A DNA stretch of 40,227 bases from an uncultured Nocardioides sp. Lineage in GTDB: Bacteria; Actinomycetota; Actinomycetes; Propionibacteriales; Nocardioidaceae. Made by a program: the position numbers and the translations under genes. The stretch covers positions 1 through 40,227 of the forward strand of contig NZ_CADCUP010000085.1 in assembly GCF_902805925.1 (NCBI RefSeq), read 5' to 3'. The notes under the pieces were generated by a model, which had not been told where the DNA came from, made no database searches, and was given only the letters and a program-made list of their open reading frames with translations. Shown in pieces: positions 1 to 40,227 of the stretch. The first letter of the stretch is position 1; each line of letters starts with the position of its first letter.

Positions 1-40
1 CGAGCAGGGCGAGCAGGGCCGCGGTGAGCATCGTCCTCAT
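1..40 (-). CDS. 5' end of a truncated CDS, possibly a secreted or membrane protein (MRTMLTAALLALL...)
   Basis: Reverse strand reads ATG AGG ACG ATG CTC ACC GCG GCC CTG CTC GCC CTG CTC, like the start of a signal peptide; cut by window edge. Confidence 0.3.
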   Translation of the reverse strand, partial: MRTMLTAALLALL

Positions 41-94
41 GAGGGTCGGACGGCCCGGCCGCCGCCGCGGTTCCGCCGTCGGTAGCCTCGCCCC

Positions 95-700
95 GTGCCC
101 TCGCTGCTGCTGCCCCCCGTCCGCCTCGGTCGGTGGGTCGAGAACTTCGGTGCGCGGCACGGCGGCACCGTGCTGAGGGTGGTCGAGGGAGCGCTGGGCG
201 GCGAGGCTGTCGACGGGTCGACCTTCACCGTCCGGCTGCCCTTCGCCGCGGCGTACGACGGCCCGGCGGAGGTCACAGCGCTGGTGGCCGCGGTCGAGCC
301 GCCACGGGCATGGGGCGTGCTGTTGGTGCGCAAGGGCGGGTTCGCCGTGGCGCGCATCGAGTCCGGCGCCGTGGTGGAGCACAAGATCGGGCAGCGCCAC
401 GTGCAGGGGCGCACCAAGGCGGGCGGGCAGAGCCAGCAGCGGTTCGCCCGGCGGCGCGACAACCAGGCCCGCCAGGCCTACGAAGCCGCGGCCGACCACG
501 CGGCGCGGATCCTCGCCGGCGTCCCGGTCGGCGTCGTCGGCGGTGACCGTCCTGCGGTGGAGGAGGTGCTGGCCGACCGGCGCCTCGCCGGACTCGACGT
601 CGTCGAGCCGTGGCTCCCGGTGCCCGACCCGAAGCGGGCGGTGCTGGACCAGGCCGTCCTCGACGCGGCGTCGCTCGCGATCGAGGTCGTCAACGCCTGA
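95..700 (+). CDS. acVLRF1 family peptidyl-tRNA hydrolase (VLRF1/eRF1-like release factor)
   Basis: GTG start; motif GGQSQQRFARRRDNQA matches the catalytic loop of the VLRF1 family; length and C-terminus fit. Confidence 0.8.
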   Translation: MPSLLLPPVRLGRWVENFGARHGGTVLRVVEGALGGEAVDGSTFTVRLPFAAAYDGPAEVTALVAAVEPPRAWGVLLVRKGGFAVARIESGAVVEHKIGQRHVQGRTKAGGQSQQRFARRRDNQARQAYEAAADHAARILAGVPVGVVGGDRPAVEEVLADRRLAGLDVVEPWLPVPDPKRAVLDQAVLDAASLAIEVVNA

Positions 701-799
701 TCCCGCCTGCAGTTCACGCCGTCACCGCGCTCGCCACGCGGCCGTCGTCGGTCGCTCAATGGGCCTGGTCGGCCGATGACCTGCGCTAGCGTCCCCACC

Positions 800-1702
800 A
801 TGTGGGAGCCGCAGCCCGACTGGCGCGCCATGCCGCCGGGCACCGGCACGTCCACCGTCGGCATCTGGCGGGCGGCGCTGGGCGACCGTCCGGTCGTCAT
901 CAAGCGGCTGCGCCGGCCGGAGGCGCACGACCCCGCCGAGCTCCAGGACCCCACGCACCCGGCCTACTGGCGCCGGGAGCCCGACGTCCACGACACCGGG
1001 ATCGTCCAGCACACCGTCGGGCTGCGCGGCGTCGTGGCTGCGGTGGAGGAGGACGAGCACGGCATCACCCTGACCCGGGAGTGGGTGGAGGACGCGGCGA
1101 CGAGCGGACCGTTCCGGGCGATCGGGATGGGGCGCTTCGCCGGCTGCGACCTGCCCCGCACCCGCTTCCTCGTCCGCGACCAGTTGCGGCACCGGCTGCG
1201 GCGCGTCGAGCGCCGCGGCGGGTGGTCGACGCTGGCCCGCACGACGGTCGCCGACATCGCCGACCACCTGTGGCGCCGCCGGGAGCCCCTGCTCGACCAG
1301 GTCGACGCCCTGCCGCTGGTGCCGCAGCACGGTGACCCCACGGCCGACAACCTGCCCGGCCGCGCCGGCGACGACGTCGTCGCCATCGACTGGTCGACCC
1401 TCGGGCTCGGCCACGTCGGCGGCGACCTCGGCTACCTCTCCCTCACGGCGCGCGAGGACCTCGAGCCGCTGCTCGACGCCTACCTGATCGGGCTGCCGGC
1501 ACGCACGGCGGACCGCGAGGACGTCCTCCTCGGCGCGCGCACCACGGCCGTCTACACCGCCCTGACCCGGGCCGACTGGGCCCTGGCGCGCGTCGCGCCG
1601 GGGGAGGGCGCACTGGCCGCCAAGCTCAAGCATCCCAGCGTGGCGCCGTACCTCCGCTCGCTGCAGCGCCTCGGGCCGCACGTCGAGGCCCTGATGGGGT
1701 AG
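800..1702 (+). CDS. Aminoglycoside phosphotransferase-like (APH/kinase fold) protein
   Basis: Motifs LVPQHGDPTADNLPGRAGDDVVAIDWSTLGLGHVGGDLGYL (Brenner HxD and DW-type metal motif). ATG at 800 is preferred over 776. Confidence 0.7.
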   Translation: MWEPQPDWRAMPPGTGTSTVGIWRAALGDRPVVIKRLRRPEAHDPAELQDPTHPAYWRREPDVHDTGIVQHTVGLRGVVAAVEEDEHGITLTREWVEDAATSGPFRAIGMGRFAGCDLPRTRFLVRDQLRHRLRRVERRGGWSTLARTTVADIADHLWRRREPLLDQVDALPLVPQHGDPTADNLPGRAGDDVVAIDWSTLGLGHVGGDLGYLSLTAREDLEPLLDAYLIGLPARTADREDVLLGARTTAVYTALTRADWALARVAPGEGALAAKLKHPSVAPYLRSLQRLGPHVEALMG

Positions 1703-1705
1703 GGC

Positions 1706-2671
1706 TCAGAGCTCGCTGGCCCCGAAGGTGTCGCACCGGGCGGGGTCGCCGGACTCGTAGCCGGTGGAGAACCAGCGCATCCGCTGCTCGGCGGACCCGT
1801 GGGTCCAGCCCTCGGGGTCGACGCCGCCGCCGGAGCGCTGCTGGATGCGGTCGTCGCCCACGGCCTTGGCGGAGTCGAGAGCCTCGCTGATGTCGGCCTG
1901 GTCGAGCTCGGCGAAGATCGCGACGCCGTCGGTGTCGGTCGTGCCGGTGGCGGCCCGGGTCCACGCGCCGGCGAAGCAGTCGGCCTGGAGCTCGAGGCGC
2001 ACCGCGTCGGACTCGGGGCCCTGCTGCGTCCTCACCCGGCCCATGATGCCGAGCAGGTTCTGGACGTGGTGGCCGTACTCGTGGCCGAGCACGTAGGGCT
2101 CGACGAAGTCGCCGCCCTGGCCGCCGAGCTGGCCCTCGAGGACGTCGGTGAAGAAGGTCGTGTCGAGGAAGATGGCCTGGTCGGGCGGGCAGTAGAACGG
2201 GCCCACCTGGCTGGACGCCTGGCCGCAGCCGGTGTTGACGGCGCCGCTGAACGTCGTCATCGACGCCGGGGCGAACTGCGCCCCGAGCTCGGGCGCCGCC
2301 CGGCTCCAGTAGTTGTAGAGCGAGTTCTCCACCGCGACGCGGGCGCAGTCGACGTCCTGGTTGGCGTCGGCGCCGGTCCGGCAGTTCGCGTAGCGCTCGG
2401 GGTCGGCCATCCGGCCGGTGTCGGTGCCGCCCTGCACGCCCCCGCCGGTCGGGAGGCCGCCGCCGCCGCCGACGCACTGGGTCAGCACGAAGATGAGGCC
2501 GATGATGATCAGGGTGCCGATGCCGCCGCCCGCGCCGACGCCGCCGGGGATCGGGATGCCGCCACCGCGCCTGCCGCCGCCCAGCCCGCCGCGGCCCAGC
2601 CCGCCGCCACCGCCGCGACCGGCGTCACCGATGCGACCGGTGTCGAGGTGGGCCTTGGGGTTGAAGCGCAT
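1706..2671 (-). CDS. Neutral zinc metallopeptidase (YpfJ / KPN_02809 family)
   Basis: HEYGHH zinc motif, Gly-rich N-terminus, single TM segment, 'SRAAPELGAQFAPA' region. SD GGAAGG is 6 nt upstream of the ATG at 2671. Confidence 0.85.
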   Translation of the reverse strand: MRFNPKAHLDTGRIGDAGRGGGGGLGRGGLGGGRRGGGIPIPGGVGAGGGIGTLIIIGLIFVLTQCVGGGGGLPTGGGVQGGTDTGRMADPERYANCRTGADANQDVDCARVAVENSLYNYWSRAAPELGAQFAPASMTTFSGAVNTGCGQASSQVGPFYCPPDQAIFLDTTFFTDVLEGQLGGQGGDFVEPYVLGHEYGHHVQNLLGIMGRVRTQQGPESDAVRLELQADCFAGAWTRAATGTTDTDGVAIFAELDQADISEALDSAKAVGDDRIQQRSGGGVDPEGWTHGSAEQRMRWFSTGYESGDPARCDTFGASEL

Positions 2672-2740
2672 GGGCATCCTTCCGGGGGCGTGGCGCCGAG
2701 TCGTCGATGGCCGCTCGGGCTCCGTACACTAGCCACCACG

Positions 2741-4339
2741 ATGATCACCGCCCAACAACTCGAGGTGCGCGCCGGTGCACGTCTCCTGATGGAGGGTGTG
2801 TCCTTCCGCGTGGCCGCCGGCGACAAGGTCGGCCTGGTCGGCCGCAACGGCGCCGGCAAGACGACGCTCACCAGGATCCTCGCCGGCGAGGCGCTGCCGG
2901 CGTCCGGCACCGTGACGCGCACCGGGCAGGTCGGCTACCTCCCGCAGGACCCCCGCACCGGCGACCCCGAGGTGCTCGCCCGCGACCGCATCCTCTCGGC
3001 CCGCGGCCTCGACGACGTCGTACGCCGGCTGCGGCGCTCCGAGCTCGACATGGGCAGCGACGACCCGGCCGTCCGGGACAGGGGCATGCGCCGCTACGAG
3101 CAGGCCGACGCCGAGCTGCACGCCGGCGGCGGGTACGCCGCGGAGTCCGAGGCGGCCACCATCGCCTCCAGCCTCGGCATCGCCGAGCGCATCCTGGGCC
3201 AGCCGCTGAAGACCCTCTCGGGTGGCCAGCGCCGACGGGTGGAGCTCGCGCGCATCCTGTTCTCCGCTGCCGAGATCCTGATCCTCGACGAGCCGACCAA
3301 CCACCTCGACGCCGACTCGATCGTGTGGCTGCGCGGCTTCCTCAAGGCCCACAAGGGCGGCTTCATCGTGATCAGCCACGACAACGCGCTGCTCGAGGAG
3401 ACCGTCAACAAGGTGCTCCACCTCGACGCCAACCGCGGCGAGATCGACGTCTACAACATGAGCTGGAAGAACTACCTCACCCAGCGCGAGACCGACGAGA
3501 AGCGCCGCAAGCGTGAGCGCGCCAACGCCGAGTCCAAGGCCAAGACGCTCACCGACCAGGCCAACCGGATGCGTGCCAAGGCCAGCAAGGCCACCGCCGC
3601 CCAGTCGATGCTCAAGCGCGCCGAGAAGATGATGGCGGGGCTGGAGGGCGAGCGCGCCGCCGACAAGGTCGCCCGCATCAAGTTCCCCTCGCCCGCGCCC
3701 TGCGGCAAGACGCCCATCACCGCCGAGGAGCTCTCGAAGTCCTACGGCTCCCTGGAGGTCTTCACCGACGTCGACCTCGCGGTCGACAAGGGCTCCCGGG
3801 TCGTCATCCTGGGCCTCAACGGCGCCGGCAAGACGACCATGCTGCGCATCCTGGCCGGCGTCGACGCCCCCGACACCGGGCAGGTCGTGCCCGGGCACGG
3901 GCTGAAGGTGGGCTACTACGCCCAGGAGCACGAGACGCTCGACACCAGCCGCACGGTGCTGGAGAACATGCAGAGCGCCGCGCCGCAGCTCACCGACACC
4001 GAGGCGCGCAGCGTGCTGGGCTCCTTCCTCTTCTCCGGCGACGACGCCCACAAGCCGGCGGCGGTGCTCTCCGGTGGCGAGAAGACGAGGCTCGCCCTCG
4101 CCAGCCTCGTGGTGTCCAGCGCCAACGTGCTGCTCCTCGACGAGCCGACCAACAACCTCGACCCCGCCTCGCGCGAGGAGGTGCTGGCCGCCATCCGCAC
4201 CTACGAGGGCGCCATCATCCTGGTGACCCACGACGAGGGCGCTGTCCGCGCGCTCGAGCCCGACCGGGTGCTGCTGCTGCCCGACGGCGACGAGGACCTC
4301 TGGAACGAGGACTACGCGGACCTGGTCAGCCTCGCCTGA
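2741..4339 (+). CDS. ABC-F family ATP-binding protein (ribosome-associated, EttA/Uup-like)
   Basis: Two Walker A motifs (GRNGAGKTT, GLNGAGKTT), two LSGG signatures, charged linker, no TM segments. ATG at 2741; the upstream ORF extension to 1799 is spurious. Confidence 0.92.
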   Translation: MITAQQLEVRAGARLLMEGVSFRVAAGDKVGLVGRNGAGKTTLTRILAGEALPASGTVTRTGQVGYLPQDPRTGDPEVLARDRILSARGLDDVVRRLRRSELDMGSDDPAVRDRGMRRYEQADAELHAGGGYAAESEAATIASSLGIAERILGQPLKTLSGGQRRRVELARILFSAAEILILDEPTNHLDADSIVWLRGFLKAHKGGFIVISHDNALLEETVNKVLHLDANRGEIDVYNMSWKNYLTQRETDEKRRKRERANAESKAKTLTDQANRMRAKASKATAAQSMLKRAEKMMAGLEGERAADKVARIKFPSPAPCGKTPITAEELSKSYGSLEVFTDVDLAVDKGSRVVILGLNGAGKTTMLRILAGVDAPDTGQVVPGHGLKVGYYAQEHETLDTSRTVLENMQSAAPQLTDTEARSVLGSFLFSGDDAHKPAAVLSGGEKTRLALASLVVSSANVLLLDEPTNNLDPASREEVLAAIRTYEGAIILVTHDEGAVRALEPDRVLLLPDGDEDLWNEDYADLVSLA

Positions 4340-4401
4340 GCAGGGCCCGGGGGAACAACCGGTCGGCAGCCCACGTTGCCCCAGGGTCGGAAGGACGACA
4401 C

Positions 4402-6288
4402 ATGTCATTGAGCTCAGGGATGGGTCCCGCGTGGCGCCACATGCGCACGGACCGCAACGTCGACCGAGGCCGCGTCGACCGTCGGACCGTGCGCCGCGTG
4501 CTGGGCTTCGCGGGCCCGCACCGACGCCTCATCGCGACGTTCCTGGCGATCACGGTGGTCGACGCCTGCCTGGTCGTGGTGACGCCGCTGCTGGTGCAGC
4601 GCCTCGTCGACGACGGCATCGTGGGCCGGGACGGCTCGCTGGTCACCTGGTTGGCGCTGGCCATGGCGGGGGTGGCCGTGATCGGCGCGGTGCTCTCGGT
4701 GATCGGCGGCTGGTTCTCCTCGCGCATCGGTGAGGGCCTGATCTTCGACCTCCGCACCCAGGTGTTCGGGCACGTGCAGCGCCAGTCGCTCGCCTTCTTC
4801 ACCCGCACCCAGACCGGTGCCCTGGTGTCCCGTCTCAACAACGACGTGATCGGCGCCCAGCGCGCCTTCACCTCCACGCTCTCCACCACCGTCTCGAGCC
4901 TGATCTCCGTGGTCGTCGTCGGCATCGCCATGCTGGCGCTGAGCTGGCAGGTCACGCTGCTGTGCCTGCTGCTCTTCCCGATCCTGCTGCTCACCTCCCG
5001 CTGGGTGAGCGGCCGCCTCGCCGGCCTGACGCGTGAGCAGATGGACGGCAACGCCGACATGGGCAACGCCATGACCGAGCGGTTCAACGTCGGCGGCGCG
5101 ATGCTGCTCAAGCTCTTCGGGCGCCGCGACGTCGAGGACCTCCTCTTCGCCGGCAAGGCCGCCAACGTGCGCGACCTGGGCATCCGCATCTCGCTGATCA
5201 CCCGCGTCTTCGTGGCTGCGATGCTGCTGGTCCCGGCCCTCGCCACGGCCCTGGTGTACGGCGTCGGCGGCCAGCTCGTCATCGACGGTGCCCTGACCAT
5301 CGGCACGGTCCTCGCGCTCGGCACCCTGCTGCTGCGCCTGCTCGGGCCGCTGCAGAGCCTGTCCAACGTCCGCATCGACGTGATGACGGCCCTGGTGAGC
5401 TTCGACCGCGTCTTCGAGGTGCTCGACCTGCCCTCGCTCATCGAGGAGCGGGACGACGCCGTCGACCTGCCCCGGGGCGCGGCCCGCCTGCAGTTCGACG
5501 ACGTGTCCTTCCACTACCCGCGCGCCGACGACATCTCGCTGGCGTCGCTGGAGTCGGTGGCCCGCAAGCCGTCCCACGACTCCGGGGAGGTGCTCCGCGG
5601 CGTCGCCTTCACCGCCGAGCCGGGCCAGATGGTCGCGCTGGTCGGGCCCTCCGGCGCCGGCAAGACCACCGTCACGCACCTGGTGGCGCGGCTCTACGAC
5701 CCGACGACGGGCGTCGTGCGCGTGGGCGACCACGACGTGCGCGAGGTGACGCTGGAGTCGCTGGAGGAGGTCGTCGGCTACGTGACCCAGGACGCGCACA
5801 TGTTCCACGACACCATCCGCGCCAACCTGCTGTACGCCCGGCCGGGCGCCGACGACCAGCAGGTCTGGGAGGCCCTCGAGGCCGCCCAGATCGCCTCGCT
5901 GGTGCGCGCACTGCCCGACGGTCTCGACACCGTGGTCGGCGACCGTGGCTACCGGCTCTCCGGCGGCGAGCGGCAGCGGCTGGCCATCGCCCGGCTGCTC
6001 CTCAAGGCGCCGGCGATCGTGGTCCTCGACGAGGCGACCGCGCACCTCGACAGCGAGTCGGAGGCGGCGGTGCAGCGCGCGCTCGACGCGGCGCTCGAGC
6101 ACCGCACGTCCCTGGTCATCGCCCACCGCCTCTCCACGGTGCGCAACGCCGACCTGATCCTGGTGCTGGACGACGGCCGGGTCGTGCAGCGCGGCACCCA
6201 CGACGAGCTGCTCGCGGCGGGCGGCCTGTACGCCGATCTCCACCGCACGCAGTTCTCCCGCGGGGGGCTCGAGGAGGTCTCCTCCTAG
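4402..6288 (+). CDS. ABC transporter, fused permease and ATPase (MsbA-type exporter)
   Basis: TM domain followed by NBD with GPSGAGKTT, LSGGERQRLAIARLLL, DEATAHLD. Confidence 0.93.
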   Translation: MSLSSGMGPAWRHMRTDRNVDRGRVDRRTVRRVLGFAGPHRRLIATFLAITVVDACLVVVTPLLVQRLVDDGIVGRDGSLVTWLALAMAGVAVIGAVLSVIGGWFSSRIGEGLIFDLRTQVFGHVQRQSLAFFTRTQTGALVSRLNNDVIGAQRAFTSTLSTTVSSLISVVVVGIAMLALSWQVTLLCLLLFPILLLTSRWVSGRLAGLTREQMDGNADMGNAMTERFNVGGAMLLKLFGRRDVEDLLFAGKAANVRDLGIRISLITRVFVAAMLLVPALATALVYGVGGQLVIDGALTIGTVLALGTLLLRLLGPLQSLSNVRIDVMTALVSFDRVFEVLDLPSLIEERDDAVDLPRGAARLQFDDVSFHYPRADDISLASLESVARKPSHDSGEVLRGVAFTAEPGQMVALVGPSGAGKTTVTHLVARLYDPTTGVVRVGDHDVREVTLESLEEVVGYVTQDAHMFHDTIRANLLYARPGADDQQVWEALEAAQIASLVRALPDGLDTVVGDRGYRLSGGERQRLAIARLLLKAPAIVVLDEATAHLDSESEAAVQRALDAALEHRTSLVIAHRLSTVRNADLILVLDDGRVVQRGTHDELLAAGGLYADLHRTQFSRGGLEEVSS

Positions 6289-6301
6289 TACGGTGCGGGG
6301 C

Positions 6302-7057
6302 ATGGACCTCGAGCTCCGCGACCGCGTCTTCGTCGTCACCGGAGGGGCCCGCGGGCTCGGCCGCGCCACCGCCGACTGCCTGGTCGCCGAGGGAGCCCGG
6401 GTGGTGCTCTCGGGCCGCTCGGAGGAGTCGCTGGCCGCGGCCGCCGGCCGGCTGGGCGAGGCCGCGACCACCGTGGTGGCCGACAACGCCGACCCGGCGA
6501 CGCCGGCCCGGCTGGTGACTGCGGCCCAGGACACCTGGGGCCGGCTCGACGGTGCGCTGCTCAGCGTCGGCGGTCCGCCCAAGGGGCCGGTCACCGGCAT
6601 CACCGACGAGCAGTGGTCGACCGCCTTCGCCTCGGTCTTCCTGGGCGCCGTGCGGCTCTCGCGGGAGATCGGGCAGGCGCTCCCGGCGGGCGGCTCCCTG
6701 GCCCTGGTGCTCTCCTCCAGCGTGCGGGTCCCGCTGCGCGAGATGGCGATCTCGAACGGCCTGCGACCGGGCCTGGCGATGGTCGCCAAGACGCTGGCCG
6801 ACGAGCTCGGTCCCGGGGGAGTCCGGGTCAACGGGCTGCTTCCCGGTCGCATCGCCACCGAGCGGGTGGCCGAGCTCGACGCGTCCACCGGTGACGCCGA
6901 GGCCGCCCGGGCGGCCGCCCTGCGCACCATCCCGATCGGCCGGTACGGCGATCCGGAGGAGTTCGGCCGGGTGGCGACGTTCCTCCTGTCGCCGGCGGCC
7001 TCATTCCTGACGGGCGTGATGCTTCCCGTCGACGGCGGGATGCTGCGCGCCCTCTGA
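6302..7057 (+). CDS. SDR family oxidoreductase
   Basis: N-terminal VVTGGARGLGRATA cofactor motif; C-terminal LLSPAASFLTGVMLPVDGGM. Confidence 0.88.
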   Translation: MDLELRDRVFVVTGGARGLGRATADCLVAEGARVVLSGRSEESLAAAAGRLGEAATTVVADNADPATPARLVTAAQDTWGRLDGALLSVGGPPKGPVTGITDEQWSTAFASVFLGAVRLSREIGQALPAGGSLALVLSSSVRVPLREMAISNGLRPGLAMVAKTLADELGPGGVRVNGLLPGRIATERVAELDASTGDAEAARAAALRTIPIGRYGDPEEFGRVATFLLSPAASFLTGVMLPVDGGMLRAL

Positions 7058-7837
7058 GTCGTCGCTCGCCACGTCGTGGTCGTCGCCGACCGCGCCGCCC
7101 CGTCGCCCGGGGCGCACGCCGCGGTACTCGTCGTACATCAGGTAGAAGAAGCCGAAGACGGCGAGCGCCCCGAAGAACCACCACTGGAGCCCGTAGTAGA
7201 AGTGCGGGCCGTTGTCGAGCTCGGGCAGCTCGGCGCGCAGCAGCGGGGTCTCGGGCTGCGGGGACTCCGAGCGGACGTCGACGAAGCCGCCGAGCACCGG
7301 TCGGTCCAGCGCCTCGCCGATGCGCTCGCTGCTGATGCTGCGCGTGGACTGGTCGGTGACGGCCGTGCTGTCACCCGTGGCGTCCTGCCGGACCCAGCCG
7401 GTGACCGAGACCTCGCCCGGCGGCGGGGCCGGCAGCTCCTCGGTCGCGGCGCCGCGGTTGTCGGTGGCCACCCAGCCGCGGTCCACCAGCAGGGCGGTGC
7501 CGTCGGCCAGCACCAGCGGGACGACCACGTCGACGCCGGAGGCCCCCTCGCGGGTGCGGTAGCGCACCACGACGGTGTCCTCGACGGCGTAGGTGCCTGT
7601 GGCCTCCACGACGCGCCACTGCTCCCCGGCACCGACGCCCTCGCCGATGGCGAGCAGGTCGGTGACCTCGGCCGGCGGCAGCGCCTCGTTGCGCTCGATC
7701 ACCGCGTTGCGCTCCTGGCGGTCGGCGAGCCGGTCGAACTGCCACTCGCCCAGCCGCCACGCCAGCCACGCGAGCGCGGCGACGACCAGGAGGAAGAGCA
7801 GCCACCTGCGGCTGAGCAGGAACCCGACGCGTCGCAC
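7001..7837 (-). CDS. SURF1 family protein (cytochrome oxidase biogenesis)
   Basis: N-terminal LLSRRWLLFLLVVAALAWLAWRLGEWQFDRLADR, central VDRGWV motif, C-terminal HFYYGLQWWFFGALAVFGFFYLMYDEYR. Confidence 0.92.
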   Translation of the reverse strand: MRRVGFLLSRRWLLFLLVVAALAWLAWRLGEWQFDRLADRQERNAVIERNEALPPAEVTDLLAIGEGVGAGEQWRVVEATGTYAVEDTVVVRYRTREGASGVDVVVPLVLADGTALLVDRGWVATDNRGAATEELPAPPPGEVSVTGWVRQDATGDSTAVTDQSTRSISSERIGEALDRPVLGGFVDVRSESPQPETPLLRAELPELDNGPHFYYGLQWWFFGALAVFGFFYLMYDEYRGVRPGRRGGAVGDDHDVASDDSEGAQHPAVDGKHHARQE

Positions 7838-7906
7838 CGCTCGAGGCTATCCCCGTCGTGGTCGGCGGCTCGGCCTCGGCTGGCCGAGTCGCCTAGGATG
7901 GGAGAC

Positions 7907-8899
7907 ATGACTCACGCTCTGGAGGACCGCTTCGGCCGGGTGGCCACCGACCTGCGCGTCTCGCTGACCGACCGGTGCAACCTCCGCTGCTCCTACTGCA
8001 TGCCGGCCGAGGGGCTCGACTGGATGCCGACGGAGCAGACGCTCACCGACGACGAGGTCGTCCGGCTGGTCACCATCGGCGTGCAGCGGCTCGGCGTCAC
8101 CGAGGTCCGGTTCACCGGGGGAGAGCCGCTGCTGCGCCGTGGCCTGCCCGACATCGTCCGCCGCACCCACGAGCTGGGCGGCGTCGAGACCTCCCTGACC
8201 ACCAACGCGCTCGGGCTGGCCCGCACCGCGAGCACCCTGGCCGCTGCCGGGCTCGACCGGGTCAACGTCAGCCTCGACACCGTCCGGGCCGACACCTTCG
8301 CCACCATCACCCGTCGCGAGCGCCTGCACGACGTCATCGCCGGCCTGGAGGCGGCGCGCGACGCCGGCCTGGGACCGGTCAAGATCAACGCCGTGCTGCT
8401 CAGGGGGGTCAACGACGACCAGGCCGGCGAGCTGCTCCGCTGGTGCATCACGGAGGGCTACCACCTGCGCTTCATCGAGCAGATGCCGCTCGACGCCCAG
8501 CACGGCTGGTCCCGCACCGAGATGGTGACCGCCGACGAGATCCTCGAGCACCTCGAGCGCGACTTCGAGCTGAGCCCGGCTGAGGAGCCGCGCGGCAGCG
8601 CCCCGGCCGAGCTGTTCCGCGTCGACGGCGGCCCCGCGACCGTGGGCGTCATCGCGTCGGTCACCCGGCCGTTCTGCGGCGACTGCGACCGGGTGCGGCT
8701 CACCGCCGACGGGCAGGTCCGCAACTGCCTGTTCGCCCGCAGCGAGTCCGACCTGCGCACGGCGCTGCGGGGCGGTGCCGACGACGAGGAGATCGCCGCG
8801 CGGTGGGTGGTCGCTATGCAGGGCAAGCTGGCCGGTCACGGCATCGACGACCCCAGCTTCCTCCAGCCCACGCGACCGATGTCCGCGATCGGCGGCTGA
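7907..8899 (+). CDS. moaA: GTP 3',8-cyclase MoaA (molybdenum cofactor biosynthesis)
   Basis: Radical SAM motif CNLRCSYC, second FeS motif CGDCDRVRLTADGQVRNCLF, C-terminal GG. Start could also be 7898. Confidence 0.95.
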   Translation: MTHALEDRFGRVATDLRVSLTDRCNLRCSYCMPAEGLDWMPTEQTLTDDEVVRLVTIGVQRLGVTEVRFTGGEPLLRRGLPDIVRRTHELGGVETSLTTNALGLARTASTLAAAGLDRVNVSLDTVRADTFATITRRERLHDVIAGLEAARDAGLGPVKINAVLLRGVNDDQAGELLRWCITEGYHLRFIEQMPLDAQHGWSRTEMVTADEILEHLERDFELSPAEEPRGSAPAELFRVDGGPATVGVIASVTRPFCGDCDRVRLTADGQVRNCLFARSESDLRTALRGGADDEEIAARWVVAMQGKLAGHGIDDPSFLQPTRPMSAIGG

Positions 8900-8916
8900 G
8901 CCCTCAGGCCGGTCTC

Positions 8917-8937
8917 CCAGCCCGATCCGCAGGCTGG
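8917..8937. terminator. Possible hairpin terminator downstream of moaA
   Basis: CCAGCC-(9 nt)-GGCTGG inverted repeat between the moaA stop and the convergent small ORF; no strong U-tract. Confidence 0.35.
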
Positions 8938-8941
8938 ACTC

Positions 8942-9139
8942 TCAGGCGGGGTGCGCGACGACGTCGCGCAGGAACTGCCGTGCGCCCAGGAACGCCGAGA
9001 GGCTCTCGCGGTGCTGGTCGCACGCCAGCCAGGTCTTGCGACGGTCGGGCGTGTGGATCTTCGGGTTGTTCCACAGCAGCGCCCAGGTGGCCCCAGCGGT
9101 GCAGCCTCTAGCGGAGCAGGTGTCGACGGGCTGGTCCAT
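8942..9139 (-). CDS. Small conserved actinobacterial Cys/His protein (MDQPVDTCSARGCTAGATWALLWNNPKIHTPDRRKTWLACDQHRESLSAFLGARQFL)
   Basis: CxxxxC...CxxH spacing suggests zinc binding; family resemblance from memory. Start at 9139. Confidence 0.65.
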   Translation of the reverse strand: MDQPVDTCSARGCTAGATWALLWNNPKIHTPDRRKTWLACDQHRESLSAFLGARQFLRDVVAHPA

Positions 9140-9173
9140 GGCTCCTCGCCGGCGTGGTCCTGCGGACAAATGA

Positions 9174-9213
9174 GTGGTGCCGGACAGCCACGGGGGAAGC
9201 CGTCCGGCACCAC
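9174..9213. terminator. Strong hairpin (12-bp perfect stem), candidate terminator for the DUF3099 transcript
   Basis: GTGGTGCCGGAC (9174-9185) / GTCCGGCACCAC (9202-9213), 16-nt loop. Confidence 0.5.
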
Positions 9214-9315
9214 GATGAATTCAGACGGGGGATGCTGAACTCATCTCATCGATCATTGCACGGGCACAAGCAATTTCCAACTCATCCCAGGCGCCCTCCA
9301 GGCGGGTGCGAGGCC

Positions 9316-9642
9316 TCAGGAGAAGGGGCGCTCCGGGGGGTTGGCCCGCCCCGGAGGGAGGGCGGTCCGGGAGAGGTCGGAGCGCAGCTCGAACGGATCG
9401 GCCCGGGGCGGGGAGACGTTCGCCATGATCACGGCGATGTACGGCAGCCCGAGCGCGGCGGCCACCAGCACCCAGCGGAGCCAGCCGGGACCGACCGCGA
9501 CGGCGCCCACGAAGCACAGCGTGCGGATGGTCATGGAGATGACGTAGCGCCGCTGACGGGCCGAGATGTCGGCGTCGCGGCTCTCGGCAGCGGTGGTGAT
9601 GCGGACCGCTGCCCCGTCGTCGTGCGCGCGCCGGAGAGCCAT
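9316..9642 (-). CDS. DUF3099 domain-containing small membrane protein
   Basis: RITTAAESRDADISARQRRYVISMTIRTLCFVGAV...YIAVIMANV matches the DUF3099 pattern. Confidence 0.85.
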   Translation of the reverse strand: MALRRAHDDGAAVRITTAAESRDADISARQRRYVISMTIRTLCFVGAVAVGPGWLRWVLVAAALGLPYIAVIMANVSPPRADPFELRSDLSRTALPPGRANPPERPFS

Positions 9643-9701
9643 GTCTGCCACTGTATGTCGGTAGTGTTCATGCCCCTTTCCGCAGCGATCCAGGAGTCCC
9701 C

Positions 9702-9914
9702 ATGACGAACCGCACCTACCGCGTCACCGAGATCGTGGGCACCTCGCCCGACGGCATCGACCAGGCCATCAGCAACGGCATCGCACGGGCCGGGCAGACC
9801 CTGCGCCACATCGACTGGTTCGAGGTGACGCAGATCCGCGGGCAGGCCGTGGACGGCGAGGTCGAGCACTACCAGGTCGGGATGAAGGTGGGCTTCCGCC
9901 TCGAGGACGAGTGA
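9702..9914 (+). CDS. Dodecin family protein (flavin-binding)
   Basis: 70 aa; YRVTEIVGTSPDGIDQAISNGIARAGQTLRHIDWFEVTQIRGQ...YQVGMKVGF is diagnostic. Confidence 0.95.
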   Translation: MTNRTYRVTEIVGTSPDGIDQAISNGIARAGQTLRHIDWFEVTQIRGQAVDGEVEHYQVGMKVGFRLEDE

Positions 9915-9960
9915 TTCCCGGGTTGGGTCTACCACCCGGTAATGGATAGCGTCGTGGCCC

Positions 9961-10671
9961 GTGAGTGAACCTCGTTCCGTCCTGGTCACCGGCGGCAACC
10001 GCGGCATCGGCCGCGCCATCGCCGAGGCCTTCCTGGCAGCCGGTGACAAGGTGGCAGTGACCACGCGCAGCGGGGGAGCGCCCGAGGGTGCCCTCGACGT
10101 GCGCTGCGACATCACCGACGCCGCGGCCGTCGAGGCGGCGTTCGCCCAGATCGAGCAGGCGCACGGTCCGGTCGAGGTGCTGGTCGCCAACGCCGGGATC
10201 ACCGCCGACACCCTGGTGCTGCGGATGTCCGAGGACGACTGGGACTCCGTCATCGCCACCAACCTCACCGGCTCCTTCCGGCTCGCCAAGCGGGCCGCGA
10301 AGGGCATGCTGCGGCTGCGCCGCGGCCGGATCGTCTTCATCTCCTCCGTCGTCGGCCTCCTCGGCTCGGCGGGCCAGGTCAACTACGCGGCGTCCAAGGC
10401 CGGCCTCGTCGGCATGGCGCGCTCGCTGGCCCGCGAGCTCGGCAGCCGCTCGATCACCGCCAACGTCGTGGCTCCCGGCTTCGTGGAGACCGACATGACC
10501 GCTGTGCTCACCGACGAGCAGCGGAGCAGGATCAAGGAGCAGGTGCCGCTGGCGCGCTACGCCACTCCCGACGAGGTCGCCTCCGCGGTCGCGTGGCTGG
10601 CCTCCGACGGCGCGGCGTACGTCACCGGGGCCGTGATCCCGGTGGACGGCGGACTGGGCATGGGTCACTGA
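9961..10671 (+). CDS. fabG: 3-oxoacyl-ACP reductase FabG (MabA-like)
   Basis: SDR motifs GGNRGIG, YAASKAG; directly upstream of a FabI/InhA-like gene. Confidence 0.88.
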   Translation: MSEPRSVLVTGGNRGIGRAIAEAFLAAGDKVAVTTRSGGAPEGALDVRCDITDAAAVEAAFAQIEQAHGPVEVLVANAGITADTLVLRMSEDDWDSVIATNLTGSFRLAKRAAKGMLRLRRGRIVFISSVVGLLGSAGQVNYAASKAGLVGMARSLARELGSRSITANVVAPGFVETDMTAVLTDEQRSRIKEQVPLARYATPDEVASAVAWLASDGAAYVTGAVIPVDGGLGMGH

Positions 10672-10689
10672 GAAGGATGGGTCACTGAC

Positions 10690-11460
10690 ATGGGAATCCT
10701 CGACGGCAAGCGCATCCTCGTGGCGGGGGTGACGATGGACTCCTCCATCGGCTTCGCCACGGCGAAGGTCGCCCAGGAGCAGGGCGCCACGGTGCTCGTC
10801 TCCAACTTCGGGCGGGCGCTCGGCATCACCCGCCGCATCGCCAAGCGGCTCCCGCAGGAGCCCCCGGTGATCGAGCTCGACGTGACCGACCAGGGCCACC
10901 TCGACGGGCTCGCCGACGCGGTGCGCGAGCACGTGGACGGGCTGGACGGGGTCGTGCACTCCATCGCCTACGGCAACCCGCAGACGCTCCTCGGCGGCCG
11001 CTTCCTCGAGGGCCCCTGGGACGACGTCGCGCAGGCGGTGCAGGTCTCGGCGTACTCGCTGAAGTCGCTGGCCGTCGCCACCAAGCCGGTGATGTCGGAG
11101 GGGTCGTCCATCGTCGGACTCACCTTCGACGCCACCAGCGCCTGGCCCGCGTACGACTGGATGGGGGTGGCGAAGGCGGCGCTCGAGTCGACCTCGCGCT
11201 ACCTCGCCCGCGACCTCGGTCCCCAGGGCATCCGCTGCAACCTCGTCGCCGCCGGCCCCCTGAAGACCCTGGCCGCCAAGGCGATCCCGGGCTTCGAGGA
11301 CCTCGAGTCGTCGTGGAAGGACCGCGCCCCGCTCGGCTGGGACGAGTCCGACCAGGAGCCCACCGCGAAGGCGGTCGTGGCGCTGCTCTCGGACTTCTTC
11401 CCCGCCACCACCGGCGAGATCGTGCACGTCGACGGCGGCTTCCACGCGATGGGGCTCTGA
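10690..11460 (+). CDS. fabI: Enoyl-ACP reductase FabI (InhA-like)
   Basis: MGILDGKRILVAGVTMDSSIGFATAKVAQEQGATVLVSNFGRALGITRRIAKRLP, typical InhA-type N-terminus. Confidence 0.93.
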   Translation: MGILDGKRILVAGVTMDSSIGFATAKVAQEQGATVLVSNFGRALGITRRIAKRLPQEPPVIELDVTDQGHLDGLADAVREHVDGLDGVVHSIAYGNPQTLLGGRFLEGPWDDVAQAVQVSAYSLKSLAVATKPVMSEGSSIVGLTFDATSAWPAYDWMGVAKAALESTSRYLARDLGPQGIRCNLVAAGPLKTLAAKAIPGFEDLESSWKDRAPLGWDESDQEPTAKAVVALLSDFFPATTGEIVHVDGGFHAMGL

Positions 11461-11490
11461 GGCCGGCCCCGCCTCGCGTAGCGTGCCGCC

Positions 11491-13188
11491 GTGACCTCAC
11501 TCGTCGAGCTGCGCGTCCTCGAGGGGCCGAACCTGTACTTCCCGCGGGCCGCGATCAAGCTGACCCTCGACATCGGGGCCATCGCCACCGCGCCGACCGA
11601 CCGCGCGGTGCGCCTCGCCGGCCGGATCGGGCTGCGCAACGCCCGGCCGGGCGAGCCCGGCACGGGGTTCCGGCAGCGCTTCGCGCTGCGCGCGGTCGAG
11701 CGGCTGGTGCGCGCCATCGCCTCGGAGTCGGGTACGGCGCGGCTCGCCGTCCGGGTGCGCTCGACCGGCGACCCGAACCAGGTCGTGGTGGCCTTCCCGT
11801 GGCGCAACCGGGAGCGCGCGCAGGCGATGGGCCGCGCCGTGGCCGACGTGATCGACCACCTCCCCAGCGCCGACGTCGACACGGTGGTCGGGGAGGCCGC
11901 TGCCCGGGTGGCCGCGTCGCCCGTCGGCGCGCCACCGCACACCATCGTCCCGCGGATCCCCGTGGTGGCGGTGACCGGCACCAACGGCAAGACCACGACC
12001 AGCCGGATGATCGCCCACATCGCCCGCGCCGACGGGCGACTGGTCGGCTGGTCCAACACCGACGGGATCTACGTCGACGGCGAGCTCATCGAGGCGGGCG
12101 ACTACTCCGGGCCGAGCGGCGCGGGCCGCGTGCTGGCCCATCCGCAGGTGCAGCTCGCGGTCACCGAGACCGCCCGCGGCGGCATCCTGCTCAAGGGCAT
12201 CGGGCTGTCCCGCAACGACGTCTCCGTCGTCACCAACGTCACCGCCGACCACCTCGGCCTCCAGGGCATCGACACCGTCGACCAGCTCGCCGAGGTGAAG
12301 GCGGTGGTGCCGCGGATCACCCGTCGCAGCGGCTGGTCGGTGCTCAACGCCGACGACCCGCGGGTCTACGCCATGCGCTCGGTGGTCGTGGCCCGGCCGT
12401 GGGTGTTCTCCCGCGACCCCGACTCACCCGGGGTGCGCGAGGTCCTGGGCGAGGGCGGCCGGGCCACCACCGTCATCGACGGCTGGGTGAGCGTGCTCCG
12501 TCCCGGTGAGGACCCCGACCCGCTGGTGGAGCTGGTCGAGGTGCCCATGACGCTGGCCGGGCTGTCGCGCTTCAACGTGGAGAACACCCTGGCCGCCGCG
12601 TCCGCCGCCCTGGCCGTCGGCATCTCGCGCGAGGTGGTCGTCGAGGGGCTGCGCACGTTCCGTCCCGACCCCGAGCACAACCCCGGCCGGATGAACTTCT
12701 TCACGGTGCCGGGTCCGCGCGGCGCCGTCTCGGTGGTCCTCGACCTGGCGCACAACGAGGCGGGCCTCGAGGCGATGCTCGAGATCATGAACGGGGTGCG
12801 GGTGCCGGGTCGCCGCCTGGTCCTGGGGCTCGGCGCCGTGGGCGACCGCACCGACGACCTGATCGAGATGCTGGGCGAGATCGGTGCCCGGGACAGCGAC
12901 GTGGTGATGATCGGCCACAAGGAGGGCTACCTGCGCGGCCGCACCCTCGAGGGGCTGGAGGCCCTGCTGCGGGCCGGTGCCGCACGCGTGGGCGTGACCG
13001 ACATCGAGTCGAGGCCGACGGAGGTGGCGTGCCTGGAGGCCATGGTGGACCGGGCGGAGCCGGGGGACGTCGTCGGCCTGATGTGCCACGCGGAGCGCCA
13101 CGAGTGCTACGCATGGATCGCCGGGCGCGGCGGCACCGCCGACTCGCCGGAGGCGCTGGCGGCCAAGGTGCGGGCGGCTCGCGGCTGA
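11491..13188 (+). CDS. Mur ligase family protein, CphA-like N-domain plus Mur-ligase domain without ATP-grasp
   Basis: N-terminus LRVLEGPNLYFPRAAIKLTLDIG parallels the CphA N-domain; AVTGTNGKTTTSRMIAHI and ETARGGILLKGIGLSRNDVSVVTNVTADHLGLQGIDTVDQLAEVKAVV closely parallel the CphA Mur domain on the neighbouring gene; no ATP-grasp region. Confidence 0.85.
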   Translation: MTSLVELRVLEGPNLYFPRAAIKLTLDIGAIATAPTDRAVRLAGRIGLRNARPGEPGTGFRQRFALRAVERLVRAIASESGTARLAVRVRSTGDPNQVVVAFPWRNRERAQAMGRAVADVIDHLPSADVDTVVGEAAARVAASPVGAPPHTIVPRIPVVAVTGTNGKTTTSRMIAHIARADGRLVGWSNTDGIYVDGELIEAGDYSGPSGAGRVLAHPQVQLAVTETARGGILLKGIGLSRNDVSVVTNVTADHLGLQGIDTVDQLAEVKAVVPRITRRSGWSVLNADDPRVYAMRSVVVARPWVFSRDPDSPGVREVLGEGGRATTVIDGWVSVLRPGEDPDPLVELVEVPMTLAGLSRFNVENTLAAASAALAVGISREVVVEGLRTFRPDPEHNPGRMNFFTVPGPRGAVSVVLDLAHNEAGLEAMLEIMNGVRVPGRRLVLGLGAVGDRTDDLIEMLGEIGARDSDVVMIGHKEGYLRGRTLEGLEALLRAGAARVGVTDIESRPTEVACLEAMVDRAEPGDVVGLMCHAERHECYAWIAGRGGTADSPEALAAKVRAARG

Positions 13189-13204
13189 CCTGCCCCACCG
13201 AGGG

Positions 13205-13250
13205 GACGTCATACGATCCGTGGACCCGTCTCCACCATCCGCATGACGTC
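13205..13250. terminator. Imperfect inverted repeat in convergent intergenic space (candidate bidirectional terminator)
   Basis: GACGTCAT (13205-13212) / ATGACGTC (13243-13250), inner GTGGA/TCCAC, loop CCCGTC. Confidence 0.35.
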
Positions 13251-13299
13251 GTGCAGCACCCCGTGGAACGGCGTCCGGACCGGCCGTGGTGCCGACGGC

Positions 13300-16074
13300 T
13301 CACTCGTCGGTGAGGGCCGCGACGTAGTCGGGGTCGGCGGTGGGGTGCTCCTCCGACGTCCCGGCGCCGGCCTGGGCGGTCTTCGACCAGCTCTCCAGCT
13401 CCGACATCACCTGGGCGTGCTGGTCGACGCAGACCACGACGAGGTCGCCCTTGTTGGCGTGGCTCATCGCGCGGCGCACGGCCTTGATCTCCTCCAGCAC
13501 GGTCTCCACCTGCTTGCAGCGGGCACCCTCGGCCATGGCCGCGTTCACGCCCTCGCGGACCAGGGCCGCGACGTCGCCGCGCTCGCGACCGCGCAACGCC
13601 TCGTCCTCGCGGACGACGACCACGTCGAAGTGCTGGGCGGCGATGTGGCCGAGCTCGCGCATGTCCTGGTCGCGGCGGTCGCCGGCGGTGGCGATGATGC
13701 CGATGCGAGACGGCCGGGCGAGGTCGTGGGAGGACTCCAGCGACTCGCCCACGCGGTCGACGAAGTCGCCCAGCATCTTCATGCCGGGGGCGTTGTGGCA
13801 GTAGTCGACGATGACGTTGACGCCGTCGACCTCGACCTCGTTGAGACGCCCGGGGGAGAGGTAGTAGCTGGTGGCGAAGGTGCGCAGGCCCTGCCGGATG
13901 TCGTGCAGCGGCGCGCCGGCCGCGAACGCCGCCGCGGCGGCACCCAGCGCGTTCTGCACGTTCATCCGGGCCCGGCCGCCGAAGGTGGCGGGGAGCAGGT
14001 GGGTCCACGCCAGCTGCATCTCGCGGCGGCCGTGCTTGACGACGATCATCTCCCCGCGGTCGGAGGGGTTGAGCACCAGCGCCTTGCCGCCGCGGCGGCA
14101 GTGGGCCTCGACCATGTCGCGCACCTCGGTGCCCGGCTCCTCCATCGAGAACCACACGACCTGTCCCGAGCACTTGCGCCGCATCTCGCGCACCAGCGGG
14201 TCGTCGGCGTTCAGGACGGCATGGCCGTCGCGGGGGACCGCCTCGACGAGCACGGCCTTGACGTCGGCGAGCTGCTCGACGGTGTCGATGCCGCGCAGGC
14301 CGAGGTGGTCGGGCTGCACGTTGAGCACCACCGCGACGTCGTTGCGCTCGTACCCCAGGCCCTCGCGCAGGATCCCGCCGCGGGCGACCTCGAAGACGGC
14401 GAAGTCGACGCGGGGGTTCTGCAGGACCATCCGGGCGCTGCGCGGGCCGGACGCGTCGGCCTTGATGAGCAGGCGCTCGTCGATGACGACGCCGTCGGTC
14501 GAGGTCATGCCCACCTTGCGGCCCATGCCCTTGAAGATGTGGCTGATCATCCGGCTGGTGGTCGTCTTGCCGTTCGTGCCCGTGACCGCCACGATCGGGA
14601 TGCGGCTCTGGGCGCCGGGCGGGAAGAGCATGTCGACGACCGGCTTGGAGATGAACTGCGGCTCGCCGATGGTCGGGTGGGTGTGCATCCGGAACCCCGG
14701 AGCGGCGTTCACCTCGCAGATCGCGCCGCCGGTCTCGCGCACCGGCTCGGTGATGTCGGGGCAGATGAAGTCGATGCCGGCGATGTCGAGGCCGATCATC
14801 CGCGCGGCCTCCTCGGCGATCTCGACGTTCTCGGGGTGCGCCTCGAAGGTGCGGTCGATGGAGATGCCGCCGGTGGACATGTTGCCCGTGAGGGCGAGCC
14901 TGACCGTCTCGCCCTGCTCGGGCACCGAGTCGAGCTGGTGGCCCTGGCCGGCGAGCACCTCGACCGCCGCGTCGTCGACCTTGATGCGGGTGAGCACCTT
15001 CTCGTGGCCCACGCCGCGCCGCGGGTCGGCGTTGGTCAGCTCGACGAGCTGCTCGACCGTGGAGGTGCCGTCGCCCACCACGTGGGCCGGCACGCGCTCG
15101 GCGATGGCCTCCATCCGGCCGTTGATGATCAGGCAGCGGTAGTCCTTGCCGGTGACGAACGACTCGACGATGACCCAGCCGCGCCGCGACTGGTCCTGGG
15201 CGACCGAGAACGCCACGCGGACGTCGGCCTCGGACCGGAGGTCCAGGCACACCCCGCGCCCGTGGTTGCCGTCGAGCGGCTTGAGCACGACCGGGAAGCC
15301 GATGCGGGTGGCGGCGGCGACGGCCTGGTCGGCCGTGCGCACGGAGTCCTGCTTGGGCACCGGGAGCCCGGCCGCGCCGAGCAGCTTGGTGGTGAGGTCC
15401 TTGTCGGAGGCCACGTCGACGGCGATGGAGGAGGTGTTGGAGGTCATCGTGGCGCGGATGCGCTTGGCGTGCACGCCCTGGCCCAGCTGCACCAGCGAGT
15501 GCTGGTTGAGCCGGATCCAGGGGATGTCGCGGGAGACGGCCTCGTCCAGGATGGCCTGGGTGGAGGGCCCGAACGCCGACCGCTCGGCCTTGAGGATGAA
15601 CCGCTCGAGCTCTGCCTCCCAGTCGAGGTCGGGGTCGCCCTGCACGAGGTGGTTGACCAGGCGTACGGCGAGGCGCCCCGCCAGGAGGCCCACCTGCTCG
15701 TCGACGTAGCCGTAGATGATGTTGTAGACGCCGGGGCTGCCCTCGACCTGGCGCGTCTTGCCCCGCCGGATGTCGTGGCCGACGACCTGCTGCAGCGCCA
15801 GCGCGGTGTGCTCGGCGACGTGCCCCAGCCAGGTGCCCTCCTGGAGCCGCTCCACGAAACCACCGCGGCGGCCGCGGGAGCAGGAGTGCTCGCGCAGCCC
15901 CGGCAGCATGGCGACCAGGTCCTCGGCGAAGCCGGGCAGCGTGCTGGTGGGGAACTGCTCGAGCGACCCGAGGTCGACGACGAGGTGGATGGCCTTGTCG
16001 TAGGACCAGACGTTCGCCCCGCGGTAGACGCGGGTCTCGAGGATCGTGAGGTCGGGGGTGGGGCGCTCGCTCAT
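13300..16074 (-). CDS. cphA: Cyanophycin synthetase CphA (N, ATP-grasp and Mur-ligase domains)
   Basis: 924 aa. ETRVYRGANVWSYDKAIHLVVDLG N-terminus; ATP-grasp region with GFPVVLKPLDGNHGRGV and CEVNAAPGFRMHTHPT; Mur domain AVTGTNGKTTTSRMISHI. Confidence 0.95.
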   Translation of the reverse strand: MSERPTPDLTILETRVYRGANVWSYDKAIHLVVDLGSLEQFPTSTLPGFAEDLVAMLPGLREHSCSRGRRGGFVERLQEGTWLGHVAEHTALALQQVVGHDIRRGKTRQVEGSPGVYNIIYGYVDEQVGLLAGRLAVRLVNHLVQGDPDLDWEAELERFILKAERSAFGPSTQAILDEAVSRDIPWIRLNQHSLVQLGQGVHAKRIRATMTSNTSSIAVDVASDKDLTTKLLGAAGLPVPKQDSVRTADQAVAAATRIGFPVVLKPLDGNHGRGVCLDLRSEADVRVAFSVAQDQSRRGWVIVESFVTGKDYRCLIINGRMEAIAERVPAHVVGDGTSTVEQLVELTNADPRRGVGHEKVLTRIKVDDAAVEVLAGQGHQLDSVPEQGETVRLALTGNMSTGGISIDRTFEAHPENVEIAEEAARMIGLDIAGIDFICPDITEPVRETGGAICEVNAAPGFRMHTHPTIGEPQFISKPVVDMLFPPGAQSRIPIVAVTGTNGKTTTSRMISHIFKGMGRKVGMTSTDGVVIDERLLIKADASGPRSARMVLQNPRVDFAVFEVARGGILREGLGYERNDVAVVLNVQPDHLGLRGIDTVEQLADVKAVLVEAVPRDGHAVLNADDPLVREMRRKCSGQVVWFSMEEPGTEVRDMVEAHCRRGGKALVLNPSDRGEMIVVKHGRREMQLAWTHLLPATFGGRARMNVQNALGAAAAAFAAGAPLHDIRQGLRTFATSYYLSPGRLNEVEVDGVNVIVDYCHNAPGMKMLGDFVDRVGESLESSHDLARPSRIGIIATAGDRRDQDMRELGHIAAQHFDVVVVREDEALRGRERGDVAALVREGVNAAMAEGARCKQVETVLEEIKAVRRAMSHANKGDLVVVCVDQHAQVMSELESWSKTAQAGAGTSEEHPTADPDYVAALTDE

Positions 16075-17054
16075 CAGCGGTCTCCGTCCGGGTCGGTGGG
16101 GGAGGTCGTCCGGCGGCTGCGGGCCAGACGGGCGCGCAGGGCCTGGGGCGACTTGTCGGCGGCCGCGATGTCGCGGGCCATCTGGCGCATGTCGCGCTGC
16201 GCCTCGGCGATCTCGGCGGCGTCCTCGGCGGCGACCGCCGCCCGGTGCGGCACCAGGGCGCGTGCGGTGAGGTCGAAGGCCTGGCCGGCCGGCAGCACGT
16301 GCAGGACCACGCCGCTGGCGAGCAGCGGGGACGAGCGCCTGGCCTCGTAGGCGTTGGTCACCATGTGCGACCCGTCGAGGATGGTGACGGCACCGCGGCC
16401 GGCGACCCGCAGCACCTCGCGGCCGTCCTCGGAGGTCACGATCGCGGCGGTGTCCTCGTCGATGCCCAGGCCGAGGAGCTGGGGCGACTGGCTCACGATC
16501 ATCAGCAGCCGACCGTAGCGGTTGCGCTGGTCGAAGTGCTGGTCGATCACGGTGGAGTGGAGCAGTCCCAGCCCCGCGGCCACCTGGGTCATCCGCTGCT
16601 TGGGCGTCGCCCCACCGACCCCGAACGCCACCATGTGCGAGGACTGGATGCTCGCGCCCGCGGAGGTGCCCGCCACGACGACCCCGTCGAGGTGGGCCTG
16701 CATGATCGCGTCGCCGAGGGGCGTGCCGCAGATGATGGCGGAGAGCTTGAGCTGGTTGCCGCCGGTCATGAAGATCCCGGTCGCGCTGCGCAGCCGGGCG
16801 ACCAGCTCGGGGTCGTGCGCGTCGTCGCGGCTCTCGGGCCGCATCGCGATCACCTCGGCCGCGCCCAGCCGGCGGAAGAGGGCGTCGTACACCTCGGTGA
16901 CCTCGTCGCCGAGCGAGGACGCCGTGGGGATGACGGCGATCCTCGACCCGGCACCTCCGCTGGCGGCGACGAACTCGCCGAGGATCGTGCGCTTGCGGAG
17001 CTTGTCCTCGGCCCCCCCGATGATCAGGAGCGGACCGGGGGTGTGTTCTGGCAT
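16074..17054 (-). CDS. cphB: Cyanophycinase CphB
   Basis: GPLLIIGGAEDKLRKRTILGEFVAASGG, FMTGGNQLKL, GTSAGASIQS nucleophile-serine motif; TGATG overlap with cphA. Confidence 0.93.
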   Translation of the reverse strand: MPEHTPGPLLIIGGAEDKLRKRTILGEFVAASGGAGSRIAVIPTASSLGDEVTEVYDALFRRLGAAEVIAMRPESRDDAHDPELVARLRSATGIFMTGGNQLKLSAIICGTPLGDAIMQAHLDGVVVAGTSAGASIQSSHMVAFGVGGATPKQRMTQVAAGLGLLHSTVIDQHFDQRNRYGRLLMIVSQSPQLLGLGIDEDTAAIVTSEDGREVLRVAGRGAVTILDGSHMVTNAYEARRSSPLLASGVVLHVLPAGQAFDLTARALVPHRAAVAAEDAAEIAEAQRDMRQMARDIAAADKSPQALRARLARSRRTTSPTDPDGDR

Positions 17055-17087
17055 GACACGGAGGTTATCGGGAGTCACACTGAGCCG

Positions 17088-17615
17088 GTGCACACGGACT
17101 CAGCAGCCACGCCTCGCCACCTCGTGGTGATGCGCCACGCCAAGGCCGAGCAGGTCGCCGCCTCCGACGTGGAGCGGCCGCTGGTCGAGCGGGGCCGGGC
17201 CCAGGCGGCCGACGCGGGCCGGTGGCTCCTCGACGTCGGCGTCCGGCCGGACCACGTCCTGGTCTCCAGCGCGGTGCGCACCCGTGAGACGTGGGAGGTC
17301 CTCGCCAGGGCCGCCGGCTGGTCGGTGGAGGCCGACCTGGAGACCGCGCTGTACGCCGCCGGGCCGGAGGCCGCGCTCGACGTCGTGCGGCAGGTCCCGG
17401 CCGAGGCGCGCTCGCTGCTGGTCATCGGCCACAACCCGACCGTCGGCTACCTCGCCCAGCTGCTCTCCGACGGCACCGGCGACGAGGCCGCGACCAGCGA
17501 GATGACCGGCGGCTACCCGACCTGCGCCCTCACCGTCTTCGAGTACGACGGCGAGTGGGCCGACCTCGACCTGGGCTCCGCCCGGGTGGCTGCCTTCCAC
17601 GTCGGCCGTGGCTGA
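17088..17615 (+). CDS. Histidine phosphatase family protein (SixA-like)
   Basis: VVMRHAKAEQ catalytic RHG-type motif, SSAVRTRETWEVL, VIGHNPTVGYL. Confidence 0.88.
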   Translation: MHTDSAATPRHLVVMRHAKAEQVAASDVERPLVERGRAQAADAGRWLLDVGVRPDHVLVSSAVRTRETWEVLARAAGWSVEADLETALYAAGPEAALDVVRQVPAEARSLLVIGHNPTVGYLAQLLSDGTGDEAATSEMTGGYPTCALTVFEYDGEWADLDLGSARVAAFHVGRG

Positions 17616-18384
17616 CGAGCTCGACGTCCCGGAGATCGCGGCGCGGCTGCGCGAGTCGGGCTCGGTGTTCGCCGAGGACGAGGCCGCACTCCTGCTCGCC
17701 CAGTTCCAGGGCGCCGATCTCGCCGCGGCCGTGCTCGACCGGGTGGCCGGGGAGCCGCTGGAGCACATCCTGGGCTGGGCGGAGTTCGCCGGCGTCCGGA
17801 TCCAGGTCGGCCCCGGGGTCTTCGTCCCGCGGCGCCGCAGCGAGGTCCTGCTGCAGCAGGCGCTGACCCACCTGCCCCGGCACGGGCTGCTCGTCGAGCT
17901 GTGCTGCGGCGCCGCGCCGATCGCCACGGCGATCGCCGGGGCCCGCGCCGACGCGACGGTCTTCGCCAGTGACAACGACCCGGTGGCGGTGGCGTGCGCC
18001 CGGCTCAACCTCGACCCCCTCGGGGGGCGCGCGGAGGTGGGCGACATGGCCGAGTCGGTGCCCCGGGCCTACGTCGGCCGGGTCGACGTCCTGGTCGCCA
18101 ACGCGCCGTACGTGCCCAGCGACGAGATCGCGCGGATGCCCTCCGAGGCGCGGCTGCACGAGCCGACCGCGGCGCTCGACGGCGGCCCGGACGGCACCAC
18201 GCTCCAGGACCGGGTGGCCGCGGCCGCGCGGCCGCTGCTCGCGCCGACCGGCGTGGTGATCGTCGAGACCAGCCGGCGCCAGGCCGACACGACCGCCTCG
18301 AAGATGCTCTGGCGCGGCTTCGTGCCCGAGGTGGTGCTGGACGACGAGGTCGACGGCACCTGCGTGGTCGGACGGCGCCAGTAG
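17608..18384 (+). CDS. Putative protein N5-glutamine methyltransferase (HemK/PrmC-like)
   Basis: FVPRRRSEVL, VELCCGAAPIATAIA, VANAPYVPSDEIARMPSEARLHEPTAALDGGPDG (NPPY-type motif as NAPY). Confidence 0.85.
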   Translation: MADELDVPEIAARLRESGSVFAEDEAALLLAQFQGADLAAAVLDRVAGEPLEHILGWAEFAGVRIQVGPGVFVPRRRSEVLLQQALTHLPRHGLLVELCCGAAPIATAIAGARADATVFASDNDPVAVACARLNLDPLGGRAEVGDMAESVPRAYVGRVDVLVANAPYVPSDEIARMPSEARLHEPTAALDGGPDGTTLQDRVAAAARPLLAPTGVVIVETSRRQADTTASKMLWRGFVPEVVLDDEVDGTCVVGRRQ

Positions 18385-18387
18385 GCG

Positions 18388-19623
18388 TCAGGGGAGCGGT
18401 GGCTCGGGAGTCACGATGCCGGCCTCGGCGTCGGCCGACTCGACCTCCTCGCGCGAGATGCCGAGCAGGTAGACGATCGCGTCGAGGTAGGGCACGTTGA
18501 CGGAGGCGTCGGCGGCGTCCTGCACCACCGGCTTGGCGTTGTAGGCGATCCCGAGGCCGGCGGCGGCGAGCATGTCGAGGTCGTTGGCGCCGTCGCCGAT
18601 GGCGATCACCGCCTCGACGGGCACGCCCACCTCGTCGGCGAACTCGCGCAGCGCCGTGGCCTTGCCGGCCCGGTCGACGACGGCGCCGAGGATCCGGCCC
18701 GTCAGCCGGCCGTCGAGGATCTCCAGCTCGTTGGCGCGGGAGTAGTGGATGCCCAGATCGGCGGCCAGCCGGTCGGTGATCTGGCTGAAGCCGCCCGAGA
18801 CGATGGCGAAGCGGTAGCCCAGCCGGCGCAGCGTGCGCACCATGGTGCGGGCCCCCGGCGCCAGCTCGATGGCGTCGTACACCTCGTCGAGGACACCCGC
18901 CTCGACGCCCTCGAGGAGCCGCACCCGCTCGCGCAGCGACGTCTCGAAGTCGATCTCGCCGCGCATCGCCGACTCGGTCACCCGGGCGACCTCGGCCTCG
19001 TGCCCGGCGTGCGCGGCCAGCATCTCGATGACCTCGCCCTGGACCAGGGTGGAGTCGACGTCCATGACGATGAGCCGCATGCCGCGCCGCATCAGGTTGG
19101 CGGGCTGCACCGCGATGTCGACACCCTGGCCGGCCGCCTCGATGGCCAGCAGCGCGCGCAGCCGCTCAGGGTCGGTGCCAGAGACGTGGAGGTCGATCGC
19201 GGTGACCGGGTAGCGCGCCATCCTCTCGATGCGGTCGATGTTCGCGCCGCTGTCGGCGATCCGCCCGGCGATCGCCGCCATCGCCGAGGCCCGCAGCGGC
19301 GAGCCGATGACGGTGACGTGCGAGCGGCCCTCGCTGCGCACCTTGTTGTCGCCGATCCCCCGGTCGACGTCGACGCTCATGTCGAGCTGCTCGGCCGTCA
19401 GCTCGATGGCGGCACGCAGCTTCTTCCAGTCGCGGGGCGCGGTGACCAGGACACCCAGCACCAGCCGGCGGCGCAGCACGATCTGCTCGATGTCGAGCAC
19501 CTCGACCCCGGCGGTCGCGAGCCGGGAGAAGACCGCGGAGGTCACGCCCGGCCGGTCCTTGCCGGTCAGCGTGATCAACAGGGTCCTGGGCAGGTCCGCG
19601 TCGTGCTCCGGCAAGGGGTCCAT
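18388..19623 (-). CDS. serB: Phosphoserine phosphatase SerB with N-terminal ACT-like regions
   Basis: HAD motif VMDVDSTLVQGEVIE, VSGGFSQITDRLAADLGI, GDGANDLDMLAAAGLGIAYNAKP; N-terminal ACT-like region LITLTGKDRPGVTSAVF. Start at 19623. Confidence 0.93.
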   Translation of the reverse strand: MDPLPEHDADLPRTLLITLTGKDRPGVTSAVFSRLATAGVEVLDIEQIVLRRRLVLGVLVTAPRDWKKLRAAIELTAEQLDMSVDVDRGIGDNKVRSEGRSHVTVIGSPLRASAMAAIAGRIADSGANIDRIERMARYPVTAIDLHVSGTDPERLRALLAIEAAGQGVDIAVQPANLMRRGMRLIVMDVDSTLVQGEVIEMLAAHAGHEAEVARVTESAMRGEIDFETSLRERVRLLEGVEAGVLDEVYDAIELAPGARTMVRTLRRLGYRFAIVSGGFSQITDRLAADLGIHYSRANELEILDGRLTGRILGAVVDRAGKATALREFADEVGVPVEAVIAIGDGANDLDMLAAAGLGIAYNAKPVVQDAADASVNVPYLDAIVYLLGISREEVESADAEAGIVTPEPPLP

Positions 19624-19794
19624 GGCGAGCCCGAGGCTACTGCCCGCAGGTGCGGGTGTCGGCGGTGCGTCGCGCCGTGGACCGGCATGGAGCACACCGA
19701 TCGGCTCTCCACGAGCGTGCCTCCGGGTGCCGCTGCGGCCACGGCACGGCATGACGGCCCGTCGTACGCCGGCATCCGGGCGCCGTCCGGTGAC

Positions 19795-19882
19795 GGTTCA
19801 TCATGGTATGTCGCCGAGCTGTTGCTTCCCATGGGCTGCACGCCGTGGGAGGCACCAGCTCACCGACATACCTTGATGAACC
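19795..19882. repeat. 88-nt near-perfect palindromic element (long hairpin; possible MITE/REP-like element or structured RNA)
   Basis: Left arm GGTTCATCATGGTATGTCGCCGAGCTG (19795-19821) pairs with right arm CAGCTCACCGACATACCTTGATGAACC (19856-19882) at 24/27; inner arms extend to about 36/40 pairs counting G-U; 8-nt loop GCTGCACG. Confidence 0.75.
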
Positions 19883-19903
19883 AACCAACGGCCGAGCTCC
19901 GAC

Positions 19904-20632
19904 TCAGTCCGGCCACACCTCCGGCGAGCACGCCGCCACGACCGCCCGGCGCGCGGCGCGGTCCAGGGGGCGGAGGGCGTCGCGGCGTGCCGCCATCTCC
20001 AGCGCCGTGACGGCACCGCCCTCGTCAGCCAGGGCCAGGTCGACGATCGCCTCGCAGCGCAGGCCGCGCGCCGCCAGCTCGACGCAGCGCGCGGGCGTGC
20101 CGTCGGGGGCGTCCAGCACCGCGGTGCGGCGCAGGTCCATCAGCTCGTCGGCCACGTCCGGTCGCCAGCGGGCCACGTCCAGCGCGGCCAGCGCGGCGGC
20201 GCTGTCGAGCAGGGCCGCGCGCAGGCCGCGGTCGGCCTCGCCGACGTCGGGCACCTGCCGCCGGGCGGCCACGTGCCGTCGCCACAGGACCGCGCGACCG
20301 ACCCGGTGCGGCACCAGGGCGATCCCTGCCGGCCCGCACACCGCGGCCTCGCCCACCTCCACCGCGTCGAGGTTGAGGGCGCTCGGGCCGCCGAGGCCGA
20401 CGAGGTCGCCCTCGGTGGGCAGCGCGAGCCCGAGGGAGTCGCCGCCGCCGTTGCGGACGTCGAGGAGGACGTCCAGGAGGCTCGTGGGCGTCCCGCCGTC
20501 GGCCGGGTCGCGCACCTCGTGCACGGCGTCGTCGCCGGTCACCGCGTCCAGCAGCAGGTCGGTGACCACGTGGCCCCGCAGCCAGGCGGTGCCCCACCAC
20601 GCCAGCCGCGCGGCATCGGGAAGGCTCGTCAC
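19904..20632 (-). CDS. Conserved hypothetical protein
   Basis: GTG start at 20632; continuous ORF with a TAGCCT element 8 nt upstream; divergent from the ABC ATPase gene. Confidence 0.6.
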   Translation of the reverse strand: MTSLPDAARLAWWGTAWLRGHVVTDLLLDAVTGDDAVHEVRDPADGGTPTSLLDVLLDVRNGGGDSLGLALPTEGDLVGLGGPSALNLDAVEVGEAAVCGPAGIALVPHRVGRAVLWRRHVAARRQVPDVGEADRGLRAALLDSAAALAALDVARWRPDVADELMDLRRTAVLDAPDGTPARCVELAARGLRCEAIVDLALADEGGAVTALEMAARRDALRPLDRAARRAVVAACSPEVWPD

Positions 20633-20684
20633 GGCGGTCGAGGCTACCTCCGCGGGTCGTCGGCCCCCTGGCTAGGGTGACGCC

Positions 20685-21497
20685 ATGGTCGCCGTCCTCG
20701 AGTTCGCAGACGTCACCGTCCGCCGCGGCCCCCTCGACGAGCCGGCCCTCTTGCTGGACGGCATCGACTGGGCGGTCGAGGAGGACGAGCGCTGGGTCGT
20801 CCTGGGCCCCAACGGCGCGGGCAAGACCACGCTCCTCCAGGTCGCCGCCGCCCACATCCACCCGACCGGCGGGGTGGCCGGCATCCTCGGCGAGGTCCTC
20901 GGCACGGTCGACGTCTTCGAGCTGCGCCCGCGCATCGGGCTGACCAGCGCCGCCCTGGCCGAGCGCGTCCCGCGAGGAGAGCTCGTGCGCGACGTCGTCG
21001 TCTCCGCGTCGTACGGCGTGGTGGGCCGGTGGCGCGAGCAGTACGACGACCTCGACCACGACCGCGCGCACGGCCTGCTCGTCGAGGTCGGCGTGGCCCA
21101 CCTGGCGGAGCGCACCTTCGGCACGCTCAGCGAGGGCGAGCGCAAGCGGGTCCAGATCGCCCGGGCGCTGATGACCGACCCCGAGCTCCTCCTGCTCGAC
21201 GAGCCCGCCGCCGGACTCGACCTCGGCGGTCGCGAGGACCTCGTCAGCACCCTGTCGGTGCTCGCCCTCGACGCCGACTCACCGGCGACGGTCCTGGTGT
21301 CCCACCACGTCGAGGAGATCCCGCCGGGCTTCACCCACGCCCTGCTGCTGCGGGAGGGCAGGACCGTCGCGCAGGGGCCGCTGCACGAGGTGGTCACCGA
21401 GGAGGCGCTGTCGTCGACGTTCGGCATGCCGCTGGTGCTCACCGAGTCCGACGGGCGCTTCGCGGCACGCCGGCGCAACGGCCGTCGCGCCCGCTGA
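20685..21497 (+). CDS. ABC transporter ATP-binding protein (YlmA/ModF-like)
   Basis: GPNGAGKTTLLQV, LSEGERKRVQIARAL, LLLLDEPAAGLDLGGRE. Confidence 0.88.
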   Translation: MVAVLEFADVTVRRGPLDEPALLLDGIDWAVEEDERWVVLGPNGAGKTTLLQVAAAHIHPTGGVAGILGEVLGTVDVFELRPRIGLTSAALAERVPRGELVRDVVVSASYGVVGRWREQYDDLDHDRAHGLLVEVGVAHLAERTFGTLSEGERKRVQIARALMTDPELLLLDEPAAGLDLGGREDLVSTLSVLALDADSPATVLVSHHVEEIPPGFTHALLLREGRTVAQGPLHEVVTEEALSSTFGMPLVLTESDGRFAARRRNGRRAR

Positions 21498-21528
21498 TCG
21501 GCCACCGCCCACCGGCTAGGCTCGAAGC

Positions 21529-21990
21529 ATGGAGTGGTTCCGAGAGCATGCCTGGGAGACCTGGCTCGGGCTCGCGATCCTGCTGGGCGTGGCCGAGATG
21601 TTCAGCCTCGACCTCATCCTGGCCATGCTCGCGGCCGGGGCCCTGGTGGGCATGGTCACCGGCGCACTCGGGCTGCCCGTCGCGCTGCAGGTCCTCGCCG
21701 CCGCCGCCGCCTCGGTGGCAGCGCTGGCCGTGGTCCGGCCGACGATGGTCAAGCGTTTCCACGGGGGACCCGAGCTCTCGCTCGGGCACGGCAAGCTGGT
21801 CGGCAGGCAGGGCATCGTGACCGAGCACATCTCGGGCCTGGCTCCGGGCAGGATCAAGCTGGCGGGGGAGCTCTGGACCGCCGAACCGTACGACGACACC
21901 ACCAGCATCCCGGCGGGCGAGACGGTCGAGGTGCTGGAGATCCGCGGTGCCACGGCCCTCGTCCACCCCGTCGCCCGGCTCGAGTCCTGA
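21529..21990 (+). CDS. NfeD family protein
   Basis: TM segments, then OB-like domain (GKLVGRQGIVTEHISGLAPGRIKLAGELWTA...IPAGETVEVLEIRGATALVHPV); adjacent to an SPFH gene. Confidence 0.9.
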   Translation: MEWFREHAWETWLGLAILLGVAEMFSLDLILAMLAAGALVGMVTGALGLPVALQVLAAAAASVAALAVVRPTMVKRFHGGPELSLGHGKLVGRQGIVTEHISGLAPGRIKLAGELWTAEPYDDTTSIPAGETVEVLEIRGATALVHPVARLES

Positions 21991-22032
21991 TCCGCCCTCC
22001 CGTCCACGACCCGTCCCACGAAGGAGACGCCC

Positions 22033-23166
22033 ATGGAGATCGCCCTGGTCCTGCTGGCGCTGCTGGTCCTGTTCGTCATCGTCATGCTGGCCAAGACGGT
22101 GCGCATCGTGCCCCAGGCGCGCGCCGGCATCGTCGAGCGCTTCGGCAAGTACAAGGGCACGCTCCCCGCCGGGCTCAACATCGTCATCCCGTTCATCGAC
22201 CGGCTGCGCTACCTGATCGACCTGCGTGAGCAGGTCGTCTCGTTCCCGCCCCAGCCGGTGATCACCGAGGACAACCTCGTGGTGTCCATCGACACCGTCA
22301 TCTACTTCCAGGTCACCGACCCGGTCTCCGCGACGTACGAGATCGCCAACTACATCCAGGCCATCGAGCAGCTCACCATGACCACGCTGCGCAACATCGT
22401 CGGCGGCATGGACCTCGAGGAGACGCTCACCAGCCGCGACTCCATCAACTCCGGCCTGCGGGGCGTCCTCGACGAGGCCACCGGCAAGTGGGGCATCCGC
22501 GTCAACCGGGTCGAGCTCAAGGGCATCGACCCGCCGCCCTCCATCAAGGACTCGATGGAGAAGCAGATGCGTGCGGACCGCGAGAAGCGCGCGGTGATCC
22601 TCACCGCCGAGGGCCAGCGGCAGGCCGCGATCCTCACCGCCGAGGGCTCCAAGCAGTCCTCGATCCTGATGGCGCAGGGTGACCGGGAGTCCCAGATCCT
22701 GCGCGCCCAGGCCGACCGGGAGTCCCAGATCCTCCGGGCCCAGGGCGAGGGCCAGGCCATCCAGACGGTCTTCCAGGCCATCCACGACGGCCAGCCCGAC
22801 CAGTCCCTGCTGGCCTACCAGTACCTCCAGATGATGCCGAAGATCGCCGAGGGCAGCGCCAACAAGGTGTGGGTGATCCCGTCCGAGATCACCAAGGCCA
22901 TGGAGGGACTCGGCTCCTCGATCCACGAGATCGCCGGCATCCCCAAGGACGCCTCGCCGCGCACCCGCGTCGACATGGGCTCCACCGAGCCGGTCGTGCC
23001 GCAGGGCTCCGAGGACTCGGGCGCCGGCTCCAGCAAGGCGGTCGAGGACGCCATCGCCGCCGCGCAGCAGGCCGCCTCACCGACCCGTGCCAACGGGGCG
23101 ACGAGCGCGACCTCCGACGCCATCGACCCGGCCATCGGCCCGGGACAGGTGCCGCCCGCTCGGTGA
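22033..23166 (+). CDS. SPFH domain-containing protein (stomatin/QmcA-like)
   Basis: TVRIVPQARAGIVERFGKYKGTLPAGLNIVIPFIDRLRYLIDLREQVVSFPPQPVITEDNLVVSIDTVIYFQVTDP; SD AAGGAGA. Confidence 0.94.
   Translation: MEIALVLLALLVLFVIVMLAKTVRIVPQARAGIVERFGKYKGTLPAGLNIVIPFIDRLRYLIDLREQVVSFPPQPVITEDNLVVSIDTVIYFQVTDPVSATYEIANYIQAIEQLTMTTLRNIVGGMDLEETLTSRDSINSGLRGVLDEATGKWGIRVNRVELKGIDPPPSIKDSMEKQMRADREKRAVILTAEGQRQAAILTAEGSKQSSILMAQGDRESQILRAQADRESQILRAQGEGQAIQTVFQAIHDGQPDQSLLAYQYLQMMPKIAEGSANKVWVIPSEITKAMEGLGSSIHEIAGIPKDASPRTRVDMGSTEPVVPQGSEDSGAGSSKAVEDAIAAAQQAASPTRANGATSATSDAIDPAIGPGQVPPAR
22597..22761 (+). repeat. Five tandem 33-nt (11-aa) repeats inside the SPFH gene
   Basis: ILTAEGQRQAA / ILTAEGSKQSS / ILMAQGDRESQ / ILRAQADRESQ / ILRAQGEGQAI. 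Confidence 0.8.
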
Positions 23167-23177
23167 GCCCGTAGGAG

Positions 23178-23255
23178 GTCGACTGGCGGACCGCGCTGCT
23201 GATCGCCGCCGGCTCGGTGGTCGGCGCGCAGGTGGCGACGGCGTCGACGCATCCG
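23178..23255 (+). pseudogene. Possible degraded remnant of a TauE/SafE (TSUP) family membrane protein
   Basis: Frame reads VDWRTALLIAAGSVVGAQVATAST directly after an in-frame TAG; resembles the start of the C-terminal half of TSUP proteins (from memory). Confidence 0.4.
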
Positions 23256-23269
23256 CGACACTGGAGGTC

Positions 23270-23767
23270 GTGATCGTGCGCGTCGTGTCCGGGGGCCAGG
23301 CCGGTGCCGACCGGGCGGCGCTCGAGGCGGCCACCGCGCTCGGCCTCCCGTACGGCGGGTGGTGCCCGCTGGGCGGCCGGGCCGAGGACCTCCCCGAGCC
23401 CCCGGGGGTGCTCGCCCTGTTCCCACGCCTGTCCGAGACACCGACGGCCGAGCCGTCGGTGCGCACGGCGTGGAACGTGCGCGACAGCGACGCCACCCTC
23501 GTGCTGCGGTGGGGCGAGGGGGAGTCCGCGGGCACCGACCTGACGACCCGGGTGGCCGAGGAGCTCGGCAGGCCGCTGCTGGTGGCGTCGGCCGAGGATG
23601 CCGACGCGGTCGTCGGGTGGCTCCGCACGCTCGGCGACGGCCTCACCCTCAACGTCGCCGGTCCGCGTGAGAGCGAGGCGCCCGGCCTGCGATCACGCGC
23701 CCTCCGGACCCTGGTGGCGGCGCTGGGCGACGTTTGCGGCAGGACCGTTCCGGTTACCCACGGCGTC
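23270..23767 (+). CDS. Putative molybdenum carrier (pMoCarrier, PF12694-like) domain; same open frame as the next feature
   Basis: VSGGQAGADRAALEAATALGLPYGGWCPLGGRAED...TAWNVRDSDATLVLRWGE...LNVAGPRESEAPGL is the family signature. No stop before 23768, so it may be a fusion with the downstream GAF-ANTAR region. Confidence 0.7.
23732..23757 (+). promoter_or_regulatory. Candidate SigB/SigF-type promoter (GTTT-N16-GGTTAC)
   Basis: GTTT 23732-23735, 16-nt spacer, GGTTAC 23752-23757, 10 nt before the in-frame ATG at 23768. Confidence 0.4.
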
Positions 23768-24544
23768 ATGACGGACGCGACCGGAGGCCTGGAGCCGATC
23801 CCCGAGACCCGCGAGGCCATCTCCGGTCTCGAGCAGGCGACGGACGAGCGAGGCCTGCTCCAGGGCCTGCTCGAGCAGGGTCGCCGAGTCAGGGAGGTCG
23901 TGCCCGACTGCGTGGGTCTCAGCGTCGCCCTGCTCGACCACGGGGTCTCCTTCACGCTGGTCGCGACGTCCGAGGACGTGGCCCGGCTCGACGGCGTGCA
24001 GTACCTCGTCGGTGGGCCGTGCGTCGGTGCCGCCGCCGCGGAGCAGGTGCTCGAGTACGCCCGGGAGGACCTCCTGGACGAGGGGGCGTGGCAGGCGTTC
24101 GCCTCCGCGACGGCCGCCGCCGGCATCGGCAGCACGCTGACGCTCCCCATCCTGGTCGACGCCCGGGTGATCGGCACGGTCAACCTGTACGCCGCGTCGG
24201 AGGGAGCCTTTCGCGGACATCACCGGGAGCTCGCCGAGATCTTCTCGGCGTGGGTGCCTGGCGCCGTGTCCAACGCCGACCTCTCCTTCCGGACCCGGCG
24301 GGTGGCGCAGACCGCCCCGGACCAGGTCCAGCGACGTCGTACGATCGACACCGCGCTGGGCATCCTGGCCGTGGTCAAGGGGGTCAGCATCGAGGGTGCG
24401 CGTGCGGACCTGCAGGAGGCGGCGCGTCGTGCGGGGGTCGACGAGCTCGACCTGGCCGGCGCGCTCATCGAGCTGGGCACCGGCAGGGACCCCGACGGTG
24501 GATCCGGCGCGGGTGACGACGTCACCGGGCCGGGCCCGGAGTGA
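23768..24544 (+). CDS. GAF domain protein with C-terminal ANTAR-like RNA-binding region
   Basis: GAF-like region and C-terminal RRRTIDTALGILAVVKGVSIEGARADLQEAARRAGVDELDLAGALI (divergent ANTAR). Confidence 0.7.
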   Translation: MTDATGGLEPIPETREAISGLEQATDERGLLQGLLEQGRRVREVVPDCVGLSVALLDHGVSFTLVATSEDVARLDGVQYLVGGPCVGAAAAEQVLEYAREDLLDEGAWQAFASATAAAGIGSTLTLPILVDARVIGTVNLYAASEGAFRGHHRELAEIFSAWVPGAVSNADLSFRTRRVAQTAPDQVQRRRTIDTALGILAVVKGVSIEGARADLQEAARRAGVDELDLAGALIELGTGRDPDGGSGAGDDVTGPGPE

Positions 24545-24554
24545 AGGAGACGCC

Positions 24555-25244
24555 ATGAACGGCGAGACGGACGAGTTCACCGAGCAGCTCTCGGTCGCGG
24601 CGAGGGCGATGCAGGCCGAGGACGGCACCCAGCAGACCCTCGAGCGGGCGATCCTCAACGTCACCGAGATGATCGAGGCGTGCGACCTGGCGGGCATCTC
24701 CATCCTCCGCAAGGACGGGATCGAGACGCCGGCCGCCAGCGACGAGCTCACCCGGCGCATCGACCAGCTGCAGTACGAGCTGCGGCAGGGCCCGTGCTAC
24801 GACGCGCTCCGCGAGCACGAGGTCGTCCGGGGGAACGACCTCCTGCGCGACGAGCGCTGGCCACAGTGGGGACATGCGATGGCCGAGGAGCTGGGCGTGC
24901 GCAGCAGCCTGAGCTACCGGCTGTTCATCACCGACGACAGCCTCGGCTCGATGGATCTCTACTCACGCACCGTGAACGCCTTCGACGACGACGACCTGCT
25001 CCACGGCCAGGCCCTGGCGGCGCACATCGCGGTCGCGGTCGCCGCCGCGCAGGACTCCGACAACCTCAGGCGCGCGGTCACCAACCGGACCGTGATCGGC
25101 CAGGCCGAGGGCATCCTGATGGAGCGGTTCGGCATCACCGCCGACCGGGCCTTCGACGTGCTGCGCCGGGTCTCCCAGCACCGCAACCAGAAGCTGAACC
25201 AGGTCGCGGAGCAGCTGGTGAGCACCCGGGAGACGCCGAGCTGA
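24555..25244 (+). CDS. GAF and ANTAR domain-containing protein
   Basis: Canonical ANTAR: NRTVIGQAEGILMERFGITADRAFDVLRRVSQHRNQKLNQVAEQLV; SD GAAGGAGA upstream of the ATG. Confidence 0.93.
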   Translation: MNGETDEFTEQLSVAARAMQAEDGTQQTLERAILNVTEMIEACDLAGISILRKDGIETPAASDELTRRIDQLQYELRQGPCYDALREHEVVRGNDLLRDERWPQWGHAMAEELGVRSSLSYRLFITDDSLGSMDLYSRTVNAFDDDDLLHGQALAAHIAVAVAAAQDSDNLRRAVTNRTVIGQAEGILMERFGITADRAFDVLRRVSQHRNQKLNQVAEQLVSTRETPS

Positions 25245-25260
25245 CGCAGCGGTCGCGCTC

Positions 25261-25794
25261 GTGAGCCGAGATCGGCACAGCCGGATGTCCCGGCGGTTGG
25301 CCTACGTGCTGCGGCACGACCCGGCGTCCGCCGGGGTGGCCCTCGACAGCGACGGGTGGGCCGACGTCGACGACATCGTGGCGGGCGTCCCCGGGCTGAC
25401 CCGCGAGCTCCTCGAGCGGATCGTCGCCACGGACGGCAAGCGTCGCTACACCTTGGACGGCGACCGGGTCCGGGCCGCGCAGGGCCACTCGGCCGGTGTC
25501 GCCGACGCCATGCACCGGGTCCCGGTCGTGCCGCCGCCGCGGCTCTACCACGGCACCACCGCGTCGTCCGTCGAGGAGATCCTGGCCCACGGGCTGCTCC
25601 CGGGCTCACGCAGCCACGTGCACCTCTCCGCCGACCGGGACACCGCCGTCCGCGTGGGTGGGCGCCGGGGGACCCCGGTCGTGCTCGAGGTGGGCGCCGC
25701 GGCCGCGCACGCGGCGGGGACCCGGTTCTTCCTGGCGGACAACGGTGTCTGGCTGGCCGAGGACGGCGTGGCCGCCCGGTTCCTGGCCCGCTGA
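25261..25794 (+). CDS. kptA: RNA 2'-phosphotransferase, Tpt1/KptA family
   Basis: SRRLAYVLRHDPASAGVALDSDGWADVDDI, LYHGTTASSVEEILAHGLLPGSRSHVHLSADRDTAVRVGGRRGTPVVLEV, NGVWLAEDGV. Confidence 0.93.
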   Translation: MSRDRHSRMSRRLAYVLRHDPASAGVALDSDGWADVDDIVAGVPGLTRELLERIVATDGKRRYTLDGDRVRAAQGHSAGVADAMHRVPVVPPPRLYHGTTASSVEEILAHGLLPGSRSHVHLSADRDTAVRVGGRRGTPVVLEVGAAAAHAAGTRFFLADNGVWLAEDGVAARFLAR

Positions 25795-25800
25795 GCCCGA

Positions 25801-26184
25801 TCAGCGCGCGACGTCCTCCGGGACCGGCAGCCGGGGGACGCCACCGAGCCGGCGGCGGAAGCGGACGTGCGCGGTGAAGGCGTCCAGGACCCGCCACAGG
25901 GTGCGGTGCGCCTCCCAGGGGAGCGGCTCGTCGCCGACGCGCCAGCCGGCACCGAAGCCGATCCACACGGGGGTCCAGGTGGCGGCCGCGTCCCAGGCGC
26001 CGCGGTGCTGCTCGACGAGGCGGCGGCGCAGCTGGAACTCCTGGCGCGGCCCGTCGACGCAGATGGGCGCGGTGCGCACGGGCCAGACGTGCAGGTCGAG
26101 CACCATCAGGGCCAGCTCGAGGTCGCGCAGCGCGACCGGGTCGACCAGGACGGTCGCGACGGTCTCGTGGGGCTCACGCTTCAC
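25801..26184 (-). CDS. Conserved hypothetical protein (127 aa)
   Basis: GTG start at 26184 with TACCGT-N6 upstream; reads VKREPHETVATVLVDPVALRDLELALMVLDLHVW... Confidence 0.6.
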   Translation of the reverse strand: MKREPHETVATVLVDPVALRDLELALMVLDLHVWPVRTAPICVDGPRQEFQLRRRLVEQHRGAWDAAATWTPVWIGFGAGWRVGDEPLPWEAHRTLWRVLDAFTAHVRFRRRLGGVPRLPVPEDVAR

Positions 26185-26257
26185 GCGGGCACGGTAACCC
26201 GGCCACACCGTGGGGCCAAGGGCGGCGTACCGCGCGGTCAGGGTGGTCCGAGTCCGA

Positions 26258-26956
26258 TCAGGGCCGGGCGGCCGCGACCAGCCCGGCGACCAGCCCGACG
26301 TCGGCCACCCTCTCGGGGTGCCACTGGACGGCCAGGCAGAACCGCTCACCGGGCAGCTCGATCGCCTCCGGCGTGCCGTCGGCGGCCCGCGCGGCCACCG
26401 TGAACCCGGGGGCGTCGGCCACCGACTGGTGGTGGTGGCAGCGCACGGCGAGCGAGTCGCCGACGAGCCCGCGCAGCCGGCTGCCCGCGACGGTCGACAC
26501 GGCCACCTCCCCGAAGACGTCGCCTCCGGGGCTGTGCTCGTCGTGGCCGACGACGTCGGGGGTGTGCTGGACGAGCGCACCCCCGGCGTGCACGGCCATC
26601 AGCTGCATCCCGCGGCAGATGCCCAGCACCGGCAGGCCGCCCGCGGCGGCCGCGTCGAGGAGGGCGAGCTCCCAGGCGTCCCGGTCGGGACGCCACCCGG
26701 CGGTGCGGGGGTGCGGCGCCGCGTGGTAGCGCGAGGGGTCCACGTCGGCGCCGCCGGAGACCACGAGTGCGTCGAGCCTCGCCACGACCGTCTCCGCAGC
26801 CTGCGGCAGCCCCACCGGCGGCAGGAGCACGGGCAGGCCGCCCACCGCCTCGACGGCGCCGGCGTACCCCGAGGGCAGCAGGTCGGCGCGCTGGTCCCAG
26901 ACCCCCCACGCCGCCTTTTCGCGGTAGGTCGTCAGGCCGATGACGGGTGCGGCCAT
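26258..26956 (-). CDS. Class I glutamine amidotransferase-like gamma-glutamyl hydrolase (PuuD-like)
   Basis: PVIGLTTYRE N-terminus, VSGGADVDPSRY, LPVLGICRGMQLM catalytic Cys, VQWHPE. Confidence 0.92.
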   Translation of the reverse strand: MAAPVIGLTTYREKAAWGVWDQRADLLPSGYAGAVEAVGGLPVLLPPVGLPQAAETVVARLDALVVSGGADVDPSRYHAAPHPRTAGWRPDRDAWELALLDAAAAGGLPVLGICRGMQLMAVHAGGALVQHTPDVVGHDEHSPGGDVFGEVAVSTVAGSRLRGLVGDSLAVRCHHHQSVADAPGFTVAARAADGTPEAIELPGERFCLAVQWHPERVADVGLVAGLVAAARP

Positions 26957-26957
26957 C

Positions 26958-27737
26958 TCAGAGCGGGGTGACGTAGGCGCCCGAGATCCCGCCGTCGACG
27001 AGGAACGTGCTGGCGGTGATGAAGCTCGACTCGTCGGAGGCCAGGAACAGCACGGCGTCGGCCATCTCCTCGGGCTCGGCGAACCGGCCCATCGGCACGT
27101 GCACGAGGCGTCGCGCGGCGCGCTCGGCGTCGGAGGCGAACAGCTCCTTGAGCAACGGGGTGTTGACCGGGCCCGGGCACAGCGCGTTCACCCGGACGCC
27201 CCGGCGGGCGAACTGCACGCCCAGCTCCCGCGACATCGACAGCACGCCGCCCTTCGAGGCGGAGTAGGAGATCTGCGACGTCGCGGCACCCATCACCGCC
27301 ACGAACGACGCGGTGTTGACGATCGAGCCCGACCCCTGCTCGAGCATGTGGGTGAGGGCCGCCTTGCAGCACAGGTAGACGCTGGTCAGGTTGACCTCCT
27401 GCACGCGGCGCCACGCGTCGAGGTCGGTGTCCAGGATCGAGTCGTCCTCGGGGGGCGAGATACCGGCGTTGTTGAACGCGATGTCGACCGACCCGTAGGT
27501 GTCCTTCGCCGTCTGGAACAGGGCGTCGACCTGCTCCTTGGAGGTCACGTCGACCTGGACGTACGTCGCCACGTCGACGCCGCCGAGCCCGTCGGCGAGC
27601 GCCTTCCCGGCGGCCGCGTCGATGTCGCCGATGACGACCCGGGCCCCCTCCTCGACGAAGCGGTGGACCGTGGCCAGCCCGATGCCCGAGCAGCCGCCGG
27701 TCACGACGGCGACCTTGCCCTCGATGCGTCCTGACAT
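26958..27737 (-). CDS. SDR family oxidoreductase
   Basis: VVTGGCSGIGLATVHRF, NNAGISPPEDDSILDTD, YSASKGGVLSMSRELG, C-terminal FLVDGGISGAYV. Confidence 0.9.
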   Translation of the reverse strand: MSGRIEGKVAVVTGGCSGIGLATVHRFVEEGARVVIGDIDAAAGKALADGLGGVDVATYVQVDVTSKEQVDALFQTAKDTYGSVDIAFNNAGISPPEDDSILDTDLDAWRRVQEVNLTSVYLCCKAALTHMLEQGSGSIVNTASFVAVMGAATSQISYSASKGGVLSMSRELGVQFARRGVRVNALCPGPVNTPLLKELFASDAERAARRLVHVPMGRFAEPEEMADAVLFLASDESSFITASTFLVDGGISGAYVTPL

Positions 27738-27779
27738 GTGGTGTGACTTCCTTCCGTTGCTGCGCCGACTGCTCAGTGC

Positions 27780-29165
27780 TCAGTGCGCGATGAAGACGTT
27801 CTTCTCCTCGGTGAACGCGTGCGGCGCGTCGGGGCCGAGCTCGCGGCCCAGGCCCGACTGCTTGTAGCCGCCGAACGGCGTCCAGTAGCGCACCGAGGCG
27901 TGGGAGTTGACGCTCAGGTTGCCCGCCTCGACGGCGCGCGCGACCCGCAGCCCGCGGCCCAGGTCGCTGGTGAAGATCGACCCCGACAGGCCGTACTCGC
28001 TGTCGTTGGCCAGCTCGACGGCGTGCGCCTCGTCGTCGAAGGGCATGACCGCCACCACCGGGCCGAAGACCTCCTCGCGCCAGATCGGCGCCGAGGGGTC
28101 CTCGGTCAGCACGACCGAGGGCGGCACCCAGAACCCCGGGCCGCCGGGGTCGGTGCCGGTGAACGCCACCTCCACGTCGTCGAGGTAGCCGCGCACGACG
28201 TCACGCTGGCCCGAGGAGACGAGCGGGCCCATCTCGCTGGACTCCTCGGCCGGGTCGAGCACCTTCAGTGCGGCCACGGCGGGCTCCAGGCGGCCGAGGA
28301 ACTCGTCGTAGGCGCGGCGCTCGACCAGGATCCGCGAGCGGGCGCAGCAGTCCTGCCCGGCGTTGTCGAAGACGGCGTACGGCGCGCTGGTGGCCGCGGC
28401 GGCGACGTCGGCGTCGGCGAACACGATGTTGGCGCTCTTGCCGCCGAGCTCGAGGGTCACCTTCTTCACCTGCTCGGCGCAGCCGGCCATGATGCGCTTG
28501 CCCACCGCCGTGGAGCCGGTGAAGGCGATCTTGCGCACCAGCGGGTGGGTCACGAACCGCTCCCCGACGACCGACCCCTGGCCGGGGACGACGGTGAGGA
28601 CGTGCTCGGGGAGACCGGCCTCCAGCGCCAGCTCACCGAGGCGGATCGCGGTGAGCGGCGTCAGCTCCGCCGGCTTGAGGACCACCGTGTTGCCGGCGGC
28701 GAGCGCCGGGGCGAATCCCCAGGCCGCGATCGGCATGGGGAAGTTCCACGGCACGATGATGCCGACCACGCCGAGCGGCTCGTGGAAGGTCAGGTCGACC
28801 CCGCCGGGCACCGGGATCTGGCGGCCGAAGAGGCGCTCGGGGGTGGCGGAGTAGTAGTTGAGGCAGTCGCGCACGTTGCCCGCCTCCCAGCGCGCGTTCG
28901 CCCGCGTGTGGCCGGCGTTGGCGACCTCGAGGTCGGCGAGCTCCTCGACGTGGTCGTCCACGACCGCGGCGAAGCGCCGCAGCAGCCGCGCCCGCTCGCC
29001 GGGCGCCACGTCGCGCCAGGCGGGGAACGCGGCGGCCGCGCGCTCGATGGCCTCGTCGGTCTCCGCCACCGAGGCCAGGTGCACCTCGGTGACCGCCTGC
29101 GCCGTGGCCGGGTTGACGACGGTGAACGTCCGGTCAGTGGCCTGGCCACTGGTCTGGGTGGTCAT
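27780..29165 (-). CDS. Aldehyde dehydrogenase family protein
   Basis: VPWNFPMP, VTLELGGKSANIVF, FDNAGQDCCARSRILVE, C-terminal PFGGYKQSGLGRELG. Confidence 0.95.
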   Translation of the reverse strand: MTTQTSGQATDRTFTVVNPATAQAVTEVHLASVAETDEAIERAAAAFPAWRDVAPGERARLLRRFAAVVDDHVEELADLEVANAGHTRANARWEAGNVRDCLNYYSATPERLFGRQIPVPGGVDLTFHEPLGVVGIIVPWNFPMPIAAWGFAPALAAGNTVVLKPAELTPLTAIRLGELALEAGLPEHVLTVVPGQGSVVGERFVTHPLVRKIAFTGSTAVGKRIMAGCAEQVKKVTLELGGKSANIVFADADVAAAATSAPYAVFDNAGQDCCARSRILVERRAYDEFLGRLEPAVAALKVLDPAEESSEMGPLVSSGQRDVVRGYLDDVEVAFTGTDPGGPGFWVPPSVVLTEDPSAPIWREEVFGPVVAVMPFDDEAHAVELANDSEYGLSGSIFTSDLGRGLRVARAVEAGNLSVNSHASVRYWTPFGGYKQSGLGRELGPDAPHAFTEEKNVFIAH

Positions 29166-29170
29166 CGCGG

Positions 29171-30541
29171 TCACAGCCTCTCGAAGCCGCGGAACAGCTC
29201 CCAGTCGGTCACGGCCGCGCCGTACGCCGCCAGCTCGACGTCGGCCATGTTGGTGTAGTGGTCGACCACGGCGTCGCCGAGGGCGGCCCGCGCGACGGCG
29301 GAGCCGGCGAAGGCCTCGCGCGCCGCGTGCAGGGTCGTCGGGATCCGCGCGTGGTCGCCGCTGACGTAGGCGTTGCCGGCCAGCTCGGGCTCGAGCTCGA
29401 GCTCCTGCTCGATGCCGTGCAGGCCGCCCGCGAGCATCGCGGCCAGCGCCAGGTAGGGGTTGACGTCGGCGCCCGGCACGCGGTTCTCCATCCGCGCCCC
29501 GGCGCCGTGGCCCACCAGGCGCACGGCGCAGGTCCGGTTGTCGAGCCCCCACGCGATGGTGGTCGGGGCGAACGACCCGGCGGCGAAGCGCTTGTAGGAG
29601 TTGATGTTCGGCGCGTAGAGCAGCGTGAAGTCGGCCATGGTCGCCAGCAGGCCGGCGACGAACCGGTCGTAGAGCGGAGTTCGCTCGCCGGAGTCGGCGT
29701 CCCAGAAGACGACCTCGCCGTCGGTCCCGCGCAGCGAGAGGTGGATGTGGCAGGAGCTGCCCTCCTGCTGGTTGTACTTGGCCATGAAGGTCAGGGACTT
29801 CCCCTGCTGCGCCGCGATCTCCTTGGCGGCGTTCTTGTAGACGCTGTGGTTGTCGGCGGTGGCCATCGACTCGGCGTAGAGGAAGCCGATCTCGTGCTGC
29901 CCGAAGTTGCACTCGCCCTTGGCGCTCTCGACGTCCATGCCCGCGGCGTACATGTGGTTGCGGATCGCGCGCAGCAGCGGCTCCGCCCGCGTCGTGCCGA
30001 GGATGGAGTAGTCGATGTTGTACTGGTTGACCGGCTCGAGCTCTCGGTAGCGCGCGCGGTGCGCGTCCTCGAACGAGGTGTTGAAGGCGATGAACTCCAG
30101 CTCGGTGCCGGCCAGGGCGGTCCAGCCCTGCTCGGCCACCCGGTCGAGCTGCGTGCGGAGCACCGTGCGTGGCGACTGGACGACCGGTGCGTGGTCGAGC
30201 CACACGAGGTCGCACTGCACCATCGCCGTCGCCGGGAGGTGGGGGAGCAGGCGGAGGGTGTCCCAGTCGGGGGCGAACTCCATGTCGCCGTAGCCGCGCT
30301 GCCATGACGAGATCTCGTAGCCCTCGACGGTGTTCATGTCGACGTCGACGGCCAGCAGGTAGTTGCAGCCCTCGGTGCCGGCCTCCAGCGCGACGTCGAG
30401 GAAGTAGCGCCCGTGCAGGCGCTTGCCCTGGAGGCGGCCCTGCATGTCGGTGAAGGCCATCACGACGGTGTCGACCTCGTCGGACTCGATGAGCGCACGG
30501 AGCCGGTCGAGGGTGAGGTAGCGCTCGTTGGGGACGGTCAT
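29171..30541 (-). CDS. Glutamine synthetase family protein (gamma-glutamyl-amine/amino-alcohol ligase candidate; GlnA3/GlnA4/PuuA-like)
   Basis: VMAFTDMQGRLQGKRLHG, GTELEFIAFN, GECNFGQHEIGF, KYNQQEGSSCHIHLSL, ENRVPGADVNPYLALAAMLAGG. Confidence 0.92.
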   Translation of the reverse strand: MTVPNERYLTLDRLRALIESDEVDTVVMAFTDMQGRLQGKRLHGRYFLDVALEAGTEGCNYLLAVDVDMNTVEGYEISSWQRGYGDMEFAPDWDTLRLLPHLPATAMVQCDLVWLDHAPVVQSPRTVLRTQLDRVAEQGWTALAGTELEFIAFNTSFEDAHRARYRELEPVNQYNIDYSILGTTRAEPLLRAIRNHMYAAGMDVESAKGECNFGQHEIGFLYAESMATADNHSVYKNAAKEIAAQQGKSLTFMAKYNQQEGSSCHIHLSLRGTDGEVVFWDADSGERTPLYDRFVAGLLATMADFTLLYAPNINSYKRFAAGSFAPTTIAWGLDNRTCAVRLVGHGAGARMENRVPGADVNPYLALAAMLAGGLHGIEQELELEPELAGNAYVSGDHARIPTTLHAAREAFAGSAVARAALGDAVVDHYTNMADVELAAYGAAVTDWELFRGFERL

Positions 30542-30566
30542 GGTGTCCTTCCGGATCGGGTCGGGG

Positions 30567-31301
30567 TCATCCGAGCAGGCCCCGCAGCAGGGCCGCGGTG
30601 TCGTCGCAGTGCTCCTCCATCACGCGCCGGGCCCGGTCGGGGCGGCCCCGGACGATCGCGGTCGTGAGGTGGTGGTGCTGGCGGTGGGAGTGGCCGATGT
30701 TGGCCTCCAGCACCGGGATCGCGGCCAGCATCTCGTGCAGCGACGACTGCACCGAGGTCACCGCCTCGATGGTCCGGTCCGAGCCGCTCAGCGCGGCGAC
30801 GGTCAGGTGGAACCGGGAGTCGGCCTGGCGGTGGTCGGCGGGCCGGGAGGCCGAGGCCACCGTGGCCGCCGCCTCCGCGAGCTGGGTGACCTGGTCGTCC
30901 CCCAGCCGCGCCGAGGCGGCGAGCCAGGCTGCGCCGGGCTCGACGAGGCGCCGGAACTCCAGGGCGTCGAGCCAGTCGTGACGCTGCACGGCGGTGATCC
31001 GCGCGGCACGCCGGGCGTAGGGGCTGCGCGGCTGGTGGGTCACCACGGTCCCCCCGCCGCGACCCCGGGTGGTCTCCACGAGCCCCGCCTGGCGCAGCGC
31101 GGCCATCGCCTCCCGCAGGGTCGCCCGGCTCACGGCGAGGCGCTCGGCCAGCTCGCGCTCCGGCGGCAGGACGGAGCCGAGCGGGTAGACGCCGAGCCTG
31201 ATGGCGCGGGCCAGCTGCTCCACGCACGCCTCGAAGGCGTGGTGCCCGCGCACCGGCCGGAGGACGACCTCCGGCAGCCGGTGTGCGGAGGACGCCGTCA
31301 T
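30567..31301 (-). CDS. FadR/GntR family transcriptional regulator (FCD domain)
   Basis: wHTH LPPERELAERLAVSRATLREAMAALRQAGLVETTRGRGGGTVV; FCD region EFRRLVEPGAAWLAA. Start at 31301 (alternative 31310). Confidence 0.92.
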   Translation of the reverse strand: MTASSAHRLPEVVLRPVRGHHAFEACVEQLARAIRLGVYPLGSVLPPERELAERLAVSRATLREAMAALRQAGLVETTRGRGGGTVVTHQPRSPYARRAARITAVQRHDWLDALEFRRLVEPGAAWLAASARLGDDQVTQLAEAAATVASASRPADHRQADSRFHLTVAALSGSDRTIEAVTSVQSSLHEMLAAIPVLEANIGHSHRQHHHLTTAIVRGRPDRARRVMEEHCDDTAALLRGLLG

Positions 31302-31345
31302 GCCGGTCATCCTTCGCGGCGGCCGGGGCCGGTGTCAATCGCTCA

Positions 31346-31360
31346 ATGGTCTGAGTTCAT
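31346..31360. promoter_or_regulatory. Candidate operator of the divergent GntR regulator
   Basis: Dyad ATGgtCTgAGttCAT in the 31302-31447 divergent intergenic region, next to a minus-strand TTGACA (31333-31338) and a T7 tract. Confidence 0.4.
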
Positions 31361-31447
31361 ACCTTTTTTTCGCCGGTGTATTTACGGCCGTCGCGAGCGG
31401 GTCTAGCCTCCGAACCAGTCGGCTCCGCCCTCCCGAGAAGGTGTCCC

Positions 31448-33070
31448 ATGCCCGAAGCGAACGAATCCGCCCACGAGCGGCACGACTCCCCACAGCTCAC
31501 CGACGACGAGCAGCACCTGGCCCGGCTCGGCTACAAGCAGGAGCTCAACCGCACGTGGTCGGGGTTCTCCAACTTCGCCATCTCGTTCTCGATCATCTCC
31601 ATCCTCGCCGGCTGCTTCACGACCTTCGGCCAGGGGTTCAACAACGGCGGCCCCGTCGCGATCTCCTGGGGATGGCCGATCATCGCCGGCTTCATCCTGA
31701 TCATCGGCTTCACCATGAGCGAGCTCGTCTCGGCGTACCCCACCTCGGGAGGCATCTACTGGTGGGCGGCCAAGCTCGGGGGCCCGGCCGCCGGGTTCTT
31801 CACGGGCTGGCTGAACCTCATCGGGCTCGTCGCGGTGACCGCCTCGGTGGCCTACGGCTGCGCGACGTTCATCGACCTGACCATCAGCACGTGGTCTGAG
31901 GGCTTCGCCGCCGACTACTCGCTGACCCGGGTGTTCCTGATCTTCCTCGTGGTGCTCGCCCTGGCCTCGTTGCTCAACATCTTCAGCGGCCACCTGATGG
32001 CGATCATCAACAACGTGTCGGTCTGGTGGCACGTGGTCGGCGCGCTGGTCATCGTGCTGATCCTGGTGTTCGTCCCCGACTACCACCAGAGCTTCGGCTA
32101 CGTCTTCACCGAGCGCTTCAACAACTCCGGCTACAGCGACGGCTCCACCTCGACGGCGACGTACTGGCTGCTGGTGGTGCCCTTCGGCCTGCTGCTCACG
32201 CAATACACGATCACCGGCTTCGACGCCTCCGCGCACCTCTCGGAGGAGACCTCGGCCGCCTCCTCGGCCGCGGCCAAGGGCATCTGGCAGTCGATCTTCT
32301 ACTCCGCGATCGGCGGCTGGATCCTCCTCCTGGCCTTCCTCTTCGCCGTGCCGAACGGCCCCGACGGCCTCCCCGACAACGCCGGGGTGGGCGGTGGCGG
32401 CGTCGCCTACATCTTCACCTCCGCGCTGGGCGCCGGCCTGGCGGGCCTGGTGCTGTTCATCTCCGCGGCGGGGCAGTTCTTCTGCACGACCGCGTGCATG
32501 ACCAGCGCATCGCGGATGACCTTCGCCTTCAGCCGCGACGGCGCCATCCCCGGCTCCCGCCTGTGGTCGAGGCTCTCCGGCGCCCGCGTGCCGGCCAACG
32601 CGGTGATGCTGGTCGCCGTGGTGTCGGCGCTGATCACGCTGCCGGCACTGATCGAGGTCAACATCGGCACCGAGGCCGAGCCGCTCATCGTGCCCACCGC
32701 CTTCTACGCGGTGGTCTCGGTCGCGGTGATCGGCCTCTACCTGGCCTTCCTCATCCCCATCTGGCTGCGCTGGAGGATCGGCGACCGCTTCGAGGTGGGC
32801 GCGTGGAACAACGGCCGGAAGTACAAGTGGATGAACCTCGTGGCGGTGGTCGAGATCGCGATCATCTCCGTCTACTTCGTGCTGCCGTTCGTGCCGCAGG
32901 GCAACCCGTTCAACGACGACTTCTCGCCGAAGTTCGTCAACTACGCCCCGGTGCTCACCCTGGGTGCGCTGCTCCTGCTGACGATCTGGTGGCAGGCGTC
33001 GGCCAAGAACTGGTTCACCGGGCCCAAGAGCACGATCGACCAAGCGGTCGTCGACGTCTTCGACGGCTGA
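31448..33070 (+). CDS. APC family amino acid/amine permease
   Basis: Polytopic; LGYKQELNRTWSGFSNFAISFSIISILAGCFTTFGQGFNNGGPVAISWGW...SAYPTSGGIYWWAAKLGG. Confidence 0.93.
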   Translation: MPEANESAHERHDSPQLTDDEQHLARLGYKQELNRTWSGFSNFAISFSIISILAGCFTTFGQGFNNGGPVAISWGWPIIAGFILIIGFTMSELVSAYPTSGGIYWWAAKLGGPAAGFFTGWLNLIGLVAVTASVAYGCATFIDLTISTWSEGFAADYSLTRVFLIFLVVLALASLLNIFSGHLMAIINNVSVWWHVVGALVIVLILVFVPDYHQSFGYVFTERFNNSGYSDGSTSTATYWLLVVPFGLLLTQYTITGFDASAHLSEETSAASSAAAKGIWQSIFYSAIGGWILLLAFLFAVPNGPDGLPDNAGVGGGGVAYIFTSALGAGLAGLVLFISAAGQFFCTTACMTSASRMTFAFSRDGAIPGSRLWSRLSGARVPANAVMLVAVVSALITLPALIEVNIGTEAEPLIVPTAFYAVVSVAVIGLYLAFLIPIWLRWRIGDRFEVGAWNNGRKYKWMNLVAVVEIAIISVYFVLPFVPQGNPFNDDFSPKFVNYAPVLTLGALLLLTIWWQASAKNWFTGPKSTIDQAVVDVFDG

Positions 33071-33080
33071 CACACCGACG

Positions 33081-33989
33081 GTGCCCGAGGACGAGAGCCC
33101 CGACCGGCTCCTCGACCAGGTGCCCCGGCTCGCGAGCCGGGTCCTGGTCGAGGAGCTGCCGGGCGGGCTGACCAACCGCAACTACCGCGTGGACACCCCC
33201 GACGCGTCGTACGTCGTCCGGGTGAGCGGCAGCGACGCCGCGCTCCTCGGCATCGACCGGGAGGCGGAGTGCCTGAACTCGCGGGCGGCCGCGGCCGCCG
33301 GCGTGGGCGCCGAGGTGTTCGACTTCCGTCCCGACCTCGGCGTGCTGGTCATCGGCTACCTGCCCGGCCGGACGCTGGTCGACGAGTCGTTCGAGGACCC
33401 CGCCGTCCTGCGACGCGCCGCCGACGCGGTGCGCCGGCTGCACGCCGGCCCGGCCTTCACCGGTGAGTTCGACATGCTCGCCCGCCAGGCGGCGTACCGG
33501 GAGACCGTGCGCACCCACGGCTTCGCGCTGCCGCCGGACTACGACGACCACGCCGACGCGTGGACCGCGGTGCACCGCGTCCTGGCCCTGCGCCCCCGGG
33601 TGCTCGTGCCGTGCAACAACGACCTGCTGGCGGGCAACTTCATCGACGACGGCCGGCAGGTGCGGCTGATCGACTACGAGTACTCCGGCGCCAACGACGC
33701 GGCGTTCGAGCTGGGCAACACCGCCACGGAGTGCGGCTTCCCGCCCGAGCGCACCGAGGCCTGGACCGAGGCCTACTACGGTGCGCCGACCCGCGGCGAG
33801 CTGGCGCGGGTGCGGCTCGGGTCGCTGCGCAGCGAGTACGGCTGGTCGCTGTGGGGCTTCATCCAGGCGGCCACCAGCCCGCTGGACTTCGACTTCGCCG
33901 GGTGGGGCCGGCACCGCTACGAGAAGGCCGTCGCGACCTTCCGCGGGCCCCACCTCGAGCGCCTGCTGGTGGAGGCGGCCGATGACTGA
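33081..33989 (+). CDS. Choline/ethanolamine kinase-like phosphotransferase
   Basis: GGLTNRNYRV, LVPCNNDLLAGNFIDDGRQVRLIDYEYSGANDAAFELGNTATEC. Confidence 0.82.
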   Translation: MPEDESPDRLLDQVPRLASRVLVEELPGGLTNRNYRVDTPDASYVVRVSGSDAALLGIDREAECLNSRAAAAAGVGAEVFDFRPDLGVLVIGYLPGRTLVDESFEDPAVLRRAADAVRRLHAGPAFTGEFDMLARQAAYRETVRTHGFALPPDYDDHADAWTAVHRVLALRPRVLVPCNNDLLAGNFIDDGRQVRLIDYEYSGANDAAFELGNTATECGFPPERTEAWTEAYYGAPTRGELARVRLGSLRSEYGWSLWGFIQAATSPLDFDFAGWGRHRYEKAVATFRGPHLERLLVEAADD

Positions 33990-36450
33990 GGCGCTGCCCG
34001 AGCGGGCGCGGGTGGTCGTCGTCGGCGGGGGAGTCGTCGGCTGCTCCACGGCCTACCACCTGGTGCAGGCGGGCTGGACCGACGTGCTCGTGCTCGAGCA
34101 GGGCCACCTCTCGGGCGGGACGACCTGGCACGCCGCCGGCCTCGTGGGGCCGCTGCGCGCCACCGAGGGCGGCACCCGGCTGGTGCAGTACTCCGCCGAG
34201 CTCTACGACCGGCTCGAGACCGAGACCGGCCTGGCCACCGGCTACCGCAACGTCGGGGGCGTGATCGTGGCCCGCACCGAGGACCGGATGGTGGCCCTGC
34301 GGCGGACCGCGGCCAACGCCGCGGCCTACGACCTCGAGTGCCGGATGCTCACCCCCGACGAGGCGGGCGAGCTGTGGCCGCCGATGCGCACCGACGACCT
34401 GCTGGGCGCGATCTGGCTCCCCGGGGACGGCAAGGTCAACCCCACCGACCTCACCCAGTCGCTCGCGCGGGGTGCCCGGAAGGGTGGGGCCAAGATCGTC
34501 GAGGGCGTGCGTGTCACCGGGCTCGCCACCACGGCCGGACCGGCCGGTCCGCGGGTGACCGGGGTCCGGACCGACCGGGGCGACGTGGAGGCCGAGGTGG
34601 TCGTCAACTGCGCCGGCCAGTGGGCGACCGCGGTCGCCGCGCTCGCCGGCCTGCCGCTGACGGTGCCGCTGCACAGCGCCGAGCACTTCTACGTCGTCAC
34701 CGAGCCGGTCCCCGGCGTGCACCCCGACCTGCCGATCATGCGCGACCCGGACGGCTGGACGTACTTCAAGGAGGAGGTCGGCGGGCTGGTCGTGGGCGGC
34801 TTCGAGCCCGACGCGAAGCCGTGGGTCCCGCCCGACGCCATCCCGCACCCCTTCGAGTTCCAGCTGCTGGAGGAGGACTGGGAGCACTTCTCGGTGCTGA
34901 TGGACCAGGCGCTGGTGCGGGTGCCCGCGCTGGAGGAGACCGGGATCCGCAAGTTCTACAACGGGCCGGAGAGCTTCACGCCCGACAACCAGTTCCTGCT
35001 CGGTGAGGTGCCCGGCCTGCGCGGGTTCTTCGTCGGGGCGGGCTTCAACTCGGTGGGCATCGCCTCCGCGGGCGGGGCCGGGCGCGCCCTGGCCGAGTGG
35101 ATCGTGGCCGGTGAGCCCACCAGCGACCTCGTCGGCGTCGACGTACGCCGCTTCGGGGCGTACGCCGCCGACACCGGCTGGCTGCGCGAGCGCGTCGCCG
35201 AGACGCTCGGGCTGCACTACGCGATCCCGTGGCCGTTGCGGGAGGCGTCGACCGGACGGGGGATCCGCACGTCGCCGGTGCACGACCGGCTCGCCGCGGC
35301 CGGCGCGGTGTTCGGCTCGCGGATGGGCTGGGAGCGGCCGCTGTACCTCGCCCCCACGACGGAGGACGCCGCCGCGGCGGAGGAGCACCACACGTGGGGC
35401 CGGCCGGCGTGGCATCCGTGGTCCTCGGCGGAGCAGCGGGCCACCCGCAGCGCGGTCGCGCTCTTCGACCAGACCTCCTTCTCCAAGTACCTCGTCCGGG
35501 GCCCCGGGGCGCTGGAGGGCCTGCAATGGGTCTGCGCCGGTGACGTCGACGTCGCGCCCGGCCGCTGCGTCTACACGCCGCTGCTGAACCGGCGGGCCAC
35601 CTACGAGGCCGACCTCACCGTCACCCGGGTGGCGAGCGAGGAGTTCTGGGTCGTCAGCAGCTCGGCGACCACCGTGCGCGACCTCGACTGGTTCGGCCGC
35701 CACCTGCACGAGCGGGTGGGAGGCTCGGCAAGGATCGAGGACCGCACCGACGACGTGTCGGTGCTGGGCGTGATGGGGCCGCGCTCCCGCGACCTGCTGT
35801 CCGGTCTCGTCGACGCCGACCTGTCGGAGGAGGCGTTCGGGTTCGCCACCAGCCGCGAGCTGACGGTGGCGGGTGCCCGGGTGCGGGCGACCCGGATGAC
35901 CTACGTCGGCGAGCTGGGCTGGGAGCTGGCGGTCCCGTGGCAGGACACCGCCTACGTCTACGACGCGCTGGTCACCGCCGGCCGGGCGCTCGGCCTCACC
36001 GAGGCCGGCTACCACGCCATCGAGTCGCTGCGCCTGGAGAAGGGCTACCGCGCGTTCGGGCGTGAGCTCACCCCCGACGTCACGCCCGTCGAGGCCGGGC
36101 TGGTCTTCGCGACCGCGCTCGGCGCCGACAAGGACTTCCTGGGTCGTGCGGCCCTCGCCGACCACCGGTCGGCTCTCGCCGCCGGTGGTGCGCGCCGTCG
36201 TCTCGTCTCCTTCGTGCTCGACGACCCGGGGGCCGTCCTGTGGGGCGGTGAGCTGGTCCTGCGTCACGGCGAGCCGGTCGGGCAGGTCACCAGCGCGGCC
36301 TGGGGCGAGACCGTCGGCAGCACGGTCGGCCTGGCCTATCTGCGCCACGACGGACCCGTCCGGCAGGAGTGGCTGGACGCGGGTGGTCTAGAGGTCGACG
36401 TCGCCGGGGAGCGCCACCGCGTGACCTGCACGCTCCGCGCGCCGCTCTGA
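33982..36450 (+). CDS. FAD-dependent oxidoreductase with C-terminal GcvT-like domain (dimethylglycine/sarcosine dehydrogenase-like)
   Basis: VVVVGGGVVGCSTAYHLV; SGGTTWHAAGLVG (His of covalent-FAD type); GcvT region TRMTYVGELGWELAVPW, YHAIESLRLEKGYRAFGRELTPDVTPVEAGL. Confidence 0.92.
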   Translation: MTEALPERARVVVVGGGVVGCSTAYHLVQAGWTDVLVLEQGHLSGGTTWHAAGLVGPLRATEGGTRLVQYSAELYDRLETETGLATGYRNVGGVIVARTEDRMVALRRTAANAAAYDLECRMLTPDEAGELWPPMRTDDLLGAIWLPGDGKVNPTDLTQSLARGARKGGAKIVEGVRVTGLATTAGPAGPRVTGVRTDRGDVEAEVVVNCAGQWATAVAALAGLPLTVPLHSAEHFYVVTEPVPGVHPDLPIMRDPDGWTYFKEEVGGLVVGGFEPDAKPWVPPDAIPHPFEFQLLEEDWEHFSVLMDQALVRVPALEETGIRKFYNGPESFTPDNQFLLGEVPGLRGFFVGAGFNSVGIASAGGAGRALAEWIVAGEPTSDLVGVDVRRFGAYAADTGWLRERVAETLGLHYAIPWPLREASTGRGIRTSPVHDRLAAAGAVFGSRMGWERPLYLAPTTEDAAAAEEHHTWGRPAWHPWSSAEQRATRSAVALFDQTSFSKYLVRGPGALEGLQWVCAGDVDVAPGRCVYTPLLNRRATYEADLTVTRVASEEFWVVSSSATTVRDLDWFGRHLHERVGGSARIEDRTDDVSVLGVMGPRSRDLLSGLVDADLSEEAFGFATSRELTVAGARVRATRMTYVGELGWELAVPWQDTAYVYDALVTAGRALGLTEAGYHAIESLRLEKGYRAFGRELTPDVTPVEAGLVFATALGADKDFLGRAALADHRSALAAGGARRRLVSFVLDDPGAVLWGGELVLRHGEPVGQVTSAAWGETVGSTVGLAYLRHDGPVRQEWLDAGGLEVDVAGERHRVTCTLRAPL

Positions 36451-36518
36451 GGAACCGCTCTCCACAAGGCTCGTCCTTTGGGGTCGGCCGGCGCGGCCCG
36501 GCCGCCTAGGCTCCTCCC

Positions 36519-37658
36519 ATGCCGACGCCTCGACGCACCCACCGGGCGCTGTCGGCCTACGCCCACGACCGGGTCGTGAGCTGGCGCACCGGCTCCAGCG
36601 AGAGCCAGGTCTTCGTGCTGCTCGTGCTCCTCGCCGGAGTGGTGGTCTCCTTCGTCATCGGCTGGTTCGACTACCGCCTGATGCCGCTGACGACGTACTT
36701 CGTGTGGTTGCTGCTCGGCATGCTGCTGCTGCGCTTCCGGCCGCTGGTGCTGCTGGCGGCGGCGGTGCTCGTCGCGGCGCCGACGGTGATGGTGCACGAC
36801 GGCCCGATCGCGGGACCGCGGGTGACGGCCCTGGCCACCCTGGTGGCCGCGGTCGCCCTGATCCTCTACCAGTCCAGCCGCCAGCGGTCCGGCCTGCCGG
36901 TGCCGCTCAGCGAGGCCCTGCTCGTCGACCTGCGCGACCGGCTGCGGGCCCAGGGCACCGTGCCCCGGCTGCCGGGGGGATGGGCAGCACAGTCGGCGAT
37001 GCTGGCCGCCGACAACGCCAACTACGCCGGTGACTTCCTCGTCGCCGACCTGCGTGAGGACCGACAGCTCGAGATGGTGCTGGTGGACGTGTGCGGCAAG
37101 GGCATGGTGGCAGGCCCCGCGGCGCTGCAGTTCGCCGGCGCCCTCGGGGGCCTGATCGGGGCGCTGCCCCCTCGTGAGCTGATGCTGGCGGCCAACAGCT
37201 TCCTGCTCCGCCAGCACGCCGACGAGTCGTTTGCCACGGCCGTGCACCTGCTCGTGGACCTCGAGACCGGCAGCTACTCCATCACCAGCGCCGGCCACCC
37301 ACCCGCACTGCGCTGGCGTGCCGCCGACGGCGTGTGGGACATCGACAACGCCCGCGGCACCGCCCTCGGCATCGTGCCCGCGCCCGAGCTGCACGGGTCC
37401 GTCGGGCAGCTCGCCCCCGGGGACGCGCTGATGTTCTACACCGACGGCGTCGTGGAGTCGCGCGACAGCGACCTCGACACCGGCATCGCATGGCTCCAGG
37501 CGGCCGCCACCGAGGCCGTCGGCGTGGGGTTCACGGGGGCCGCGCGCCGGATCCTGCGGGGGGTTGAGGCGGGCGACGACGACCGGGCGGTGCTCATCCT
37601 GCACCGCTCGGTCCCGGCCGGCAGCCGGGTGGGGAGCGCCAGCACCACCTCCGGCTGA
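36519..37658 (+). CDS. Membrane-anchored PP2C/SpoIIE family serine phosphatase
   Basis: N-terminal TM segments; SpoIIE motifs DVCGKGMVAGPAAL, TSAGHPPALRW, LMFYTDGVVESRD. Confidence 0.92.
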   Translation: MPTPRRTHRALSAYAHDRVVSWRTGSSESQVFVLLVLLAGVVVSFVIGWFDYRLMPLTTYFVWLLLGMLLLRFRPLVLLAAAVLVAAPTVMVHDGPIAGPRVTALATLVAAVALILYQSSRQRSGLPVPLSEALLVDLRDRLRAQGTVPRLPGGWAAQSAMLAADNANYAGDFLVADLREDRQLEMVLVDVCGKGMVAGPAALQFAGALGGLIGALPPRELMLAANSFLLRQHADESFATAVHLLVDLETGSYSITSAGHPPALRWRAADGVWDIDNARGTALGIVPAPELHGSVGQLAPGDALMFYTDGVVESRDSDLDTGIAWLQAAATEAVGVGFTGAARRILRGVEAGDDDRAVLILHRSVPAGSRVGSASTTSG

Positions 37659-37717
37659 GCCGGATTCCGCTGTGGACGAACACGGCGCGCGGCCGGAACA
37701 CCAGCGTGCCGGGCAGG

Positions 37718-37738
37718 GTTGAGTCGACACCACTCAGG
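37718..37738. promoter_or_regulatory. HAIR-like HspR binding site upstream of lon
   Basis: GTTGAGT-CGACACC-ACTCAGG versus consensus CTTGAGT-N7-ACTCAAG (12/14 arm positions), 22 nt upstream of the Lon GTG. Confidence 0.75.
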
Positions 37739-37760
37739 TCCGCCCGAAAGCGAGGACACC

Positions 37761-40082
37761 GTGTCCGACACCCGTCTACCCGTCCTGTTCGTCTCCGAGC
37801 TCGTCGTCCTCCCCGGCATGGTGGTGTCCCTCGAGCTCGACGAGTCCTCCCGCGCCGCGGTCGACGCCGCCCGTGCGGGCAGCGAGAGCCGCGTCCTGGT
37901 CGCCCCCCGGCTCGAGGACCGCTACGCGTCGTACGGCGTCATCGCCAGCGTCGAGCGCGTCGGCCGGTCCAGCGGCGGGAGTCCCGCCGCCGTCCTCAAG
38001 GCCGAGCAGCGCGGCCGCATCGGCAGCGGCGTCACCGGCCCCGGCGCGGCCCTCTGGGTGGAGGTCGAGCCGGTCCAGGACCGCGTCACCGACCACGCCC
38101 GCGAGCTCGCCGAGGAGTACAAGCGGCTCGTCGTCGCCGTCCTCCAGCGCCGCGAGGCGTGGCAGGTCATCGACTCGGTGCACCAGATGACCGACCCGAG
38201 CGCCATCGCCGACGCGGCCGGCTACGCGCCGTACCTCTCCTCCGACCGCAAGCGCGAGCTGCTCGAGGAGCCCGACGTCGAGTCGCGGCTCGAGAGGCTC
38301 ATCGCCTGGACCCGCGACCACCTCGCCGAGGCGGAGCTCACCGACAAGATCGGCGAGGACGTCCGCGAGGGCATGGAGAGGAGCCAGCGCGAGTTCCTGC
38401 TGCGCCAGCAGCTCGCGGCCATCCGCAAGGAGCTGGGGGAGGGCGAGCCCGGGTCCCCCGGGGGCCCCGAGGACTACCGCGCGCGCGTGGACGCCGCCGA
38501 CGTGCCCGACGCCGTGCGCGCCGCCCTGCTGCGCGAGGTCGACAAGCTGGAGCGCTCCAGCGACCAGAGCCCGGAGACCGCCTGGATCCGCACCTGGCTC
38601 GACACCGTGCTCGAGCTGCCCTGGCAGGTGACCACCGACGACTCCACCGACGTCGTCGCGGCCCGCGCCGTGCTCGACGCCGACCACCACGGCCTGGACG
38701 AGGTCAAGGAGCGGATCGTGGAGTACCTCGCGGTCCGCGCGCGGCGTGCCGAGCGCGGCCTGCAGGTCGTCGGCGGCCGGGGCTCCGGCGCGGTCATCCT
38801 GCTGGCCGGGCCTCCGGGGGTCGGCAAGACCTCGCTCGGCGAGTCCGTCGCCCGCGCGCTGGGCCGGACGTTCGTCCGGGTCGCGCTCGGCGGCGTGCGC
38901 GACGAGGCGGAGATCCGCGGCCACCGGCGCACCTACGTCGGCGCGCTGCCCGGCCGCATCGTGCGGGCCGTCAAGGAGGCGGGGTCGAGGAATCCGGTCG
39001 TGCTGCTCGACGAGGTCGACAAGGTCGGCGCCGACTATCGCGGCGACCCGGCCGCGGCCCTGCTGGAGGTGCTCGACCCGGCGCAGAACCACACGTTCCG
39101 CGACCACTACCTCGAGCTCGACCTCGACCTGTCCGACGTGCTCTTCATCGCCACCGCGAACGTGGTCGAGCAGATCCCGCAGGCGCTGCTGGACCGCATG
39201 GAGCTGGTCACCCTCGACGGCTACACCGAGGACGACAAGGTCGCCATCGCCCGCGACTTCCTGCTGCCGCGACAGCTCGAGCGCGCCGCGCTGACCGGCG
39301 AGGAGGTGAGCGTCTCCGACGCCGCGCTGCGGGAGATGGCCGCGAGCTACACCCGGGAGGCCGGCGTACGCCAGATGGAGCGGCTGCTCGCGAAGGCGCT
39401 GCGCAAGGCGGCCACCCGCCTCGCCACCGGCGCCGAGCGGGTCGACATCGACGTGGCGGACCTGCGCGACCTGGTCGGGCGCCCGCGGTTCACCCCCGAG
39501 GTCCACGAGCGGACGTCGGTGCCCGGCGTCGCCACCGGTCTGGCCGTGACCGGGCTGGGCGGCGACGTGCTCTTCATCGAGGCCTCCGCCCACGACGGCC
39601 CGGCCGGCCTCACGCTGACCGGCCAGCTCGGCGAGGTGATGAAGGAGTCCGCGCAGATCGCGCTCACCTTCGTCCGCTCGCACGCGGCCGAGCTCGGCGT
39701 CGACCCGACCGTGCTGGACCGGGCCATCCACGTGCACGTGCCCGCGGGGGCCGTGCCCAAGGACGGACCCTCGGCCGGCGTCACGATGGTGACGGCGCTG
39801 ACCTCGCTCGCGACCGGGCGGCCGGTGCGCTCCGAGGTCGGCATGACCGGCGAGGTGACCCTGAACGGGCGGGTGCTGCCGATCGGCGGGGTGAAGCAGA
39901 AGCTCCTCGCCGCCCAGCGCGCCGGGCTGACCGAGGTCTTCCTGCCCCAGCGCAACGAGCCCGACCTCGACGAGGTCCCGGCCGAGGTCCGCGAGGCCGT
40001 CACGGTGCACCTGGTCGGGGACGTCCTCGACGTGGTGCGCGGCGCGCTCTCGACGGCGAGCACGGCCGCCGTCGCCGCCTGA
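37761..40082 (+). CDS. lon: ATP-dependent endopeptidase Lon
   Basis: N-terminal [55 protein letters not shown] catalytic Ser; [14 protein letters not shown] catalytic Lys. Confidence 0.96.
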
Positions 40083-40121
40083 CGCGGTCGTCTCCCGCGC
40101 GCCGAAGGCCCCCCGTCGCGG

Positions 40122-40226
40122 TCAGCAGACCGGCGGCGGGGGTTCCGGGTAGCTCCCACCGATGTGGTCGGACCACTGTTCACGGATCGCGGACAGCACC
40201 CTCGCGAGAGCTTCCGTCCAGCCCGG
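40122..40226 (-). CDS. 3' end of a truncated CDS (...PGWTEALARVLSAIREQWSDHIGGSYPEPPPPVC*)
   Basis: Open minus-strand frame running off the window edge; convergent to lon. Confidence 0.35.
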   Translation of the reverse strand, partial: PGWTEALARVLSAIREQWSDHIGGSYPEPPPPVC

Positions 40227-40227
40227 G

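Follow-up and report, generated by a model that had tools for sequence, protein, structure and literature searches.

A CphA-like Mur ligase without an ATP-grasp domain is encoded beside cphA and cphB in Nocardioides and has a changed acceptor pocket

Cyanophycin, a polymer that stores nitrogen, has been described as the product of the synthetase CphA1 (or CphA2) and as being broken down by cyanophycinase together with a dipeptidase. CphA2 retains the ATP-grasp site, and its Mur site is degenerate. The enzyme thus reduced to a single active site works on beta-Asp-Arg dipeptides (PMC10206079). CphA1 can cut its own primers by means of the N-domain zinc-peptidase motif Cx19HxxEH, which is present in 83% of CphA1s (PMC9262961). 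The roles of the ATP, Mg and catalytic residues in its Mur (M) domain have been assigned (PMC9427784; PMC9262961), and mutation of D585-H586 in SuCphA1 inactivates this domain (PMC9262961). The UDP-MurNAc-tripeptide synthetase MurE carries a DNPR/DNPA acceptor-specificity motif, in which the first Asp binds the lysine amine, while the Asn and Arg bind the carboxylate of mDAP (PMC3829189). Here we analyze a CphA relative that retains the N and M domains only, hereafter the Mur-only protein; we found no paper describing such a protein in the literature searched.

The window, i.e., the whole stretch of 40,227 nucleotides analyzed here, derives from a Nocardioides genome. ORF calls and translation of the window revealed an open and intact frame for the Mur-only protein, located next to cphA and cphB (Table 1). 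Both of these neighbors were complete in profile searches, as the initial annotation had proposed, and inspection of the CphA sequence showed that it carries the primer-making motif Cx19HxxEH. Close relatives of the Mur-only protein all come from Nocardioides, Marmoricola, and other Nocardioidaceae or Propionibacteriales. A degenerate P-loop pattern matched the window exactly twice, in the Mur-only gene and in cphA, compared to zero matches expected by chance. Promoter and terminator scans found nothing. The start of the Mur-only gene lies 30 bp downstream of the end of fabI, and the tight same-strand run fabG-fabI-Mur-only (window 9961-13188) is seen in Actinomycetia.

Table 1. Coordinates of the Mur-only gene, its functional segments and its neighbors in the window.
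Feature	Coordinates	Strand	Remarks
fabG, 3-oxoacyl-ACP reductase, FabG1-like	9961..10671	+	upstream, same direction as Mur-only gene
fabI / InhA-like enoyl-ACP reductase	10690..11460	+	directly upstream of Mur-only gene, same direction
Mur ligase without ATP-grasp domain, CphA-like	11491..13188	+	565 aa, GTG start
N domain, residues 1-150	11491..11940	+	CphA N domain homologue; signature (E)xRxLxGxNLYF..A.K conserved
Mur P-loop AVTGTNGKTTT	11968..11999	+	K, T, N invariant in 107/107 relatives
Catalytic Asp253-His254	12247..12252	+	equivalent to SuCphA1 D585-H586; invariant in 107/107
Acceptor-selecting loop GDR-T-D ... H-K-E-G-Y-L-R-G-R	12841..12942	+	CphA R778 replaced by T; recharged; Tyr480 family-invariant
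cphA, cyanophycin synthetase, 924 aa	13300..16074	-	TIGR02068 1174 bits; convergent with Mur-only gene
cphB, cyanophycinase, 339 aa	16074..17093	-	TIGR02069 250 bits; 1-base overlap with cphA

In this protein, a complete Mur-ligase domain follows immediately on an N domain of the CphA type, with no ATP-grasp domain. Its best NCBIfam match is the cyanophycin synthetase model TIGR02068, which aligns over the Mur part only (377 bits, E = 1.6e-112, profile positions 477-848 of 862) and thus below the curated CphA1 equivalog cut-off of 850 bits over the full length. Pfam searches likewise recovered only the Mur middle and C-terminal domains, with no ATP-grasp match, and the Pfam model Cyanophycin_syn stayed below its threshold on the N-terminal 150 residues. 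Profile-profile comparison with hhalign, however, aligned these residues with the CphA N domain at a probability of 92-94% (E = 6e-7 to 2e-8). The Cx19HxxEH motif is absent from this segment; judging from its sequence, the N domain has lost the primer-cutting zinc motif. Among solved structures the best matches are those of CphA1 (7lg5/7wac). An AlphaFold model built from 51 window-family sequences (mean pLDDT 92, pTM 0.89) aligned in Foldseek with full-length CphA1 (7lgj, E = 1.2e-40; 7wae, TM 0.82 over the query) across both the N and M domains, the ATP-grasp (G) domain appearing as one large gap. The N-M arrangement of CphA is therefore predicted to be kept. The CphA-type N-terminus, the close similarity of the Mur domain to that of CphA and the loss of the whole ATP-grasp module, all noted in the initial annotation, are in agreement with these comparisons. 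In relatives from families f31 and f38 (L020, L022, L023, L024, and L025), a TPR region of about 150 aa (PF12688, checked on L155) is fused to the C-terminus of the Mur-only protein.

Compared to CphA1 (TIGR02068; 7lg5, 7lgq, 7wae), the Mur-only protein shares the N and M domains, which the predicted fold places in the same way relative to each other, every M-domain residue for ATP binding and catalysis, and the cphB gene neighbor; it differs in lacking the ATP-grasp domain and the zinc motif, and in its acceptor residues and loop (see below). Similar to CphA2, it is related to CphA, has a single remaining active site and occurs in organisms with cyanophycin metabolism, but it retains the Mur site, and the functional ATP-grasp site that defines CphA2 as a polymerase of beta-Asp-Arg is gone along with its domain. 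The earlier description of the protein as the inverse of CphA2 is thus fair as a statement about architecture only. With MurE it shares the Mur-ligase fold and mechanism, and its acceptor loop is equivalent to the DNPR motif; its N domain, however, is CphA-like and not of the UDP-MurNAc-binding kind. A mis-assigned murE gene is ruled out by this N domain, by a score of 84 bits against TIGR01085 (MurE; cut-off 257 bits), and by the separate MurE encoded on another contig of the same genome.

In an alignment of 107 relatives, the positions corresponding to the ATP, Mg and catalytic residues of CphA1 (N497, K499, T500, T522, E558, D585, H586, R731, and H748) were identical in all 107, so that the ATP site, whose possible degeneration the initial annotation had considered, is intact. 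The median pairwise dN/dS of the family is 0.28, indicating that selection keeps the protein; together with about 100 intact relatives, this value rules out a chance or frame artefact.

The acceptor side of the Mur site, by contrast, differs from that of CphA. R778, invariant in 81 actinobacterial and nine other CphAs, is replaced by T, Q, S, or rarely another residue in Mur-only proteins (S in the alphaproteobacterial members), and S542, invariant in every CphA examined, including those of distant phyla, is Gly in all of them. H650 is changed to V, A, or T in nearly all members, and E607, which contacts bound cyanophycin in SuCphA1, mostly to R, Q, or K. The acceptor loop reads R-E-D-x-x-L-R-G-R in CphA and H-K-E-[RKH]-Y-L-R-G-R in Mur-only proteins, the latter being one residue longer and containing an invariant Tyr. 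Position -5 shifts from 92% E/D to 92% K, and basic residues at position -3 rise from 6 to 77%. R805 and R807 stay the same, an acidic residue is partly retained at one loop position (62% E/D), and the lysine position is not conserved in alphaproteobacterial members. Because the loop is recharged and the acceptor residues are changed, the nucleophile is probably not arginine but may be a compound bearing a further carboxylate, as far as can be read from a sequence alignment to MurE and CphA. Overall, the comparison sets the Mur-only protein apart within the CphA superfamily as a conserved and probably active enzyme that has an acceptor pocket of its own.

The N domain is also charged differently: it carries +6.5 in actinobacterial Mur-only proteins compared to -5.3 in CphA, but -10 in alphaproteobacterial Mur-only proteins. 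We therefore no longer take N-domain basicity to signal an acidic polymer substrate across the family. As for E607, this residue is invariant in actinobacterial CphAs, Gln in one Chryseobacterium CphA, and replaced in nearly all ATP-grasp-less lineages, including independent ones in Deinococcus and Legionella (R, R, and H); there is a hint here that it may serve the hand-over with the ATP-grasp site.

Trees of the M domain unite the actinobacterial Mur-only proteins in one clade (support 100/99), which joins the alphaproteobacterial ones with 99/99, rising to 100/100 once long branches are removed. A clade uniting Mur-only proteins with actinobacterial CphAs was rejected (p-AU 0.00017), and no grouping with a Mur ligase of unrelated function was seen. 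The gene thus represents an old lineage and not a local copy. The label "paralogue" given in the initial annotation is not to be taken for a recent local duplication of cphA, which is ruled out; the age and multi-phylum spread of the clade had escaped that annotation, as had the loss of the N-domain zinc motif and the reduction of the ATP-grasp domain in separate lineages. The window protein itself carries the markers of the clade, i.e., a YLRGR loop lengthened by one residue, Gly in place of S542, and a residue other than Arg at the R778 position.

Separate losses or shortenings of the ATP-grasp domain were found on Deinococcus plasmids, where the proteins group with Deinococcus CphAs (98/98), and in Legionella adelaidensis, whose protein groups with a Chryseobacterium CphA (100/99, with long branches). 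Like members of the Mur-only clade, some of these adjoin cphA and/or cyanophycinase genes; in contrast to them, they keep R778 and S542, have no Tyr in the loop, and fall outside the clade. Loss of the domain alone, then, does not demand a change of the acceptor site. On the plasmid of Deinococcus sp. KNUC1210 (L183:5687-8186), the relative with the reduced ATP-grasp domain lies in a cphA-iaaA-cphB cluster and is annotated as two genes (693 and 144 aa), a split that looks like a frameshift. The L. adelaidensis plasmid protein (L186:5326-8970) carries an N-domain zinc motif of the primer type that is intact, and its gene adjoins those for a cyanophycinase and an isoaspartyl peptidase, with no cphA in the stretch.

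The Mur-only gene is tightly associated with cphA in other genomes, an association on which the initial annotation had made its reading depend. Among 396 nearly complete Actinomycetia genomes, 29 encode both proteins, eight CphA only, and none the Mur-only protein alone (Fisher p = 5e-37, kinship not corrected for). Within Nocardioides, 16 genomes have both and nine have neither, with none having just one. The same holds for a set of 297 Actinomycetia genomes, in which the Mur-only protein appears only with CphA, and for 397 genomes from across the phylum, where all 21 matching genomes match both. Wherever the two genes lie on the same fetched stretch, they are convergent (94/94 loci), with gaps ranging from about 0 to 8.8 kb; the link therefore survives insertion of other genes. 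The fabG-fabI neighborhood is confined to Actinomycetia and does not extend to the remaining classes of the phylum. The sole neighbors shared between classes are CphA and CphB, and we found no further conserved partner genes in the other classes. Outside Actinomycetota, the lineage is known from plasmids only: tblastn located Mur-only-type genes immediately downstream of cphB-cphA in Shinella, Ruegeria, and "Roseateles" XES5. Eight of the 37 CphA-bearing Actinomycetia genomes have no Mur-only gene, so the protein is not needed for cyanophycin synthesis as such.

On balance, we lean towards the view that the Mur-only protein is catalytically active as an ATP-dependent amide ligase of the Mur type, is devoted to cyanophycin metabolism, acts in trans, and probably uses a nucleophile other than arginine. 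Since there is no ATP-grasp domain, it would not extend an Asp backbone as CphA does, and we infer that it acts on CphA products or CphB fragments. The CphA-type N domain would keep cyanophycin, as a chain or a fragment, in place at the Mur site, where ATP would phosphorylate an Asp carboxylate, most likely that of a side chain or of the chain end. An amine would then displace the phosphate to yield an amide bond, by analogy with the Mur domain of CphA. With the acceptor loop rebuilt, this amine is probably not arginine, and the more basic loop suggests a nucleophile with an extra carboxylate, such as Asp, Glu, or a beta-aspartyl dipeptide. The proposal of the initial annotation, a putative ligase for decorating a pre-existing polymer or for forming another kind of isopeptide, fits this picture and is strengthened by the recharged loop. 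Cyanophycin with glutamate, lysine, citrulline, or ornithine side chains has been reported in other settings (PMC8560796), so that altered side chains are chemically plausible.

A bolder version, which we offer only tentatively, sees in these proteins a third, widespread class of cyanophycin ligases in Actinomycetota and some Alphaproteobacteria, attaching in trans a unit other than arginine, be it a beta-aspartyl dipeptide or an acidic amino acid, to part of the polymer or to its ends; in its boldest form, the reaction would run in reverse and recover ATP while opening the beta-Asp-Arg isopeptide bond in organisms without known isoaspartyl dipeptidases. That a third enzyme accompanies cphA in its inheritance in several classes and phyla, and combines a preserved active site with a modified acceptor pocket, implies that the polymer chemistry of these bacteria is not fully known, and they may make a cyanophycin form that has yet to be described. 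Being one protein with defined substrates, the Mur-only protein offers a ready test case and possibly a tool for making side-chain-modified cyanophycin.

Other readings account for parts of these data. The N and M domains take part in the CphA tetramer, and a protein sharing both might lack catalysis and serve CphA as a regulatory or structural partner, but the identity of every tested ATP and catalytic residue in the 107 relatives and the dN/dS of about 0.28 make this highly improbable. Mur ligases serve many pathways, and the position 30 bp behind fabG-fabI in Actinomycetia would suit a peptide ligase of, e.g., the cell envelope or of a small peptide that is merely sited beside cphA. We consider this improbable, given that the fabG-fabI link is absent in other classes whereas that to cphA persists, up to a tandem arrangement in Alphaproteobacteria, that none of the 396 genomes has the protein without CphA, and that the CphA-specific N domain is kept in a genome whose MurE is encoded elsewhere. 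A rather unlikely, though closer, reading is that of a helper arginine ligase, which would carry out the CphA Mur reaction in trans, filling aspartates left bare by CphA or priming chains. The same Mur active site and N domain, the constant company of CphA, and the retained loop residues R805 and R807 all fit such a helper, and the loop motif need not be the only determinant of which side chain a Mur ligase selects (PMC3829189). Yet R778 and S542, invariant in all examined CphAs, are changed in all Mur-only members, and the acidic loop residues are replaced, whereas both residues persist where the ATP-grasp domain was lost independently, in Deinococcus and Legionella. A role as primer provider, in particular, is unlikely: the zinc motif is absent from the Mur-only protein and present in the local CphA, which therefore needs no outside primer maker.

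It is also conceivable, though unlikely, that the protein handles the beta-Asp-Arg released by cyanophycinase, either by re-ligating it to chains, which is the job of CphA2 carried out by the opposite domain, or by splitting the isopeptide in reverse with recovery of ATP. A dipeptide nucleophile would explain the more basic acceptor loop, and the distribution of isoaspartyl dipeptidases leaves room for such a role. IaaA (PF01112) is missing in 45 of 47 tested genomes with the Mur-only gene, IadA was found in none of the 27 such genomes tested for both enzymes, and the window genome yielded neither; among CphA genomes without the Mur-only gene, IaaA is present in three of eight, in two of them beside cphA (Fisher p = 0.018, kinship not corrected for). 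The two genes also alternate in plasmid clusters, with cphB-cphA-mur and no iaaA in Shinella and Ruegeria, and cphA-iaaA-cphB and no mur in R. leguminosarum. However, IaaA is rare in the class anyway (6/198 genomes), and reverse operation of the ligase is speculative. Other cyanophycin dipeptide hydrolases exist, of the M14/aspartoacylase-like type (cited in PMC10206079), and the PF04952 model used for the aspartoacylase type covered a 76-residue piece only; on account of this model and the rarity of IaaA, we retain replacement of an isoaspartyl dipeptidase solely as a rival reading. The absence of IaaA and IadA moreover conflicts with the statement that all cphA1-bearing Actinomycetota examined (35 genomes in the table) have iadA and/or iaaA (PMC10206079). 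A ligase that adds a non-arginine unit in trans stays our preferred reading. Among genomes without a Mur-only protein, three of family f12 (G010, G031, and G049; L162-L167) encode two full-length CphAs, one of which has an odd acceptor loop of the PSLVNLRGR type and adjoins iaaA in two of the genomes.
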